Of a stretch of 64,000 nt of DNA, positions 1-64,000 are shown one piece after another (position 1 is the first letter of the stretch; each line of letters starts with the position of its first letter). The stretch is from Mitsuokella multacida DSM 20544 (GTDB taxonomy: Bacteria > Bacillota > Negativicutes > Selenomonadales > Selenomonadaceae). The notes under the pieces were generated by a model that searched no databases, had not been told where the DNA came from, and saw only the letters and a program-made list of their open reading frames with translations. The position numbers and the translations under genes are program-made. The DNA is taken from the NCBI RefSeq assembly GCF_000155955.1, contig NZ_GG697141.2, positions 506,855-570,854 on the forward strand, written 5' to 3'.

Positions 1-266
1 ATGAGACGAAGTCGCTCGTCTCGGGGCTCCCGAAGAACATGGACGGCACGGAGGGCGACCGCTGCGCCATCGTCAAGGAGTTCATGGCGGAGGTCAAGAA
101 GGCGTATCCCGACGTGGAGGTCTTCTTCTGGGACGAGCGCCTCTCGACGGTCGCGGCCACGCGCTCGCTCATAGAGGCAGATGTCTCGCGCCGCAAGCGC
201 AAGAAGGTCATCGACAAGATGGCGGCAGTCTTCATCCTGCAGGGCTTTTTGGACAGCAAGCGTTGA
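1..266 (+). CDS. ruvX: RuvX/YqgF-type nuclease, C-terminal part (5' truncated by window)
   Basis: The frame is open from the window edge and gives the C-terminal ~87 residues of a YqgF/RuvX protein, an RNase H-like fold nuclease linked to pre-16S rRNA 5'-end processing. Visible family signatures are [12 protein letters not shown] near the start, then [12 protein letters not shown] and a basic stretch [13 protein letters not shown] before ILQGFLDS. The N-terminal half, with the first catalytic Asp, is outside the window. It sits directly upstream of a DUF1292 gene, as in Bacillus (yrrK-yrzB). The promoter for that next gene overlaps this stop codon. Confidence 0.9.
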
Positions 267-292
267 CAAGCCTTCCCGCGATACGTTAAAAT
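263..292 (+). promoter_or_regulatory. Sigma70-type promoter for the DUF1292-mltG block
   Basis: TTGACA at 263-268 overlaps the stop of the preceding gene. It is followed after 17-18 nt by TTAAAAT (286-292). The next start codon is about 60 nt downstream. Confidence 0.6.
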
Positions 293-350
293 GAAGGCAG
301 TTATCTACAGTCGTTTATATGGATAGGAATCAGAAAGAAGGGCGAGACCT

Positions 351-671
351 ATGGCAGATGATATGATGAATGAAGACGACATCGTCGTCGTCATGACGGA
401 CGAGGACGGCAATGAATACTACTACCGCGAAGAGATGATCATCCCGGTGGAGGAAGAGAAATACGCACTGCTCGTCGGCATCCACGATGAGGATGAGGAG
501 CACACGCATACATGTGGCTGCGGCTGCGAAGACGACGATGAAGACGTCATCATCGCGAAGATCGTCACGAACGACGACGGTGAGGATGAGTACGTCGAGC
601 CGACGGACGAGGAGTTCGAGGCCGTCCAACAGGCGTACAACGCGCTGGTTGATGAAGCCGAAAAGGACTGA
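351..671 (+). CDS. DUF1292 family protein with His/Cys cluster
   Basis: A 106-residue, strongly acidic cytosolic protein. Residues 10-48 (DIVVVMTDEDGNEYYYREEM onward) match the small DUF1292 family (YrzB-like), whose function is unknown. It occupies the conserved place between yqgF and mltG. Unusually, an insert at residues 51-59 reads HTHTCGCGC inside a run of Asp/Glu, which could bind a metal ion; this is inference only. The C-terminal tail (EFEAVQQAYNALVDEAEKD) looks helical. Family assignment is fairly safe; the role is unknown. Confidence 0.8.
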   Translation: MADDMMNEDDIVVVMTDEDGNEYYYREEMIIPVEEEKYALLVGIHDEDEEHTHTCGCGCEDDDEDVIIAKIVTNDDGEDEYVEPTDEEFEAVQQAYNALVDEAEKD

Positions 672-732
672 ATGACGAAATGATTGCTGCTATCCATCTG
701 GATGGCGGCTTTTTCATGTACGGAGAATTTTT

Positions 733-2262
733 ATGCAGGATGGAAAGAAGAACGCGCCGGAGTCGCTGAACGAGCAGTCGGCCGGCGAGCAGCCGGCAAA
801 GAGCACAGAGCGGCCGGAAGCATCCGAAGGTGCAGAAGGTGCAAAAGGACCGAAAGAGCCGAAGAACTCGGAGGCTCAAGAGGCTGGCAAGCAGTCGGCA
901 GAGTCCGCCAAGTCGGATGCGCAGCCGTCGGACAAGACGGTGAAAGAGGCGTCGGCTCAAGAAACGTCGGACAGGACTGTGTCGGACGGAGCCTCCGACG
1001 CCAAACCGGCGGCGAAAGCAGCTGAATCGACTGAATCGACTGAACCGGCGAAAGAGGCGGACTCGGAGAAGGAGCCAAAGCAGTCCTCATCGAAGCAGCC
1101 TGTCAAGTCTGCCGAGACAGAGACGGCAGACAAGGCAAAGCCGGAGGACAAGGCAAAGAAGCCCGCTCAGGGGGAAAAAGAAGATAAGGGAGATAAGGGC
1201 AAGGTGCTGGCGGAGCCCGCGCGATTCGAGAAGCTCCGCGCGGCGGTGCTCAATCTCGGTTGGAAGAAGTGGACGGCCATTGCGGTCGTCGCAGCCGTCC
1301 TGCTCGGCGCCGGTCTTTTCCTCGCCTTTGGCACCTCACATACCATCGAGCGGTCGGACCGCGATGCCGGGGAGAACATCTACATGGTCGTCAAGCCGGG
1401 CACGACGGCGTCGGAGATCTCGGACCGCCTGATGCAGCTCGGCGTCATCGACAGCCGCCTGCGCTTCTGGTGGCTCATGAAGTTGCAGGGCGATGCGAGC
1501 AAGTTCAAGACGGGCACGTACGCGTTCACGCCGCACATGGATGAGCAGGCCGTGCTTGACAAGCTCGTCGCGGGCGACACGACGGTCGTCAAGTTCACGA
1601 TACCGGAGGGCTTCGGCATCAAGGAAATCGCGAAGCGCCTCGCTGACGAGGGCCTCGTCGACGAGCAGGAGTTTCTCGCCGAGGCGAAGGACTTCGCGCC
1701 ATATGACTACATGAAGAAGCGTCCGAATGTGCGCTATGCGGCGGAGGGCTATCTCTTCCCCGACACGTACGTGATCCACAGCGATGTTTCCGCCGAAGGC
1801 ATCATGAAGATGATGGCGGAGGACTTCGACACGCGCCTGACGCCGGCGCTGCGCCAGCAGGCCGCGGCAAAGGGCCTCTCCATCCACGACCTCATCACGC
1901 TGGCCTCGCTCGTCGAGAAGGAGGCGCGCTACGATGAGGACCGCCCAATCATCGCGCAGGTCTTCTTCAAGCGCCTGCAGATGGGCATGCCGCTGCAGTC
2001 GGACACGACGCTGCAGTACCTCATGGCCGGCCCGAAGGAGGACGTCTCGATCGAGGACACGAAGATCGACTCGCCCTACAACACCTACCAGCACGAGGGC
2101 CTGCCGCCCGGACCGATTGCGAGCCCGGGCATGAAGTCCATCCTCGCGGTGCTGAATCCGGCGAACACCGACTACCTCTACTTCGTCGCCGACCGCCAGG
2201 GCCACAACCATTACTCGCAGACGTATGACGAGCACCTCGCCATCGTCGAGCAGGTCCGTTGA
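733..2262 (+). CDS. mltG: Endolytic murein transglycosylase MltG with long cytosolic extension
   Basis: 509 residues. MltG (YceG family) cuts nascent peptidoglycan at the inner membrane and is thought to end glycan strands. Residues 1-~165 are a low-complexity Lys/Glu/Ala/Ser/Pro tail. One membrane segment follows at about 181-200 (TAIAVVAAVLLGAGLFLAFG), then the extracytoplasmic LysM-like part and the YceG catalytic domain. The conserved LVEKEA motif, which carries the family's catalytic glutamate, is at about 393-398. It is followed by FFKRLQMGMPLQSDTTLQY and the HEGLPPGPIASPG motif. The start has an upstream GGAG. The next gene is trmR, as in Bacillus. The N-terminal tail is much longer than in typical MltG. 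Confidence 0.95.
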   Translation: MQDGKKNAPESLNEQSAGEQPAKSTERPEASEGAEGAKGPKEPKNSEAQEAGKQSAESAKSDAQPSDKTVKEASAQETSDRTVSDGASDAKPAAKAAESTESTEPAKEADSEKEPKQSSSKQPVKSAETETADKAKPEDKAKKPAQGEKEDKGDKGKVLAEPARFEKLRAAVLNLGWKKWTAIAVVAAVLLGAGLFLAFGTSHTIERSDRDAGENIYMVVKPGTTASEISDRLMQLGVIDSRLRFWWLMKLQGDASKFKTGTYAFTPHMDEQAVLDKLVAGDTTVVKFTIPEGFGIKEIAKRLADEGLVDEQEFLAEAKDFAPYDYMKKRPNVRYAAEGYLFPDTYVIHSDVSAEGIMKMMAEDFDTRLTPALRQQAAAKGLSIHDLITLASLVEKEARYDEDRPIIAQVFFKRLQMGMPLQSDTTLQYLMAGPKEDVSIEDTKIDSPYNTYQHEGLPPGPIASPGMKSILAVLNPANTDYLYFVADRQGHNHYSQTYDEHLAIVEQVR

Positions 2263-2291
2263 GGCGCGGCGCGTGAACAAGGCAGGTACAT

Positions 2292-2930
2292 ATGACAGAT
2301 ACAAGCGATACAAGTGAATTTGCAGCACTGCTGCGGGAGATGGAAGCGTATGCGGCCGAGCACCATGTCCCGATCATCACCGAGAACGGCCGCAAGGTCT
2401 TCCTCTCGGTCATCCGCGAGCTGCGGCCGCACCGCGTGCTCGAGATCGGCACGGCCATCGGCTACTCGGCCCTGTTGCTCGCCGCCAATGGGGCCGAGGA
2501 CGCGCGCGTCACGACGCTCGAGCTCTCGGAGGAGCGCGCCGCGCTCGCGCGTTCGTTCATCGCGCGCTCGCCCTACGCGGACCGCATCGAACTCCTGCAG
2601 GGCGATGCGGGCGAGCTCCTGACGGAGCTAGCGGGCAAGTATGACTTCGTCTTCATCGATGCGGCCAAAGGACAGTACGTCGACTATTTCGAGAAAGTAC
2701 AGCCCTTGCTGACGGAGGATGCGACGATCGTGGCCGACAACGTCCTGTTCCGCGGCTACGTCATGGGCACAGAGAAGGCGCCGCGCCGCTACCGCACAAT
2801 CGTCAAGCGGCTGCGTCAGTACATCGAGCTCACGAGCCATGCAGCGGGCTACAAGACGGAGATCTTTGCGCGCGGCGACGGGCTGGCCGTCTCGCGCCGC
2901 CATGCCGCGCACCCGGAAGACGAAAGATAA
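2292..2930 (+). CDS. trmR: tRNA 5-hydroxyuridine O-methyltransferase (TrmR/YrrM)
   Basis: 212 residues, class I SAM-dependent O-methyltransferase of the caffeoyl-CoA OMT-like family. The SAM-binding segment is VLEIGTAIGYSALLLA (about residues 50-65). A conserved acidic motif FVFIDAAKGQYVDYF and ADNVLFRGYV follow, which are metal/SAM-site signatures of this family. Placement between mltG and a U32 protein matches Bacillus yrrL-yrrM-yrrN/yrrO. There YrrM (TrmR) methylates 5-hydroxyuridine at the tRNA wobble position to give 5-methoxyuridine. The specific substrate is inferred from this synteny. Confidence 0.85.
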   Translation: MTDTSDTSEFAALLREMEAYAAEHHVPIITENGRKVFLSVIRELRPHRVLEIGTAIGYSALLLAANGAEDARVTTLELSEERAALARSFIARSPYADRIELLQGDAGELLTELAGKYDFVFIDAAKGQYVDYFEKVQPLLTEDATIVADNVLFRGYVMGTEKAPRRYRTIVKRLRQYIELTSHAAGYKTEIFARGDGLAVSRRHAAHPEDER

Positions 2931-2950
2931 ATGAGAATCGGAGGAGATAC

Positions 2951-4171
2951 ATGTTGAAGAAACCGGAACTCCTGGCCCCGGCCGGGACGCTCGAGAAGAT
3001 GAAGATGGCGCTGCTCTACGGCGCCGATGCCGTTTACCTCGGCGGCAAGCTCTACGGGCTGCGCGCGCTCGGCGGCAATTTCACCAAGGAGGAACTGCGC
3101 GAGGCGGTCGAATTCGCCCATGCACTCCACAAGAAGGTCTATGTGACGGTCAACATCTTCCCGCACAACAGCGATCTCGCGGGCCTGCCGGACTACCTGC
3201 GCTACCTGCAGGAGATCGGCGTCGACGCACTGCTCGTCGCCGACCTCGGCGTCTTTATGATGGCGAAGGAGATCATCCCGGAGATGGAGCTCCATATCAG
3301 TACGCAGGCGAACAACACGAACTGGGCGACGGTCAATGCCTGGCAGAAGCTCGGCGCGAAGCGCGTCGTGCTCGCGCGCGAGATGTCCCTGAAGGAAGTC
3401 CGCGAGATCCGCGCGAAGACGCAGGCCGACCTCGAGATGTTCGTGCACGGCGCGATGTGCATCTCGTACTCGGGCCGCTGCCTGCTCTCGAACTACTTCA
3501 CGGGACGCGACTCCAACCGCGGCAGCTGTGCGCAGTCGTGCCGCTGGAAGTACGCGCTCGTCGAGGAGACGCGGCCGGGCAAGTACTTCCCAATCGAGGA
3601 GGACGAGCGCGGCACCTACATCATGAACTCGAAGGATATGTGCCTCTTGCCGCACATTGCGGACGTCATCGAGAGCGGCGTCGAGAGCCTCAAGATCGAG
3701 GGCCGCATGAAGAGCGTCCACTATGTGGCGAGCGTCACCCGTGCCTACCGCCTCGCCATCGACGCCTATTTCGAGGACCCCGAGCACTTCCAGATTGAGC
3801 AACCGTGGCTCGACGAGCTCGAGAAGGTCTCGCACCGCCCGTACACGACGGGCTTCTACTACCACCAGCCCGACGCCGACGACCAGCTCTACGGCACCTC
3901 GTCGTATCAGCAGACGTCGGAGTTCATCGGACTCGTGCGCTCGTACGACCCGGATACGCAATACGCCACGGTCGAGCAGCGCAATAACATGAAACTCGGT
4001 CAAGAAATTGAAGTATTTCAGCCAAATGCCCCCTTGTATCGTCAGAAACTTTCTGATATGCTTGACGAAGAGGGCAATCCCATCGAGGTTGCACCTCATG
4101 CCCAGCAGATCATCAAGATCCGCATGGACAAGCCGGTTGAACCGTATACGATCCTGCGCCGCGATATCTGA
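2951..4171 (+). CDS. trhP: U32 family tRNA hydroxylation protein (TrhP-like)
   Basis: 406 residues of the U32 family. The N-terminus PELLAPAGTLEKMKMALLYG and the signature FVHGAMCISYSGRCLLSNY (about residues 164-182), with the following RGSCAQSCRW, are diagnostic. Members called TrhP (YegQ, YrrN/YrrO) are required for 5-hydroxyuridine at tRNA wobble U34 using prephenate-derived chemistry, rather than being proteases. The gene lies 20 nt after trmR, whose product would methylate the hydroxyl, so the two plausibly form one mo5U pathway. A second, larger U32 protein is encoded at 20 kb. Older annotation would call this a collagenase-like peptidase. Confidence 0.85.
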   Translation: MLKKPELLAPAGTLEKMKMALLYGADAVYLGGKLYGLRALGGNFTKEELREAVEFAHALHKKVYVTVNIFPHNSDLAGLPDYLRYLQEIGVDALLVADLGVFMMAKEIIPEMELHISTQANNTNWATVNAWQKLGAKRVVLAREMSLKEVREIRAKTQADLEMFVHGAMCISYSGRCLLSNYFTGRDSNRGSCAQSCRWKYALVEETRPGKYFPIEEDERGTYIMNSKDMCLLPHIADVIESGVESLKIEGRMKSVHYVASVTRAYRLAIDAYFEDPEHFQIEQPWLDELEKVSHRPYTTGFYYHQPDADDQLYGTSSYQQTSEFIGLVRSYDPDTQYATVEQRNNMKLGQEIEVFQPNAPLYRQKLSDMLDEEGNPIEVAPHAQQIIKIRMDKPVEPYTILRRDI

Positions 4172-4254
4172 GGCAGGCCGTGATGCCGTAATACATGGTA
4201 TAGCAGCATAGAGCAGCAGAGCCGCGCGCAGGGCAGAGGAAAGAAGGGCTTTCT

Positions 4255-4545
4255 ATGGCAGAATCCACAGGAATCGTTCGTTACTTTGGCAGAGCCACTG
4301 GCCGCGTCCAGGGCGTCGGCTTCCGCATGTTCGTGCAGCAGCACGCCTCAGAGCTCGGCCTGACGGGATGGATCCGTAACATGGAGGACGGCAGCGTCGA
4401 GATGGAGATCCAGGGCGACCCTGCAAAGGTCGACAAGCTCTCGGTGCTGATCCGCGAGGGCAACTACTTCATCAAGGTCAAAGAGCTGAAGTTCGAGCCG
4501 ATCGAGGCCGTGTCCGATGAGACGCGCTTTGTCGTCCGTTACTGA
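4255..4545 (+). CDS. acyP: Acylphosphatase
   Basis: 96 residues, small alpha/beta acylphosphatase that hydrolyses carboxyl-phosphate bonds. The phosphate-binding loop GRVQGVGFRMFV (about residues 17-28, with the catalytic Arg) is intact. The substrate-positioning Asn is in GWIRNMEDGSVEMEIQG. Length is normal for the family. AAGAAGGG precedes the ATG at a usual distance. The same fold occurs as the first domain of HypF in this window, but this gene is free-standing and not linked to hyp genes. Confidence 0.93.
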   Translation: MAESTGIVRYFGRATGRVQGVGFRMFVQQHASELGLTGWIRNMEDGSVEMEIQGDPAKVDKLSVLIREGNYFIKVKELKFEPIEAVSDETRFVVRY

Positions 4546-4589
4546 GCAGCTGCATGGCCCGCGTAGAGGGCCGCTTGGCAGGATTTGAG

Positions 4590-4636
4590 GCGGGAAAAGT
4601 CGGCGCAGCCGTCTTTTGACCCGCTTTATTTTTTTA
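4590..4636 (+). terminator. Rho-independent terminator after acyP
   Basis: Outer stem GCGGG/CCCGC (4590-4594, 4620-4624) encloses AAAAGTCGGC/GCCGTCTTTT. It is followed by TTTATTTTTTT. It separates acyP from aroQ. Confidence 0.8.
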
Positions 4637-4666
4637 TAGAAATATGTTTTAAATGGAGGGATTTTT

Positions 4667-5110
4667 ATGCCACGTATCCTTGTACTGCATGGGCCGAACC
4701 TCAATCTGCTCGGCACGCGCGAGCCGGAGATCTACGGCTACACGACGCTCGACGACATCAACACGATGATTGCCGCGCGCGCCGCTGAGGCGGGCATCGA
4801 GACGGCGTTCTACCAGTCGAACCACGAGGGCGACCTCGTCGACGCCATCCAGCAGGCCAACCACAAGTTCGACTTCATCATCTTCAATGCGGCGGCCTTC
4901 ACGCATTACAGCATCGCCATCCGCGATGCCATCGCGGCGATCGATGTGCCGGTCATCGAGGTGCACCTCTCGAACATCCACCAGCGCGAGGAGTTCCGCC
5001 ACACGTCGGTGCTCGCGCCGGTGGCGATGGGCCAGATCTGCGGCCTCGGCGTCGAGAGCTACCTCGCCGCGCTCGAGGCCATCATCTACAAGCTCAACCG
5101 GGCGGAGTGA
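4667..5110 (+). CDS. aroQ: Type II 3-dehydroquinate dehydratase
   Basis: 147 residues. It converts 3-dehydroquinate to 3-dehydroshikimate in the shikimate pathway and is normally a dodecamer in this family. The N-terminal motif [16 protein letters not shown] contains the catalytic Arg and Tyr. The substrate-binding motifs are [31 protein letters not shown] and [19 protein letters not shown] (active-site His). A strong GGAGGG precedes the ATG. The upstream terminator suggests its own promoter, but none is obvious in the AT-rich gap. Confidence 0.96.
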
Positions 5111-5146
5111 GCGTATATTCCATAGATTCCATAGGGGGATGATCCT

Positions 5147-6220
5147 TTGAATACCAACCGTTTGACCGCACTGCGCGCTCTTCTGCAGCAGAAGGGGCTC
5201 GACGCAGTCGTCGTGACCAAATACGTGAACCTTCATTACTTCAGCGGCTTCCGCGGCGACGACACGACGCTCGTCATCACGAAGGACGAGGCGCTGCTCG
5301 TCACGGATAACCGCTACACAGAGCAGGCCGAGAAGCAGGCGCCGCTTTTCACCGTCGTCGAGCATCGCCATGGCCTCTTGAAGAAGACGGCGGAGCTCCT
5401 CTTGAAGCTCGGCTGCCAGCATGTCGGCTTCGAGGGCCGTGCAATCGTTTATGCGGACTACGCGGCGCTCAAGGGCTGGCTGACGGGCGTCGACTTCTCG
5501 ACAGCCCTCGACCTCGACGCCCTGCGCCAGGTCAAGGATGAAGAGGAGATCGGCTATATCCGCCGCGCCTGCGCCATTGCCGACAAGGCCTTTGAGGACA
5601 TCGTGCACTTCATCCGCCCGGGCCGCACGGAGATCGAGGTCGCCGCGCGCCTCGAGCAGGTCATGCGCGAGGCCGGCTCGGAGAAGCCGTCCTTCGACAC
5701 GATCGTCGCCTCGGGCCTGCGCGGCAGCATGCCGCACGGCACGGCGACGGAGAAGATCATCGAAGCAGGCGACTTCGTGACGATGGACTACGGCGCGAAG
5801 TTCGAGGGCTACTGCTCCGATATCACGCGCACGGTCTGCGTCGGCGAGGCGACGGCGCGCCAGCGCGAGGTCTACGAGGCCGTGCTCGGCACGCAGGAGA
5901 TGGTGCTCGCGGCCATCGCACCGGGCAAGTCGGGCAAAGAGATCGACGCCGCTTCGCGCGAATTCCTCAAGAAGTATGACCTCGCGCAGTACTTCGGCCA
6001 CGGTCTCGGCCACAGCCTCGGCCTCGAGATCCACGAGGAGCCGCGGCTCTCGCCGTCGAGCACCTGCGAGCATCTCATGCCGGGCATGCTCATTACCGAC
6101 GAGCCGGGCGTCTACCTGCCGGGCTGGGGCGGCCTGCGCATCGAGGACACCGTGCTCGTCACCGAGACGGGCAGCGAGCGCCTGACGAAGTCCTCGAAGG
6201 CTCTCCTCGAGATCCGCTGA
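5147..6220 (+). CDS. Xaa-Pro aminopeptidase/dipeptidase, M24B family
   Basis: 357 residues, starting at TTG with GGGGGA seven bases upstream. The N-terminal creatinase-like domain (1-~130) is followed by the pita-bread catalytic domain. Metal ligands of the M24 family are visible: Asp residues in DYGAKFEGYCSDITRT, His in GHGLGHSLGLEIHEEP, Glu in DEPGVYLPGWGG and Glu in RIEDTVLV. It should remove N-terminal residues next to proline in cytosolic peptides. It lies just upstream of efp, a common pairing in Firmicutes. PepP versus PepQ specificity cannot be decided from sequence. Confidence 0.92.
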   Translation: MNTNRLTALRALLQQKGLDAVVVTKYVNLHYFSGFRGDDTTLVITKDEALLVTDNRYTEQAEKQAPLFTVVEHRHGLLKKTAELLLKLGCQHVGFEGRAIVYADYAALKGWLTGVDFSTALDLDALRQVKDEEEIGYIRRACAIADKAFEDIVHFIRPGRTEIEVAARLEQVMREAGSEKPSFDTIVASGLRGSMPHGTATEKIIEAGDFVTMDYGAKFEGYCSDITRTVCVGEATARQREVYEAVLGTQEMVLAAIAPGKSGKEIDAASREFLKKYDLAQYFGHGLGHSLGLEIHEEPRLSPSSTCEHLMPGMLITDEPGVYLPGWGGLRIEDTVLVTETGSERLTKSSKALLEIR

Positions 6221-6230
6221 GCCGCAGTGC

Positions 6231-6259
6231 TTGACGATGGACCGCAAGTTGATTATAAT
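6231..6259 (+). promoter_or_regulatory. Strong sigma70-type promoter for efp
   Basis: TTGACG (6231-6236), 17-nt spacer, perfect TATAAT (6254-6259). The EF-P start is about 70 nt downstream. Confidence 0.8.
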
Positions 6260-6332
6260 AAAGAATGTTATGATACGTTTTGTATCTTGAATTCGACTAT
6301 GAAATTATGGAATTTTTGGAGGGCGTAAGTGA

Positions 6333-6890
6333 ATGATTAATAGTACTGATTTCCGCACGGGCTTGACGATTGAAATTGATGGCGGTGTCTGGCAGATCGT
6401 TGATTTCCAGCATGTAAAGCCGGGCAAGGGCGCTGCGTTCGTTCGCACGAAGATCAAGAATGTTGAGACGGGTGCAGTGGTAGAGCGTACCTTCAATCCG
6501 AATGAAAAGATGCCGGCAGCTCACCTCGAGACGCGCAACATGCAGTACCTCTACGAGGCCGATGGCATGTACACGTTCATGGACACGGAGACGTACGAGC
6601 AGACGGAGCTCAACAAGGAGCAGCTCGGCGATGCGCTGAACTACCTCATGGAGAACATGGAAGTCTCGCTGCAGACGTTCAAGGGCCGCATCATCGGCAT
6701 CCAGCTGCCGAACTCCGTCAACCTCAAGGTCGTCGAGTGCGAGCCGAGCGTCAAGGGCAACACGGCGACGGGCGCTACGAAGATTGCCAAGGTCGAGACG
6801 GGCTACGAAGTCCGCGTGCCGCTCTTCGTCAACGAAGGCGATACGCTCCGCATCGATACGCGTACGGGCAACTACATCGAGCGCGCATAA
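6333..6890 (+). CDS. efp: Translation elongation factor P
   Basis: 185 residues with three beta-barrel domains. EF-P binds next to the ribosomal P site and rescues stalling at polyproline stretches, which fits the high Pro content of several proteins here. The modified loop is present as HVKPGKGAAF with Lys32 at the tip, the residue that is lysylated or aminopentanolylated in other bacteria. The C-terminal signature is LFVNEGDTLRIDTRTGNYIE. It has its own promoter (6231-6259) and a downstream terminator, so it is probably monocistronic. Confidence 0.97.
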   Translation: MINSTDFRTGLTIEIDGGVWQIVDFQHVKPGKGAAFVRTKIKNVETGAVVERTFNPNEKMPAAHLETRNMQYLYEADGMYTFMDTETYEQTELNKEQLGDALNYLMENMEVSLQTFKGRIIGIQLPNSVNLKVVECEPSVKGNTATGATKIAKVETGYEVRVPLFVNEGDTLRIDTRTGNYIERA

Positions 6891-6904
6891 TTTGCTTTTT
6901 TTGA

Positions 6905-6971
6905 GCAGCTGTCACGTCAGGCATCTCATGCAACTGGTGTGACAGCTGCATTTCTTTCATTTTATTTTTTT
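6905..6971 (+). terminator. Terminator after efp
   Basis: Perfect 11-bp inverted repeat GCAGCTGTCAC (6905-6915) and GTGACAGCTGC (6939-6949) with a 23-nt loop, followed by a T-rich run to about 6971. Confidence 0.65.
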
Positions 6972-6990
6972 GTTTGGGCAGGAAAAAGCG

Positions 6991-7018
6991 TTTGAGCCAG
7001 CGAATAATACAGTATAAA
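6991..7018 (+). promoter_or_regulatory. Possible promoter of the Asp23-AmaP operon
   Basis: TTTGAG (6991-6996) and TATAAA (7013-7018) are 16 nt apart. The ~90-nt leader holds a hairpin around 7021-7059 built on GCGCAT/ATGCGC and TGCATG/CATGCA. Moderate match only. Confidence 0.4.
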
Positions 7019-7110
7019 TATGCATGACAGGAGCGCATTATGCGCCTGCCGTGCATGCATCTGTTGAGTCGCAACTGATACACTCTAAATCAGGCAAGGG
7101 GGCCTTTATC

Positions 7111-7512
7111 ATGGCAAACGAAAAAGAAATCGTCAAGAAGGATTCGAGTCTCGGCGCCATCCGCATCGCGGATGAGGTCGTTAGCATCATCGCAGGCCTG
7201 GCCGCGACGGAAGTCGACGGCATCGCCGGCATGAGCGGCGGCATCGCGGGCGGCATCGCAGAGATGCTCGGCCGCAAGAACTTCGCCAAGGGCGTCAAGG
7301 TCGAAGTCGGCGAGAAGGAAGCCGCTGTCGACCTCTTCATCATCGTCAAGTACGGCGTGCGCATCCCGGACATCGCTCTCGCGGTGCAGGAGAATGTCAA
7401 GCAGGCCATCGAGACGATGACGGGCCTCTCGGTCGTTGAGGTCAACGTCCATGTACAGGGCGTCGGCTTCCCCGAGGAGACGACGAAGCAGGATGAGGTA
7501 CGCGTGCGCTGA
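7111..7512 (+). CDS. Asp23/Gls24 family envelope stress protein
   Basis: 133 residues from the ATG at 7111, which has AAGGGGG upstream; upstream in-frame codons lack a ribosome site. The Asp23/Gls24 domain spans most of the chain: GAIRIADEVVSIIAGLAATEVDGIAGMSGG, then the conserved KGVKVEVGEKEAAVDLFIIVKYG and VQENVKQAIETMTGLSVVEVNVHVQGV. Asp23 proteins are abundant, membrane-anchored by AmaP and linked to alkaline or envelope stress. AmaP and DUF2273 genes follow directly, and nusB after them, as with Bacillus yqhY-nusB. Confidence 0.93.
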   Translation: MANEKEIVKKDSSLGAIRIADEVVSIIAGLAATEVDGIAGMSGGIAGGIAEMLGRKNFAKGVKVEVGEKEAAVDLFIIVKYGVRIPDIALAVQENVKQAIETMTGLSVVEVNVHVQGVGFPEETTKQDEVRVR

Positions 7513-7532
7513 CCTGGAGCGAGGCGGATATT

Positions 7533-8108
7533 ATGGGGATTATCAACCGTTTTTTGCTGTTTGTCTTGATGATCGGGCTGGCCGTGCTCGCCGTGCTCAT
7601 GCTCTTGCTCTGCATGGGGGCCGTGCCAGAGCCGGTCTGGCTCAATGAACTCCATTACATCCTGTCCCGCCGTGAGACGATTGTTATCGCAATCGTCGTT
7701 CTCGTGCTCGCACTCCACCTGCTCGGCGTCTTGCTGCGAGGCCGTGCGGAGCGCACGCGCGAGACCGGCGACTTCATCCTGCTGCAGAATGATCAGGGCG
7801 GCGTCCGCGTCGCGCTGCCTGCCATCCGCGCGATGGCGGAGCAGACGCTCATAGGCATGCGCGGTGTCCGCATGGCGAAGGTGCGCGTTCAGCGCGTCCG
7901 CGCCACGAGCAAAGCGCCGGAGACGCTGCGCCTCGTGCTCGACCTGACGGTCGGCAGACATACGCCGGTCGGCCCGCTCACCGAGGCTGCCGCCGCGGCC
8001 ATCCGCGCGCAGCTCCAGGAGACCATGGGCCTTGAAGGTGTCGCAGTCGAATCGCACATCACGGGCATCACCGATGCGCTGCCTGAGGGCAAGCGCCGTG
8101 TCGTCTGA
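7533..8108 (+). CDS. amaP: Alkaline shock response membrane anchor protein AmaP
   Basis: 191 residues. Two N-terminal membrane segments are visible, about residues 6-29 and 49-68. A cytosolic domain resembling the Asp23 fold follows (RVALPAIRAMAEQTLIGMRG to VESHITGIT). AmaP anchors Asp23 at the membrane in Staphylococcus; the adjacent Asp23 gene 20 nt upstream supports the same pairing here. GAGGCGG precedes the ATG. Confidence 0.87.
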   Translation: MGIINRFLLFVLMIGLAVLAVLMLLLCMGAVPEPVWLNELHYILSRRETIVIAIVVLVLALHLLGVLLRGRAERTRETGDFILLQNDQGGVRVALPAIRAMAEQTLIGMRGVRMAKVRVQRVRATSKAPETLRLVLDLTVGRHTPVGPLTEAAAAAIRAQLQETMGLEGVAVESHITGITDALPEGKRRVV

Positions 8109-8127
8109 GGCGTGAGGCGGTGGAAAG

Positions 8128-8382
8128 ATGAAAGAAGAATTCAAGGAAGCGCTGCGGGGATGGCTGGCGGCGCACTGGCAGGAGGACCGCGGGCAGTGCC
8201 TCGGCCTCTTGGCCGGCATCACCCTGGCCATCATGATCCTGCTGATCGGCTTCTGGCGCACGGCCTTCATCGTGCTCTGCGGTGGAGCCGGCCTCTACAT
8301 CGGCAGGAAAGCCGACCGCGAGCCGGACTTCTTCGGCAGGATTGCCGACGAGTTCCTCGACCGCATCAACCGGCTGCGCTGA
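8128..8382 (+). CDS. DUF2273 small membrane protein
   Basis: 84 residues with a hydrophobic centre of two short membrane segments (CLGLLAGITLAIMILLIGF, then TAFIVLCGGAGLYIG) and charged ends. DUF2273 proteins regularly accompany AmaP and Asp23 in Firmicutes. The gene begins 19 nt after amaP. Its role is unknown; a membrane partner in the Asp23 complex is plausible. Confidence 0.8.
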   Translation: MKEEFKEALRGWLAAHWQEDRGQCLGLLAGITLAIMILLIGFWRTAFIVLCGGAGLYIGRKADREPDFFGRIADEFLDRINRLR

Positions 8383-8434
8383 GAGCCCGCGGTGGATAAG
8401 ATAAGATAGGATTAAGGGATTAAGGAAGATTAGA

Positions 8435-8866
8435 ATGAGTCGTAGACAAGCAAGGGAAGTCGCGCTGCAGGCGCTCTTCCAGTTAGACCTGAATCCGGCA
8501 GAGTCGGCCGATCAGGAAGAGATGCAGGAGACGCTCGCCATCGATACGGCGCTCGGCGAGGCCGAGGCGATGAGCGCGCATGACCGCGCGTTCGTGGCGC
8601 AGCTCGTGCACGGCACGCGCGCGAACCTCGAGGCAATCGATGCACAGATCGCGGCGAACTCGCGCGAGTGGAAGGTGGAGCGCATGGCGGCCGTCGACCG
8701 CAACCTCACGCGCATGGCGACGTACGAGATGTGCTTTGCCGAGGAGAAGCTCACACCGAACATCGCCATCAACGAGGCGGTAGAACTGGCAAAGAAGTAT
8801 GGTACGGATGACTCCAGCCGCTATGTGAACGGGATTCTCGGCGCCATCATGAAAAGCGCGCAGTGA
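8435..8866 (+). CDS. nusB: Transcription antitermination factor NusB
   Basis: 143 residues, all-helical NusB fold. The N-terminus SRRQAREVALQALFQLDLNP and the C-terminal NIAINEAVELAKKYGTDDSS with RYVNGILGAI are typical. NusB with S10 (NusE) binds boxA RNA in rRNA operons and prevents premature termination. It begins the exonuclease/isoprenoid block. In Bacillus folD lies between nusB and xseA; here it is missing and a hairpin takes its place. Confidence 0.96.
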   Translation: MSRRQAREVALQALFQLDLNPAESADQEEMQETLAIDTALGEAEAMSAHDRAFVAQLVHGTRANLEAIDAQIAANSREWKVERMAAVDRNLTRMATYEMCFAEEKLTPNIAINEAVELAKKYGTDDSSRYVNGILGAIMKSAQ

Positions 8867-8878
8867 CATAAGAAGGGG

Positions 8879-8905
8879 GCCAGACTTTTGTCTGGCTCTT
8901 TCTTG
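8879..8905 (+). terminator. Weak terminator-like hairpin between nusB and xseA
   Basis: GCCAGAC (8879-8885), TTTT loop, GTCTGGC (8890-8896), then TCTTTCTTG. The stem is 7 bp with an imperfect T-run, so read-through is likely. Confidence 0.5.
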
Positions 8906-8949
8906 TCATACGGGAATCTGAAAAAGCAAGATGGAGGAGGAGTGCTGCC

Positions 8950-10158
8950 GTGGAGATCCACAGCGTCAGTGAAGTCACGAATTTTATCAAGCGGATGTTC
9001 CAGCGCGAGCCCGTGCTCGGCTGCATCCAGGTCCGCGGGGAGCTGTCGAATTTCCGCTGCTACGCCTCGGGCCACTGCTACTTCACGCTCAAGGATGCCA
9101 ATTCGTGCATCAAGTGCGTGATGTTCCGTAGCCGCGCGCAGGGCCTGCGCTTCCGGCCGGAGAACGGCATGCAGGTCGTCGTCAGCGGCAACATCTCGGT
9201 CTACGAGCGCGACGGCGTCTACCAGCTCTACGCCGACCGCATGATGCCGGAGGGCGCGGGCGACCTCGCGCTGGCCTTCGAGCAGCTCAAAGCGAGGCTT
9301 GCGGCCGAAGGCCTCTTCGACGCCGCGCACAAGAAGCCGCTGCCGCGCTTCCCAAAGCGCATCGGCATCGTCACCTCAATCTCGGGCGCTGTGCTAAGGG
9401 ACATCTATCACGTCTCGAAGCGCCGCTGGCCTTCGGTGCAGCTCGTGCTGAAGCCGGTGCTCGTGCAGGGCGAGGAGGCGGCCGCGCAGATTGCGGCGGC
9501 CATCGCCTTTTTCAATGAGAAGTACCCCGTCGACGTGCTGATCGTCGGCCGCGGCGGCGGCTCGATGGAGGACCTCTGGGCGTTCAACGAGGAGCCCGTC
9601 GTGCGGGCCATCTACGCCTCGAAGATTCCCGTCATCTCGGCCGTCGGCCACGAGACGGACTTCACGCTCGCCGACTTTGCGAGCGACCAGCGCGCCGCGA
9701 CGCCGTCGCAGGCGGCGGAGCTCGCCGTGCCGGACCGCGCGGAGCTCTTGCGCTACACGGAGAGCCTCATGGCGCGCCTCGCGCAGCAGGGAAAGCGCCA
9801 GCTGCAGGAGAAGCGGCTGCGCCTCGATGCCTGCCGCCGCAGCGCGGCCCTGCAGAAGCCGCAGCTCCTGCTCGCGAGCCGCACGCAGCGGCTCGACCAC
9901 GCCACGGCGCGTCTCGACGCGCTGATGAAGAGCCAAATGAAGGAGAAGCGCCACGCGCTCGAGATCGCGCTGCAGCAGCTCGACTACCTGAACCCCGTGC
10001 ACATCCTGCGCCAGGGCTACGGCATCGTCGAGAAGGCGGGTAGCGCCGTCACGAGCGTCCGCGATGCAAGGCCGGGCGACCGGCTGACCATCACCCTGAA
10101 GGACGGCCGCCTCGCGGCCCGCGTCGAATCAGCCGCTGGCACAGAGGGCAGAGCATGA
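8950..10158 (+). CDS. xseA: Exodeoxyribonuclease VII large subunit
   Basis: 402 residues from a GTG with GGAGGAGG nine bases before it. The N-terminal OB fold (1-~100, with RGELSNFRCYASGHCYFTLK) is followed by the catalytic domain. That domain carries PKRIGIVTSISGAVLRDI, LIVGRGGGSMEDLWAFNEE and ISAVGHETDFTLADFASD, which holds the conserved metal-binding residues. A long coiled-coil region (about 270-345) binds XseB. Exo VII degrades single-stranded DNA from both ends. xseB follows immediately. Confidence 0.97.
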   Translation: MEIHSVSEVTNFIKRMFQREPVLGCIQVRGELSNFRCYASGHCYFTLKDANSCIKCVMFRSRAQGLRFRPENGMQVVVSGNISVYERDGVYQLYADRMMPEGAGDLALAFEQLKARLAAEGLFDAAHKKPLPRFPKRIGIVTSISGAVLRDIYHVSKRRWPSVQLVLKPVLVQGEEAAAQIAAAIAFFNEKYPVDVLIVGRGGGSMEDLWAFNEEPVVRAIYASKIPVISAVGHETDFTLADFASDQRAATPSQAAELAVPDRAELLRYTESLMARLAQQGKRQLQEKRLRLDACRRSAALQKPQLLLASRTQRLDHATARLDALMKSQMKEKRHALEIALQQLDYLNPVHILRQGYGIVEKAGSAVTSVRDARPGDRLTITLKDGRLAARVESAAGTEGRA

Positions 10159-10216
10159 CCATAGCGATAAAGCGATCCAGACGATCGAGACGATAGAGAT
10201 AGAAAGGATGTTACGC

Positions 10217-10459
10217 ATGCCAAGAAAGAAAGAGCTCTCATTTGAAGAATCTCTGGAAAAGCTCGAGGGCATCGTCAAGGAGATGGAGGGCGGCGACCTG
10301 ACGCTCAAGGACCTCATGAGCCATTACTCGGAGGGCGTCGGCCTCGCCAAGAACTGCATGAGCGCCCTCGAGCGCGCCGAGCAGACAATGGACCTGCTCG
10401 TCAAAGAAGAGGAAGCGACAGGAAAAGTCGAGGAGAGCAAGTTGGATATTGAGGGATGA
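10217..10459 (+). CDS. xseB: Exodeoxyribonuclease VII small subunit
   Basis: 80 residues from the ATG at 10217, chosen because GAAAGGA sits 9 nt before it and directly abuts the alternative ATG at 10208. The chain is a helical hairpin: LSFEESLEKLEGIVKEMEGG then LMSHYSEGVGLAKNCMSALE, which matches the XseB family. It binds the coiled-coil of XseA in the multi-subunit nuclease. It is followed closely by, or overlaps, ispA. Confidence 0.94.
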   Translation: MPRKKELSFEESLEKLEGIVKEMEGGDLTLKDLMSHYSEGVGLAKNCMSALERAEQTMDLLVKEEEATGKVEESKLDIEG

Positions 10460-10473
10460 GGGGATTGAACACT

Positions 10474-11352
10474 ATGTTGAAGGAAATTTGGAAAGAGCGT
10501 CAGCAGCTGGTCGAGAAGCAGCTCGTCAAGGAACTGGAGAAAGAGCCGCCTCTTGATGCGCGCCTCGCGGAGTCGATGCGCTACAGCCTCATGGCGGGCG
10601 GCAAGCGCCTGCGCCCGATCCTCCTGATGGCGGCCGCGGATGCCGTCGGCGCGAAGGGCACGGACTACCTGACGACGGCCTGCGCGCTCGAGATGATCCA
10701 CACGTATTCCCTGATCCACGACGACCTGCCCGCGATGGACAACGACGACTACCGCCGCGGCAAGCTGACGAACCACAAGGTCTTTGGTGACGGCATGGCC
10801 GTGCTCGCCGGCGACGCTCTCTTGACGCTGGCCTTCGAGGTCATCGGGCGCCAGCAGCACACGGACCCCGCGACGCTCTTGCGCACCGTGCAGGAGATCA
10901 GCACGGCGGCTGGCATGAACGGCATGGTCGGCGGCCAGGCCATCGACCTCGAGTCGGAGGGCCACCGCATCTCGATGGAGCAGCTTCGCAAGATGCACAT
11001 GGGCAAGACGGGGGCACTCTTCCGCGCGGCCCTGCGCAGCGGCGCCATCCTCGCGGGCGCGAGCGAAAAGCAGCTCGCGGCCCTGACTGCCTATGCCGAG
11101 GGCTTCGGCCTCGCTTTCCAGATCACGGACGACATCCTTGACGTGACGGGCGACGAGGCGCTCATCGGCAAGCCGGTCGGCAGCGACCTGCGCAACGAGA
11201 AGTCGACGTACGTGACGCTGACTTCGCTTGAGGAGGCCCAGCGCCTCGCCAAGGAGACGGTGGACGCTGCTGTCGCGGCACTTGATGGTTTCGGACCTGA
11301 GGCTGACTTCCTGCGCCAGCTCGTCCGCTATATGCTCGAACGAAAGAATTAA
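10474..11352 (+). CDS. ispA: Farnesyl/geranyl diphosphate synthase
   Basis: 292 residues from the ATG at 10474 (an in-frame ATG at 10456 overlaps xseB and has its GAGGG too close). It is an all-helical trans-prenyltransferase that condenses IPP with allylic diphosphates. Both aspartate-rich motifs are intact: DDLPAMDNDD (DDxxxxD form, typical of bacterial FPP synthase) and DDILD. GGKRLRP is the diphosphate-binding segment. It lies directly before dxs, so precursor and chain synthesis are co-transcribed. Exact chain length is inferred. Confidence 0.94.
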   Translation: MLKEIWKERQQLVEKQLVKELEKEPPLDARLAESMRYSLMAGGKRLRPILLMAAADAVGAKGTDYLTTACALEMIHTYSLIHDDLPAMDNDDYRRGKLTNHKVFGDGMAVLAGDALLTLAFEVIGRQQHTDPATLLRTVQEISTAAGMNGMVGGQAIDLESEGHRISMEQLRKMHMGKTGALFRAALRSGAILAGASEKQLAALTAYAEGFGLAFQITDDILDVTGDEALIGKPVGSDLRNEKSTYVTLTSLEEAQRLAKETVDAAVAALDGFGPEADFLRQLVRYMLERKN

Positions 11353-11376
11353 ATTGCATTGATGGGAAGTGTTTCC

Positions 11377-13266
11377 ATGTATCCATTGCTCAATCGCATA
11401 GAGAACCCGGAGGACGTCAAGAAGCTCACGGTCCGCGAGCTCGAGCAGCTGGCATCGGAGCTGCGCCATTTCATCATCGATACGGTCTCGCAGAACGGCG
11501 GGCACCTCGCGCCGAACCTCGGCACGGTCGAGCTGACGCTCGCGCTCTACAGCGTCTTTGACTTTCCCGCAGACAAGCTCGTCTGGGACGTCGGCCATCA
11601 GGCCTACAGCCATAAGATCCTCACGGGACGCAGGGATGCGTTCTCGACGCTGCGCAAGAAGGGCGGCATCACCGGCTTCCCCAACCGCTTTGAGTCGGCC
11701 TACGATGCCTTCGGCGTCGGCCATGCGAGCACGTCCATCTCGGCGGCGCTCGGCATGGCGCTCGCGCGCGATGCCAAGGGGGAGAAGAACCAGGTCATCG
11801 CCGTCATCGGCGACGGTGCGCTGACGGGCGGCGAGTCGTTCGAGGCGCTCAATAACGCCGGCGACCTCGGCACGAAGCTCATCGTCATCCTCAACGACAA
11901 CGAGATGTCTATAGACGCCAATGTCGGCGCCATGAGCGAGTACCTCTCGCGCATCCGCATCGCGCCGCAGTACGCGCGCGCCAAGCGCGACATGGGCAGC
12001 CTGCTCATGAGCATCCCGCACATCGGCGACAAGGTCTACAAGACGGCGAGCCACCTCAAGGACGGCGTGCGCTCCGTCCTCGTGCCGGGCAGCCTCTTCG
12101 AGGAGATGGGCTTCCACTACATCGGCCCGCTCGACGGCCACAACATCGCGCTGATGGAGGAAGTATTCAAGAGCGCCAAGGAGATGGAGGGGCCCGTCCT
12201 GATCCACATCCATACGGTCAAGGGCAAGGGCTACCAGCCGGCCGAGCAGGCGCCGGAGAAGTTCCACGGCGTCGGCTGCTTTGACCCAAGTACGGGCAAG
12301 TCCGCGAAGAAAGCGGGCTGTGCGCCGTCCTACACCTCCGTCTTCAGTCAGGCGCTCATCGAGCTCGCGAAGGACCGGCCCGACATCCTCGCCATCACGG
12401 CGGCCATGCCGTCGGGCACGGGGCTCAAGGCCTTCGGCAAGGCCTATCCGAAGCGCTTCTTCGACGTCGGCATCGCCGAGGAGCACGCGATGACGCTCGC
12501 GGCCGGCATGGCCGCCGGCGGCATGCATCCCGTCATCGCGCTCTACTCGACGTTCGCGCAGCGCGCCTACGACCAACTCATCCACGACGTCTGCCTGCAG
12601 AATCTGCCCGTGACGCTCTGCCTCGACCGCGCCGGCCTCGTCGGCGAGGACGGCCCGACGCATCACGGCGTCTTCGACCTCTCGTACCTGCGTCAGATGC
12701 CGAACATGTGCGTCATGGCGCCAAAGGACGAGGAGGAGCTCCGCCATATGCTCGCGACAGCCATCGCGATACCGGGGCCAGCCGCCGTGCGCTATCCGCG
12801 CGGTGCCGGCCTCGGCGTAGAGCTCACGGACTCGTTTGAAAAGCTGTCCGTCGGCAAGGCTGAGGTCTTGCAGGAGGGCGGCAGCATCGCCTTCCTCGCT
12901 GTCGGCACGATGGTCGAACAGGTGAAAGAGGCTGCCGCCATCCTCGCCGAGGAGGGCATCGAGTCGACCGTCGTCAACATGCGCTTTATCAAGCCGCTCG
13001 ATACAGCGCTCATCGATGCGATGGCCAAGACGAAGAAACTCATCATCACGGCGGAGGAGAATGTGCTCGCAGGCGGCTTCGGCTCGGCCGTGGCCGAGTA
13101 CCTCGCGGATAGCGGCCAGCAGGTGCCCCTCGTGCGCTTCGGCATCCCCGACCGCTTCATCGAGCAGGGCACGCGTAAGGAGCTTTTGTCGCTCTGCGGC
13201 CTGCAGCCCGAGCAGATGGCCGAGTGCGTGCGCGAGCGGCTGAGCCATCTGGCCCCAGAGGCATGA
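11377..13266 (+). CDS. dxs: 1-deoxy-D-xylulose-5-phosphate synthase
   Basis: 629 residues from the ATG at 11377 (GGGAAG upstream), which gives the standard MYPLLNRIENP start; an in-frame ATG at 11359 lacks spacing for a ribosome site. It is a thiamine-diphosphate enzyme that joins pyruvate and glyceraldehyde-3-phosphate, the first step of the MEP pathway. The ThDP motif GDGALTGGESFEALNNAG is clear. The pyrimidine-domain glutamate is in FDVGIAEEHAMTLAAGMA. The transketolase-like C-terminal domain ends near EQMAECVRERL. Confidence 0.97.
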   Translation: MYPLLNRIENPEDVKKLTVRELEQLASELRHFIIDTVSQNGGHLAPNLGTVELTLALYSVFDFPADKLVWDVGHQAYSHKILTGRRDAFSTLRKKGGITGFPNRFESAYDAFGVGHASTSISAALGMALARDAKGEKNQVIAVIGDGALTGGESFEALNNAGDLGTKLIVILNDNEMSIDANVGAMSEYLSRIRIAPQYARAKRDMGSLLMSIPHIGDKVYKTASHLKDGVRSVLVPGSLFEEMGFHYIGPLDGHNIALMEEVFKSAKEMEGPVLIHIHTVKGKGYQPAEQAPEKFHGVGCFDPSTGKSAKKAGCAPSYTSVFSQALIELAKDRPDILAITAAMPSGTGLKAFGKAYPKRFFDVGIAEEHAMTLAAGMAAGGMHPVIALYSTFAQRAYDQLIHDVCLQNLPVTLCLDRAGLVGEDGPTHHGVFDLSYLRQMPNMCVMAPKDEEELRHMLATAIAIPGPAAVRYPRGAGLGVELTDSFEKLSVGKAEVLQEGGSIAFLAVGTMVEQVKEAAAILAEEGIESTVVNMRFIKPLDTALIDAMAKTKKLIITAEENVLAGGFGSAVAEYLADSGQQVPLVRFGIPDRFIEQGTRKELLSLCGLQPEQMAECVRERLSHLAPEA

Positions 13267-13310
13267 ATTGAGATAGTAAGAGAGACAGTAGATAGACAGA
13301 AGGGTAGACA

Positions 13311-14117
13311 ATGGCAAAAGAACGTTTGGACATCCTGCTCGTCGAGCGGGGACTGGCCGGCAGTCGTGAGCGCGCGAAGCGCATGATCATGGCGGGCGAG
13401 GTTCTCGTCGACGGGCAGAAGATCGACAAGGCTGGCACGACGGTGAAACCTGAGGCAGAGATACGGCTGCTCGGGCATGACATCCCCTATGTGAGCCGCG
13501 GCGGCCTCAAGCTCGAGAAGGCGATGAAAGAATTCGGCGTGCGCCTGCAGGACAAGGTCGCGGCCGATATCGGCGCCTCGACGGGCGGCTTCACCGACTG
13601 CATGCTGCAGAACGGCGCGAAGAAGGTCTTCGCCATCGATGTCGGCTACGGCCAGCTGGCCTGGAAGCTGCGCACGGACGAGCGCGTCATCAACATGGAG
13701 CGCACGAACATCCGCACGGTCACGCCGGAGATGATCGGTGAGCCCTTGGACTTCGCCTCAATCGATGTGGCCTTCATCTCGCTGACAAAGGTCCTGCCGG
13801 TTGCCTACTCGCTGCTCAAAGAGACAGGCGAAGTCGTCGCGCTCATCAAGCCGCAGTTCGAGGCAGGCCGCGAGAAGGTCGGCAAGAAGGGCGTCGTGCG
13901 CGACCCGGCCGTCCACGCGGAGGTCATCCGCACGGTCACGGATTTTGCGCGCAGCCTCGGCTTCTGCCCGCTCGCATTGACGTATTCGCCCGTCAAGGGT
14001 CCCGAGGGCAACATCGAGTACCTCATCTACCTCTCGCGCGCCGAGGGCGAGGACACCGTGACGGAAGAGCGGCTGCAGCAGGTCGTCGCGGATGCCCATG
14101 CGGACCTCGATCACTGA
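13311..14117 (+). CDS. tlyA: TlyA family rRNA 2'-O-methyltransferase (YqxC-like)
   Basis: 268 residues. An S4 RNA-binding domain (1-~65, RLDILLVERGLAGSRERAKR) is joined to an FtsJ-like methyltransferase domain. The SAM motif DIGASTGGFTDCMLQNGAKK is near residues 86-105, and ALIKPQFEAGREKVGKKGVV holds the catalytic lysine of the K-D-K-E set. TlyA enzymes methylate 2'-OH groups of 16S and/or 23S rRNA. The place between dxs and argR/recN matches Bacillus yqxC. Haemolysin labels in older annotations are misleading. Confidence 0.93.
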   Translation: MAKERLDILLVERGLAGSRERAKRMIMAGEVLVDGQKIDKAGTTVKPEAEIRLLGHDIPYVSRGGLKLEKAMKEFGVRLQDKVAADIGASTGGFTDCMLQNGAKKVFAIDVGYGQLAWKLRTDERVINMERTNIRTVTPEMIGEPLDFASIDVAFISLTKVLPVAYSLLKETGEVVALIKPQFEAGREKVGKKGVVRDPAVHAEVIRTVTDFARSLGFCPLALTYSPVKGPEGNIEYLIYLSRAEGEDTVTEERLQQVVADAHADLDH

Positions 14118-14138
14118 TTCCTGGGAAGGAGGCGCTCT

Positions 14139-14996
14139 ATGTTAACGATAGCGGTTTTCCCGAATACGAATAAGCCGGAGGCGCCGGCCGTCCTGCAGCG
14201 CATCCTCTCGTTCTATGCGGACAAGGATGTGCGTGTCATCATGCCGGTGGAGGAGGCGCGCTTCTTCCAGCATGCGGGTTACGGTGTCACGGATATCGAG
14301 AACGTGCCCACAGACATCGCACTGAGCATCGGCGGCGACGGCACGCTCCTCGGCGTCTGCCGCCGCTACAGCCACCATGCCGTGCCCGTCTGCGGCGTCA
14401 ACATCGGCACACTCGGCTTCATGGCCGACATCGAGCTGCACGAGCTCGAGACGAAGCTGCAGAAGCTCTTAGACGGTGACTTCCACATCGAGCATCGCCT
14501 GCTCTTGGCGGGCTCCGTCCGCTCGGGGGGCAAAGAGCGCTTCCTCGGCCATGCGATCAACGACATCGTCGTCAAGGGCGGTGTCGCGCGCATGCTGCAC
14601 CTCGGGCTGACGATCAACGAGAGCCACCTGCTCGACTGCAAGGCCGACGGCATCATCATCTCGTCGCCGACGGGCTCGACGGCCTACTCGCTGTCGGCCG
14701 GCGGCCCAATCGTGAACCCGAACGTCCGCGCGCTCATTGTCACGCCGATCTGCGCCCATACGTTCAACATCCGGCCACTGATCATCCAGGAGGACGACAC
14801 CGTGCACGTCGCGATTGCCTCCATCCCGCAGGACACCATCATCACGTTCGACGGGCAGGTCTGCTACCGGCTGCTGCCCGGCGACGAGGTCATCGTCAAG
14901 AAGTCCGAGGCGCAGGCGGAGATCATCAAGTTCGAGGACAAGGACTACTACCAGATCCTGCGCACGAAGCTCTGGCGCCAGGGCGGTGAACAGTAA
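14139..14996 (+). CDS. nadK: NAD kinase
   Basis: 285 residues. It phosphorylates NAD to NADP in the cytosol. The diagnostic GGDGTLLGVCR motif is at about residues 66-76. It is followed by GVNIGTLGFMAD, then the conserved NDIVVKGG and DGIIISSPTGSTAYSLSAGGP. The start has AAGGAGG upstream. It lies in the same run as tlyA, argR and recN, with spacing of about 20-45 nt. Confidence 0.96.
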   Translation: MLTIAVFPNTNKPEAPAVLQRILSFYADKDVRVIMPVEEARFFQHAGYGVTDIENVPTDIALSIGGDGTLLGVCRRYSHHAVPVCGVNIGTLGFMADIELHELETKLQKLLDGDFHIEHRLLLAGSVRSGGKERFLGHAINDIVVKGGVARMLHLGLTINESHLLDCKADGIIISSPTGSTAYSLSAGGPIVNPNVRALIVTPICAHTFNIRPLIIQEDDTVHVAIASIPQDTIITFDGQVCYRLLPGDEVIVKKSEAQAEIIKFEDKDYYQILRTKLWRQGGEQ

Positions 14997-15043
14997 GGCA
15001 GCAGGTGCGATAAATCAATCATAGAAGGAAGGCAGGTATATTG

Positions 15044-15499
15044 ATGAAAGAAAGACGACTAGAGCTGATACGCGAGATCATCCGCCACGAGATCATCGAG
15101 ACACAGGATGAGCTCGCGGCGCAGCTGCGCAAGCGGCGCATTGCCGTCACACAGGCGACCGTCTCGCGCGATATCAAGGAGCTCATGCTCATCAAGGTGC
15201 CGACGGGCGACGGCCGTTATCGCTATGCCCTGCCGGCGCAGGAGAACTACGCGTTCACCAAAGAGCGCATGCGGCGCATCTTCAATGACACGATCATCGA
15301 CTGCGACTACAGTGAGAACATCCTCGTGGTCAAGACCCTGCCGGGCGGCGCCAACACCGTGGCCGCCGCACTCGACTACTGCAAGTGGCCGGAGATCATC
15401 GGCACGGTCGCCGGCGACGACAGCATCCTCGTCGTCATCAAGCCAAAGGAAACGGCCCCCGTCGTCCGCAAGCGCATCCTCGATATGCTGCAGGACTGA
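15044..15499 (+). CDS. argR: Arginine repressor ArgR/AhrC
   Basis: 151 residues from the ATG at 15044; a TTG just before it extends the frame by one codon. The N-terminal winged helix has TQATVSRDIKELMLIKVPTG. The C-terminal oligomerisation and arginine-binding domain shows GGANTVAAALDY and IIGTVAGDDSILVVIK. With arginine it forms hexamers that repress arginine biosynthesis and activate catabolism in Firmicutes. No arginine genes are nearby; its position before recN is the standard Firmicutes arrangement. Confidence 0.95.
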   Translation: MKERRLELIREIIRHEIIETQDELAAQLRKRRIAVTQATVSRDIKELMLIKVPTGDGRYRYALPAQENYAFTKERMRRIFNDTIIDCDYSENILVVKTLPGGANTVAAALDYCKWPEIIGTVAGDDSILVVIKPKETAPVVRKRILDMLQD

Positions 15500-15526
15500 G
15501 CGGGGCCATAGGAGGAAAAAACATCC

Positions 15527-17245
15527 ATGTTGAAATCACTGACGGTCTGGAACTTCGCATTGCTCGAGCATGTGCAGGTGGAGTTCGAGCCGGGCCTCAA
15601 TATCCTGACCGGTGAGACCGGCGCGGGCAAGTCGATCCTCATCGATTCGCTCGGCGCCGTGCTCGGCGCGCGCATGTCGGCCGACATGGTGCGCTCGGGC
15701 TGCGACTGGCTGCGCGTTGAGGCGGTATTCTCGCTCGAGGACGAATCGCTCGGCCTGCATGAGCTCCTGACGCAGCAGGCCATCGACGACGCGGACAAAG
15801 AGCTCATCATCACGCGGCAGCTCACGCGGGCGGGCCGCAGCACGGCGCTCGTCAACGGCTGCCATGTCACGCTGGCCGTCCTGCGCCAGATCGGCGCCTA
15901 CCTCGTCGACATCCACGGGCAGAATGAGAACCTCGCCCTCCTGAAAGAGGAGAATCAGTTCCACCTGCTCGACGGCTACGACCCTGACCTCTCCGAGGCA
16001 TTGGCCGCCTACGAGTGCGTCTACCGCGAGTGGCGCGAGAAGAAGAAGGCCTATGCCGAGAAGCAGCAGGCCTCGCGCGAGTACGCGCAGCGCCTCGACA
16101 TGCTGCACTGGCAGGACAAGGAGATCTCCGAAGCCAACTTAAAGCCCGGCGAGGACGAGCAGCTCGAAGCCGACATCCGCAAGCTCTCGCACGCCGAGAA
16201 AATCGTCGGCTCCGTCGAGGAGTCGTATCAGCTCCTAGAAGGGGGCGGCGGCAACGGCCTCGGCGTCCTGCCCGCGCTCTCGCAGGTCAAGAAGGACCTC
16301 GAGGAGATCGGCCGCTTCGACGATGCGCTCGCGAATGCCCAGAAGATGGTCGAGGAGGCCTACATTTCCCTGCAGGAGGCCTCGTACGAGCTGCGCGACT
16401 ACGGCGAGAGCGTCGAGTTCAGCCCCGAGCGCCTCAATCAGCTCCAGAGCCGCATGGATGTCATCTACCGCCTCTGCAAGAAGTACGGCGCGACCCTCGA
16501 GGACGTGCTCGCGCATCAGGCAAAGGTTGAACAGGAGCTCACAGAGATCGAGAACTACGACGAGGACATCGCCGCGCTCGAGAAGGAAATCGCCGCGCTC
16601 GAGGAGAAGCTCAGGCAGAAGGCCGCAGAGCTCACGCGCCTGCGCACGGCAGCGGCCAAAGACCTCTCCGCCGCCATCGAGGAGCAGCTCTTTGCGCTCG
16701 GCATGCCGAAGGCGCGATTCCATATCCGCGTCGAGCAGGCTGAGGACTACGGCGCGAACGGCCGCGACGATGTCGCGATGTTCTTCTCGGCCAACCCGGG
16801 CGAGGCGGAGAAGCCCCTGCAGAAGGTCGCCTCGGGCGGCGAGCTCTCGCGCATCGCGCTCGCCATCAAGACGGTCGCCTCATCGCGTGACTCGTCCGTG
16901 CCGAGCATGGTCTTCGACGAGATCGACACGGGCATCGGCGGCCGCACGGCCCAGATGGTCGCGGAGCGCATCGCGCTCGTCGCGCAGTACAAGCAGGTGC
17001 TCTGCATCACGCATCTGCCGCAGATCGCCTGCATGGCCGACGCCCATCTCTACATCTCGAAGCGCACGGTCGAGGGCACGACGGCGACGCAGATCCGCCC
17101 GCTCTCCGAGCGCGAGCGCATCAGCGAGATCGCGCGCATGGCCTCAGGTGCCGACATGACGACCGCCTCGCTCGACAACGCGCGCGAGATGGTCTCGCAT
17201 GCTAAGATGAAGAAAGACGCCTTCAAGAGAGATGTGCTCTCCTGA
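15527..17245 (+). CDS. recN: DNA repair protein RecN
   Basis: 572 residues, SMC-like ATPase for double-strand break repair. Walker A GETGAGKSILIDSL is near residues 30-43. The central part is coiled coil (about 160-370). The C-terminal half holds the ABC signature VASGGELSRIALAIK and Walker B MVFDEIDTGIGGRTAQMV. Length is normal. It follows argR by 27 nt with AGGAGG before the ATG. Confidence 0.97.
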   Translation: MLKSLTVWNFALLEHVQVEFEPGLNILTGETGAGKSILIDSLGAVLGARMSADMVRSGCDWLRVEAVFSLEDESLGLHELLTQQAIDDADKELIITRQLTRAGRSTALVNGCHVTLAVLRQIGAYLVDIHGQNENLALLKEENQFHLLDGYDPDLSEALAAYECVYREWREKKKAYAEKQQASREYAQRLDMLHWQDKEISEANLKPGEDEQLEADIRKLSHAEKIVGSVEESYQLLEGGGGNGLGVLPALSQVKKDLEEIGRFDDALANAQKMVEEAYISLQEASYELRDYGESVEFSPERLNQLQSRMDVIYRLCKKYGATLEDVLAHQAKVEQELTEIENYDEDIAALEKEIAALEEKLRQKAAELTRLRTAAAKDLSAAIEEQLFALGMPKARFHIRVEQAEDYGANGRDDVAMFFSANPGEAEKPLQKVASGGELSRIALAIKTVASSRDSSVPSMVFDEIDTGIGGRTAQMVAERIALVAQYKQVLCITHLPQIACMADAHLYISKRTVEGTTATQIRPLSERERISEIARMASGADMTTASLDNAREMVSHAKMKKDAFKRDVLS

Positions 17246-17330
17246 GTCTGGCATAAGTGCGCCCAACGTGATAGAATAGGGCGAATGGTAAAACTGGTAA
17301 ACAAGATATGATTTCTAGGGGGTTTTTGGT

Positions 17331-17882
17331 ATGTATGAGGATCTGATCGAAAAGAAAATCAGCAGCGAGGCAATCTTCGACGGTGTCCTGCTTCACGTCA
17401 AGCGCGACACGGTCAAGCTGCCGAACGGCAAAGAGGCGACGCGCGAGTGGATCAAGCATCCGGGCGCCTCGTCCGTCATCCCGCTGCTGCCGGATGGCCG
17501 CATCATCCTCGTGCGCCAGTACCGCTATCCGATCGATGCGGTGACGCTTGAGGTGCCGGCCGGCAAGCTCGATGCGCCGGACGAGGACCCGCTCGTCTGC
17601 GCCGAGCGCGAGCTCTCGGAGGAGACCGGCTACACGGCCGAGCACATCACGAAGCTCACGACGATCGCGACGACGGTCGGCTTCTCGAACGAGAAGATCC
17701 ACCTCTACGCGGCCGAGGGCCTGACGCCGGGCAAGCAGCACACGGATGAGGATGAGTTCATCAACGTCGTCAAGGTGCCGCTCGAGGAAGCCGTCGCCAT
17801 GGCCACGGACGGCCGCATCGTCGATGCGAAGTCCGTCATCTCCATCCTGATGCTCGCCGCGCAGCAGAAAGCCGCAAAGTAA
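17331..17882 (+). CDS. NUDIX hydrolase, ADP-ribose pyrophosphatase-like
   Basis: 183 residues. The Nudix box occurs as AGKLDAPDEDPLVCAERELS followed by EETGY, with all conserved Glu residues present. The upstream GRIILVRQYRYPIDAVTLEV is typical of the ADP-ribose pyrophosphatase group (NudF-like), which hydrolyses ADP-ribose to AMP and ribose-5-phosphate. A weak TAGAAT at 17272-17277 may be its −10. It is followed by a site-2 protease gene; the pair may be co-transcribed. The substrate is inferred from subgroup features. Confidence 0.88.
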   Translation: MYEDLIEKKISSEAIFDGVLLHVKRDTVKLPNGKEATREWIKHPGASSVIPLLPDGRIILVRQYRYPIDAVTLEVPAGKLDAPDEDPLVCAERELSEETGYTAEHITKLTTIATTVGFSNEKIHLYAAEGLTPGKQHTDEDEFINVVKVPLEEAVAMATDGRIVDAKSVISILMLAAQQKAAK

Positions 17883-17915
17883 ACGTAGAAGTAAAGGAGA
17901 TTCAAAGGAGTCTAT

Positions 17916-18542
17916 ATGTTTGATTTCAACCTGCTCGACCTCATCGCCGGCATCCCGGGCCTGATCATCGCGATGGTCATCCACGAGTACGCGCATGCGC
18001 GCGTCGCCGTTGCCCTGGGCGACAGGACGCCGCTCCTCATGGGGCGCCTGACGCTGAACCCGGCCGCGCACATCGACCCGATCGGCCTCATCATGCTGTT
18101 CCTCGTGCGCTTCGGCTGGGCCAAGCCCGTCATCATCGACCCGCGCAACTTCAAGAAGCCGCGCCGCGACGACATCCTCGTCTCGCTCGCAGGGCCTTTT
18201 GCCAACCTCGTGACGGCCTTCCTCGCGCTCGTTGCGCTGCTCGTCATCAAGAGCACGATGGGCCATCTGAGCGTCGGCGTCTACCAGGTCTTCCAGCTCA
18301 TCATCATCTACAACATCAACTTCGCGATCTTCAACATGATCCCGCTGCCGCCGCTCGACGGCTCGCACGTGCTCGTGCAGCTCCTGCCGCCGAAGATGGC
18401 CTACGCCTACGCGCGGCTCGAGCGCTACAGCTTCCTGATCCTCATCGTGCTGATTATGACGCCTGTCCTCAGCATGATCTTCATCCCGCTGCAGCGCCTC
18501 ATCTGGCAGCTCTTCGTGCTCATCTTGATGCCGTTCTTCTGA
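17916..18542 (+). CDS. Site-2 protease family membrane metallopeptidase (M50)
   Basis: 208 residues with about five hydrophobic segments. The zinc-binding HEYAH motif lies in the first membrane segment (MVIHEYAHARVAVALGD). The second metal-ligand motif is NMIPLPPLDGSH. These are the hallmarks of S2P/M50B proteases that cleave within membranes. It is the short form without a PDZ domain and is commonly located before scpAB in Firmicutes. The natural substrate is unknown. Confidence 0.9.
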   Translation: MFDFNLLDLIAGIPGLIIAMVIHEYAHARVAVALGDRTPLLMGRLTLNPAAHIDPIGLIMLFLVRFGWAKPVIIDPRNFKKPRRDDILVSLAGPFANLVTAFLALVALLVIKSTMGHLSVGVYQVFQLIIIYNINFAIFNMIPLPPLDGSHVLVQLLPPKMAYAYARLERYSFLILIVLIMTPVLSMIFIPLQRLIWQLFVLILMPFF

Positions 18543-18552
18543 GTGGGATAGC

Positions 18553-19284
18553 ATGGACGTTACAAACAAGAAGTATACCTTCCATCTCGAGGCGTTCAAC
18601 GGCCCGCTCGAGCTCCTGATGCACCTGATCGAGAAGAACAAGATCGACATCTACGACATCCCGATCGCGGAGCTCACGCGCCAGTACCTCGATTACCTTG
18701 AGGCGATGCGCGAGATGGACATGGAAGTCACGAGTTCCTTCCTCGTCATGGCCGCGACGCTCCTGCAGATCAAGTCGCGCATGATGCTGCCGAAGAAGAA
18801 GGCAGAGGAGAGCGAGGAAGAGGAGGACCCGCGTCAGGAACTCGTCGAGCGCCTGCTCGAGTACCGCCGCTTCAAGAAAGTCAGCGAGGTGCTCGGCTCG
18901 ATGGCCGACCTGCAGGAGCACTTCGTCGGCCGTGCGCCGCTCGACCTGCCCGTGCATCATCTGCCGCCTGCGAGCCTCGACCTCTCGCTGCTCATCACGG
19001 CCTTCCGCGAGGTCATGAGCATCAAGGAAGAGGCAGAGATCCCGGCCGCCATCGTGCAGCCCGAGCCCTACCACATCGAGGACAAGATGGAGGAGATCAA
19101 GGCGGCGCTCCAGTCACATGGCGGCCGCATGCGCTTTGAGGATGCCTTCGAGCGCGGCACGCGCAACGAGCTTGTCGTGACGTTCCTCGCGCTCCTTGAG
19201 CTTATCAAGCAGCAGAGCGTCAGCGTCGAGCAGGCACATCTCTTCGGGACGATCACCATTGCCTGGCGGGGGGAGAAAAAATGA
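18553..19284 (+). CDS. scpA: Segregation and condensation protein A
   Basis: 243 residues, kleisin subunit of the SMC-ScpAB condensin. The N-terminal motif FNGPLELLMHLIEKNKIDIY is diagnostic and binds the SMC neck. The C-terminal winged helix (MRFEDAFERGTRNELVVTFLALLELIK) binds the SMC head. A Glu/Lys-rich linker lies in between. It overlaps scpB by 4 nt (ATGA), indicating coupled translation. Confidence 0.96.
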   Translation: MDVTNKKYTFHLEAFNGPLELLMHLIEKNKIDIYDIPIAELTRQYLDYLEAMREMDMEVTSSFLVMAATLLQIKSRMMLPKKKAEESEEEEDPRQELVERLLEYRRFKKVSEVLGSMADLQEHFVGRAPLDLPVHHLPPASLDLSLLITAFREVMSIKEEAEIPAAIVQPEPYHIEDKMEEIKAALQSHGGRMRFEDAFERGTRNELVVTFLALLELIKQQSVSVEQAHLFGTITIAWRGEKK

Positions 19285-19922
19285 TGAAAGAGAATGAATC
19301 CAGTCGACAGGGGGAACTCAGCCGCGAGGCGACGCTCGAGGCCGTGTTGTTTGCCGCGGGCAATCCGCTGCCGCTCTCGGGCATCGCCGCCGTCATGGAC
19401 TGCGAGGAGTCGGAAGTGGTCGAACTGGCGCGCAGCCTGCAGGCAAAGCTGACCTCCGAGGGCAGCGGCCTGACGGTCCAGAAGGTCGCGGGCGGCTACC
19501 AGCTCGTCACGCGGCCCGAGGCATATGCGACGGTCGAGCGGCTGAGCCAGGTCACCGACCGCCACCTCTCGGCGCCGACGATGGAGACGCTCTCCATCAT
19601 CGCGTTCAAGCAGCCCATCACGAAGCCCGAGATTGAGCAGCTGCGCGGCGTGCGCGTCGAGCGTGCGCTCGCCAAGCTCCTAGAGCTCGGGCTCATCTGC
19701 GAGCTCGGCCGCAAGCAGGTCATCGGGCGGCCCATCCTCTACGGCACGACAGCGACTTTCCTGCGCTGCTTCGGCCTCGACTCGCTCGACGACCTGCCGC
19801 AGCTGCCCGCCGAAGACCCCGCTGTGCGCCTCGAGCTCGAGGCAGAGGCTGCCGGGCAAAGCGGCAAGGTGGACTCCGCAGCGGAGAAGGACAGCCCCGC
19901 AGAGGATTCCGCAAAACCCTGA
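19281..19922 (+). CDS. scpB: Segregation and condensation protein B
   Basis: 213 residues with two winged-helix domains. Visible signatures are EAVLFAAGNPLPLSGIAAVM, GGYQLVTRPE, METLSIIAFKQPITKPEIEQ and RGVRVERALAKLLELGLICE, ending with GRPILYGTTATFLRCFGL. Residues 175-213 are an acidic, low-complexity tail. ScpB dimers bind ScpA in the condensin complex. It overlaps scpA by 4 nt. Confidence 0.96.
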   Translation: MMKENESSRQGELSREATLEAVLFAAGNPLPLSGIAAVMDCEESEVVELARSLQAKLTSEGSGLTVQKVAGGYQLVTRPEAYATVERLSQVTDRHLSAPTMETLSIIAFKQPITKPEIEQLRGVRVERALAKLLELGLICELGRKQVIGRPILYGTTATFLRCFGLDSLDDLPQLPAEDPAVRLELEAEAAGQSGKVDSAAEKDSPAEDSAKP

Positions 19923-19966
19923 CAGGCAAGCATGCAAGAAGCAAGAATGTAAGAAGAATGAAAGCG

Positions 19967-19992
19967 GCACGGGGGTTCTCGTGCTGTTTTTT
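19967..19992 (+). terminator. Short terminator-like hairpin upstream of the tandem U32 gene
   Basis: GCACG (19967-19971) and CGTGC (19980-19984) followed by TGTTTTTT. The stem is only 5 bp, so it may act as a partial terminator between scpB and the next gene. Confidence 0.4.
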
Positions 19993-20007
19993 CAGATATT
20001 GGAGGAA

Positions 20008-22497
20008 ATGAAATTGGTTGAACTCTTGGCACCAGCCGGCAGCCGCGAGGCACTTGTCGCTGCGGTGGAGAACGGTGCAAATGCAATCTATCTGGCGGGC
20101 AATGCCTTCGGCGCGCGCGCCTATGCCAACAACTTCGACCGCGAGGAACTGCGCGAGGCCATCCACTTCGCGCACCTCAGGAATGTCGCCATCCACGTGA
20201 CAGTCAACACGATCGTGGCCGATGAGGAGCTCGAGCCCCTCAAAGACTACCTGCGCTTCCTCTACGAGGCCGGCGCCGACGCCATCCTCGTGCAGGACCT
20301 CGGCGTGGCAAAAGTCGCGCACGAGACGGTGCCGGACCTGCCGCTCCACGCGAGCACGCAGATGTCCGTCAGCAGCATCGAGGGCGTGCGCGCCCTTGCC
20401 GAGCTCGGCTTCACGCGCGCCGTGCTCGCGCGCGAGATGTCCCTGAAGGAGATCCGCAGCATCTGCGCCCACTCGCCAATCGAGATCGAGACCTTCATGC
20501 ACGGCGCGCTCTGCGTCTGCTACTCGGGCCAGTGCCTGATGAGCAGCATGATCGGCGGCCGCAGCGGCAACCGCGGCCGCTGTGCGCAGCCCTGCCGCCT
20601 GCCCTACACGCTCGTCGATGAGAAGGGGCAGGACGTGCTCGGCGACAAGGCGGGCTCGTACCTGCTCTCGCCGCGCGACCTCAGCACGATCGACGTCATC
20701 CCCGACCTCATCGAGGCGGGCGTCTCGTCGCTCAAGATCGAGGGCCGCATGAAGCGCCCCGAGTACGTCGCGACCGTCGTGCGCACCTACCGCGAGGCCA
20801 TCGACACCCATTATGCGGGCAAGGGCTACGCTGTCACGCAGGAAGAGCGCGACGACCTCGCGCAGATCTTCAACCGCGACTTCACGGTGGCTTACCTCAA
20901 GGGCCGCCCCGGCAAGGCGATGATGAGCGACCGCCGCCCGAACAACCGCGGCCTGCTCATCGGCCGCGTCACAGCTTACGACTGGGATGAGCGCGTCGTC
21001 ACCGTCAAGCTCAGCGGCCGGCTCGGCCTCGGCGATCAGGTCGACTTCTGGGTCAAGGTCGGCGGCCGCGTGACGGCGACGATCGATGCTTTGAAGAATG
21101 CGCAGGGCCGCGAGGTCTCAGAGGGCGAGGTCGGCGACATTGTCTCGTTTGCCATACCGTCCGCCGTGCGCGACCACGACCGCGTCTTCAAGGTCTACGA
21201 CGCGCGCCTGATGGAGCGCGCCAAGGAGACGTATGCGTCTGGCGCGCCCGTGCGCCGCATCCCCGTAACGATTGCCGTCCACGCCGCCATTGGCGAGCCG
21301 CTGACCGTGACGATTGCTGACAACGAAGGCCACAAGGCAGAAGGACAGACCGACTTCATCGGCGAGCCCGCGCGCAAGCGGCCGCTCTCAGAAGATGTGA
21401 TCCGCAAGCAGGTCAGCCGCCTCGGCACCAGCGTCTACGAGATGACGTCGCTTTCCTGTGATATCGAGGGCGAGGTCATGGTGCCGATGAGCGAGATCAA
21501 CGAGGCGCGCCGCAAGGCCGTCGAAGCGCTCGACGAGTTGCGCCTTGCGGAGATCGAGACGCGCGAGCACCGCCCCGAGCCGCAGTTCAAGGATAGCAAG
21601 GAGCGGCCAGTGCCGAGGCACGCGACCTTTCTCGTCGCCGTCGCGACGCTCGCGCAGGTCAAGGCCGCGCTCGCGGCCGGTGCCGACGGCATCCTGTTTG
21701 GCGGCGATTCGTATGACCACCATGTCATCACAGCCGAGGAGTACGAGAAGGCCTGGCAGATGGCGAAGGAGGCCGGTGCGCGCATCGACTTCAACACGCC
21801 GCGCATCGTGCACGACGGCCAGCAGAAGCACCTCGAGACCTTGCTCGCCGCCTTTGCCGCCTTCCCACCCGACGCCGTCCACGTCCACAACATCGGCACG
21901 CTCGCGCTCGTGCGGCGCCTGACGGACTTCGCCATCCACGCCGACTACTCGCTGATCTCCTTCAACAAGCAGACGCTCGCCTTCCTCAAGGACTACGGCG
22001 TCGCGGGCGCGACGCTCTCGCCAGAGCTCACGGCCAAGGAGATCCGCAAGCTCGCGACTGAGACCGACCTGCCGCTCGCGTGCATCGTGCACGGCCGGCT
22101 CGAGCTCATGGTCTCGGAGTACTGCGTGACCGGAAGCTTTTTAGGCGGCTGCGGCGAGGGCCCGTGCAGCCAGCCCTGCACACGAGGTCATTTCGCGCTC
22201 AAGGACCGCAAGGACGCACTGTTCCCGCTCGCGATGGACCAGTTCTGCCACATGCACGTGCTCAACAGCAAGACCCTCTCGATGCTGCCGCATGCGATGA
22301 AGTTCCGCCCCGCGGGCATCGCGACCCTGCAGATCGAGGCCAAGGCCATGGGCGAGAAGGAGATTACGGCAATCATCAAGGCCTACAAGAAGGCCATGTC
22401 TTTCCCCGCAGAGCCTGCAGAAGCCCAACTCGCCTGGATCCACGAACAGGAGGGCAAGGACATCACGCGCGGTCACTACTTCCGCGGCGTGCTCTGA
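20008..22497 (+). CDS. Large U32/DUF3656 family protein with two U32-like halves
   Basis: 829 residues from the ATG at 20008 (GGAGG very close; a TTG at 20014 has better spacing and loses two residues). Residues 1-~330 form a U32 domain with ELLAPAGSREALVAAVENG and signature FMHGALCVCYSGQCLMSS plus RGRCAQPCR. A DUF3656-like middle part follows (about 370-540). Residues ~545-810 are a second U32-like half with IVHGRLELMVSEYC and GEGPCSQPC. RlhA (YdcP), a 23S rRNA C2501 hydroxylation protein, is the best-studied DUF3656 relative. An RNA-hydroxylation role is inferred; older annotation would say collagenase-like peptidase. Confidence 0.85.
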   Translation: MKLVELLAPAGSREALVAAVENGANAIYLAGNAFGARAYANNFDREELREAIHFAHLRNVAIHVTVNTIVADEELEPLKDYLRFLYEAGADAILVQDLGVAKVAHETVPDLPLHASTQMSVSSIEGVRALAELGFTRAVLAREMSLKEIRSICAHSPIEIETFMHGALCVCYSGQCLMSSMIGGRSGNRGRCAQPCRLPYTLVDEKGQDVLGDKAGSYLLSPRDLSTIDVIPDLIEAGVSSLKIEGRMKRPEYVATVVRTYREAIDTHYAGKGYAVTQEERDDLAQIFNRDFTVAYLKGRPGKAMMSDRRPNNRGLLIGRVTAYDWDERVVTVKLSGRLGLGDQVDFWVKVGGRVTATIDALKNAQGREVSEGEVGDIVSFAIPSAVRDHDRVFKVYDARLMERAKETYASGAPVRRIPVTIAVHAAIGEPLTVTIADNEGHKAEGQTDFIGEPARKRPLSEDVIRKQVSRLGTSVYEMTSLSCDIEGEVMVPMSEINEARRKAVEALDELRLAEIETREHRPEPQFKDSKERPVPRHATFLVAVATLAQVKAALAAGADGILFGGDSYDHHVITAEEYEKAWQMAKEAGARIDFNTPRIVHDGQQKHLETLLAAFAAFPPDAVHVHNIGTLALVRRLTDFAIHADYSLISFNKQTLAFLKDYGVAGATLSPELTAKEIRKLATETDLPLACIVHGRLELMVSEYCVTGSFLGGCGEGPCSQPCTRGHFALKDRKDALFPLAMDQFCHMHVLNSKTLSMLPHAMKFRPAGIATLQIEAKAMGEKEITAIIKAYKKAMSFPAEPAEAQLAWIHEQEGKDITRGHYFRGVL

Positions 22498-22537
22498 TCC
22501 TTCAAGTCTTCAAGACCCTTTAAGATAGAGGTAGATA

Positions 22538-24922
22538 ATGGAAAAAGAAACCTATAAGATCATGGAATACGACCGGATCCGCGAGATGCTTGCGGACCGG
22601 GCCAGCTCGCGCATCGGCAAGGAGCAGGCGAAGACGCTGGAGCCGAGCAGCGACTTCGATGAAGTCGCCGAGTGGCTCGCCGAGACGACGGAGGCCGTGA
22701 CCGTCCTCGAGACGGCCATGCCGCCGTTCGGCGGCATCTTCGACATCCGCCCGCTGCTCAAGAAGGCGAAGATGGGCGCCGTGCTCGACCTCGACGAGAT
22801 CATGAACACCATGAGCACGCTCGCGGCCATGCGCAGCGTCAAGCGCTTCTTCCGCGACATCGAGCTAGACGTGCCGACGCTCAAGGAGTGGGCGCGCAGC
22901 ATCGAGATCCTCGGCCAGCTCGAACGCCTGCTCGACAACACCGTCGACGAGCACGGCGCCATGCGCGAGGACGCGAGCGTCGAGCTGCGGCGCATCCGCC
23001 GCGAACTCCACGCCGCCCAGGCGCACATCAAGGAGCGCATCTCGAGCATCCTTCACAATGCCGAGTACCAGAAGTTCTTCCAGGATGCCATCGTCACGGT
23101 CCGCGACGAGCGCTACGTCATCCCGGTCAAGCAGGAGTACCGCTCGCGCTTCCCGGGCATCGTCCACGACCAGTCGGCCACGGGCGCGACGCTCTTCATC
23201 GAGCCGATGGCCGTCGTCGAGCTCAACAACGATGTCAAGCAGCTGACGCTCGCCGAGCAGCAGGAGATCCAGCGCATCCTGCGCCACCTCACGGCCGAGA
23301 TCAGCAAGCAGAGCGCCATCCTTCAGGAGAACTGCCGCATCCTCGGCGCCATCGACTTCGCCTTTGCCAAGGCAAAGCTCGCCAAGGACATGGCGGCGAA
23401 CCGCCCCGAGCTGAGCCGCGAGGGCCGCACGGACCTCAAGCAGGCGCGCCATCCCTTCATCGCGAAGGACAAGGTCGTGCCGATTGACATCCGCATCGGC
23501 GAGGACTACCGCATGCTGCTGATTACCGGCCCAAACACGGGCGGCAAGACGGTCAGCATGAAGACGCTCGGCACGATGGTCTTGCTCGCGCAGTCGGGCT
23601 GCTACCTGCCGACGGCGCCGGACCCCGTCATCGCCGTCTACCCGAACATCTACGCCGACATCGGCGACGAGCAGAGCATCGAGCAGAGTCTCTCGACTTT
23701 CTCCGCGCACATGACCCACATCGTGCGCATCTTGCAGGAAGTCGAGGAGGACGACCTCGTGCTCCTCGATGAGCTTGGCGCGGGCACCGACCCGGAGGAG
23801 GGCGCGGCGCTCGCCATGGCCATCCTCGAGAAGCTCCTGCAACTGCGCGTGACGACGATCGCGACGACGCATTACTCCGAGCTCAAGACATTCGCCTACT
23901 CGCGCGAGGGCATCGAGAACGCCTGCGTCGAGTTCGACGTCAAGACGCTGCGGCCGACCTACCGGCTGCTCATCGGCATGCCGGGCGCGAGCAACGCCTT
24001 TGCCATCAGCCGCCGGCTCGGCCTCTCAGAGTCCTTGATTCTCAGGGCGCAGCAGCTCGTCAAGGCCGACCACGCGCAGTTCGAGCACGTCATCAACGAG
24101 CTCGAGAACGAGAAGATGATGTACGAGCAGCGCAATGCCGACATCCTCGAGCGCCAGCAGCGCGTCACCGAGCTCGAGGCCAAGGTCGCGCGCACGAAGG
24201 AAGAGCTCTCCAAGAAGAAGGGCGAGCTCATCCGCAAGGCGCGCGAGCAGAGCGCGGCGATGGTGCGCCGTACGCGCCGCGAGTCCGAGGCCATCATCAA
24301 GGAGCTCAAGGAGCAGTTCGACGACCAGGGCATCAAGCGCCGCCAGCAGGCCATCCAGGACGCGCGCGCGAAGCTCAACGAGGCCTTCGAGAAGTCGCGC
24401 CCGGGCATCATGGCCCAGAAGGGCGTCGGCAAGGCCGTGAGCCTCAAGAGCATCAAGCCCGGCGATATCGTCTACGTCAAGAAGCTCGACCAGAAGGGCA
24501 CGGTGCTCGAGGTGCAGGGCAAGGAGCTGACCGTCCAGATCGGCTCGCTGCACACGAAGGTCAAGGCGTCGGCCTGCCGCTTCCTCGACCATGCGCCGAA
24601 GGAGCCAAAGGGGGCGAGCGTACCCGCTGCCTCATCCTCCCGACGTCAGTCCAATTCCTTCATGCAGAAGACCCAGACGATCGGCCGCGAGATCGACATC
24701 CGCGGCATGATGGTCGACGAGGCAGAGGTCGTAGTCGGCAAGTTCCTCGACGACGCCGTCATGGCCGGCCTCTCGCAGGTCCTGATCATCCACGGCAAGG
24801 GCACGGGAGCCCTGCGCAAGGGCATCCACGAGTACCTCAGGCGCCACCGGAATGTCGAGAGCTTCCAGTTCGCCGACATCACCGAGGGCGGCACGGGCGC
24901 GACCGTCGTCACGCTCAAATAA
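22538..24922 (+). CDS. mutS2: Endonuclease MutS2
   Basis: 794 residues. The MutS-type ATPase core carries Walker A ITGPNTGGKTVSMKTLG and Walker B LVLLDELGAGTDPEEG, with the signature IEQSLSTFSAHM. A coiled coil (about 510-620) precedes a KOW-like segment and a C-terminal Smr domain with IDIRGMMVDEAE and LIIHGKGTGALRKGI. MutS2 lacks the mismatch-recognition domain. It has been linked to suppression of recombination and to rescue of collided ribosomes in Firmicutes. Confidence 0.96.
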   Translation: MEKETYKIMEYDRIREMLADRASSRIGKEQAKTLEPSSDFDEVAEWLAETTEAVTVLETAMPPFGGIFDIRPLLKKAKMGAVLDLDEIMNTMSTLAAMRSVKRFFRDIELDVPTLKEWARSIEILGQLERLLDNTVDEHGAMREDASVELRRIRRELHAAQAHIKERISSILHNAEYQKFFQDAIVTVRDERYVIPVKQEYRSRFPGIVHDQSATGATLFIEPMAVVELNNDVKQLTLAEQQEIQRILRHLTAEISKQSAILQENCRILGAIDFAFAKAKLAKDMAANRPELSREGRTDLKQARHPFIAKDKVVPIDIRIGEDYRMLLITGPNTGGKTVSMKTLGTMVLLAQSGCYLPTAPDPVIAVYPNIYADIGDEQSIEQSLSTFSAHMTHIVRILQEVEEDDLVLLDELGAGTDPEEGAALAMAILEKLLQLRVTTIATTHYSELKTFAYSREGIENACVEFDVKTLRPTYRLLIGMPGASNAFAISRRLGLSESLILRAQQLVKADHAQFEHVINELENEKMMYEQRNADILERQQRVTELEAKVARTKEELSKKKGELIRKAREQSAAMVRRTRRESEAIIKELKEQFDDQGIKRRQQAIQDARAKLNEAFEKSRPGIMAQKGVGKAVSLKSIKPGDIVYVKKLDQKGTVLEVQGKELTVQIGSLHTKVKASACRFLDHAPKEPKGASVPAASSSRRQSNSFMQKTQTIGREIDIRGMMVDEAEVVVGKFLDDAVMAGLSQVLIIHGKGTGALRKGIHEYLRRHRNVESFQFADITEGGTGATVVTLK

Positions 24923-24963
24923 TGATGGGAATGACATCGGGCATAGGCTTTTCCGCGAAAGTG

Positions 24964-24972
24964 TGGTAAAAT
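24964..24972 (+). promoter_or_regulatory. Extended −10 element before the PBP1A gene
   Basis: TGGTAAAAT (24964-24972) is an extended −10 with no convincing −35. The start codon is about 30 nt downstream. Confidence 0.45.
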
Positions 24973-25003
24973 AGGAGCCGTATAGTTTGAAGGAGGCGCC
25001 TAA

Positions 25004-27139
25004 ATGGAAAAACGTTCTCAACGAAGCCATCAACAACAACGCAGTCCGAAGAAGGGCAGTGCTGCGAAGCATAAGACCCTGCTCGGCATTGCGATTGTCT
25101 TACTGGTCATGCTGACCGGCATTGGCTGCGGTTTCCTGACCGCAAGCATGAATACGAAGTCGGACCTCGCGGACGATATCCGCCCGCCTGCATCCTCGCT
25201 CGTCTACGACAGCAACGGCAACGAGATCGCGACGATCCACGCGGCGGAGAACCGCATGCCCGTCAAGCTCGACCAGGTCCCGAAGAACCTGCAGGATGCC
25301 TTTGTCGCCGTCGAGGATAACCGCTTCTACGACCACATCGGCGTGGACCCGCGCGGCATCGCGCGCGCCATCTGGGCCAACCTGCGCGGCCGCACCGTCT
25401 CAGAGGGCGGCTCGACCATCACGCAGCAGCTGGCTAAGAACGCCTACCTGACGCAGGACCGCACGCTGAAGCGCAAGATCCAGGAAGTCTTCCTGGCCCT
25501 GAGGCTCGAGCATCAGTACACGAAGTCTGAGATCTTAGAGCTCTACCTCAACCAGATCTACTTCGGCCAGGGCGCCTACGGCGTGCAGGCCGCGGCGCGC
25601 ACGTACTTCGGCAAGGATGTCGAGGACCTCACGCTCAACGAGTGCGCGATGCTCGCCGGCATCCCGAAGAGCCCGAATTACTATTCGCCGCTCAACAACC
25701 TGCAGGCGGCGCAGGAGCGCAAGGCGACCGTGCTCGACCAGATGGTCAAGTACGGCTACCTCGACTCGGCCACGGCCGAGAAGACCAAGAATGAGAAGCT
25801 CGACCTCGTCAAGCCCGACCCGAAGTCGGAGGACAAGGGCGAGGCCTCGTACTTCGTCGACTACGTCACCCAGAAGCTCATCGACAAGTACGGCGCGGAC
25901 GCCGTGTACAAGGACGGCCTGCAGGTCTACACGACCATCGACATGGACATGCAGCGCGCCGCCGAGAAGGCGATGAAGGGCCTGCCGAATGGCCGCAAGG
26001 ATTCCAACGGCGTCATGCAGCCGCAGAGCTCGCTCGTCGCCATCGACCCGCACACGGGCTACGTCAAGGCGATGGTCGGCGGCCGCGGCACCGACCAGTT
26101 CAACCGCGCGACGATGGCCGAGCGCCAGCCGGGTTCGGCATTCAAGCCGTTCGTCTTTGCGGCGGCACTCGAGAACAAGTTCACGCCCTCGACTGTCATC
26201 AACGATAGCCCGATAAAGATCGGCGACTGGGAGCCGCAGAACGATGAGCACACCTTCAGCGGTCCCGTGACGATGCGCCAGGTCGCCCAGCACTCGATGA
26301 ACGTCCCGACCGTCAAGATCGCGCAGAAGATTGGCATCGAGAAGGTGCTCTACTACGCCGAGGAGATGGGCATCACGACGCTCGTCAAGGACGGCCCGCA
26401 CAACGACAACAACCTCTCGTCGGCCCTCGGCGGCCTGACGAAGGGCGTGACGCCTTTGGAGCTCACGAGCGCCTACGGCACCTTTGCCAACAAGGGCGTC
26501 CATGTGGACCCCGTCGTCATCGTCAGAGTCCTCGACCGCAACGGCAAGGTCATCGATGAGGCGAACCCCGAGCAGCACAACGTCATCAGCGAGTCGAGCG
26601 CAGCCGAGCTCACGAGCATGCTGCAGGACGTCATTAGCGCCGGCACAGGCCGCCGCGCCAACATCGGCCGTCCGGCAGCCGGCAAGACGGGCACGACGAG
26701 TGACTACCACGACGCGTGGTTCGTCGGCTACACGCCGGACCTCGTCGCAAGCGTCTGGATCGGCAACGACGACAACACCTCGCTCGGCGGCATCTACGGC
26801 GGTACCGTGCCGGCCACCATCTGGAAGAACTTCATGACCGAGGCCCTCAAGGGCATCCCAGCCAAGGACTTCGAGGGCGCCGAGTCGTCTGGCGGCGACT
26901 CCATCGGCTCGCTCGAGGACGACAAGAGCACGGCCGTCTCGAAGAAGAGCGCCGAGCCTGCCAAGAAAGAGACGAAGTCCACCGAGACGAAGGCCAAGGA
27001 CGATGGCAAGAAGCAGCCGGGCCAGCAGCCAGCAGCGCCGCAGGGCCAGGCCCCGGCACCAGCACCAGCATCGGCTGGCGGCGGTGGCGGTGGTGCAGCG
27101 CCTGAACCAGGCAGCAGCGTCTCTAAAGGACGCAACTGA
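25004..27139 (+). CDS. Penicillin-binding protein 1A (bifunctional class A PBP)
   Basis: 711 residues. A basic cytosolic tail is followed by one membrane anchor (about 26-47). The GT51 transglycosylase domain has VAVEDNRFYDHIG (catalytic Glu104) and GGSTITQQLAKN. The transpeptidase domain has GSAFKPF (Ser378, Lys381), SMN and GKTGTTSDYHDAWFVGYT. The last ~85 residues are a low-complexity extension rich in Lys/Glu/Thr then Gln/Pro/Ala/Gly. It polymerises and cross-links peptidoglycan on the outer face of the inner membrane. AAGGAGGC precedes the ATG. Confidence 0.95.
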   Translation: MEKRSQRSHQQQRSPKKGSAAKHKTLLGIAIVLLVMLTGIGCGFLTASMNTKSDLADDIRPPASSLVYDSNGNEIATIHAAENRMPVKLDQVPKNLQDAFVAVEDNRFYDHIGVDPRGIARAIWANLRGRTVSEGGSTITQQLAKNAYLTQDRTLKRKIQEVFLALRLEHQYTKSEILELYLNQIYFGQGAYGVQAAARTYFGKDVEDLTLNECAMLAGIPKSPNYYSPLNNLQAAQERKATVLDQMVKYGYLDSATAEKTKNEKLDLVKPDPKSEDKGEASYFVDYVTQKLIDKYGADAVYKDGLQVYTTIDMDMQRAAEKAMKGLPNGRKDSNGVMQPQSSLVAIDPHTGYVKAMVGGRGTDQFNRATMAERQPGSAFKPFVFAAALENKFTPSTVINDSPIKIGDWEPQNDEHTFSGPVTMRQVAQHSMNVPTVKIAQKIGIEKVLYYAEEMGITTLVKDGPHNDNNLSSALGGLTKGVTPLELTSAYGTFANKGVHVDPVVIVRVLDRNGKVIDEANPEQHNVISESSAAELTSMLQDVISAGTGRRANIGRPAAGKTGTTSDYHDAWFVGYTPDLVASVWIGNDDNTSLGGIYGGTVPATIWKNFMTEALKGIPAKDFEGAESSGGDSIGSLEDDKSTAVSKKSAEPAKKETKSTETKAKDDGKKQPGQQPAAPQGQAPAPAPASAGGGGGGAAPEPGSSVSKGRN

Positions 27140-27213
27140 CAACGAGAGTAGAGCAGCGCCATTGGCCGCTGCCTGAGATAAACCGGATATAACGGAAATA
27201 AGGAGAGAGATTC

Positions 27214-28422
27214 GTGGCAAATGTATTTGACACCCTGAAAGAGAGAGGCTTCATCGCCCAGTGCACGAACGAGAAGGAACTGCGCGAGCTCTTCGACAAG
27301 GAGCGCGTGACCTTCTACATCGGCTTCGACCCGACGGCAGACAGCCTCCACGCCGGCCACTTCATCGCCCTGATGGCGATGGCGCACATGCAGCGCGCCG
27401 GCCATCGCCCCATCTGCCTCGTCGGCGGCGGCACGGGCACGGTCGGCGACCCGACGGGCCGCACCGACATGCGCAAGATGCTGACAGACGAGGACATCGA
27501 GCACAACTGCGAGTGCTTCAAGAAGCAGATCGCCCGCTTCATTGATTTCTCCGATGGCAAGGCCATCATGGTCAACAACGGCGACTGGCTTCGGAAGCTC
27601 AACTACATCGACCTCCTGCGCGACGTCGGCGCCTGCTTCACCGTCAACCGCATGCTCGCCGCCGAGTGCTACAAGCAGCGCTGGGAGAAGGGCCTGACCT
27701 TCCTCGAGTTCAACTACATGGTCATGCAGGCCTACGACTTCCTCGAGCTCAACCGCCGCTACGGCTGCAAGCTCGAGATGGGCGGCGACGACCAGTGGTC
27801 GAACATCATCGCCGGCGTCGAGCTCAACCGCCGCAAGAACAACGTGGCGGTCTACGGCCTGACGAACAAGCTCCTGACGAAGAGCGACGGCAAGAAGATG
27901 GGCAAGACGGCCGGCGGCGCGCTCTGGCTCGACGCCGAGAAGACCTCGCCGTACGAGTTCTACCAGTATTGGCGCAACGTCGACGACGCCGACGTCGAGA
28001 AGTGCCTCTCGCTCTTGACGTTCCTGCCGATGGAGGAGGTACACCGCCTCAGCAGCCTCGAGGGCTCCGCCATCAACGAGGCCAAGACGGTGCTCGCCTA
28101 CGAGGTCACGAAGATCGTCCACGGCGAGGAAGAGGCAAACAAGGCCAAGAAGGCCGCCGAGGCACTCTTTGGCGGCGCGGGCAGCACGCAGGACATGCCG
28201 ACCGTCGCAGCTGAGACGGGCAAGAAACTCCTCGACGTGCTGACGGCCGGCAAGGTCTTCGCCTCCAAGAGCGAGGGCCGCCGCCTGATCCAGCAGAACG
28301 GCCTCTCGCTGAACGACGCGAAGGTCACGGACGTCGACTACATCCTGCAGGCGAGCGACTTCACGGACGGCGAGGCCATCGTCAAGAAGGGCAAGAAGAA
28401 GTACTTCAAGCTCGTCAAATAA
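27214..28422 (+). CDS. tyrS: Tyrosyl-tRNA synthetase
   Basis: 402 residues from a GTG with AAGGAGAG upstream. It is a class I synthetase. The HIGH-type motif is HAGH in [11 protein letters not shown] (about residue 45). The tyrosine-binding [11 protein letters not shown] and GGDDQWSNI are present. The KMSKS-type loop reads KKMGKT, a normal variant in TyrRS. The C-terminal ~65 residues are an S4 domain ([15 protein letters not shown]). The 74-nt upstream gap is too short for a T-box, so no tRNA-sensing leader is visible. Confidence 0.96.
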
Positions 28423-28444
28423 GAAAGAAGCATTACGAGTGAGA

Positions 28445-28479
28445 AAAACGCGCCATGCTGTTGTGGGATGGCGCGTTTT
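28445..28479. terminator. Rho-independent terminator after tyrS
   Basis: Perfect 12-bp stem AAAACGCGCCAT (28445-28456) and ATGGCGCGTTTT (28468-28479). The symmetrical A/T ends allow function on either strand. Confidence 0.85.
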
Positions 28480-28527
28480 ATGATAAGATAAGTAAGTTAA
28501 TAATCTAGATTGAAGGAGCGTTCTTTT

Positions 28528-29262
28528 ATGTCAGGACATTCTAAATGGGCCAATATCAAGCGCAAGAAAGGTGCCAACGATGCCATCCGCGGCAAGATCA
28601 CGACGAAGATCGGCCGTGAGATCACGATCGCTGTCCGCATGGGCGGCGCAGATCCGACGGGCAACATGCGCCTGAAGCTGGCTCTTTCGAAGGCGAAATC
28701 CAACAACATCCCGAAAGACAACATCAAGCGTGCCATCGAGAAAGGCCTCGGCAACTCGGAGAGCGGCACGTACGAAGAGCTCATGTACGAGGGCTACGGC
28801 CCGGGCGGCACGGCCGTCATGCTCGACATCCTGACGGACAACCGCAACCGCACGGCTGCTGATGTGCGCCACCTCTTCTCGAAGTTCGGCGGCAACCTCG
28901 GCCAGGACGGCTGCGTTGCCTGGATGTTCAAGAAGAAGGCCGTCTTCATCGTCGAGAAAGAGACGTTCGACGACGAGGATGCGCTGATGGAGATCGTGCT
29001 CGACGCCGGTGCCGAGGACATGAAGGCAGAGGACGAGGTCTTCGAGATCACGGCTGAGCCGGATGCCTTCGACGATATCGAGAAGGCACTGGGCGAGAAG
29101 GGCATCGAGACGGCTTCGGCCGAGGTCACGATGGTCCCGGACACGACGGTCCACCTCGCCGGCAAGGATGCTGAGAAGATGCAGAACCTCATCGACGCAC
29201 TCGAAGAGAACGACGATGTCCAGAACGTTTACAGCAACTATGAGTCGGACGACGAAGAGTAA
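28528..29262 (+). CDS. yebC: YebC/PmpR family protein
   Basis: 244 residues from the ATG at 28528 with AAGGAG nine bases before. The family signature SGHSKWANIKRKKGANDA opens the protein, followed by GRGPGG-type motif YEGYGPGGTAVMLDILTDN and the C-terminal acidic domain. YebC proteins were described as DNA-binding regulators; recent work links them to relief of ribosome stalling at proline-rich stretches. It precedes ruvCAB, a widespread arrangement. Confidence 0.95.
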   Translation: MSGHSKWANIKRKKGANDAIRGKITTKIGREITIAVRMGGADPTGNMRLKLALSKAKSNNIPKDNIKRAIEKGLGNSESGTYEELMYEGYGPGGTAVMLDILTDNRNRTAADVRHLFSKFGGNLGQDGCVAWMFKKKAVFIVEKETFDDEDALMEIVLDAGAEDMKAEDEVFEITAEPDAFDDIEKALGEKGIETASAEVTMVPDTTVHLAGKDAEKMQNLIDALEENDDVQNVYSNYESDDEE

Positions 29263-29304
29263 TCGTCATCCTCGGCGCGCCATGCTGCAAGCAGGCTTTT
29301 GAGG

Positions 29305-29357
29305 CAAGCCTCTACATTCGAACGATCCGAACGTTTCGATCTGTAGAGGCTTGTTTT
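29305..29357 (+). terminator. Rho-independent terminator after yebC
   Basis: Perfect 12-bp stem CAAGCCTCTACA (29305-29316) and TGTAGAGGCTTG (29342-29353), then TTTT. Confidence 0.75.
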
Positions 29358-29388
29358 GGTTATATCTATCAGGTATTTAGGGAGACAT

Positions 29389-29883
29389 ATGTTAGCATTA
29401 GGAATTGACCCGGGCACAGCCATCTGCGGCTTCGGCTTCGTCGAGTCGCGCGGCAGCCGGCTGATCCCGCGCGCGTACGGCTCCATCTTCACCTCGCCGA
29501 AGATGAAGATGGAGGACCGCCTCATGAAGATCTACGACGAGCTCGATGCGCTGATCAAGAAGTACAAGCCCGACGTCATGGGCGTCGAGAAGCTCTTCTT
29601 CAACCGCAACGTCACGACGGCCATCCCCGTCGGCCAGGCGCGCGGCATCGTGCTCCTGACGGCGGCCAAGAATGGCCTCAGGCTCGTCGAGCGCACGCCG
29701 ATGCAGATCAAGCAGGACGTCACGGGCTATGGCAAGGCCGACAAGAAGCAGGTCATCTACATGGTCACGAAGATACTCAATCTGCCCGAGCCGCCGAAGC
29801 CCGACGACACGGCCGATGCCCTGGCCATCGCCATCTGCACGACGCATTGCCTCAACAGCATCTCTTGGAGGAACGAACTATGA
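29389..29883 (+). CDS. ruvC: Holliday junction resolvase RuvC
   Basis: 164 residues from the ATG at 29389 with AGGGAGA upstream; further upstream in-frame codons overlap the terminator. RNase H-like resolvase. The N-terminal MLALGIDPGTAICGFG holds the first catalytic Asp, GVEKLFF holds the Glu, and KPDDTADALAIAIC the C-terminal Asp pair. It cuts four-way junctions bound by RuvAB. Its stop overlaps the ruvA start by 4 nt. Confidence 0.96.
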   Translation: MLALGIDPGTAICGFGFVESRGSRLIPRAYGSIFTSPKMKMEDRLMKIYDELDALIKKYKPDVMGVEKLFFNRNVTTAIPVGQARGIVLLTAAKNGLRLVERTPMQIKQDVTGYGKADKKQVIYMVTKILNLPEPPKPDDTADALAIAICTTHCLNSISWRNEL

Positions 29884-30479
29884 TCGGTTATCTGCACGGC
29901 AGGGTCATCGCGCTCTACACGGACTACTGCCTGCTCGACGTCCACGGCGTCGGCTACCGCGTCTTCCTCGCGAACTCGACGCGGGCGAAACTGCGCCTCA
30001 AGGAAGAGGCGAGCCTCTTCACCTACACGAGCGTGCGCGAGGACGCCATCGTGCTCTACGGCTTCGCCACCGAGGAGGAGTACGAGCTCTTCCTGCAGCT
30101 TATCGGCGTCTCGGGCATCGGCCCGAAAGTCGCGCTCGGCATCCTCTCCGCCATCACGGTCGAGAGCCTCTGCCGCGCCATCCAGAACAAGCAGGCGAGC
30201 GTCCTGACGAAGCTGCCGGGCATCGGCAAGAAGTCGGCCGAGCGCCTGATCCTCGAGCTCAAGGATAAAGTCGCCTTCGCAGATAGCGGGGAAGAGGAGC
30301 TCCTGACCATCGAGAACGAGGCAGAGGTTGGCGACGATGCCGTCGCCGAGGCCATGGCCGCACTGCAGTCGCTCGGCTACACGCAAGCTGAGATTGCGCC
30401 CGTCATCCGCAAGACGGCCAAATACAAGACGACCGAGGCCATTATCAAGGAATCCTTGAAAGCACTCAGTCACATGTAA
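29880..30479 (+). CDS. ruvA: Holliday junction helicase subunit RuvA
   Basis: 199 residues from the ATG at 29880, which overlaps the ruvC stop (ATGA). OB-fold domain MIGYLHGRVIALYTDYCLLD, then the helix-hairpin-helix pair with GVSGIGPKVALGIL and LPGIGKKSAERLILELKDK. The C-terminal domain III (EAMAALQSLGYTQAEIAPVI) contacts RuvB. A flexible acidic linker separates domains II and III. Confidence 0.96.
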   Translation: MIGYLHGRVIALYTDYCLLDVHGVGYRVFLANSTRAKLRLKEEASLFTYTSVREDAIVLYGFATEEEYELFLQLIGVSGIGPKVALGILSAITVESLCRAIQNKQASVLTKLPGIGKKSAERLILELKDKVAFADSGEEELLTIENEAEVGDDAVAEAMAALQSLGYTQAEIAPVIRKTAKYKTTEAIIKESLKALSHM

Positions 30480-30496
30480 GATAGGGAGGTGTCATA

Positions 30497-31516
30497 TTGG
30501 ACGGATTCGATTCCTACGACGAGGACCGCATCGTCGCGATGGACGAGCAGCGCGCCGACGACTGGCAGTACAGCCTGCGCCCGCGCAAGCTGAATGAATA
30601 CATCGGCCAGGAGAAGGTCAAGGCGAACCTCTCCATCTTCATCCAGGCGGCGCTCTCGCGCGGCGAGGCGCTCGACCACGTGCTGCTCTACGGCCCGCCG
30701 GGCCTCGGCAAGACGACGCTGGCCGGCATCATCGCCAACGAGCTCGGCGTCAACTTCCGCCAGACGTCCGGCCCCGCCATCGAGCGGAGCGGCGACCTCG
30801 CAGCTCTGCTGACGAACCTGCAGGAGCACGACGTGCTCTTCATCGACGAGATCCACCGCCTCTCGCACAGCGTCGAAGAAGTGCTCTACTCTGCGATGGA
30901 GGACTTCGCGCTCGACATCATCATCGGCAAGGGACCGAGCGCGCGTTCCATCCGGCTCGACATCGCGCCGTTTACGCTGATCGGCGCGACGACGAAGGCC
31001 GGCGCGCTCGCCGCCCCCTTGCGCGACCGCTTCGGCGTCATCTCGCGGCTCGAGTACTACACGCCCGACGCGCTCGTGCACATCATCAAGCGCGCCGCCG
31101 AGATCCTCGACATCGCCATCGAGGACGAGGGCGCGCTCGAGATCGCGCGCCGTAGCCGCGGTACCCCGCGCGTCGCGAACAGGCTCTTGAAGCGCGTGCG
31201 CGACGTCGCCCAGATCGAGGGCTCCGGCACCATCACGAACGAGATTGCCGACAAGGCCCTGCGCATGCTCGAGGTCGACAAGGCCGGCCTCGACCACACC
31301 GACCGCCGCATGCTGCGCACGATGATCGAGAAGTTCGCGGGCGGCCCCGTCGGGCTCGACACGCTCGCCGCCGCCATCAGCGAGGCGCGCGACACCATCG
31401 AGGACGTCTACGAGCCCTACCTCATCCAGCTCGGCTTCATCAACCGCACGCCGCGCGGCCGTATCGTCACCGAGGCCGGCTACCGCCACCTCGGCATCCC
31501 GTATCCCGAAAAATAA
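30497..31516 (+). CDS. ruvB: Holliday junction helicase ATPase RuvB
   Basis: 339 residues from a TTG with GGAGGTG upstream. AAA+ motor that drives branch migration. Walker [17 protein letters not shown], Walker [11 protein letters not shown], sensor 1 LIGATTKAG and the arginine finger region APLRDRFGV are all present. A C-terminal winged helix ([20 protein letters not shown]) binds DNA. It is the third gene of ruvCAB. Confidence 0.97.
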
Positions 31517-31545
31517 GCAAGCAATCCATAAGAGAGGTGAGCCAT

Positions 31546-32178
31546 TTGCGCCTGTTACTCCATATGTGCTGCGGCCCGTGCTCCTGCTATCCCGTCAAGA
31601 AACTGCGGGAAGAGGGCATCGAGCCCGTCGGCTATTTCTTCAACCCGAACATCCATCCCTATAAAGAGTGGGACATGCGCCTAAAGACCGCGAAGGAATT
31701 CTCCGAGAAAGTCGGCATGGAATTCCACGCCGACGAACACTACCGCCTGCGCGACTTCCTCAAGAAGGCCCTGCCCGCCGAAGCCCTGCCGAACGGCCGC
31801 TGCCAGATGTGCTACACCTGGCGCCTCGAAGAGACCGCGCGCTTTGCCGCCGAACACGGCTTCGACGCCTTCACCTCGACGCTCTTTTACAGCATCTACC
31901 AGCAGCACGATTTGATGCGCCGCACGGCCGAGCATTTCGCCGAGCAGTACGGCGTCGCCTTCCACTACGAAGACTTCCGCCCCGGCTGGCAGGAGGGCAT
32001 CGACATCAGCCACGAGCTTGACCTCTACCGCCAGCCCTACTGCGGCTGCATCTTCAGTGAAGAAGAGCGCTACTCCCGCGAGATCCGCAAGCAGCGCAAG
32101 AAAGAGAACAAAGCCAAGAAGCGCGCCCGCCTAGAGCGCGAGGCCCGCGAGGCAAAAGCCGCCGCTGCCAATTCCTAA
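31546..32178 (+). CDS. queH: Epoxyqueuosine reductase QueH
   Basis: 210 residues from TTG at 31546, preferred because AGAGAGG ends 8 nt before it; an in-frame GTG at 31537 overlaps that site. QueH is the cobalamin-independent enzyme that reduces epoxyqueuosine to queuosine in tRNA. Its cysteine pattern is visible: CCGPCSCYPV (residues 8-17), NGRCQMCYTWRLEETA and QPYCGCIFSEEERY, which bind an iron-sulfur cluster and a second iron. The C-terminus is a Lys/Arg/Ala-rich tail. queA lies two genes downstream, so the two last enzymatic steps of queuosine formation on tRNA are encoded close together. Confidence 0.92.
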   Translation: MRLLLHMCCGPCSCYPVKKLREEGIEPVGYFFNPNIHPYKEWDMRLKTAKEFSEKVGMEFHADEHYRLRDFLKKALPAEALPNGRCQMCYTWRLEETARFAAEHGFDAFTSTLFYSIYQQHDLMRRTAEHFAEQYGVAFHYEDFRPGWQEGIDISHELDLYRQPYCGCIFSEEERYSREIRKQRKKENKAKKRARLEREAREAKAAAANS

Positions 32179-32189
32179 AAGCCTAAAAG

Positions 32190-32211
32190 CCTTCCCCGTG
32201 CACGGGGAAGG
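32190..32211. repeat. Perfect 22-bp palindrome, REP-like element
   Basis: CCTTCCCCGTG (32190-32200) followed directly by its complement CACGGGGAAGG. It has no T-run, and the sequence continues GTGCCGAGCTTGTGAGGCGG. It resembles a dispersed extragenic palindrome, but only one copy is in the window. Confidence 0.5.
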
Positions 32212-32286
32212 TGCCGAGCTTGTGAGGCGGAAGGGGCTCATGGACTCGTCAGGAACTCGTTGCAATCGTGAAGGGGAGTGTACGGA

Positions 32287-33486
32287 ATGCGAAGATTTTT
32301 GTTAGCCGCGCTAGTTGGCACATTGGTACTGTCAGCCACGGCCCCGGCCATGGCGCGCCATGCGCCAGCCTCGGCCAAATCCGCCAAGGCATCTGTAACA
32401 GCGGCCCAGCCCGCCAAGCAGGCACCCGACCTGCGCGTCGGCCTCGCGAGCGGCAGGGCGAGCGTCACCATCACGCCGGCGGGAGGCAAGGCCACCGCGC
32501 AGACCGAGTCATCGAAGACGATCACGCTGGCCGCTAATGACGCCGCCGCCATCCGCTGGCAGGCGGGCGCCTTCCTCGTCGGCCGCGAGAAGCTGCGCGG
32601 CGAGGTCCTGACCATCCGCCCGAGCGGGGCAGGGGAGCTCGCATTGGACGGCCGCCGCTATCGCGGTGCACTCGAGCTGCGCCACAAGGGCGGGGGACTG
32701 ACCGCCGTCAACATCGTGCCGGTCGACGATTACCTATTGAGTGTTGTGCCGGAGGAGATGCCGGTCGACTGGCCGGCGGAGGCCATCAAGGCGCAGAGTG
32801 TCGCGGCGCGCAGCTTTGCGCTCGCGAGCCGCGGCCGCCATGCCAGCGAGGGCTACGACCTCTGCACGACGACGCACTGCCAGCTCTACACCGGCACTGC
32901 CGCCGAGAAGTCTGCCTCGAACGCCGCCATCAAGGCGACGCGCGGCGAGGTGCTGATGTACGGCGGCAAGCCAATCGAGGCGCTGTTCCACACGGACAGC
33001 GGCGGCATGACGGAAAACAGCGAGGATGTCTGGGGCAGCCATGTGCCATATCTGCGCGCTGCCAAGGACACGCCGGCAAAGACGATGCCGTGGACAAAGA
33101 CGATCAGCAGGGCCGACCTCGAGCGCAAGCTCGCGGCCAAGGGCCATGATATCGGCAAAATCCGCTCCATCGCGCTCTCGCCGCTCGCCATTGGCCGCTC
33201 TGCCAAGGATCGCACGGCGTCGGGCCGCGTCAAGACGATGACGGTGAAGGGCACGAAGGGCACGGTGACTTTGAGCGGCACCACCTGGCGCAGCCTGCTC
33301 GGCCTCAAGAGCACGCTCTTTGATGCGAAGCTCGCCAAGGACATGGTCACTTTCACGGGCTATGGCTCCGGCCACGGCCTCGGCATCTCGCAGTGGGGAG
33401 CCGAGCGCATGGCCGCGAAGGGCAAGTCCTACGCAGACATCCTGCACCACTATTACACCGGCACTACATTGCAGCAACTGTACTGA
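32287..33486 (+). CDS. SpoIID/LytB domain secreted protein
   Basis: 399 residues from the ATG at 32287 (AAGGGGA nine bases upstream; an in-frame GTG at 32278 lies inside that site). A signal peptide is clear (MRRFLLAALVGTLVLSATAP, cleavage near AMA). The SpoIID domain follows with VDDYLLSVVPEEMPVDWPAE (catalytic Glu region), AIKAQSVAARSFALAS and a C-terminal GYGSGHGLGISQWGAERMA. SpoIID is a lytic transglycosylase acting on denuded glycan. Outside spores, relatives act in cell-wall remodelling, so this gene alone does not show sporulation. Confidence 0.9.
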   Translation: MRRFLLAALVGTLVLSATAPAMARHAPASAKSAKASVTAAQPAKQAPDLRVGLASGRASVTITPAGGKATAQTESSKTITLAANDAAAIRWQAGAFLVGREKLRGEVLTIRPSGAGELALDGRRYRGALELRHKGGGLTAVNIVPVDDYLLSVVPEEMPVDWPAEAIKAQSVAARSFALASRGRHASEGYDLCTTTHCQLYTGTAAEKSASNAAIKATRGEVLMYGGKPIEALFHTDSGGMTENSEDVWGSHVPYLRAAKDTPAKTMPWTKTISRADLERKLAAKGHDIGKIRSIALSPLAIGRSAKDRTASGRVKTMTVKGTKGTVTLSGTTWRSLLGLKSTLFDAKLAKDMVTFTGYGSGHGLGISQWGAERMAAKGKSYADILHHYYTGTTLQQLY

Positions 33487-33516
33487 AAATAGAAAATAGA
33501 TGAGAGGTTTTATTTT

Positions 33517-34623
33517 ATGTTATTATCCGATTTTGATTACGATCTGCCAGAAGAGCGCATCGCCCAGGTGCCGATTGAGCCGCGCAATGCCTCGCGCCTC
33601 ATGGTGCTCGACCCGGTGACGAAGGAGATTGAGCACCGCCACTTCTACGACCTCAAGGAATTCCTCGAGCCGGGCGACACGCTGATCTTCAACGACACGC
33701 GCGTCATGCCGGCCCGCCTGATCGGCCACCGCGACCAGACGGGCGGCAGGGTCGAGGTCTTCCTCTTGCGCCGCCTCGACGCGAACCATTGGGAGACGCT
33801 CGTCAAGCCGGGCAAGAAGGCGAAGCCGGGCAATGTCATCCGCTTCGGCGATGAGCTCTCGTGTACCGTTACCGAGCACACGGACTTCGGCGGCCGCATC
33901 GTCGAGTTCCACTACGATGGCATCTTTGAGGAGATCCTCGACCGCCTCGGCGAGACGCCACTGCCGCCGTACATCCACGAGAAGCTCGAGGACAAGGAGC
34001 GCTACCAGACGGTCTATAACCGCGAGGAGGGCTCGGCCGCCGCGCCGACGGCCGGCCTGCACTTCACGAAGGAGCAGATGCAGGAGCTGCGCGAGATGGG
34101 TGTCAACCTCGGCTTCGTCACGCTGCACGTCGGCCTCGGCACGTTCCGCCCGGTCAATGTCGAGAACATCGAGGAGCACGAGATGCACAAGGAGTACTAC
34201 TGCATCCCCGACGAGACAGCGAAGCTCATCATGGATACGAAGAAGGCCGGCCACCGCGTCATCGCCGTCGGCACGACGAGCATCCGCACGCTCGAGTCCG
34301 CTGCCACGGCCAAGAACGAGATTGCCGGCAAGAGCGGCTGGACGGGCATCTTCATCTACCCGGGCTATGACTTCAAGATTGTCGACGCCATCATCACGAA
34401 TTTCCACCTGCCCAAGTCCACGCTGATCATGCTCATCAGCGCCTTCGCCGGCCGCAACTTCGTGCTGAACGCCTACAAGACCGCCGTCGAGATGAAGTAC
34501 CGCTTTTTCTCGTTTGGCGATGCCATGTTCATTCGCCGCAAGCAGCCCGATGCGGAGCGCGCGGAAGAACTCAAGGAGCTCGAGGAACTCGACCGCCAGC
34601 GCGAGGCTGAGGGAAAAGCATAA
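33517..34623 (+). CDS. queA: S-adenosylmethionine:tRNA ribosyltransferase-isomerase QueA
   Basis: 368 residues. It transfers and isomerises the ribosyl part of SAM onto preQ1 at tRNA position 34 to give epoxyqueuosine. Family motifs are [18 protein letters not shown] at the N-terminus, [23 protein letters not shown] and [11 protein letters not shown], then [20 protein letters not shown]. Length is slightly above average owing to a charged C-terminal tail. A strong terminator follows. It works directly before QueH in the queuosine pathway. Confidence 0.96.
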
Positions 34624-34640
34624 TCTGCTTTATGATAGCG

Positions 34641-34679
34641 AAAGAGCCGCATGTCATCGGAACATGCGGCTCTTTTTTG
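34641..34679. terminator. Terminator between queA and the minus-strand operon
   Basis: 14-bp stem AAAGAGCCGCATGT (34641-34654) and ACATGCGGCTCTTT (34662-34675) with a 7-nt loop and a T-run on the plus strand. It lies at a convergent junction and may serve both directions, though the minus-strand T-run is short. Confidence 0.85.
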
Positions 34680-34696
34680 TATGATGTTGATTTGTC

Positions 34697-34981
34697 TTAT
34701 TTCCGCTGCAGGCGCTTCCAGCCGAGGTAGAGGTGGCTGGCGAAGAAGAAGGCCATGCCGATGAGGAACAGGGCGGCGGCCATGGGCGTGGTGACCTGCT
34801 GCCAGGCGGATTCGCCGTAGGTCATCGTGCCGGCGGCGTTCATGAGCAGCAGGAAGAAGAAGGCCTTGAGGCGGTAGAGGCGCTTGAGGCGGCCGAGACG
34901 CTGCAGGGCGAGGGTGAAGATCGAGAAGCCGAACGTCTGGATGAGCGCGTAGGCGAAGGTGTGGGCAATGGTCAATAACAT
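34697..34981 (-). CDS. Small membrane protein at the 3' end of the nif-like/hyp operon
   Basis: 94 residues, not recognised. The sequence shows three hydrophobic stretches: residues 3-25 (LTIAHTFAYALIQTFGFSIF), about 42-52 and about 65-85 (MAAALFLIGMAFFFASHLYL). Basic residues lie between and after them, so a small inner-membrane protein is likely. The ATG has AAAGGAG five bases before it. It begins 48 nt after the NifK-like gene in the same direction and is probably the last gene of that operon. No function can be given. Confidence 0.7.
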   Translation of the reverse strand: MLLTIAHTFAYALIQTFGFSIFTLALQRLGRLKRLYRLKAFFFLLLMNAAGTMTYGESAWQQVTTPMAAALFLIGMAFFFASHLYLGWKRLQRK

Positions 34982-35029
34982 GGGGACTCCTTTGCAAATG
35001 AGAAATAGTTTCGCTTGCGATATGCACTA

Positions 35030-36253
35030 TTATACATCATTCTGCTGGAGTGTGCGCAGGATTTTTTGCACGAAAGCTGCGAAGGGGGCAGCTTCGATGA
35101 GATTGGGGATGTCCTTCTCGTAGAGTCGGCCGGAGAAGGCGATGTGCGGCAGCGGGACGAAGGCGGCAGCAGGTGGGCAGATGGGCTCGTAGAGCGGGTC
35201 TGCGATGATGAGGCCGGCCTCATGCAGGCGGGGAATCAGCTCGCATTCGTCCGTCAGGCAGAGCGTGCCGGGCTGCAGGAGCTCGCTGTCGGTTTCCATC
35301 GGCACGATGGCCGTGATGGGCGAGCGGGGCAGACCGAGCGCCGCCTCGAGGGCGCGGGCCAGCGACTCAGCAAAGACCGTCTCCCCGATGATATAAGCCG
35401 GCCTGCCTGCAAGGGCATTGCTCGGTGCATTGCTCGGTGTATCGATTGGCTGCAGCTGCGGGAAGGGGAGACCGATAAGGTACGGGATGCCAGCGTGCTC
35501 GCGCAGGACGCGCGCGGCGCCGAGGCCGCCGTAGCTCACGACGAGGTCTAGGTCGGCGCGGTATGAGGCGAGGATGGTATCGAGGTCAGAATCCATGGCC
35601 CAGCAGCTCGTGACGCGGCAGCCGCGCGCCTCGAGCCAGTGCCGGATGGAGCCGATGCTGCCGTTCATGGCGAAGTCGAGCGGTGTCGCGCCGAGCACGT
35701 TGACGCAGAGCGGGGCAGGGGCCTTGGCCTGCACGAAGCGGGCGAGACTTTCCTCGCTGAGCCAGTCGGGCGCTGTTGGCGCTGGGGCGGCGTCCGACTC
35801 TGACAGGGACTGGCAGGCGAGGTCGGCTAGCTTTTGCAAGGCGAAGTAGATGCCGCGCTCGTAGTAGTGCATGCTGTTCGTCGGCAGGGTGAAGGCAGGG
35901 ATGCCGGTCTTCTTCTCGAGGATGCGGCAGATGGCGCGGCAGTCGGTGGCGATCATATGGGCGATCTGCGAGGGGATCAGGCAGATAAAGCGCGGCTGGA
36001 GCTCTTTGGCAGCTGCTTCGATATCTGCGATGAGTTTGGCGTCGTTGCCGAGGATGGCGTCCTGCTCGGTCAGGGCGGAGACGAAGATTTGGCTCGGCTC
36101 CTTGAACCAGCGCGGCTCGTCGTGCGTCGTGTATGTCGAGTTGCAGCCCGAGGGGTCGTGGATGACGACCATGCCGCCGAGCTCGTAGAGTGCAGAGCAG
36201 ACGCCGAAGGTATCGGCTGAGTAGGTAGAGAGGATGCGGGCAGTCTGTTTCAT
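35030..36253 (-). CDS. Nitrogenase component 1-like protein, NifK type (separate copy)
   Basis: 407 residues of the nitrogenase/oxidoreductase component 1 superfamily. The N-terminal YELGGMVVIHDPSGCNSTYT with Cys37, followed by HDEPRW, matches the equivalent segment of the fused protein encoded upstream (YPLGGMTVIVDAGGCAGN... DEPRW). Other candidate metal ligands are Cys91 and Cys105. The region LIPSQIAHMIATDCRAICR parallels the NifK core. It overlaps the NifD-like gene by 4 nt (ATGA), so a NifD/NifK-like pair is expected. It is not a true NifK: shorter, with few cysteines, and no NifB, NifE or NifN genes are in the window. The substrate is unknown. Confidence 0.8.
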   Translation of the reverse strand: MKQTARILSTYSADTFGVCSALYELGGMVVIHDPSGCNSTYTTHDEPRWFKEPSQIFVSALTEQDAILGNDAKLIADIEAAAKELQPRFICLIPSQIAHMIATDCRAICRILEKKTGIPAFTLPTNSMHYYERGIYFALQKLADLACQSLSESDAAPAPTAPDWLSEESLARFVQAKAPAPLCVNVLGATPLDFAMNGSIGSIRHWLEARGCRVTSCWAMDSDLDTILASYRADLDLVVSYGGLGAARVLREHAGIPYLIGLPFPQLQPIDTPSNAPSNALAGRPAYIIGETVFAESLARALEAALGLPRSPITAIVPMETDSELLQPGTLCLTDECELIPRLHEAGLIIADPLYEPICPPAAAFVPLPHIAFSGRLYEKDIPNLIEAAPFAAFVQKILRTLQQNDV

Positions 36254-37596
36254 AGCAGTGATGGGCCTCCTAATCCCTTGCGCCGGACGTTTGACTCGAT
36301 GTCCTTAGGCTCTCGGTAGGCTGCCACCATGTCACTGGCCAGCGCCTTGATGGCAGAGAAGCCCCAGCGGCCGCCGCCTTCCACCATGTTGACGAAGTAC
36401 GGCGTGTTCTGGAAAAACGCCGCCTTCTGGCCGAGGGCGAGGACGGGGGGACCAGATGAATGGGACGGGCGCGGTAAAAGGCGCAGCGCAGGGGCCTTGG
36501 TCGGCCAGAGCTCCGTATCGCCATGGTTCTCCTGCAGCCAGCGGAAATCTGCCTCTTCTTCTGCGCTTATCGCATCGGCGTAGATCGCCTTGACATGGAA
36601 GCCGTGCGCGAGCAGCAGGCGCGCGAGCGAGAAGGGGCGGAAGGTGAAGGTCAGGTCGAGGGCAATCGGCGTTTCTTGGATGATGCTTCGTGCGCTGGCA
36701 AGTGCCTGCTCGGCCCGCTCGCGGGCGGCGCGGCAGTCCGGCGCGTCTGCGCCGATGCGGCAGGCGAGCTCCTGCAGCAGTCCTTCGATAGCGTCTCCCG
36801 ACCAGACCTGTGGCAGGTAGAGATAATCCTGCTGCAGGCGCTCCTTGAGATCGCGCACGGCGGGCAGGCTGAAGGGATTCGTGTAGAGGTTGAGCGAGGA
36901 GGCGCCGAGCTCCTGGAACTCGGCGTAGCTCGTGCAGCCGGCCATATCGCGGATCTGCCAGCCGCTCTCTTTGAGCAGCCGCCAGGCGTCGCTCTCGGGG
37001 GCGGTCTTTAGATTGTTGCCGAAAAAGGCGGCCTGCTTCTTCTTGGGCCGCTCGTGCAGCAGTCGGCTGATGGCGCGGCGCAGGCGCTCTTCGGGCGTCA
37101 GGTGGCGCGTCTGGCGGATCGGGTCCATGAAGCACTCGGCGAAGTCGATGTCCGGGTACTTCGCGCGGAGCTCGCGGTAGACGTAGCGCAGGTTGCAGCC
37201 GAGGAAGTGGTGGACGCATGCGGGGAAGAGCAGCACGGCGCGCGGCCGCTCGGGCAGGCGCGCGAGGATGTCGGCGACGCCCGCGAGGATCAGGCGCTCG
37301 TTGTCGCGGCCCGTCAGGTCGGTTTCGCGGAGCTCAATGGAAGAAAAGCGTCCCATGAGCCCCATCTCGGCGGCGGTCAGCACGACGCCGCGCAGGCAGC
37401 CGGAAGCGCAGATGAAGATCTGGTGGGACTCGGGGACGAGCATGCCCGTGTGGACGATGTTCCAGGTGCCGCGGCAGGGCGGCGAGTACTCGAGCCCGTG
37501 CGGAAAAGGCGCGGGGAAGGCGGCCTCGCGCGCGTGCAGCATGGGCGAAGCCGGTATGCCGTCCGCTTCGGGTGCAGGAGAGATTCGCTTGAGCAA
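36250..37596 (-). CDS. Nitrogenase component 1-like protein, NifD type (separate copy)
   Basis: 448 residues from TTG at 37596, chosen because GAGGTGA lies 7-8 nt before it; an in-frame GTG at 37605 overlaps that site. Component 1-type Rossmann domains are suggested by IFICASGCLRGVVLTAAEMG (Cys63, Cys67), VLLFPACVHHFLGCNLRYVY (Cys127, Cys134) and NVVEGGG-like NMVEGGGRWGFSAIKAL near the C-terminus. It lies 60 nt after hypE and overlaps the NifK-like gene. Cysteine spacing differs from the MoFe protein, so cluster content cannot be predicted. An enzyme, a scaffold or a cofactor-maturation factor are all possible. Confidence 0.75.
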   Translation of the reverse strand: MLKRISPAPEADGIPASPMLHAREAAFPAPFPHGLEYSPPCRGTWNIVHTGMLVPESHQIFICASGCLRGVVLTAAEMGLMGRFSSIELRETDLTGRDNERLILAGVADILARLPERPRAVLLFPACVHHFLGCNLRYVYRELRAKYPDIDFAECFMDPIRQTRHLTPEERLRRAISRLLHERPKKKQAAFFGNNLKTAPESDAWRLLKESGWQIRDMAGCTSYAEFQELGASSLNLYTNPFSLPAVRDLKERLQQDYLYLPQVWSGDAIEGLLQELACRIGADAPDCRAARERAEQALASARSIIQETPIALDLTFTFRPFSLARLLLAHGFHVKAIYADAISAEEEADFRWLQENHGDTELWPTKAPALRLLPRPSHSSGPPVLALGQKAAFFQNTPYFVNMVEGGGRWGFSAIKALASDMVAAYREPKDIESNVRRKGLGGPSLL

Positions 37597-37657
37597 GGGA
37601 TTCACCTCAGTTCATTGATCATTGGTCAGTGGCAGGGATTCATTGGCGGGGATGGGC

Positions 37658-38698
37658 TCAGCAGATGCGCGGCAGCAGCTCGCCAGACGGCTCGGGCAGC
37701 AGCGTCTTCGTGCCAATCTCCGTGCGCAGGACGACGCGGCCCGAGAAGTCTGGCGTGACATGGCCGATGATGGCCGCCTGCCGCGAGTCGGGCAGCGCGC
37801 GCAGGGTCTCGACGAGCTTTGGCGCGATGGCCTGCGGCGCGAAGAGGACGAGGCGCCCCTCGCAGGCGAGGTAGAGCGGCTCGAGTCCCAAGAGACCGCA
37901 GACGCCGCGGACCTCCGGTGCGACGGGGATGGCGGGGGCATCGAGCTCGATGCCGACGTGGCTCTCGGCGGCAATCTCGTGCAGCACGGTGCCGACGCCG
38001 CCGCGCGTGGCATCGCGTATCGTGTGGATGGCGGACTTGTCGGGCACGGCCGCGAAGAGGGCCCTGACGGTCGCGGCGAGCGGCGCGCAGTCGCTCGTGA
38101 TGGCAGCGTCGATGGCGAAGTCGCGGCGCGCGACGAGGATGGCGGCCCCGTGGCGGCCGACGTCGCCCGTAACGATGATGGCGTCGCCTGCTTCGGCGCG
38201 CGAGCCGGAGGGCTCAGCGTCAGGCAGCAGCTCGCCAAGGCCCGTCGTCGTGATGAAGACGCCGTCGACCTGGCCGCGCCCGGCGACTTTCGTGTCGCCC
38301 GCGACGATGCGCACGCCGGCAGCTTTAGCCGTCTCTGCCATCGCGGCGGCGATGGCGTCGAGGTCCCGTAGCGGGAATCCTTCCTCAATCTGGAAGGCGC
38401 AGGAGAGGTAGCGCGGCACGGCGCCCATGCAGGCGAGGTCGTTGACCGTGCCGCAGATGCTGAGCTTGCCGATGTTGCCGCCTGGGAACTGCCAGGGCGA
38501 GACGATGAAGCCGTCCGTCGTGAAGGCGGTCCTGCCCGTGGCGAAATTGCCGACGGGCAGGATGGCTGCATCGTCGGCGGTGAAGTCGGGGTTCTGGAAG
38601 TGGCGCGCAAAGACGCGCGCGATGAGCGCGGCCGTCTGGCGGCCGCCCGCGCCGTGCGCCAATGTGACGCGGGCATCGTCTGGGAATTCAGCAGTCAT
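37658..38698 (-). CDS. hypE: Hydrogenase maturation protein HypE
   Basis: 346 residues from the ATG at 38698, which has GGAGGG eight bases before it; the in-frame ATG at 38704 overlaps the hypD stop but has its ribosome site too close. PurM-like ATPase that dehydrates carbamoyl-HypE to a thiocyanate, the CN− donor. N-terminal LAHGAGGRQTAALI, TTDGFIVSPWQFPGGNIGKL and RDATRGGVGTVLHEIA are family motifs. The chain ends exactly in PRIC, the C-terminal cysteine that carries the CN group. It works with HypF and passes CN− to HypCD. Confidence 0.95.
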   Translation of the reverse strand: MTAEFPDDARVTLAHGAGGRQTAALIARVFARHFQNPDFTADDAAILPVGNFATGRTAFTTDGFIVSPWQFPGGNIGKLSICGTVNDLACMGAVPRYLSCAFQIEEGFPLRDLDAIAAAMAETAKAAGVRIVAGDTKVAGRGQVDGVFITTTGLGELLPDAEPSGSRAEAGDAIIVTGDVGRHGAAILVARRDFAIDAAITSDCAPLAATVRALFAAVPDKSAIHTIRDATRGGVGTVLHEIAAESHVGIELDAPAIPVAPEVRGVCGLLGLEPLYLACEGRLVLFAPQAIAPKLVETLRALPDSRQAAIIGHVTPDFSGRVVLRTEIGTKTLLPEPSGELLPRIC

Positions 38699-38700
38699 GA

Positions 38701-39747
38701 TCATAACCCTCCATAGAGATAATAGGCCGAGCAGGCGCCCTCGCGCGAGACCATGCAGGCGCCGACGGGGTGGTCCGGCGTGCAGGCTTTGCCGTAGAGC
38801 GGGCAGTCCACAGGCCTTGCGAGGCCCTGCAGGATGGCGCCGCAGCGGCAGGCGGGGTTGGCCCGGCCAGTCATCGCGGGCAGGGCGAAGCGCTTCCGCG
38901 CGTCGCGTGCGGCAAAGGCTTCGCGCAGCTGCAGGCCGCTCTCCTTGAGCACGCCGAGCCCGCGCCATTCAGCATCGCAGGGCTCCATATACGCTGCGAC
39001 GAGTGCCTGCGCGGCGGGATTGCCCTCGGGGCGCACGACGCGCGGATAGCAGTTGGCGAAGAAGGGCCTATCCGCCTGCACCTTCTCGAGGATGGTGGCG
39101 AGCGCGCGCAGGAGCTCGCCAGCGGTGAAGCCCGCGACGACGCCGGAGATGCCCTCTCTTGTCAGCGATTCGGGCAGGCTTGTCCCCGTGATGGCGCAGA
39201 CGTGGCCGGGGTAGAGGTAGGCGTCCGTGTGGCTGGCCATCGCAGTGTAGGCGGCGGGCATCGTCTTGTTGGCCGTCAGCAGGGAGAAGTTCGCCGTGTG
39301 CTGCGCTTCGGCGTGACGGAGCGCGAGGCAGGCGGTGGGCGTCGTCGTCTCGAAGCCGACGGAGAGGAAGACGGTCTCTTCTTCGGGATGTTCGGTGGCG
39401 TAGGTCACGGCGTCGAGCGGCGTGTAGACGACCTGGACGCGGGCGCCGCGGCTGCGCGCCTCGGCTAAGGTCCCCGCTGTGCCCGGCACGCGCACGAGGT
39501 CGCCGAACGTGCAGATGGTGGCATGGCACTTCTCGGCAAGGTAGAGCGCCTCATCGATATAGGAGACGGGCGTCACGCAGACGGGGCAGCCGGGACCCGA
39601 GATGAGCTCGACCGCTTCGGGCAGCAGGCTGCGGATGCCGAGCCGAAAGATCTCGTGCGTGTGGGTGCCGCAGACTTCCATGATGCGGACCTTCGGGCCC
39701 CGATAGCCGGTGATGATGGCGCGGTCCCTTGCGGCAGCTGCGTTCAT
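38701..39747 (-). CDS. hypD: Hydrogenase maturation protein HypD
   Basis: 348 residues. HypD is the [4Fe-4S] scaffold on which, with HypC, Fe(CN)2(CO) is built. Conserved cysteines are visible in MEVCGTHTHEI (Cys26), SGPGCPVCVTP (Cys54, Cys57), and the C-terminal cluster-binding region with CRCGAILQG, CPLYGKAC and GACMVSREGACSAYY. FETTTPT and GFTAGELL are also typical. It overlaps hypC by 4 nt (ATGA) and abuts hypE. All residues needed for activity seem intact. Confidence 0.97.
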   Translation of the reverse strand: MNAAAARDRAIITGYRGPKVRIMEVCGTHTHEIFRLGIRSLLPEAVELISGPGCPVCVTPVSYIDEALYLAEKCHATICTFGDLVRVPGTAGTLAEARSRGARVQVVYTPLDAVTYATEHPEEETVFLSVGFETTTPTACLALRHAEAQHTANFSLLTANKTMPAAYTAMASHTDAYLYPGHVCAITGTSLPESLTREGISGVVAGFTAGELLRALATILEKVQADRPFFANCYPRVVRPEGNPAAQALVAAYMEPCDAEWRGLGVLKESGLQLREAFAARDARKRFALPAMTGRANPACRCGAILQGLARPVDCPLYGKACTPDHPVGACMVSREGACSAYYLYGGL

Positions 39748-39938
39748 TCCGGTACCTCCTCGTCTTCGTTGTCTTCCGTGATCTTTGCGATGGCCACGCC
39801 GGCGTGGACCATGACGTAGTCGCCAGTGTCGATGTCGGAGAGCAGCTCGGCGGAGACTTCGCGGCGGGCGCCGGAGGCGTCGACGAGCGCCATGCCATCC
39901 TGGATGCGCACGACTTTAGCGGGTAAACCGACACACAT
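39744..39938 (-). CDS. hypC: Hydrogenase maturation chaperone HypC
   Basis: 64 residues, HypC/HybG family. It begins MCVGLPAKVV, and the N-terminal Cys2 is the iron-binding residue of the family. ALVDASGARREVSAELL and DYVMVHAGVAIAKI complete the OB-like fold. The C-terminus is acidic. AAAGGAAG precedes the ATG. HypC binds HypD during Fe(CN)2(CO) assembly and then delivers iron to the hydrogenase large subunit; no such subunit gene is in the window. Confidence 0.96.
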   Translation of the reverse strand: MCVGLPAKVVRIQDGMALVDASGARREVSAELLSDIDTGDYVMVHAGVAIAKITEDNEDEEVPE

Positions 39939-39971
39939 GATAAGACTTCCTTTCGTGATTCCGTAATAAGA

Positions 39972-42320
39972 CTATTTTTCCTGCAGGGCGTACATGGCAA
40001 AGGCGGCCTGCCCGACGCAGATGCCGCCGTCGTTCGGCGGCAGCAGGCTGTGCAGCAGGGGCTGGAAGCCCGCCGCCTCGAGACTGTCTTTCACTAGGCG
40101 CGTCAGCAGCAGGTTCTGGAAGACGCCGCCACTGAGGGCGACGGTGCTGAGGCCCGTCTCTCTGCGGGCGCGCTCGCAGCCTGCGACGATCATCTCGGCG
40201 AGGGCCTGGTGGAAGCGATAGGCGAGCTCTTCAGCCGCCCGGCCCTGCTGATGGCGCGCGTAGAGTGCGCCAAAGAGCGCCGTCGTCGGCAGCAGGAAGC
40301 GGCCGTCTGCTGCCTCATGCAGCGGCAGGTCGAGCGAACCGTCCGTGCCTTCCGCACTCTCGGCGGCAAACTGCAGGGCCATCGAGGCCTCACCCTCGAA
40401 GGTGGACTCGCGCCGCAGGCCCAGGAGGGCGCTGACGCCGTCGAAGAGGCGGCCGGCGCTCGTCGACTCGATGCAGTTGACGTGCTGGCGCAGCATGAAG
40501 GACTGCGCCGCGAATTCCTTTTCGTCACAGAGGCCGAGCGCGAGGCACTGTTCTTTCCAGACGGCATCGACTTCGGCTGCGCTGCGGCCTGCCATCGTGC
40601 GTACAAGCGTATCCCGTAGCAGGCTGACGGCGATGCGCCAGCCCTCGCGCGAGGACTTGTCGCCGCCGGCCTGCGAGAAGGGCTCGATGGAGCCGAGCCG
40701 CCGGAAGCCCTTGTAGTCGGCGAGCAGGAACTCGCCGCCCCAGATCGTGCTGTCGGTGCCGTAGCCCGTGCCGTCGAACGAGACGCCGATGACGGGCGCC
40801 TGCTGGTCGTTCTCGGCCATGCAGGAGAGGATGTGCGCGTAGTGGTGCTGGACCTTGAAGAGCGGCACGCCGGCTTCCTTGGCGAGCGCTTCGGCGACGG
40901 CCGAAGTGTTGTAGCGCGGGTGCAGGTCGCAGGCGATGGCCTCAGGGCGGTTCTCGAGCAGGGATTCCATGAGCTGGACGGAATCCTTGAGCGCGAGCAC
41001 GGTGCGCAGGTCGCTCATGTCGCCGATGTACGGAGACGGGTAGAAGAGGTGGCTGCTCGCGAGGCAGAAGGTGTTCTTGAGCTCGCCGCCGATGCCGAGC
41101 ACCTGCCCTTGGAGCGGGGCGCTGAGCATGAAGGGCAGCGGGGCGAAGCCGCGGCTGCGGCGCACCATGTAGGGCCTGCCCGCAAACCAGTCCATGACGG
41201 AGTCGTCGGCGCGCAGGCGGATGCGGCGGTCGTGCGAGAGGATCACGTCGCAGAGAGGCGCAAGTGTCTCCTCGGCCTCCTCGTCATTGTGGCAGATCGG
41301 CGCGCCCGAGGGATTGCCGCTCGTCATGACGAGCATGGCGGGGACTTCGGGCGTCTCATGGTCTTCGGGGTAGTCGAAGATCAGCATCTGCACGGGCGCG
41401 TAGGGCAGCATGACGCCGACCTTTGGGTTGCCCGGCGCGACGCTCGGCGCGAGCGGGCTGTCCTCGCGGCGGCGCAGCAGCAGGATGGGCTTCTGGTGGC
41501 CCGTCATCATCTCGGCTTCGCCCGGCTCGAGGTGGCAGGCGCGCCGGGCCGTCTCTTCGTCGCGCATCATGACGGCAAAGGGCTTCTGCGGACGGTGTTT
41601 GAGTGTGCGCAGGCGGTGGACGGCCGCTTCATCCGTCGCGTCGCAGGCGAGGTGGAAGCCGCCGATGCCCTTGATGGCCGCGATGCCGCCTGATGCGAGG
41701 ACGCGGCGCACGGCGCGGATGGCATCGGCGCCGCGGACGTCTTCGTGGCCGAGCAGGTAGACCTGCGGCCCGCAAGCATTGCAGCAGACGGGCTGCGCAT
41801 CGTAGCGGCGGCTCTCCGGCGAGACGTACTCCTTGTGGCAGGCCGCGCACATCGGGAACTCCTTCATGCTCGTGCGCTCGCGGTCGTACGGCATGGACTC
41901 GAGGATGGTCAGGCGCGGGCCGCAGGCCGTGCAGTTGATGAAGGGGTGCAGGTAGCGGCGGTCTTTGGGGTCGAAGAGCTCAGCGCGGCACTTGTCGCAG
42001 GTCGCGATGTCCGGCGAGACGAAGATGTCGCCGCGCTCCTTGGCGCTCTCGATGATGGCAAAATCCGCATAGGGCGGAGCGGCGTCGGTCACCTCGTGCA
42101 CGTCGACCTTGAGGATGGCCGCGCGCTCCGGGGCCTTCTTCGGGATGCCCTCGACAAATTGCTGCAGTGCTGCGTCATTACCCTCGGCAAAGACTTCGAC
42201 ATAGGGGCCCTTGTTGCAGACGGTGCCGCGTATCTGGCAGGCATCGGCAAGACGGCTCACGAACGGGCGGAAGCCGACACCCTGCACGATGCCGTAGATC
42301 TTGATGTTCAAACGTTTCAT
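39972..42320 (-). CDS. hypF: Carbamoyltransferase HypF
   Basis: 782 residues with the full HypF layout. An acylphosphatase-like domain (1-~90, IYGIVQGVGFRPFV) is followed by two zinc-finger units (Cys108/111/130/133 and Cys158/161/180/183). Next are a YrdC-like domain (about 200-385) and a Kae1-like domain with VQHHYAHILSCMAEN, GVSFDGTGYGTD and ALSGGVFQNLLL. It makes carbamoyl-adenylate from carbamoyl phosphate and ATP and loads it on HypE's C-terminal Cys. It starts 11 nt after the stop of the fused Nif-like gene. Confidence 0.97.
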   Translation of the reverse strand: MKRLNIKIYGIVQGVGFRPFVSRLADACQIRGTVCNKGPYVEVFAEGNDAALQQFVEGIPKKAPERAAILKVDVHEVTDAAPPYADFAIIESAKERGDIFVSPDIATCDKCRAELFDPKDRRYLHPFINCTACGPRLTILESMPYDRERTSMKEFPMCAACHKEYVSPESRRYDAQPVCCNACGPQVYLLGHEDVRGADAIRAVRRVLASGGIAAIKGIGGFHLACDATDEAAVHRLRTLKHRPQKPFAVMMRDEETARRACHLEPGEAEMMTGHQKPILLLRRREDSPLAPSVAPGNPKVGVMLPYAPVQMLIFDYPEDHETPEVPAMLVMTSGNPSGAPICHNDEEAEETLAPLCDVILSHDRRIRLRADDSVMDWFAGRPYMVRRSRGFAPLPFMLSAPLQGQVLGIGGELKNTFCLASSHLFYPSPYIGDMSDLRTVLALKDSVQLMESLLENRPEAIACDLHPRYNTSAVAEALAKEAGVPLFKVQHHYAHILSCMAENDQQAPVIGVSFDGTGYGTDSTIWGGEFLLADYKGFRRLGSIEPFSQAGGDKSSREGWRIAVSLLRDTLVRTMAGRSAAEVDAVWKEQCLALGLCDEKEFAAQSFMLRQHVNCIESTSAGRLFDGVSALLGLRRESTFEGEASMALQFAAESAEGTDGSLDLPLHEAADGRFLLPTTALFGALYARHQQGRAAEELAYRFHQALAEMIVAGCERARRETGLSTVALSGGVFQNLLLTRLVKDSLEAAGFQPLLHSLLPPNDGGICVGQAAFAMYALQEK

Positions 42321-42331
42321 AGACTCAATCC

Positions 42332-44902
42332 TCAGTTGCTGATAGAATTCTTGGCGTATTCAAGTGTTCTCGATGGGTGCATGGGTGCTTTGCGGCCGGA
42401 AAGCGCGAAGTGCGGCAGGTCAAGGAGGGTGCCGCCAAACGGTTTCGGCACGGCGCGCGTGAGCAGAGCATCGCCGATGACGATTGCATCGGGATGTGCC
42501 TGCAGGTAAGCGTGGAAGTCCTGCTCGCCGCGGAAGTGCAGGTCGCCTTTCCGCTGGAGTGCCCGGTCGAGCGCGAAGAAGCTGCCGACCGCCACAGCGG
42601 CCGCGGGCAGCGCGGGGAAGCGCTGGCAGATGGCAAGGCGCAGGCCGTTGGCAAGGATCTGCTGGTGCACGATGAGCACCTCCCTGGGCTGCCCGTCCTG
42701 AAGCAGGGCCGCAAGACGGCTCAGTACAGCGGAGAACGCCTCGTGGATAAAGGCGGGCGGCAGTTCTGTCCGGATGGGGATGTTCCATTGGCGCTGCAGG
42801 CGGCGGGCGGCCTTGAGCCCCGTTGGCGAGACGACGAGCAGCTCCTTGAGCCGCGCGGCCTCGCGGAAGTCATCGAGCCGGTCGAAGAAGCGGACGGGGG
42901 TGCCCGCCGTGTCTGCTTCTTCTCCGCCAAGCAGGGCGCGCAAAGATGCAGACTCTGCTCTCGAGAAGTCAAGCGGCGTCAGGCCGAGTACGCCGAGCTC
43001 TGTGCGCGGTGCAGCGAGCGGGATGGGCGCCGCGAACTTCTGCACGAGCGCATCATAAGCGGCGCTTGCGCCTCTGTCGTAGAGCCGCGTGCCGTCCGTG
43101 CGCACGGCGATGGCCGGCAGGAATGTCTCCTTCTCGACCATGCGGCAGAGGGCGCGGAAGTCGGTGGCGATGATGGCGGGCACCGGCGTGCTGACAAGTC
43201 CGACAAAGGAGACGGTGAGCTCGGCGGCTGCCTCGCGGATCTTTGCGACGAGATTGGCGTCGCGGCCCATGATGGCGTCCATGTCGCGCAGGCCTGCGCT
43301 GAATACGGCGGACGGCGCGGCCTCTTCCTGCCAGCGCGGCTCGTCGAAGCCGCAGATGTTGCCCGCGCAGCCGCCCGCATCGACGATGACCGTCATGCCG
43401 CCGAGCGGGTAGAGCACGGCGGCCGCGCCGGCCGTATCGGGGGCAAACGGCGGCAGGGCGAGCGAGAGGCGCGGCAGCGTGGAGACGGTGTGGGAGCTCT
43501 CGCGGACCGGCAGCTCATCCGAACTCTCCGCTGCCTCTTTATCTGCTGTATCTATATCATTATCGTCATCATCGTCGCGCATTGCCGCCGCCATGCGCTC
43601 GAAGAGGGCGCGGACGGCCTGATAGCCGAAGGGCTGCTCCTCATCGTTCCACGTCACGTGCTTGGCATGCGGATGGCAGAGGCAGGCGTCGGCGCCGAGC
43701 GCGAGCGTGACGGCGCGGTCCTCCCGATAGCAGAGCATGGTCGGCTCGAGCAGCGAGTAGATGCGCGTAGCGGGGGAGCACCTCGCGAGCTCGCGCAGGT
43801 AGAAGGCATCGGCGGCTGACGGCACGGCGAAGATCTCGCGGACTTCGAGGCCGCGTTTGGCGAGGGCCAGAGCGAGCTCGAAGGGGTTGGCGTTGAGGCG
43901 GCTGCCGATGGCGAGCACTGTCTCGCGCCCGTACTGCTGGCAGAATGCGTCAGCAGCCTGTTCGGCCTGCTCGCGTGCCTCGGCGGCGGCGAAGGACTCC
44001 GGCGCGCTGCCGAGGATATGGGCGAGGGCCTGATACTGCTTCGCGATCTTGGCTGTCTCGTAGAGCCGCCGCAGGCGGATGGCGGGGATGCCGAGCCGCT
44101 TCTCGAGCGCGAGGGCAGCGCCCATCGCCTCGTCGCTGAGCACGAGATTGAAGTTGGCTGCCGCGAGCGATGCGAATTCCTCGTACGTCTGGCAGCGCGC
44201 GAGCTCCGCGGCCCTGCGGATGCCTGCCTTCTCTAGCAGCGAGAAGAGCTCCGAGTCTCTTGCGACCGGCGTGAAGAAGCCGAGCAGGTTGGCCTGACGG
44301 GCCCACTTTTGGCGCGGTTGCAGCAGACCGTAGATCGTCTCGCGCACGGCCTGCATCGGCGGGCGCTGGCTCTCGCGCGTCAGCGCGTACATGTAGCAGG
44401 GGCGCACGGGGACGCCTGCGGCCGCTTCGGCCTTGCGGCAGACGCGCTCCATATCGGTGCCGAGCAGTGCGTCGGCACACGTCAGGCAGACCATGACGAC
44501 GGAGGGGCGCTCCCTGCGGCTGGCGACGAACGCGCAGACGGCCTCGGGGATGCGCTGCAGATGGCTGCCCGTGACGATGCCCGCCTCATCGAGCGCGAGG
44601 TAGGCGAAGCGCTCGCCATAGTGGCCGCTGCCCGAGAGCGCCGCGGTGTTGCGGCCGCAGCAGCCGGGCGAGACGAGCAGCATGATGCTGCCGGGGATGC
44701 TGAGCCCCGCACGCTTGACGCCGAAGCCCTGCGCGCCCGGCGAGTTGAAGTCGATGGCCGCCGGCGTGTTGCAGATGAGATGCGCGTCCGTGCGCAGTTC
44801 AGGCGGGATGCCGCCGGCACCATTTTCCTCGATGCGGCGGGCGAGTTCCTGCACGGTGATCGAGTAGGCAGCTCTTGAAGCACTGTCTTGCTGTTGCATC
44901 AT
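42332..44902 (-). CDS. Fused NifD-NifK-like nitrogenase component 1 protein
   Basis: 856 residues from the ATG at 44902, chosen because GAGGG lies 8 nt upstream; a longer in-frame start at 44944 would overlap the NifH-like gene. Residues 1-~440 form a NifD-like half with MLLVSPGCCGRNTAALSG (Cys81, Cys82) and VMVCLTCADALLG (Cys139, Cys142). An acidic linker follows (about 441-476, rich in Asp/Glu/Ser). Residues ~480-856 are a NifK-like half with YPLGGMTVIVDAGGCAGNIC (Cys512, Cys517), FDEPRW and IIATDFRALCRMVEKE (Cys586). The gene is 4 nt after the NifH-like gene, so NifH-like is the expected electron donor. Substrate and cofactor are unknown. Confidence 0.82.
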   Translation of the reverse strand: MMQQQDSASRAAYSITVQELARRIEENGAGGIPPELRTDAHLICNTPAAIDFNSPGAQGFGVKRAGLSIPGSIMLLVSPGCCGRNTAALSGSGHYGERFAYLALDEAGIVTGSHLQRIPEAVCAFVASRRERPSVVMVCLTCADALLGTDMERVCRKAEAAAGVPVRPCYMYALTRESQRPPMQAVRETIYGLLQPRQKWARQANLLGFFTPVARDSELFSLLEKAGIRRAAELARCQTYEEFASLAAANFNLVLSDEAMGAALALEKRLGIPAIRLRRLYETAKIAKQYQALAHILGSAPESFAAAEAREQAEQAADAFCQQYGRETVLAIGSRLNANPFELALALAKRGLEVREIFAVPSAADAFYLRELARCSPATRIYSLLEPTMLCYREDRAVTLALGADACLCHPHAKHVTWNDEEQPFGYQAVRALFERMAAAMRDDDDDNDIDTADKEAAESSDELPVRESSHTVSTLPRLSLALPPFAPDTAGAAAVLYPLGGMTVIVDAGGCAGNICGFDEPRWQEEAAPSAVFSAGLRDMDAIMGRDANLVAKIREAAAELTVSFVGLVSTPVPAIIATDFRALCRMVEKETFLPAIAVRTDGTRLYDRGASAAYDALVQKFAAPIPLAAPRTELGVLGLTPLDFSRAESASLRALLGGEEADTAGTPVRFFDRLDDFREAARLKELLVVSPTGLKAARRLQRQWNIPIRTELPPAFIHEAFSAVLSRLAALLQDGQPREVLIVHQQILANGLRLAICQRFPALPAAAVAVGSFFALDRALQRKGDLHFRGEQDFHAYLQAHPDAIVIGDALLTRAVPKPFGGTLLDLPHFALSGRKAPMHPSRTLEYAKNSISN

Positions 44903-44906
44903 CTGG

Positions 44907-45668
44907 TCAACCCTCAGCCTTCTCCTGCACGATTTCGCGCGCAAGTGCGAAGAACGCCTGGCTCACAGGGTCCTCAGGCGCCGCCTCGACGACCGTCATG
45001 CCGCGCTCCTCAGCCTCGCTGATTGCGTCGCTGCGCGGGATGTCCGCGAGGACGGGCAGCTGATGCGCTTCGGCGAAGGCGCGGACTTTCTCCTCCTCGC
45101 GCGGCACGTTGCGGCGGTTCAAGAGAACGCCGCGGACCTTCGCGTAGCCGCGGTCGGCGAAGTTCTCGACGGCCGTCGCGATGTTGTTGGCCGCGTAGAG
45201 CGCCATCTTCTCGCCCGACGTCACGATCAGCACGTCCTCGGCATAGCCCTCGCGGATCGGCGCCGCAAAGCCGCCGCAGACGACATCGCCGAGCACATCG
45301 TAGAGCACGACGTCCGGCTGCTCCCGCTCGAAGAGCTCGAGGTCCTCGAGCAGGTTGAACGTCGCGATGATGCCGCGCCCCGCGCAGCCGAGCCCCGGCG
45401 TCGGGCCGCCCGTCTCGATGCAGAGCACGCCGCCGAAGCCGCGCGCCGAGATCTCCTCGAGCGAAGAGGGCTCCGCGTCGAATTCCCGCATGTAGCCCAT
45501 GACCGACTGCAGCGGCTTGCCGCCGAGCAGGTTGATCGTCGAATCCGCCTTCGGGTCACAGCCAATCTGGATGACCTTCTTCCCCAGAGCCGCCAGTGCC
45601 GCCGCCAGATTGCTCGTCAGTGTCGACTTCCCGATGCCGCCCTTTCCGTATACTGCAATCTTCCGCAT
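44907..45668 (-). CDS. NifH-like nitrogenase reductase (Fe protein family)
   Basis: 253 residues from the ATG at 45668; the adjacent ATG at 45671 has AGGAGG too close. Walker A is [31 protein letters not shown] is switch I-like. The two [4Fe-4S] ligand cysteines of the dimer are in GLGCAGRGI and [15 protein letters not shown], and the Arg of CAGRG is kept. It should be an ATP-driven two-subunit electron donor. It is shorter than true NifH at the C-terminus, and no nifB/E/N genes are near. Related families (ChlL/BchL, CfbC) serve tetrapyrrole reduction; here the partners are the Nif-like proteins downstream. Confidence 0.92.
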
Positions 45669-45697
45669 CATATCCCTCCTAATAAACAACTATCTCT

Positions 45698-45726
45698 ATT
45701 ATAAGGGCACGGGACCGTTCTTTCAA
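45698..45726 (-). promoter_or_regulatory. Sigma70-type promoter of the nif-like/hyp operon
   Basis: On the minus strand, TTGAAA (45726-45721), 17-nt spacer, TATAAT (45703-45698). The NifH-like start is about 30 nt downstream. No sigma54 −24/−12 element of the kind used for nif genes was seen. Confidence 0.75.
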
Positions 45727-45806
45727 ATCGACCGGCAGCTACGCCAGAGCTTTCCTGAATGACATGAATGACATGCATGACCTGGAATCCATGTCTTGAC
45801 AAGGCA

Positions 45807-45835
45807 TTGACAAGATACGGATTCTCTGCTAGAAT
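45807..45835 (+). promoter_or_regulatory. Promoter of tRNA-Leu
   Basis: TTGACA (45807-45812), 17-nt spacer, TAGAAT (45830-45835). A second TTGACA lies 11 nt upstream (45796-45801). The tRNA begins 31 nt after the −10. Confidence 0.75.
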
Positions 45836-45866
45836 ATCTTATGTTGATGACGCATCTGTGTCATTT

Positions 45867-45953
45867 GCCGGAGTGGCGGAATTGGCAGACGCAGCAGACT
45901 CAAAATCTGCCGTTGGCAACAACGTACCGGTTCAAGTCCGGTCTTCGGCACCA
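45867..45953 (+). tRNA. tRNA-Leu (anticodon CAA)
   Basis: 87-nt type II tRNA with a long variable arm. Acceptor GCCGGAG pairs with CTTCGGC (one G-U). The anticodon stem-loop GCAGA-CTCAAAA-TCTGC gives anticodon CAA, which reads UUG. The T-arm is CCGGTTCAAGTCCGG, and the 3' CCA is encoded. A terminator follows at 45966. It marks the boundary of the minus-strand nif-like/hyp operon. Confidence 0.95.
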
Positions 45954-45965
45954 CTTGCTATGTGA

Positions 45966-45995
45966 GGCTTCGCGGGGTTCTGCGGAGCCTTTTTT
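45966..45995 (+). terminator. Terminator of tRNA-Leu
   Basis: 8-bp stem GGCTTCGC (45966-45973) and GCGGAGCC (45982-45989) with one U-G pair, then TTTTTT. Confidence 0.85.
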
Positions 45996-46049
45996 GATGC
46001 AATCCTGCCCGGCGCGGATGGGCCGGAGAAGATGACAGGGAGAGATAGT

Positions 46050-46559
46050 ATGGATAATGTGAACTTGGGACAGCATGGCTGCATGCAGGCGGTCGCGGGA
46101 CTCCTGCACATCGGCATGCGCGAACCGTTCAGCATTGAAGGGGTCGCGGATACGAGATTCTTCTTCTCGGAAGACGGCCTCTATGCCGTCCGGATGGCGG
46201 CGGATGCGCCGGAGATGACGATGGCAGAGATGCAGGATGAAGCCGTGCTGGACAAGGAGCATCTTTGCGACCTGCTGAGCGGGGCGGCCTGCATCCACAT
46301 GGAGCCCTTCGTGCCGGTGGAGCCAGATTACTACTATTACATGGCAGACGACGAGGCGGTGCACGGGCGCAACTGGCATGGTACGTTCGCAGACTACGCG
46401 CATGCGGCGGCGGGCAACTGCTTCCGCACGGAAGAGGAAGTGCTGCGCGGCCTGCCGCAGCTCACGGAGAAGCTCAGAAAAGCCTACCGGGCGGCGCGCG
46501 GCATCTCGGCGCAGCAGCAGGCGGAAGATCACGACGAGATGAGCTTGTTCGACGAATAA
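46050..46559 (+). CDS. Uncharacterised acidic protein
   Basis: 169 residues from the ATG at 46050 (GGGAGAG five bases before); not recognised with confidence. It has no signal peptide or membrane segment. The N-terminal half contains EPFSIEGVADTRFFFSEDGL. The C-terminal half has a tyrosine run (PDYYYYMADDEAV) followed by GNCFRTEEEVLRGLP. That pattern, aromatic strand then GNxFxTEEE and a helix, is common in small proteins linked to phages, but no other phage genes are near. The gene is isolated between terminators. Confidence 0.7.
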   Translation: MDNVNLGQHGCMQAVAGLLHIGMREPFSIEGVADTRFFFSEDGLYAVRMAADAPEMTMAEMQDEAVLDKEHLCDLLSGAACIHMEPFVPVEPDYYYYMADDEAVHGRNWHGTFADYAHAAAGNCFRTEEEVLRGLPQLTEKLRKAYRAARGISAQQQAEDHDEMSLFDE

Positions 46560-46579
46560 AATGGCAGCCAATAACGAAT

Positions 46580-46625
46580 AAAAGGCCCGCATCCGGCAGG
46601 GAAGCTGCTCGGATGCGGGCCTTTT
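46580..46625. terminator. Bidirectional terminator
   Basis: Perfect 16-bp stem AAAAGGCCCGCATCCG (46580-46595) and CGGATGCGGGCCTTTT (46610-46625), between convergent genes; it works on both strands. Confidence 0.9.
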
Positions 46626-46671
46626 AGCGTGATTTTATGTTGTTGCGTTGTATGGTAGATTGTCTGCTGTC

Positions 46672-47520
46672 TTACTCGTCGTCGCCGGAGTTGTCGTGGT
46701 CGGCGCCGGAGTAGGAACCCTTGTAATCGGCCGGGTAGATCGTGATGTCGTAGTGGTTGTTGCTCCACTCATGGGAGAGGTGGTGCTTGAACGGGGCGAG
46801 GGCTTCGGTGAGGACGCGGTAGGCCGTCGTGCCGGCGTAGACGCCGGAGTCGGAGATGTCGACCTTGTAGCCGTTCTCGTGCGAGTAGGTGCCATGGGCA
46901 TGGTAGCCGTACTCCGCGCCGCCCGTGAGGACGAAGGAGACGCCGGCCGACTGCGCGAGCGTGTTGAGCGTGTCGAGGAAGGCGATGGTCGAGCTCTTGA
47001 AGTTTTTCGTATCGGTTACGTCGTTCTCATCCCACGGTGTGTCCATGCCGTAGACGCTGCTCCACTTGTGCAGGTTACTCTTGCCGAAATCCGTGCGGAC
47101 GGCGTAGGCGTCGGTCGTCTGGCCGGCACCCGGTGCAGGCTGAGACGGGATGATGGAGGGCAGGTCAATCGACGGGGTGATGGGCGAAGTCGGCGTCACA
47201 GGTGAGAGTGGCGAGATCTTGTTCTCGGTCCTTGCATTCGTGTCGTAGCCCGATTCTGCGGCGGCCGGTAGATGGCGGCGCATGGCCGAAGGTGCTGTCA
47301 CAGCAGCTTCATGCTTGGTCATGCCCTGCACATCGCTGAGCGCGGCGGACTTTGCTTCATACGAGACTGGCGTGGCAGCATGTGCGGAAGCATGCGTGGT
47401 GACGGCAGCTGGCTTGACGACCGGCGATGCCGAGACCGTTGCGGCACTGGCTGTTGCGCACGCGAGGAGCGCGGCGGCAAAAAATGTTCTCACTTTGCGA
47501 CTACTGTGACTACTGCTCAT
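46672..47520 (-). CDS. Secreted M15-like (D-Ala-D-Ala carboxypeptidase fold) protein
   Basis: 282 residues from the ATG at 47520 with GGAGGT ten bases upstream. A signal peptide is visible (VRTFFAAALLACATASAATV). A Ser/Thr/Pro-rich linker (about 90-135, PLSPVTPTSPITPSIDLPS) leads to a C-terminal domain. That domain has GTYSHENGYKVDI (His214, Asp221) and HEWSNNHYDI (Glu251, His256), the pattern of M15 peptidases (SxHxxGxAxD and ExxxxH). It may trim peptidoglycan peptides in the periplasm, or be a non-catalytic relative. It has its own promoter (TTTACG-N17-TATAAT, minus strand, 47648-47620). Confidence 0.7.
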   Translation of the reverse strand: MSSSHSSRKVRTFFAAALLACATASAATVSASPVVKPAAVTTHASAHAATPVSYEAKSAALSDVQGMTKHEAAVTAPSAMRRHLPAAAESGYDTNARTENKISPLSPVTPTSPITPSIDLPSIIPSQPAPGAGQTTDAYAVRTDFGKSNLHKWSSVYGMDTPWDENDVTDTKNFKSSTIAFLDTLNTLAQSAGVSFVLTGGAEYGYHAHGTYSHENGYKVDISDSGVYAGTTAYRVLTEALAPFKHHLSHEWSNNHYDITIYPADYKGSYSGADHDNSGDDE

Positions 47521-47619
47521 CAATAGAAAGACCTCCAAACAACATAAACAACATACTCACGGTAATTTCTTGCGGTCCTATGCATAGAATACGATTACTA
47601 GGACTATTAATATTTCTTT

Positions 47620-47648
47620 ATTATACTACTTCTGTCGTAATCCGTAAA
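47620..47648 (-). promoter_or_regulatory. Promoter of the M15-like gene
   Basis: Minus strand: TTTACG (47648-47643), 17-nt spacer, TATAAT (47625-47620). The start codon is about 100 nt downstream. Confidence 0.6.
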
Positions 47649-47691
47649 GTCCAGGAGCTTGACGAGCCGGCAGCAGCGGCGGAGATGGTGC

Positions 47692-47737
47692 AAAAAGCAA
47701 AAAAAGAAGCGGCTGACAATTGGGGGGGTCAGCCGCT
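47692..47737 (-). terminator. Minus-strand rho-independent terminator
   Basis: On the minus strand AGCGGCTGAC (47737-47728), 10-nt loop, GTCAGCCGCT (47717-47708), then TCTTTTTTTGCTTTTT. No minus-strand gene lies immediately upstream, so it probably ends the structured RNA at 47738-47830. Confidence 0.75.
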
Positions 47738-47830
47738 GGGGCAGTTGAGGAAGTGAAAGGATATCAACTGCCCGAAAGGGATCGGATAGTCTATCACCAC
47801 TATCCACCCTACCCTTTTCGCTGTTGAACA
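47692..47830 (-). ncRNA. Candidate structured small RNA
   Basis: The stretch upstream of the minus-strand terminator is full of helices. GGATAGT/ACTATCC forms a hairpin inside GAAAAGGG/CCCTTTC, which sits inside CAACAGC/GGGCAGTTG. The last strand (47773-47764) can instead pair perfectly over 10 bp with 47748-47739. The terminator ends it. The downstream M15-like gene has its own promoter, so this looks like a stand-alone RNA rather than a leader. No known RNA family was recognised and no clear promoter was found; strand choice rests on the terminator. Confidence 0.4.
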
Positions 47831-47894
47831 GGGAAATCCTTCTAATCTGACGTACAAAATTTCATATTTTGTTATTTTTTCCAGAAAGCGTACT

Positions 47895-47925
47895 TTGGTA
47901 CAGAGAGGGCGGGATATGGTATAAT
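47895..47925 (+). promoter_or_regulatory. Extended −10 promoter for the 34-residue protein
   Basis: TTGGTA (47895-47900), 19-nt spacer, TATAAT (47920-47925) with TG one base upstream. Confidence 0.6.
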
Positions 47926-47952
47926 AGAGAATGATTTCGAGAGAAGGGAGAG

Positions 47953-48057
47953 ATGGCGATGCTTTGGGAACAGCTTCTCGCGCTCGCGGCCGTGGTGTTC
48001 ATCGCGGCGGGGACGGTCTACGGCTACCGCAGCTGGCGCAGGAACAAGATGGACTGA
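47953..48057 (+). CDS. 34-residue single-pass membrane protein
   Basis: A short frame of 34 codons encodes MAMLWEQLLALAAVVFIAAG followed by a basic tail TVYGYRSWRRNKMD. That is one hydrophobic helix with positive residues after it. AAGGGAGAG abuts the first ATG and is well placed for a second ATG at 47959 (32 residues). A good extended −10 promoter lies 28 nt upstream. Codon use is GC-rich like the neighbours. No family is recognised; a small membrane protein or regulator is likely. Confidence 0.6.
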   Translation: MAMLWEQLLALAAVVFIAAGTVYGYRSWRRNKMD

Positions 48058-48061
48058 AGTC

Positions 48062-48091
48062 TTGCGTTTGACTATGGATTCATGATAGAAT
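48062..48091 (+). promoter_or_regulatory. Promoter of the Wzi-like gene
   Basis: TTGCGT (48062-48067), 18-nt spacer, TAGAAT (48086-48091) with TG one base upstream. Confidence 0.5.
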
Positions 48092-48164
48092 TCTCATGTA
48101 TTTCCATTTTTACAATAATTTTATGGCAAACTATGATGAGTTGGAATGATTTGGAGAGATGATG

Positions 48165-49706
48165 ATGAAGAAAACGTTGGTTGCTGGAATGATGGCAGCG
48201 GCAGCTTCGGTCATGGTGCCGGGGCTGGCTGGAGCAGAGGCCGTGACGGCAGATGTGCCGGTCGGCAGTGTCTACTACGATTATGTCGACAAGCTCAGCG
48301 GCATGGGCTACATCGATTCGCTGCCGGATGGCGCGCGCCCGTACAGCCGCATGCAGATGGCCAAGTGGGTGCTGCAGGCGGAGAAGAACGCTAAGGATAA
48401 GCCGATGCCAGCTTACCTTGCCGACGAGCTCGCCTCGATGCGCACGGCCTTTGCCTCTGAGATCGAGGTGCTCAAGGGTCGGAGTGATCAGGATGACCTC
48501 GCGCTGCGCCAGGCTTCCCTGCAGCTTGCGAGCTACAACAGCGACCAGTCTTCCTATAAGCAGAGCAAGAAGGATTTCCAGCCGAATGCAAAGTGGCAGC
48601 CGTTTGGCCAGGGCACGAATGGCTATGACTACGCCGATGGCTTCAATGCCGTCGCCAAGGCGGAGTTCTCGGGCAACATCGGCCATAAGACGGCCATCTC
48701 GCTGACGCCGCGCCTGAGCTGGAATGACGACGATGATGCAGAGCTCAAGCTTGAAGAGGGCTACGTCAAGACGAAGACGGGCATCGTCGAGTATCTCGCA
48801 GGCCGTCAGGCACTGAGCTACGGCCAGGGCAAGACGGGCAAGCTCGTGCTCGACAACACGATGAAGCCAATGACGATGGCACAGGTCCACCTCGAGGACG
48901 ACATGCCGGTGCGCGGCTTCTTCCGCTTCCTCGGCAAGCAGAATTACCATGTCTTCTATGCACAGCTTGAAGGCGACCGCGAGGACCGCGTGGCGAAGGG
49001 CCATACGGATTACGATCATGCGGGTCTCTTGGGCCTGCGCGCCGACTTCACGCCGTCGGATGCCTTCACGTTCGGCCTCATGCGCGTTTCGATGCTCGGC
49101 GGCGATGGCAACGCACTCTCGAAGTCAGACTGGCGCCACTGGGTGACGGGCCACAATTCCGATGCGGAAGGGGACCGCTGGAACGACATTGCGGGCGGTG
49201 ACTTCCGCGTGCGCCTGCCGGGTGTCCAGTTCTACGGCGAGGTCTACGGCGAGGATGCAGGCGGCCTGCAGCCGACAGAGCGTGGCTACCGCTTCGGTAC
49301 ATACCTGCCGCAGCTCACGCGCGACGGTTCCTGGGACATGACGCTCGAATACGCCTCGACGAACCCGTTCTGGTATAAGCACCAGAAATACCAGAATGGT
49401 TGGACGTACAGCGATGACATCATCGGCGATTCGATGGGCAACAACGCCAAGAAGTACTACCTCGGCGTCAACCACTACCTGCCGGGAGAGAACCAGATCG
49501 GCGCGTACTTCATGCGCACACAGATGGACCGCAGCACCGGCAATCACCCGAATGTCTATGAAGCCGCATTGACGGGACGCCTCAAACTGCAGGACCACTT
49601 CTTCCTCGACGGCTCGCTCGGCCTTGCGAAGATCGAGAATGCGGACTACACAGACCGCACGGACAAGAATGTCTTCGCGACGGCTATGGCGCGCTGGCAG
49701 TACTGA
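48165..49706 (+). CDS. Wzi-like outer-membrane beta-barrel protein
   Basis: 513 residues from the third of three consecutive in-frame ATG codons (GGAG eight bases upstream). A signal peptide is clear (MKKTLVAGMMAAAASVMVPG, cleavage near AGAEA). An SLH-like segment follows (VYYDYVDKLSGMGYIDSLPD to MAKWVLQAEKN), as in many Negativicutes outer-membrane proteins. The rest has alternating aromatic strands, GRQALSYGQGKTGKLVLDN resembling the Wzi family, and ends in an aromatic residue (RWQY), as barrels do. Wzi binds capsule at the surface; this role is inferred and a porin is the alternative. Confidence 0.65.
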   Translation: MKKTLVAGMMAAAASVMVPGLAGAEAVTADVPVGSVYYDYVDKLSGMGYIDSLPDGARPYSRMQMAKWVLQAEKNAKDKPMPAYLADELASMRTAFASEIEVLKGRSDQDDLALRQASLQLASYNSDQSSYKQSKKDFQPNAKWQPFGQGTNGYDYADGFNAVAKAEFSGNIGHKTAISLTPRLSWNDDDDAELKLEEGYVKTKTGIVEYLAGRQALSYGQGKTGKLVLDNTMKPMTMAQVHLEDDMPVRGFFRFLGKQNYHVFYAQLEGDREDRVAKGHTDYDHAGLLGLRADFTPSDAFTFGLMRVSMLGGDGNALSKSDWRHWVTGHNSDAEGDRWNDIAGGDFRVRLPGVQFYGEVYGEDAGGLQPTERGYRFGTYLPQLTRDGSWDMTLEYASTNPFWYKHQKYQNGWTYSDDIIGDSMGNNAKKYYLGVNHYLPGENQIGAYFMRTQMDRSTGNHPNVYEAALTGRLKLQDHFFLDGSLGLAKIENADYTDRTDKNVFATAMARWQY

Positions 49707-49745
49707 TACCGGATGCGGATGGCGGTGGATTGCAGAGGAAATCCT

Positions 49746-49774
49746 TTGCACCACGCCTCTGCCGGTGCTATAAT
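49746..49774 (+). promoter_or_regulatory. Upstream promoter of the IMP dehydrogenase gene
   Basis: TTGCAC (49746-49751), 17-nt spacer, TATAAT (49769-49774) with TG one base upstream. It gives a leader of about 145 nt. Confidence 0.6.
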
Positions 49775-49844
49775 AAAACCGTAGATTTTTTGCAGATGAT
49801 GACCTGCCTCTTGTAATATTGTAAACCGAGTTCTGGAAAAGAGA

Positions 49845-49873
49845 TTGACAGCCGTTATCCTTTATAGTAGACT
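49845..49873 (+). promoter_or_regulatory. Second promoter of the IMP dehydrogenase gene
   Basis: TTGACA (49845-49850), 17-nt spacer, TAGACT (49868-49873). It lies between the arms of a 10-bp inverted repeat (49801-49810, 49889-49898). Confidence 0.5.
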
Positions 49874-49926
49874 GGTAGCAATATATTTGAGGCAGGTCTC
49901 ATAGTATCAAGAAAGAAGGGGTTACG

Positions 49927-51432
49927 TTGGCATTCTATTTCAAGGAACCATCACACACGTTTGGAGAGTATCTTCTCGTCCCAGGGTATTCGTCGGATAA
50001 ATGTATCCCGAATAATGTATCTCTCAAGACGCCGCTCGTGAAGTTCAAGAAGGGTGAAGAACCGAAGATCTCGATGAACATCCCGATGACGTCTGCCATC
50101 ATGCAGGCAGTCTCGAATGACAAGATGGCAATCGCACTTGCAAAAGAGGGTGGCGTTTCCTTCATCTACGGCTCGCAGAGCATTGAAGCAGAAGCTGCCA
50201 TGGTATCCCGCGTCAAGAACTACAAATCCGGTTTTGTCAGCAGTGACTCCAACATCAAGCCGACGACGACGCTCGGCGAGATTCTCGACCTCCTGCAGAA
50301 GACGGGCCATTCGACGATGGCTGTCACGAAAGACGGCACGCCGACGGGCAAGCTCTTGGGCATCGTGACGAGCCGTGACTACCGCATCTCGCGCATGAGC
50401 CTCGACACGAAGGCCGAGACGTTCATGACGCCGTTTGAGAAACTCGTCTATGCGGATGCTGACACGACGTCGCTGACGAAGGCCAACGACCTGATCTGGG
50501 AGCACAAGCTCAACATGCTGCCGCTCGTCGACAAGAACCAGCGCCTGCGCTACATGGTCTTCCGCAAGGACTACACGGACAACAAAGAACATGAGCTCGA
50601 GCTCATCGATGAGAACAAGCGCTACATCGTCGGCGCCGGCATCAACACGCGCGACTATGCAGAGCGCGTACCGGCCCTGCTGAAGGCTGGTGCGGATGTG
50701 CTCTGCATCGACTCCTCGGAAGGCTTCTCCGAGTGGCAGCGCATCACGCTTCGCTACATCCACGAGCATTTCGGCAATGACGTCAAGGTCGGCGCCGGCA
50801 ATGTCGTCGATGCAGAAGGCTTCCGCTTCCTCGCTGAGGCAGGTGCGGACTTCATCAAGGTCGGCATCGGCGGCGGCTCTATCTGCATCACGCGCGAGAC
50901 GAAGGGCATCGGCCGCGGCCAGGCCACGGCACTTATCGATGTCTGCGCCGAGCGTGACCGCTACTATGAGGAGACGGGCGTCTACATCCCGGTCTGCTCC
51001 GATGGCGGTATCGTCCACGACTACCACATGACGCTGGCCCTCGCGATGGGCGCTGACTTCCTGATGCTCGGCCGTTACTTCTCGCGCTTCGACGAGAGCC
51101 CGACGGACAAAGTCAAGGTCAACGGCACGTACTACAAGGAGTACTGGGGCGAAGGTTCCAACCGTGCCCGCAACTGGCAGCGCTACGACCTCGGCGGCGC
51201 GCGCAAGCTCTCCTTCGAGGAAGGTGTCGACTCGTACGTCCCGTACGCTGGCCCGCTCAAGGACAACGTCAACATCACGCTGTCGAAGATCCGTTCGACG
51301 ATGTGCAACTGCGGCGCACTGACGCTGCCGGAGCTGCGCGAGAAGGCTAAGATCACGCTCGTCTCGGCAACGAGCATCGTCGAGGGCGGCTCGCACGATG
51401 TCATCCTCAAGGACAAGTTTGGCCGCGACTGA
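49927..51432 (+). CDS. guaB: IMP dehydrogenase
   Basis: 501 residues from a TTG with AAGGGG upstream. It oxidises IMP to XMP with NAD, the committed step of guanine nucleotide synthesis. The TIM-barrel has the catalytic loop [20 protein letters not shown] (Cys320). Two CBS motifs form an inserted regulatory domain at about 100-220 ([20 protein letters not shown]). The N-terminus ([20 protein letters not shown]) differs from the common guaB start but is typical of a second IMPDH group. It has two promoters and a terminator and stands alone. Confidence 0.92.
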
Positions 51433-51469
51433 TGGACGATCACGCATCAGATATATAAGAATGACTGAG

Positions 51470-51505
51470 ATGACTTGGGACTCGCGGGTCCCGAGTCATT
51501 TTTTT
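51470..51505 (+). terminator. Terminator after guaB
   Basis: 12-bp stem ATGACTTGGGAC (51470-51481) and GTCCCGAGTCAT (51488-51499) with one G-U pair, then a T-run. Confidence 0.85.
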
Positions 51506-51543
51506 GCATAAAATGAGTGCGCTGGCAGGAATTTCCCACTTCG

Positions 51544-51605
51544 GCACGAAAGTATTCCAATATAGCACGAAAGTACTGCAATATGGTACGTCAATATATG
51601 GGATA
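51544..51605 (+). repeat. Two 21-bp direct repeats plus a degenerate third, upstream of the EAL gene promoter
   Basis: Units start at 51544 and 51565 and both begin GCACGAAAGTA; 18 of 21 positions agree. A weaker third unit follows at 51586. The period equals two helical turns. The array ends at the −35 (51606), which suits binding by a transcription factor. The rest of the 51506-51731 gap shows no gene. Confidence 0.6.
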
Positions 51606-51633
51606 TTGACAATGCATGGCATCATGATAAAAT
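51606..51633 (+). promoter_or_regulatory. Promoter of the EAL gene
   Basis: TTGACA (51606-51611), 16-nt spacer, TAAAAT (51628-51633) with TG one base upstream. Confidence 0.65.
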
Positions 51634-51731
51634 TGTGCATGAAAGATAGAAGAGCATAGAACGAGCCCCACTATGGGATCATGGAACTATAGGACGGCAA
51701 TCATGCGTCAGGGGCAGGGGGAGGATTGCAC

Positions 51732-53831
51732 ATGATACTGCAATTCAAGGAGAATGAAGTGGAAAAGGAGGTCGCGCGATTAACGAAGGAGTACGACATC
51801 GTGCGACTCGTCGACCCGGAGGAGTGCCATGCCTTCACAATCGGGGAGAATAATTCATATGAATACGGGCCGAGCTGCTATTCGGTCTGGCGCAGTACAA
51901 ACCGCTGCCGCAACTGCACGAGCCTGCGTGCGCTCAAGACAGGCATGGAGTTCCGCAAGACGGAGGTCAAAGACGGCGACCTGTATTTCATCACCTCGCG
52001 TCCCATCGAGATCTTGCGCGCGGATGACACGACGTTCTCGTGTGTCATCGAGATGATCCACATAGAGAGGGGCAAGGGAATGAGGAGAGACGGACATCAT
52101 GCGGTACTGCAGGACGGATTTGACAAGCGGGCCTTTGCTGAGACGCTGCGCATGGCCATGCAGAACCTTCCGACTGGCGTCATCTGGTTTGATACAGAGC
52201 AGCACTGCATCTACGCGAACAGCGAGGCATTCCGCCTCTTTGAGATTCCCGATGATTTGCAGGAACTTGAGGCCATCCTGACGAACTGGTTCCAGGAGGA
52301 TGCCCTGCGGAGTCCGGAGGCAGCCGTCTGGCTCCAGCAGTACGAGCGGGCGGGGGCCCCGGCCTCATTCCAGATTTGCCGCTATCCGCTCAACGATGGG
52401 GCGGGGGCAGAGGTCGGCATGTACTTCCTGATCAGCGATTGCACACAGGATCAGAAGAACATGGACCTCGAGCACTTCGGCACGATGCACGACAACCTGA
52501 CAGGCATCTACAATAAGTACGGCTTCTACCGGCAGGCGCGCCGCGTCATGGGGGAGAATCCGGGCATATCCTACCTCATGGTCTGTCTGAATTTCGGCGA
52601 CTTCAAGCTCTTGAACGGCCTCTACGGCATGACGAAGGGCAATGAGCTTCTGATGCGCGTCGGCAGCATGCTGCGCCGCCACTACGGCATGGATGCGCGG
52701 ACGGCCTACGGGCGCATTCGCGCGGACCGCTTCGCGATGCTGATCCCTGAGGCAATCTTTGACCCGGATGCCTATCTCAAGACGGTCGAGACGATCATGC
52801 ACGGGCTCGCGGCCATTCACTTCGACCTGCAGATTGCGGTCGGCATCTGCCGCGTCGAGGACAACCGAACGCCTATCTCGATCCTCTGCGACCGCGCGTT
52901 CCTCGCGGCCAGTGTCCTCAAGACGCAGGAGAGCAATGGCTACGTCTGGTACTCGGAGCACATGATGTCCGAAAAGATCCGCGACCGCGCAATCCTGAGC
53001 CGCTTCTCGGATGCGCTGAGCCGAGGGGAAGTCCAGATCTACCTGCAGGCACAGGTCGCGGCTGACTCGCGCCGCGTGATCGGCGCGGAGGCGCTCTCGC
53101 GCTGGGTCTGCGACGATGGCCGCGTGATCCCGCCGGCGATGTTCATCCCGATACTCGAAGAGCACGGCAAGATCTGGCAGCTCGACTATCACATCTGGGA
53201 ATTGGCCTGCAGCCTGCTGAAGTCGTGGCAGGGCAGCGAGGACTTCGCGGACTACTGCATCTCGGTCAACATCTCGGTCAAGGACATCTACTATCTCGAC
53301 CTCTACGAGGTCTTCACGCATCTCGTCGAGGAATACAAGATCGACCCGGCGAAACTCGAGCTCGAGATCACGGAGACAGTCTTTATGGATAAGCCGAAAG
53401 AAGCGATTCTCCTGATCCAGCGGCTCAAGGAGTACGGCTTCCGCATTGCCATCGATGATTTCGGCAGCGGCTACTCGAGCCTGAGCTTCCTCAAGGACAT
53501 CCAGGCGGACATCCTCAAGATCGACATGGGCTTCCTGCGCAAGACGGAGCATCAGGAACGCAGTCGCATCATCCTGCGCTCTATCGTAGCGCTTGCACGC
53601 GAGCTCGGCATGCCGACCGTCGTCGAGGGTGTCGAAACGAGCCAGCAGGTCCACGACCTCGTAAAGATCGGCTGTGACATCTTCCAGGGGTTTTATTTCT
53701 CGCGGCCGATTCCCGTCGCAGACTTCGAGACGCGTTTCCGCGCCGGCGAGATACGGCCATTGCGGATGAAGTCCGGCGCAGCGGGAAACGTGGAGGAAGA
53801 AGCAGAAGAAGCAGAAGGAACAGAAGGATAA
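51732..53831 (+). CDS. c-di-GMP phosphodiesterase with sensor, degenerate GGDEF and EAL domains
   Basis: 699 residues from the ATG at 51732 (AGGGGGAGGA upstream). Residues 1-~115 form a sensor-like part with CYSVWRSTNRCRNC (Cys49, Cys59, Cys62). A PAS-like domain follows (about 138-240). The GGDEF domain (about 250-380) has RADRF in place of GGDEF, so it should not make c-di-GMP. The EAL domain (about 420-675) keeps EALSRW, LELEITETVF, IDDFGSGYSSL and VEGVETSQQ, so hydrolysis of c-di-GMP is likely. No membrane segment is seen. It is followed by a terminator and a two-component system. Confidence 0.9.
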   Translation: MILQFKENEVEKEVARLTKEYDIVRLVDPEECHAFTIGENNSYEYGPSCYSVWRSTNRCRNCTSLRALKTGMEFRKTEVKDGDLYFITSRPIEILRADDTTFSCVIEMIHIERGKGMRRDGHHAVLQDGFDKRAFAETLRMAMQNLPTGVIWFDTEQHCIYANSEAFRLFEIPDDLQELEAILTNWFQEDALRSPEAAVWLQQYERAGAPASFQICRYPLNDGAGAEVGMYFLISDCTQDQKNMDLEHFGTMHDNLTGIYNKYGFYRQARRVMGENPGISYLMVCLNFGDFKLLNGLYGMTKGNELLMRVGSMLRRHYGMDARTAYGRIRADRFAMLIPEAIFDPDAYLKTVETIMHGLAAIHFDLQIAVGICRVEDNRTPISILCDRAFLAASVLKTQESNGYVWYSEHMMSEKIRDRAILSRFSDALSRGEVQIYLQAQVAADSRRVIGAEALSRWVCDDGRVIPPAMFIPILEEHGKIWQLDYHIWELACSLLKSWQGSEDFADYCISVNISVKDIYYLDLYEVFTHLVEEYKIDPAKLELEITETVFMDKPKEAILLIQRLKEYGFRIAIDDFGSGYSSLSFLKDIQADILKIDMGFLRKTEHQERSRIILRSIVALARELGMPTVVEGVETSQQVHDLVKIGCDIFQGFYFSRPIPVADFETRFRAGEIRPLRMKSGAAGNVEEEAEEAEGTEG

Positions 53832-53833
53832 GG

Positions 53834-53863
53834 GGCTGAAGCCGGTGGGCTTCAGCCTTTTTT
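53834..53863 (+). terminator. Terminator after the EAL gene
   Basis: 10-bp stem GGCTGAAGCC (53834-53843) and GGCTTCAGCC (53848-53857), then TTTTTT. Confidence 0.88.
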
Positions 53864-53918
53864 CACGGAATGCGTGTATATATATAGAAGCAATTGATTT
53901 ATTTGAGGAGTGGTTATG

Positions 53919-54596
53919 ATGCGGGTTTTGCTGGCAGAGGACGATAAGCGTCTTGGCAAGCTCATCCAGTACATGCTGGAGCAGAATGACATCCAGGTCG
54001 AATGGGTGACGAACGGCAGTGATATCTATGAGTACGCGATGTACACGGACTACGACATCCTGATCCTCGACTGGATGATGCCGGGGGAGACGGGCGTGGA
54101 GGCGTGCAGCCGCCTGCGCAAGGACGGCTATGAGAAGGCCATCCTGATGCTGACGGCGCGCGACTCGGTCGAGGACCGCGTGACGGGCCTCGATGCGGGC
54201 GCGGACGACTACCTCGTCAAGCCGTTCGAGTTCGCGGAGCTCATGGCGCGCCTGCGTGCGCTCGGACGCCGCAGCACGCAGAAGATCCAGCAGGATGTCG
54301 TCGAGGTCGGCGAGTTCACGCTGAACCGCACGGCGAAGGTCCTCAAGAAGAAGGACAAGGTCATCCAGCTCTCGCCGCGCGAGTTCCAGATCTTCGATCT
54401 GCTCGCGCAGAACATCGGCATCGTCGTGCCGCGCGACATCATCCTCGACCGCATCTGGGGCCTCGAGTCGGACGTCAGCTCCAACAATATCGACTCGTAC
54501 ATGAAGATCCTGCGCAAGAAGCTTGACCTCGGCGACGGCGGCACGGTCATCAAGACAGTCCGCGGCGTCGGCTACAAGCTGGAGGCCCGGAGCTGA
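53919..54596 (+). CDS. OmpR-family response regulator
   Basis: 225 residues from the ATG at 53919 (GAGGAG eight bases upstream; in-frame starts at 53910 and 53916 are closer). The receiver domain has AEDDKR, phosphoacceptor Asp51 in LILDWMMPG, and DYLVKPFEFAEL with the conserved Lys. The C-terminal winged helix has LSPREFQIFDLLAQN and the SSNNIDSYMKILRKKL recognition region, ending VRGVGYKLE. Its stop overlaps the kinase start by 1 nt, so the pair is co-translated. The stimulus is unknown. Confidence 0.95.
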   Translation: MRVLLAEDDKRLGKLIQYMLEQNDIQVEWVTNGSDIYEYAMYTDYDILILDWMMPGETGVEACSRLRKDGYEKAILMLTARDSVEDRVTGLDAGADDYLVKPFEFAELMARLRALGRRSTQKIQQDVVEVGEFTLNRTAKVLKKKDKVIQLSPREFQIFDLLAQNIGIVVPRDIILDRIWGLESDVSSNNIDSYMKILRKKLDLGDGGTVIKTVRGVGYKLEARS

Positions 54597-55900
54597 TGGC
54601 GCAGAACATCTTCGGCAGCAGCCGGCGCAAGCTGACGCTCCTCTACTCGATCGTCATGACCATCTTCCTCGTGACGCTGCTCTTCGCGATGCACAAGACG
54701 ATGGAGTGGGCCATTACCTCGGAGCAGGCCCGCGAGCTCATGGACACGGCCAGCAATGTCGCGGAGGCGCAGGAGTACTTCAACCAGCACCCGGAGATTG
54801 TCTTCGACGATGCGACGGCCTACAAGAGCACGAACGATCGCCTCTTCTTCTATGTCTTCGATGAAGATGGACGGCTGCTGAATTTCGCGCGGGCTTCATT
54901 CCGCATCGAGCCCTTCATTCTCGACACGATCGCGCAGGGGCAGGTCGAGCCGGGCGAGGTCCGGGTCTTCAGCAAGCCGGGCACCGAGAACACGCGCAAG
55001 GCCCGCATCATGCTGACGGCCCAGCAGGTCCGCGACGATGAGGGCGATGCGACGCAGACGGTCTACGTCGGCAAGGACGTCACGGCCATGTACAACGGCA
55101 TGGAGAAGGCGACGTACGCGCTGGCCTTCCTCGGTGCCATCGCGCTGATCATCGCGACAATCGTCGGCCACCTGCTCTCGGGCAAGGCGATGATCCCGTT
55201 GCGGCAAGCCTATGAGAAGCAGCGCCAGTTCGCGGCGGATGCCTCGCACGAACTGCGGACGCCGCTCGCGGTCGTCATGGCCTCGGCAGAGCTCCTGCAG
55301 AACGACCCGTCGATTAAGTCGCCGTTCCTGCGGCAGGTCATCGACGATGTGCGCGATGAGGTCAAGAAGATGACGAAGCTCGTCAGCGACCTGCTCGTCG
55401 TCGCACGCAGCGACAACAAGGCCCTGAAGCTCAAGCCGCAGAAGTTCAACCTCTCGGCGCTCATCGAGCAGACGGCGCGTCTCATGCAGCCGCTCGCCGA
55501 CCAGAAGAAGATCGACCTGCAGGCGGAGCATCTGCCGAAGGTCGAGATCCAGGCCGACGAGCAGAAGATCCGCCAGCTCGTGCTGATCCTCGTCGACAAT
55601 GCCGTCAAGTACACGCCGGATGGCGGCAAGGTCAGCGTGCGCTACGAGAGCACGGAGAAGGGCAAGGTCCGCTTCGCCGTCAGCGACACGGGCATCGGCA
55701 TTGCCAAGGAAGACCAGGCGAAGGTATTCGACCGCTTCTACCGCGTCGACAAGGCGCGCTCGCGCGAGATGGGCGGCAACGGCCTCGGCCTCGCCATCGC
55801 GCAGGAGATTGTCCACCTGCACAAGGGCCGCATCTGGATTCAGAGCGAGCTCGGCAAGGGAACGACCTTCTTCGTCGAGCTGCGCCAGAAGTTCAAATAA
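54596..55900 (+). CDS. Membrane sensor histidine kinase
   Basis: 434 residues. Two membrane helices at about 14-33 and 174-195 enclose an extracytoplasmic sensor of about 140 residues. The H-box is DASHELRTPLAVVMASAEL (His218). The N-box is LVDNAVKYTPDGGKVSV, then DTGIGIAKEDQ and GGNGLGLAIAQEI for ATP binding. It resembles CiaH-type kinases and partners the OmpR-type regulator just upstream. Target genes cannot be inferred. Confidence 0.94.
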   Translation: MAQNIFGSSRRKLTLLYSIVMTIFLVTLLFAMHKTMEWAITSEQARELMDTASNVAEAQEYFNQHPEIVFDDATAYKSTNDRLFFYVFDEDGRLLNFARASFRIEPFILDTIAQGQVEPGEVRVFSKPGTENTRKARIMLTAQQVRDDEGDATQTVYVGKDVTAMYNGMEKATYALAFLGAIALIIATIVGHLLSGKAMIPLRQAYEKQRQFAADASHELRTPLAVVMASAELLQNDPSIKSPFLRQVIDDVRDEVKKMTKLVSDLLVVARSDNKALKLKPQKFNLSALIEQTARLMQPLADQKKIDLQAEHLPKVEIQADEQKIRQLVLILVDNAVKYTPDGGKVSVRYESTEKGKVRFAVSDTGIGIAKEDQAKVFDRFYRVDKARSREMGGNGLGLAIAQEIVHLHKGRIWIQSELGKGTTFFVELRQKFK

Positions 55901-55922
55901 GAGAATATAAGAGAATACAGAG

Positions 55923-55955
55923 AGCCTGCTGGAAATGTTCTGGCAGGCTTTTTTA
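55923..55955 (+). terminator. Terminator after the histidine kinase
   Basis: 7-bp stem AGCCTGC (55923-55929) and GCAGGCT (55943-55949) followed by TTTTTT. Confidence 0.8.
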
Positions 55956-55981
55956 TAACTGCTTGGAAGGAGAGAGAGAAG

Positions 55982-56527
55982 ATGGGAGAGACGAAGCGAC
56001 ATGGCCTGCTCATCGTGCACACGGGAGCGGGCAAGGGCAAGACGACGGCGGCCATGGGCCTTGCCATGCGCGCTTGGGGCGACGGCCTGCGCGTATTGAT
56101 TCTACAGTTCATCAAGGGCGGCTGGACGACGGGCGAACGCCATGCCATCGAAGTGCTCGCGCGCGCGGAGGGGCGCATCGAGCTGCGCGCGCTCGGCCTC
56201 GGCTTTACGCGAAAAGGAGAGAAGCCTAGAGAAGAACACCGTCGTGCGGCTCGCGAGGCACTGACGATGGCCGAGCGGGAGATCACCAGCGGCCGCTGGG
56301 ACATGGTCATCCTCGATGAGATCAACTACGCCGTCAAGTTCGGCTTGATTGCGGAGCAAGAGCTCGGCGCACTGCTTGAGCGCCGCCCGATGAATCTCCA
56401 TCTCGTCTGCACGGGACGCGATGCCTGCCCGCGGCTCTTAGAGCGGGCCGACCTCATCACGGAGATGCGCGGCCTGCGCCATCCATTCGAATTGGGAATA
56501 AAAGCACAAAAAGGCATTGAATTTTGA
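55982..56527 (+). CDS. cobO: Cob(I)yrinic acid a,c-diamide adenosyltransferase
   Basis: 181 residues of the CobA/CobO/BtuR type. It transfers the adenosyl group of ATP to reduced corrinoid. The P-loop GAGKGKTTAAMGLAMRAWGD is at residues 16-35. FIKGGWTTGERHA and MVILDEINYAVKFGLI are family motifs. AAGGAGAG precedes the ATG. No other cobalamin genes lie nearby, so it may serve salvage or de novo synthesis. Confidence 0.93.
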   Translation: MGETKRHGLLIVHTGAGKGKTTAAMGLAMRAWGDGLRVLILQFIKGGWTTGERHAIEVLARAEGRIELRALGLGFTRKGEKPREEHRRAAREALTMAEREITSGRWDMVILDEINYAVKFGLIAEQELGALLERRPMNLHLVCTGRDACPRLLERADLITEMRGLRHPFELGIKAQKGIEF

Positions 56528-56631
56528 CTCGTAATGTTGTAAACTAGGTATCACATTACATCTTTACATCTTTGCATCTGATGCGCCTGTCATGTGTGGG
56601 TGCATAATACAGATAGATAGGAGAGTTGCTT

Positions 56632-58284
56632 ATGAGAAGCGATATTGTCAAAAAAGGTGCTACACGCTGTGCACATCGTTCCCTGTTCCATGCAAATGGC
56701 TACGGTCCTGAGGACCTCCAGAAGCCGCTGATCGGCATCTGCAATTCCTTCAACGAGATCATCCCGGGCCACATCCACCTGCGCGAGATCGCCGAGGCTG
56801 CGAAGCTCGGCGTTGCAGCAGCAGGCGGTACGCCCTTTGAGTTCCCGGCCATCGGCGTCTGCGACGGCATCGCCATGGGCCACACGGGCATGAAGTACTC
56901 GCTCGCGAGCCGCGAGCTCATCGCCGATTCGATTGAGGCCGTTGCGATGGCTTCGGGCTTCGATGGCCTCGTCCTGATCCCGAACTGCGACAAGGTCGTG
57001 CCGGGCATGCTCATGGCAGCAGCCCGCCTCAACATCCCGGCCGTCGTCGTCTCGGGCGGCCCGATGCTGCCGGGCCGTTTCCACGGCCATGACGTCAGCG
57101 TCAGCCAGGCCTTCGAGGCAGCCGGCAAGTTCGCTGCCGGCCAGATGGATATCGCTGAGATGACCGATCTCGAGTCGAAGTGCTGCCCGGGCTGCGGCTC
57201 CTGCGCCGGCCTCTTCACGGCCAACACGATGAACTCCCTGACGGAAGTCCTCGGCATGGGCCTGCCGGGCAACGGCACGATCCCGGCCGCCTACACGGGC
57301 GCACGCCGCCTGCTTGCCAAGCGCGCCGGTGCAGCGCTCATGGACCTCATCAAGAAGGACATCAAGCCGCGCGACATCATGACGCGCGAGGCCTTCGAGA
57401 ACGCCATCACGGTCGACATGGGCATCGGCGGCTCCTCGAACACTGTCCTTCACCTGACGGCCATCGCGCACGAGGCTGGCATCGAACTGCCGGCACCGCT
57501 CTTCGATGAGATCTCGCGCCGCACGCCGTACATCACGAAGCTCAGCCCGGCCGGCAAGCACCACATGACGGACCTCAACGAGGCCGGCGGCATCCCGGCC
57601 GTCATGCACGAGCTCTCCAAGAAGGGCCTGATCCACCTCGACGCGCTGACGATCACGGGCACGGTCGGCGACCGCATCAAGAACGCCGAGGTCCTCGACC
57701 GCACGGTCATCCACAGCGTCGATGACCCGTACCGCAAAGAGGGCGGCATCGCCATCCTCAAGGGCAACCTCGCACCGGACTACGCTGTCGTCAAGGCTTC
57801 AGCTGTTGCAGCCGACATGCTGACCTACACGGGCAAGGCAAAGTGCTACAACTCCGAGACCGAGGCCTGCGATGCCATCATGGCTGGCGAGATTCACGAC
57901 GGCGATGTCGTCGTCATCCGCTACGAGGGCCCGAAAGGCGGCCCCGGCATGCAGGAGATGCTCAACCCGACGGCCGTCATCACGGGCCGCGGCCTCAAGG
58001 TCGGCCTGATCACCGACGGCCGCTTCAGCGGTGCCAGCCAGGGCGCCTGCGTCGGCCACATCTCGCCGGAGGCCATGGAGGGCGGCCCGATTGCCCTCAT
58101 TGAAGATGGTGACGAGATCACCATCGACATCCCGAACCGCAGCCTTTCGCTCGCCGTCAGCGATGAAGAGCTCGCAAAGCGCAAGGCTAACTGGAAGAAG
58201 CCAGAGCCGAAGATCAAGACGGGCTACCTCTCCCGCTATGCTAAGCTCACGACTTCCGCCAGCACGGGTGCCGTACTCAAGTGA
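56632..58284 (+). CDS. ilvD: Dihydroxy-acid dehydratase
   Basis: 550 residues from the ATG at 56632 (AGGAGA upstream). It dehydrates 2,3-dihydroxy-3-methyl acids in branched-chain amino acid synthesis and carries an Fe-S cluster. Cluster ligands are in [22 protein letters not shown] and [20 protein letters not shown]. The C-terminal motif [20 protein letters not shown] is diagnostic. The 104-nt upstream gap shows no T-box or leader peptide. It is a single gene with a terminator, away from other ilv genes. Confidence 0.97.
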
Positions 58285-58317
58285 GCACAGTACGATAAAT
58301 AACACACCCCTTCCCAT

Positions 58318-58353
58318 AAAAGAGAAGCGACATGCCTGCCGCTTCTCTTTTTG
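58318..58353 (+). terminator. Terminator after ilvD
   Basis: 12-bp stem AAAAGAGAAGCG (58318-58329) and CGCTTCTCTTTT (58340-58351), then T. Confidence 0.88.
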
Positions 58354-58383
58354 GTTTGCGCAAGCCCCGATGCGCCTTAAGTC

Positions 58384-58412
58384 TTGTAATTTTTTTCGGG
58401 ATTCGTTATAAT
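58384..58412 (+). promoter_or_regulatory. Promoter of trmL-murB
   Basis: TTGTAA (58384-58389), 17-nt spacer, TATAAT (58407-58412). Confidence 0.7.
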
Positions 58413-58475
58413 GAGTAGGCTATAAGAAATAAATGAGATTTCCTTCACATATCCATATCCGAGGTGTTGAAACCA

Positions 58476-58967
58476 TTGCATATCGTACTGATTGAACCAG
58501 AGATCCCGGGCAATACGGGAAATATCGCGCGCCTCTGCGCAGGCACGGGCATCGAGCTCCACCTCGTGCGTCCGCTCGGCTTCTCGACGGACGACAAGCA
58601 CCTGAAACGCGCCGGCCTCGATTACTGGCCGCTCGTCAAGGTTCACTATCACGACAATTTCGCCGAAGTCCAGGAGCGCTATGCCGGCCACAACTTCTAC
58701 TACCTGTCGACGAAAGCGCCGCGCTCCTACACAGAAGTCCACTACACGATGGACGACATGCTCGTCTTCGGCAAGGAGTCCGCGGGCATCCCCGAACCAA
58801 TTCTCAAGGCGAACTGGGAGCACTGCGTGCGCATCCCGATGATTCCCGAGGCGCGCTCCCTCAACCTCTCGAACTCCGTCGCCGTCGTGGCCTATGAGGC
58901 CATGCGCCAGATGGACTTCCAGAACCTCGCAGAAGCCGGTCCCGGCCTGCGCATGGACCAGCACTGA
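58476..58967 (+). CDS. trmL: tRNA (cytidine/uridine-2'-O-)-methyltransferase TrmL
   Basis: 163 residues from TTG at 58476, which gives the standard start MHIVLIEPEIPGNTGNIARL and has GAGGTG nine bases before; in-frame GTG/TTG codons at 58464/58467 overlap that site. SPOUT-type methyltransferase that acts on the wobble 2'-OH of tRNA-Leu isoacceptors. The knotted SAM site shows LVFGKESAGIPE and IPMIPEARSLNLSNSVAVV. The E. coli enzyme acts on tRNA-Leu(CAA), the tRNA type encoded at 45.9 kb. Confidence 0.94.
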   Translation: MHIVLIEPEIPGNTGNIARLCAGTGIELHLVRPLGFSTDDKHLKRAGLDYWPLVKVHYHDNFAEVQERYAGHNFYYLSTKAPRSYTEVHYTMDDMLVFGKESAGIPEPILKANWEHCVRIPMIPEARSLNLSNSVAVVAYEAMRQMDFQNLAEAGPGLRMDQH

Positions 58968-59025
58968 GCGCAGCAGAAGACTGAGAAGACCGATATAGTG
59001 GGAAAATAGATGGGAATGACGACTG

Positions 59026-59943
59026 ATGATTGATAAAAACTTTATCCAGAAATGCCAGGCCTTCATCGAGCCGAATCGCTTCCGCCTCGATGAGCCGATG
59101 AAACTCCACACGACCTTCAAGATCGGCGGTCCCGCCGACTGCCTGATCTTCCCCGCCTCGATGGAGGAGACCGAGAAGGTCCTCGCCCTCGTGAGTGCGT
59201 ACAAGCTGCCGCTGACCATCCTCGGCAACGGCTCCAACGTCCTCGTCCAGGACAAGGGCATCCGCGGCGTCGTCGTGAAATTCGCGCGCCCGATGGCCAA
59301 GATCCGCCATGAAGGCACGCGTATCATCGCCGGTGCCGGCGCCCTCCTCAAAGACGTCTCCGAAGCCGCCGCTCAAAGCAGCCTGACCGGCCTCGAATTC
59401 GCCTGCGGCATCCCGGGCAGCATCGGCGGCGCCATCTTCATGAACGCCGGCGCCTACGACGGCGAGATGAAGAACGTTGCCGACACCGTGCGCACCGTCG
59501 ACCGCGAGGGCAAGATCCACACCTACAGCCGCGACGAACTCGACCTCGGCTATCGCCACAGCCGCTTCCAGGATAACGGCGAGGCCATCGTCGAAGTAGA
59601 GCTCTGCCTCGAGCCCGGCGACAGCGAAGCCATCCGCGCCAAGATGGAGGACTTCACCGAGCGCCGCGAGAGCAAGCAGCCCCTCGAGATGCCGAGCGCC
59701 GGCAGCACCTTCAAGCGCCCCAAAGGCTACTTCGCCGGCACCTTGATCCAGGAGACCGGCCTCAAAGGCCTCCAGGTCGGCGGCGCCCAGGTCTCGACTA
59801 AGCACGCCGGCTTCGTCGTCAACGCCACCGGCGACGCCACCGCCGCCGACGTCCGCGGCCTCATCCACGAAGTCCAGCAGCGCGTCTACAAGAAGCACGG
59901 CGTCATGCTCCACCCCGAAGTCCGCATTATCGGTGAAGCATAA
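59026..59943 (+). CDS. murB: UDP-N-acetylenolpyruvoylglucosamine reductase
   Basis: 305 residues. FAD enzyme that makes UDP-N-acetylmuramate. Motifs are TTFKIGGPADCLIFP, LGNGSNVLVQDKGIRGVV (FAD binding), CGIPGSIGGAIFMNAGAYDG, and LDLGYRHSRFQ. PSAGSTFKRPKGYFAG contains the serine proton donor region of the short (type II) MurB. The C-terminal Glu is in MLHPEVRIIGE. It follows trmL by 58 nt. Confidence 0.96.
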   Translation: MIDKNFIQKCQAFIEPNRFRLDEPMKLHTTFKIGGPADCLIFPASMEETEKVLALVSAYKLPLTILGNGSNVLVQDKGIRGVVVKFARPMAKIRHEGTRIIAGAGALLKDVSEAAAQSSLTGLEFACGIPGSIGGAIFMNAGAYDGEMKNVADTVRTVDREGKIHTYSRDELDLGYRHSRFQDNGEAIVEVELCLEPGDSEAIRAKMEDFTERRESKQPLEMPSAGSTFKRPKGYFAGTLIQETGLKGLQVGGAQVSTKHAGFVVNATGDATAADVRGLIHEVQQRVYKKHGVMLHPEVRIIGEA

Positions 59944-59963
59944 GCCCCGCAACATATAGGAAT

Positions 59964-60000
59964 CAAAAAAGACTGCCACAGTAAAGTGACAGTCTTTTTC
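59964..60000 (+). terminator. Terminator after murB
   Basis: AAAAAGACTGCCAC / GTGACAGTCTTTTT stem with one mismatch (C-A) and a short loop; T-run at the end. Confidence 0.78.
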
Positions 60001-60189
60001 TTGTACCAAGAAAACATCATGCAGACTCTGGGGCGGAGCAAAGCAATCGCTCCCCAAATTCTTGACCTCGTTTATGTACTTCATGTACTTTAGGCCGGAC
60101 TAAGTCCATACGACGAACCGAGCAGGGCGCAGCGCAGCGTCCGCCCGCAGCAGATCCTGGCTAAGTTCCGGAATGCGAGCAAGGACTAG

Positions 60190-60373
60190 GGCGGGGAGCG
60201 GCTGTTCCGCCTGCAGGAGCGCAGTGACCGCCCGCAGGGCTGAGCCCCGAGCCGCCATGCCTAGAGCCAGCGATGTCAGAACGCCGCGGCAGGCGGCGAA
60301 CTCCCTAGACACATACATCACAGCATGGGGCTCATTCAACGGAGCGACGAAGCCGAAACAGCCGCTCCCCGCC
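60190..60373. repeat. 17-bp perfect inverted repeat in a geneless stretch
   Basis: GGCGGGGAGCGGCTGTT (60190-60206) and its complement (60357-60373) flank 150 bp. The whole gap 60001-60407 shows no convincing gene. A 79-codon minus-strand frame (60100-60339) lacks a ribosome site and known motifs. The arms read alike beyond the perfect core, so two inverted copies of a REP-like unit, or a small non-autonomous element, are possible. Confidence 0.5.
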
Positions 60374-60407
60374 TACGCCACGATGTAAACCCAAACTCCC
60401 AACTCCC

Positions 60408-61190
60408 TCATCCAAGCACCGTATCGAGCGCCATCATCAGCGTGAACCCAACCGAGAACGCGATGACGCCGATATTCGAGTGATGCCCTGCGCTCATCTC
60501 CGGGATGAGCTCCTCGACGACGACGTAGAGCATCGCACCCGCCGCAAACGCGAGCAGGTAGGGCAGCACCGGCACGACGAAGCTCGCCGCGACAATCGTC
60601 AGCGCGCCGCCAATCGGCTCCACGATGCCCGAGAGTGTGCCGAGCACGAACGCCTTTGTGCGCCCCTCGCCATTGGCCGCGAGCGGCAGCGAGATGATCG
60701 CGCCCTCCGGGAAGTTCTGGATCGCGATGCCGAGTGACAGCGCGAGCGCCGCGCCGAGCGAGACTTCTGTGCCGCCCGTGAGCCAGCCCGCGAGCACGAC
60801 GCCGACCGCCATACCCTCCGGGATGTTGTGCAGCGTCACCGCGAGCACGAGCTTGAGGTTCTTCGAGAGCGCGCTCTTCGGGCCCTCCGCCTCGTCGCTG
60901 TTCAGGTGGAGATGCGGGATGATGTGGTCGAGCAAGAGCAAAAAGAGCGTGCCCACCCAGAAGCCCACGACAGCCGGCAGCACCGCATAGGAGCCGAGCG
61001 CGCTGCTCTCTTCCATCGAGGGGATCAAGAGGCTCCAGACTGACGCCGCGACCATGATGCCGGCCGCAAAGCCCGTGAACGCCTTCTGGATTCGGTGGTC
61101 GAGCTCGCCGCGCAGCAGGAAGACACAGGCCGCGCCGAGCGTCGTGCCGAGGAATGGGATGGCAAGTCCCTGCAGGATCTCAATCGGCAT
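60408..61190 (-). CDS. ZIP family divalent metal transporter (ZupT/GufA-like)
   Basis: 260 residues with about eight hydrophobic helices. The metal-site motifs are HNIPEGMAVGV in helix IV and IQNFPEGAIIS in helix V, with a further SGIVEPIGG. A His-containing loop (HIIPHLHLNSDEAEG) lies between helices III and IV, as in ZIP proteins. It probably imports Zn2+ or other divalent ions across the inner membrane. AAGGAGGG precedes the ATG, and TATAAT lies at 61232-61227 on the minus strand. Confidence 0.9.
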   Translation of the reverse strand: MPIEILQGLAIPFLGTTLGAACVFLLRGELDHRIQKAFTGFAAGIMVAASVWSLLIPSMEESSALGSYAVLPAVVGFWVGTLFLLLLDHIIPHLHLNSDEAEGPKSALSKNLKLVLAVTLHNIPEGMAVGVVLAGWLTGGTEVSLGAALALSLGIAIQNFPEGAIISLPLAANGEGRTKAFVLGTLSGIVEPIGGALTIVAASFVVPVLPYLLAFAAGAMLYVVVEELIPEMSAGHHSNIGVIAFSVGFTLMMALDTVLG

Positions 61191-61273
61191 GAGAATCCCT
61201 CCTTTTCGTTTTCATTTTCTTTTATTATTATACAGGATACTGTGCCAAAAGGGAATCGGGAAGAGACGGGACA

Positions 61274-61303
61274 TTGAGGACGGAGCCACCCCTGTGTTAT
61301 AAT
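61274..61303 (+). promoter_or_regulatory. Promoter of the DUF2325 gene
   Basis: TTGAGG (61274-61279), 18-nt spacer, TATAAT (61298-61303) with TG one base upstream. Confidence 0.65.
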
Positions 61304-61335
61304 AGAGGCATGTGTTTTTAGTGGAGCGTGTTGAT

Positions 61336-61932
61336 ATGGCGAACAGCAGAGAGAAGAAGACGCGCAATGTCTTCACCGAGAAGGCGGCCCTCGAGCAGGA
61401 GATTGCCGCACTAAGGGAGAGCCTGAGCGAGCAGGCCAAACGGCTCGCGCAATGCCGCAAGGAGATCGAAGATGCGATTGTCGAGCGCATCAAGCGGCAG
61501 GAAGAGATCGACGCCCTGCGCGAGGAGAACCGCCGACTGCGAAAGCGGCTTGCAGAGTATGAGCCGCCTGCCGAGCCGGCAGCGGAAGGAGCGGAGGAGG
61601 CATCGAGCCCGGATACACCAGACGAATCGGCTGGGACACGGGAGGAGGATGAGTTCTTCGCGGCCTTCCGCATCTACGTCGTCGGCGGTACCGAGAAGTG
61701 GCAGAAAAAGGCCGCCGAGGTCTTCCCGACGATGCATTTTCTCGGCAGTGAGAAGAACTTCGATAGCTCAGCACTCGCGCAGGCCGACTACGTCATCATC
61801 AACACGAATGCCGTCTCGCACGCCTGCACTGAGAAGGCCAAGAATGCGGCACCGAAGTCGGCGGCCATCATCATGACCTCCAACAACAACCTCCCTCTCC
61901 TGCGGCAGAAGCTGCTCGAGACCATACAATGA
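61336..61932 (+). CDS. DUF2325 domain protein with coiled coil
   Basis: 198 residues from the ATG at 61336. Residues 15-85 form a charged coiled coil (EKAALEQEIAALRESLSEQA and onward). A Pro/Glu/Ala linker follows to about residue 110. The C-terminal ~85 residues are a DUF2325 domain (IYVVGGTEKWQKKAAEVFPT, then ADYVIINTNAVSHAC and IIMTSNNNLPLL). Function is unknown. The domain is widespread in Firmicutes; its Rossmann-like pattern suggests ligand or partner binding. A promoter precedes it. Confidence 0.82.
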   Translation: MANSREKKTRNVFTEKAALEQEIAALRESLSEQAKRLAQCRKEIEDAIVERIKRQEEIDALREENRRLRKRLAEYEPPAEPAAEGAEEASSPDTPDESAGTREEDEFFAAFRIYVVGGTEKWQKKAAEVFPTMHFLGSEKNFDSSALAQADYVIINTNAVSHACTEKAKNAAPKSAAIIMTSNNNLPLLRQKLLETIQ

Positions 61933-61968
61933 CAGATCGCATAAAGGTATAAAGGAGAATCAGAATAT

Positions 61969-64000
61969 ATGGAAGTAAACGACAGAATCCATGGCTTTTT
62001 CCTGCAGCATAAGGAATACATCCCGGAAGTCGACTCGACGGCCTACACGTTCGAGCACGAGAAGAGCGGCGCGCGCCTGTTCTTCCTCGAGAACGGTGAC
62101 GACAACAAGGTCTTCTCCATCTCGTTCCGCACGCCGCCGGTCGACGATACGGGCGTCGCGCACATCGTCGAGCACTCGACGCTCTGCGGCTCGCGCAAGT
62201 ACCCGCTCAAGGAGCCGTTCGTCGAGCTCGTCAAGGGCTCGCTCAACACCTTCCTCAACGCGATGACGTATCCGGACAAGACGATGTACCCGGTGGCCAG
62301 CCGCAACGACAAGGACTTCCAGAACCTCATGGACGTCTACCTCGATGCCGTCTTCTACCCGAACATGCGCGAGAACCCGCAGGTCCTCATGCAGGAGGGC
62401 TGGCACTATGAGATCGAGAAGCCAGAGGACCCGCTCACGTACAGCGGCGTCGTCTACAACGAGATGAAGGGCGCGCTCTCCTCGCCGGACGACCTGCTCG
62501 AGAGCCGCATCATGCACGCGCTCTACCCGGCGACGACGTACGGCCATGAGTCGGGCGGCGACCCCGAGGCCATCCCAGACCTCACGCAGGAGGCGTTCAT
62601 CGCCTTCCATGCGAAGTACTACCATCCGTCAAACAGCTACATCTACCTCTACGGCGCGATGGACATCGCGGAGAAACTGCGCTACCTCGACGAGGAATAC
62701 CTCTCGCATTTCGACCGCATCCCCGTGCCGTCGAAGATCGACCTGCAGCCGGAGTTCTCGCATCTTGAGCGCGAGACGGTCGCCTATCCGGTCAGCGAGG
62801 AGGAAGGCACGGCCGAGAAGACTTTCCTCGCGCTGAGCTGGACGACGGGCCAGTCGCTTGACCACAAGGCGATGATGGGCCTCGAGATCCTCGAGCACGC
62901 TCTCCTGCGCACGCCGGCCGCGCCGCTGCGCAAGGCGCTCGTCGATGCGAAGCTCGGCAAGGATGTCGGCTCCATCTTCGAGACGGACATGCTGCAGCCG
63001 TTCTTCAGCATCGTCGTCAATAATGCGGAGCCGGAGCGCCTCGATACCTTCTACCATCTGGCCATGACGAAGCTGCAGCAGCTCGCCGAGAACGGCATCG
63101 ACCGCCAGCTGCTCGAGGCTTCCATCAACCTCATGGAGTTCCGCCTGCGTGAAGCGGACTTCGGCTCGGCGCCGAAGGGCCTCATCTACGGCATCCGCAT
63201 CATGAAGAGCTGGCTCTACGGTGGGGCACCGGAGACGTACCTGCGCTATGAGGACTTGCTGCAGCAGATGAAGGATGGCCTCTCGAGCCGTTACTTCGAG
63301 TCACTTATTGAGGAGTACTTCCTCGCGAACCCGCACCGCAGCCTGCTCGCGATGGTGCCAGACACGCAGATGGCCGCGCGCCGCGAGAAGGAGCAGCAGG
63401 AAAAGCTCGCTGAGAAGAAGGCCTCGATGAGCGAGGCGGAGATCGAGGCGACGATTGCGGCGACGCGCGCACTCAAGGAGCGCCAGCAGAGCCCGGAGAC
63501 GGAGGAGGCCCTGCGCACGATACCGGTCCTCAAGCTCTCCGACATCCGCAAGGAGTCGTACCCGCTGCCGCTCGAGGTCCGCGACCTCTCGGGCACAGAG
63601 GTGCTCTTCAGTGACGTCAATACAAACGGCATCGCTTACCTCAACCTCTACTTCGATGCGAGCGCCGTGACTGAGGAGGAGCTTCCGTACCTCTACCTCT
63701 TGAGTGAGCTCCTCGGCATGGTCGACACGGAGCAGCACACGTATGCTGAGCTCGCGAACCTGCGCAATCTGCACACGGGCGGCATCACCTCGGACGTCGT
63801 CGTCTACACGAAGAAGAACGAGCCCGACTCCATGATGCCGAAGCTGCGCGTCCGCGCCAAGGCGCTCGTCGCGAAGCTGCCCGAGCTTATGGACCTCTTG
63901 CAAGAAATTTTAACGCAGAGCCGCTTTACGGATGAGAAGCGCATCCGCGAGCTCATCGAGCAGGAGGAGGCGTCAATCGAGCTCAACATGCAGCGCGCCG
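61969..64000 (+). CDS. M16C metallopeptidase (PreP/falcilysin type), 3' truncated by window
   Basis: 677 residues are visible and the frame remains open at the window edge. Inverted zinc motif HIVEHSTLCGS (HxxEH, about residues 65-69) is near the N-terminus, with the downstream Glu ligand in the VVYNEMKGALSSPDD region. M16C enzymes are ~970 residues long with two halves joined by a hinge, and degrade peptides in a closed chamber. The charged helical stretch MAARREKEQQEKLAEKKASM is the hinge. GGAG lies before the ATG. It follows DUF2325 by 36 nt and may be co-transcribed. Confidence 0.93.
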   Translation, partial: MEVNDRIHGFFLQHKEYIPEVDSTAYTFEHEKSGARLFFLENGDDNKVFSISFRTPPVDDTGVAHIVEHSTLCGSRKYPLKEPFVELVKGSLNTFLNAMTYPDKTMYPVASRNDKDFQNLMDVYLDAVFYPNMRENPQVLMQEGWHYEIEKPEDPLTYSGVVYNEMKGALSSPDDLLESRIMHALYPATTYGHESGGDPEAIPDLTQEAFIAFHAKYYHPSNSYIYLYGAMDIAEKLRYLDEEYLSHFDRIPVPSKIDLQPEFSHLERETVAYPVSEEEGTAEKTFLALSWTTGQSLDHKAMMGLEILEHALLRTPAAPLRKALVDAKLGKDVGSIFETDMLQPFFSIVVNNAEPERLDTFYHLAMTKLQQLAENGIDRQLLEASINLMEFRLREADFGSAPKGLIYGIRIMKSWLYGGAPETYLRYEDLLQQMKDGLSSRYFESLIEEYFLANPHRSLLAMVPDTQMAARREKEQQEKLAEKKASMSEAEIEATIAATRALKERQQSPETEEALRTIPVLKLSDIRKESYPLPLEVRDLSGTEVLFSDVNTNGIAYLNLYFDASAVTEEELPYLYLLSELLGMVDTEQHTYAELANLRNLHTGGITSDVVVYTKKNEPDSMMPKLRVRAKALVAKLPELMDLLQEILTQSRFTDEKRIRELIEQEEASIELNMQRA

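Follow-up and report, generated by a model that had tools for sequence, protein, structure and literature searches.

What is a nitrogenase-like protein, made of two component-1-like halves fused in one chain, doing next to the Hyp maturation genes of Mitsuokella multacida DSM 20544? In the window, by which we mean the whole stretch of 64,000 nucleotides that was analysed, its gene lies in a predicted nine-gene minus-strand operon, nifH-D~K-hypF-hypC-hypD-hypE-E2-N2 (Table 1). A sequence-only reading had picked out the fused protein but missed this context, and it is the operon, nifHDK-hypFCDE-nifEN-like, that is the real finding. That the two halves are fused matters less, as fused NifEN is already known and fusion is recurrent. 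The best explanation, and in our judgement a probable one, is that the cluster provides the CO/CN-bearing iron unit of the H-cluster by a route that does not need HydG.

Table 1. Features of the nitrogenase-like/hyp cluster, with positions in the window.
Feature	Position	Strand	Evidence
NifH-like iron protein, 254 aa, Walker motif, cluster C97/C133 (numbering from 45674)	44907..45671	minus	Pfam Fer4_NifH E 1.4e-90
Fused component-1-like D~K protein, 856 aa	42332..44902	minus	ORF, Pfam, AlphaFold2/Foldseek/VIA-align
Acidic linker between D and K halves, about residues 443-477	43472..43576	minus	translation, pLDDT
HypF carbamoyltransferase, 782 aa	39972..42320	minus	TIGR00143 730 bits, cut-off 466
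HypC chaperone, 64 aa, Cys2 kept	39744..39938	minus	TIGR00074 62.4 bits, cut-off 48
HypD scaffold, 348 aa	38701..39747	minus	TIGR00075 370 bits, cut-off 193
HypE dehydratase, 348 aa, C-terminal PRIC	37658..38704	minus	TIGR02124 385 bits, cut-off 252
E2, second component-1-like subunit (NifE/D-like, 451 aa)	36250..37605	minus	Pfam Oxidored_nitro E 1.1e-10
N2, second component-1-like subunit (NifN/K-like, 407 aa)	35030..36253	minus	Pfam Oxidored_nitro E 2.9e-24

The fusion and its two halves, as described from the sequence, are borne out, but the strand had to be corrected: the plus strand of 42332-44902 is interrupted by stops, and the open frame of 856 codons is on the minus strand. It contains two Oxidored_nitro stretches (Pfam, E 3.5e-47). 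The cysteine segments listed earlier are all at their residues, i.e. SPGCCGRN at C81/C82, the C-x2-C at 139/142 and DAGGCAGNIC at 508-517 (C512, C517). The linker of about 35 residues is indeed acidic; however, it is Ser-rich rather than built only from Asp, Glu and Ser, and other residue types occur in it. In the AlphaFold2 model of the whole chain (mean pLDDT 81.7, pTM 0.64) the pLDDT is below 50 over residues 447-486, corresponding to a disordered linker.

A scan of 84,980 genomes gave 502 relatives of the D half, and the loci of the best 80 were analysed. Fused homologues are found in G010 (835 aa, 74% identical), G015 (820 aa) and G020 (791 aa), and among the best 80 of the 502 relatives D and K are continuous in frame in 8/80 other loci, from several families. 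These independent fused relatives exclude an assembly frameshift as the origin of the fusion, the artefact that had been named as its possible refutation. Separate D and K genes, which the sequence-only reading had proposed to look for in related genomes, are the rule among relatives, and their stop and start often overlap. Judged from these sequences, D~K joins two overlapping genes in a fusion specific to its lineage. The recurrence of the fusion supports the earlier suggestion that D and K work as a heterodimer. Both halves fold as component-1 subunits.

The best Foldseek match of the whole chain is the naturally fused NifEN of Geobacter (9i0g). With VIA-align the D half is closest to NifN, VnfK and NifE (Z about 22-23), and the K half to BchB (Z about 24). 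Methylthio-alkane reductase (9fmg, 9d9u) is one of several similar structural matches. Four cysteines, three in D and one in K, are widely conserved among relatives: C82 in 90/91, C139 in 87/91, C142 in 91/91 and C512 in 90/91; C81 is not strictly conserved. The six cysteines of a P-cluster are not present in D~K, in line with the earlier remark that the pattern departs from the usual one, and the four conserved residues appear to fit a single interface [4Fe-4S] better than a six-Cys P-cluster. This 3+1 pattern resembles the single [4Fe-4S] of NifEN and DPOR. Further, C142 aligns with a conserved NifE cysteine, and in the sequence alignment with NifE the position of the FeMo-co cysteine (Cys275) is Ser, Asn or Asp in D. 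About 20 residues before this position, C237 of D~K is kept in 82/91 relatives and C224 of E2 in 81/88.

Homology and fold could suggest that the cluster is a nitrogenase, a tetrapyrrole reductase (DPOR, COR or CfbCD) or a methylthio-alkane reductase. We consider this extremely unlikely. D~K scores 28-40 bits against the NifD and NifK equivalogs, for which the cut-offs are 486-654, and the NifH-like protein reaches 312 bits, under the NifH cut-off of 394. In general no cluster protein reaches the cut-off of any nitrogenase-family equivalog, the DPOR, COR and CfbCD models included, and there is no methylthio-alkane reductase model among the curated-model matches. NifB is above its cut-off in C. 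thailandense alone among 35 carriers of the cluster; in M. micronuciformis the match is near the cut-off. The residue found in D at the FeMo-co cysteine position also speaks against a nitrogenase. On the cut-offs and the absence of NifB, nitrogenase and the known nitrogenase-like enzymes were rejected.

Some of these enzymes are among the nearest known counterparts. NifEN, including its fused form (PRK14477; Geobacter 9i0g), is like D~K a heterodimer with a 3+1 Cys interface, is a precedent for the fusion and is the best full-length structural match; however, the score of D~K against the fused NifEN family is 69 bits, far under the cut-off of 1229, and nearly all carriers of D~K have no NifB. 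DPOR (BchL/BchN/BchB) and CfbCD are likewise two-component, ATP-driven reductases with one interface [4Fe-4S], and BchB is the nearest structural neighbour of the K half, but the scores are under all equivalog cut-offs and the cluster has no tetrapyrrole genes.

The Hyp part of the operon is complete in its key residues. All four proteins are true HypF, HypC, HypD and HypE, above the curated cut-offs and with catalytic residues: C2 of HypC is invariant in 69/69 relatives, C26/C54/C57/D83 and six C-terminal Cys of HypD in 76/76, and the PRIC tail of HypE in 73/73. The residues kept here in HypC, HypD and HypE match those that Fe(CN)2CO assembly reportedly requires in E. coli, with the HypD numbering offset by 15 (PMC12130793). 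What differs from the HypCDEF of [NiFe]-hydrogenase maturation is the setting: there is no hypA or hypB at the cluster locus, the genome usually has no NiFe hydrogenase, and nitrogenase-like genes are in the same operon. In the nitrogenase-like proteins the cluster cysteines of NifH (C97 in 84/84 and C133 in 85/85 relatives), C70 and C130 of E2 (88/88) and C37 of N2 (90/90) are also conserved. Relatives of E2 often end in GGPCCL, a C-terminal Cys pair, and the copy in the window ends in GGPSLL. A tRNA gene (45867-45950, plus strand) lies opposite in direction to the nifH-like gene and just upstream of it, and no riboswitches were found near the cluster with Rfam.

How widespread is this arrangement? 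When the nine proteins were searched against relatives with tblastn, the order nifH-D-K-hypF-hypC-hypD-hypE-E2-N2 was found in about 14 Selenomonadaceae genomes. The best 80 of the 502 relatives include Selenomonas, Schwartzia, Megasphaera, Roseburia, Blautia, Coprococcus, Eubacterium ramulus, Anaerobutyricum, Anaerostipes, Clostridium, Lentisphaeria, Coriobacteriaceae and Atopobiaceae, and all seven of nifH, D, K, hypF, hypC, hypD and hypE are present in 63/80 of these best loci. The genes keep this order from Selenomonadaceae to Lachnospiraceae, Lentisphaeria and Coriobacteria. Outside Selenomonadaceae, E2-N2 is often accompanied by a NifH of its own (NifH'). A quick tree, with SH-aLRT support only and a midpoint root, separates 36/39 NifH' as one branch from the NifH that belongs to the DK pair; the three Megasphaera-type NifH' fall beside the H group.

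A few loci deviate. In G002 (L072) nifH, hypD and hypE are missing, and D, K, hypF, hypC, E2 and N2 are kept; this genome has HydF and HydA, no HydG, and a hydrogenase-type HypD alone, and HypD/HypE may here be shared between systems. In the Schwartzia genome G020 (L077, L078) E2-N2 is found apart from the hyp part, elsewhere in the genome, with its own NifH'. The cluster of G140 is spread over two contigs (L096, L097) with several in-frame stops, reflecting either decay or poor sequence. G040 (L091) has a lone K-like protein at 6884-7912 (342 aa, 27% identical) near a HypF gene, with neither D, nifH nor other hyp genes, and was not counted among the carriers. The plasmid pTS1 of Treponema saccharophilum (L215) encodes, at 11250-14423, a NifH and two component-1 proteins, 29.5% identical to D~K, beside an iron ABC transporter; no hyp genes are found within 12 kb, and therefore related nif-like pairs exist outside the cluster system. 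The carrier genera Coprococcus and Eubacterium overlap with those of Group/Cluster IV nifH in the human gut, a likeness at the level of genera; Cluster IV comprises several families. These cluster IV genes are abundant and transcribed in the human gut (PMC4995403).

With HypCDEF intact, and a NiFe hydrogenase in the Mitsuokella genome itself, the cluster might be thought to support NiFe-hydrogenase maturation, e.g. as the unknown anaerobic source of its CO. The carriers contradict this. No match to NiFe hydrogenase (PF00374) is found in 28/34 of them, from many families; exactly these 28 have one HypD each, against two or more in the six with a match. HypA is absent in 23/35 carriers. Further, the Mitsuokella genome has one NiFe hydrogenase large subunit, and its hydrogenase locus has separate hypC, hypD and hypE, as well as its own hypA, elsewhere in the genome. 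Finally, 126/151 relatives have no cluster match, and 148/151 match the NiFe large-subunit family. As most carriers have no NiFe hydrogenase, an accessory role for that enzyme was rejected, and we give it hardly any probability.

The genes flanking the cluster point instead to the other hydrogenase. When they were clustered, HydE, HydF and a small protein recurred, and curated models confirm HydE (TIGR03956), HydF (TIGR03918) and the TM1266 iron-only hydrogenase regulator (TIGR03959). At least one of hydE, hydF or TM1266 is present in 46/80 loci (best 80 of 502): HydE in or beside the cluster in 20, HydF in 13 and TM1266 in 38, some of them between D and K. HydE was confirmed in the Mitsuokella genome and, by tblastn, in all 20 HydE regions retrieved. 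The last genes of the G015 cluster are E2-N2-hydF, and the frame after them is aspartate-ammonia-lyase-like; aspA is known from hyd operons (PMC11736057). The catalytic domain of [FeFe]-hydrogenase (HydA) is found in all 55 distinct carriers tested, and is absent in 10/11 HydF-negative non-carriers. HydA, HydE and HydF are in this way all found in genomes that carry the cluster.

What is missing is HydG, whose normal product is a Cys-bound Fe(CO)2(CN) unit, the substrate from which HydE and HydF form the diiron site (PMC11736057). In 54 of the 55 carriers tested there is no HydG, and by the HydG model (TIGR03955) it is absent in 34 of the 35 carriers searched individually; the exception is C. 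thailandense, which has both cluster and HydG. Carriers and non-carriers were then compared within one family. Among 151 Selenomonadaceae, HydG is found in 0/24 cluster carriers and in 62/127 others. The 94 HydF-positive genomes divide into 23 with the cluster, 62 with HydG, none with both and 9 with neither. Of the 57 HydF-negative ones, none has HydG and one is a carrier (G011, a fragmented MAG with HydA), so that HydF is present in 23/24 carriers. Without correction for phylogeny, the Fisher p-value is 5.7e-15 for cluster against HydG within HydF-positive genomes and 1.4e-30 for cluster-or-HydG against HydF. The two systems also swap inside three genera (g3, g16 and g27), which contain both cluster-bearing and HydG-bearing species but never one genome with both.

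It is strongly supported by these comparative data that the cluster very probably replaces HydG in the assembly of the [FeFe]-hydrogenase active site. Like HydG, the cluster would supply a CO/CN-bearing iron unit to HydE and HydF, and both occupy the same phylogenetic niche. However, there is no sequence relation between them: the core of the cluster has no radical SAM enzyme, and uses Hyp and nitrogenase-like proteins.

The nine HydF-positive Selenomonadaceae with neither system are G025, G073, G081, G094, G009, G065 and three incomplete MAGs; four of the nine share a genus with the carriers G049, G063 and G088. The six named ones, among them G025, G009 and G065 (L211, L212, L213), have HydF and HydA, and neither HydG nor the cluster. 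A third route, loss or gaps in the assemblies must therefore account for the nine. They count against the replacement, as do C. thailandense, with both systems, and G002, whose locus has no nifH, hypD or hypE. These genomes, and the about 1% activation reached in vitro by HydE and HydF alone (cited in PMC9431212), would agree with the suggestion in the same paper that free cellular CO/CN, or a divergent radical SAM protein, replaces HydG; the cluster would then be correlated through ecology alone. We find this very unlikely, given hydE, hydF or TM1266 in more than half of the best 80 loci and the exchange of cluster and HydG inside three genera. As for a divergent radical SAM protein, the best HydG-like match in the Mitsuokella genome (174 bits, in a 420-aa frame) is most likely ThiH, because a ThiE-like frame follows.

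It could also be imagined that the Hyp-built Fe(CN)2CO is incorporated into the cofactor at which the nitrogenase-like enzyme does its own catalysis, and that this enzyme reduces some substrate that has nothing to do with hydrogenase. A dedicated hypFCDE in carriers that mostly have no NiFe hydrogenase would fit, as would two component-1 pairs that resemble a catalytic DK and a scaffold EN. However, neither the complementary distribution of HydG nor the presence of hydE, hydF and TM1266 in the cluster is explained in this way, and we regard it as unlikely.

A replacement of HydG would also connect two observations that a 2022 study made independently in acetogens and left unconnected (PMC9431212). 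There, five of eight acetogenic Clostridium species had HydE and HydF but no HydG, and in others the assignment of HydG was doubtful; HypC, HypD, HypE and HypF without HypA/HypB were found in five species. The locus tags of these hyp genes are consistent with the order F-C-D-E. Its authors had no straightforward explanation, and considered mechanisms of ligand incorporation "not yet identified". The main text of a C. autoethanogenum transposon paper does not mention the cluster genes (PMC9004356). In the literature covered, to which subscription journals and most preprints do not belong, no paper joins nitrogenase-like and hyp genes or describes such a replacement of HydG.

How might the HydG-independent route work? 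The chemistry of the nitrogenase-like parts, and how D~K and E2-N2 share the work, we infer as follows. D~K would be the electron-acceptor component of a nitrogenase-like two-component enzyme, partnered by HypF, HypC, HypD, HypE and E2-N2. HypF and HypE would make cyanide from carbamoyl phosphate, HypC and HypD would be the scaffold that holds the iron, and NifH would deliver electrons, coupled to ATP hydrolysis, to D~K through the interface [4Fe-4S] (C82, C139, C142, C512). The iron-ligand unit would be reduced or edited by D~K and E2-N2; the most plausible way is that they make CO, with CO2 or some other C1 compound as the source. HydE would then be given an Fe(CO)x(CN)y unit comparable to the product of HydG, and HydE and HydF would complete the H-cluster.

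Nitrogenases and iron proteins are able to reduce CO2 to CO. In the simplest reading, the Hyp part would give a cyanide-bearing iron on HypCD, and the reductases would provide the CO ligands and/or the exchange and reduction steps. The product of HypCD is Fe(CN)2CO, not the Fe(CO)2CN made by HydG, and therefore an extra ligand-exchange step would be needed. A more specific proposal is that the nitrogenase-like pairs make CO, e.g. from CO2, at or near the Hyp-built cyanide-bearing iron, with ATP and low-potential electrons, yielding the Fe(CO)x(CN)y of the H-cluster. We put this forward tentatively, as a possibility with somewhat less than even chances; if true, the assembly machineries of nitrogenase, [NiFe] and [FeFe] enzymes would be united in one biological system.

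If the cluster does replace HydG, nature would have two routes to the active site of [FeFe]-hydrogenases, and the second would serve hydrogen-making or hydrogen-using bacteria that are very common in gut and rumen, and possibly acetogens. This route would account for active hydrogenases in organisms without HydG and for the "orphan" HypCDEF that they retain, and it would give a role to some of the cluster IV nifH genes that are abundant and transcribed in the human gut. Nitrogenase-like enzymes would gain a role in the assembly of organometallic cofactors, and the route could be of use for producing hydrogenases without tyrosine-derived CO and CN.
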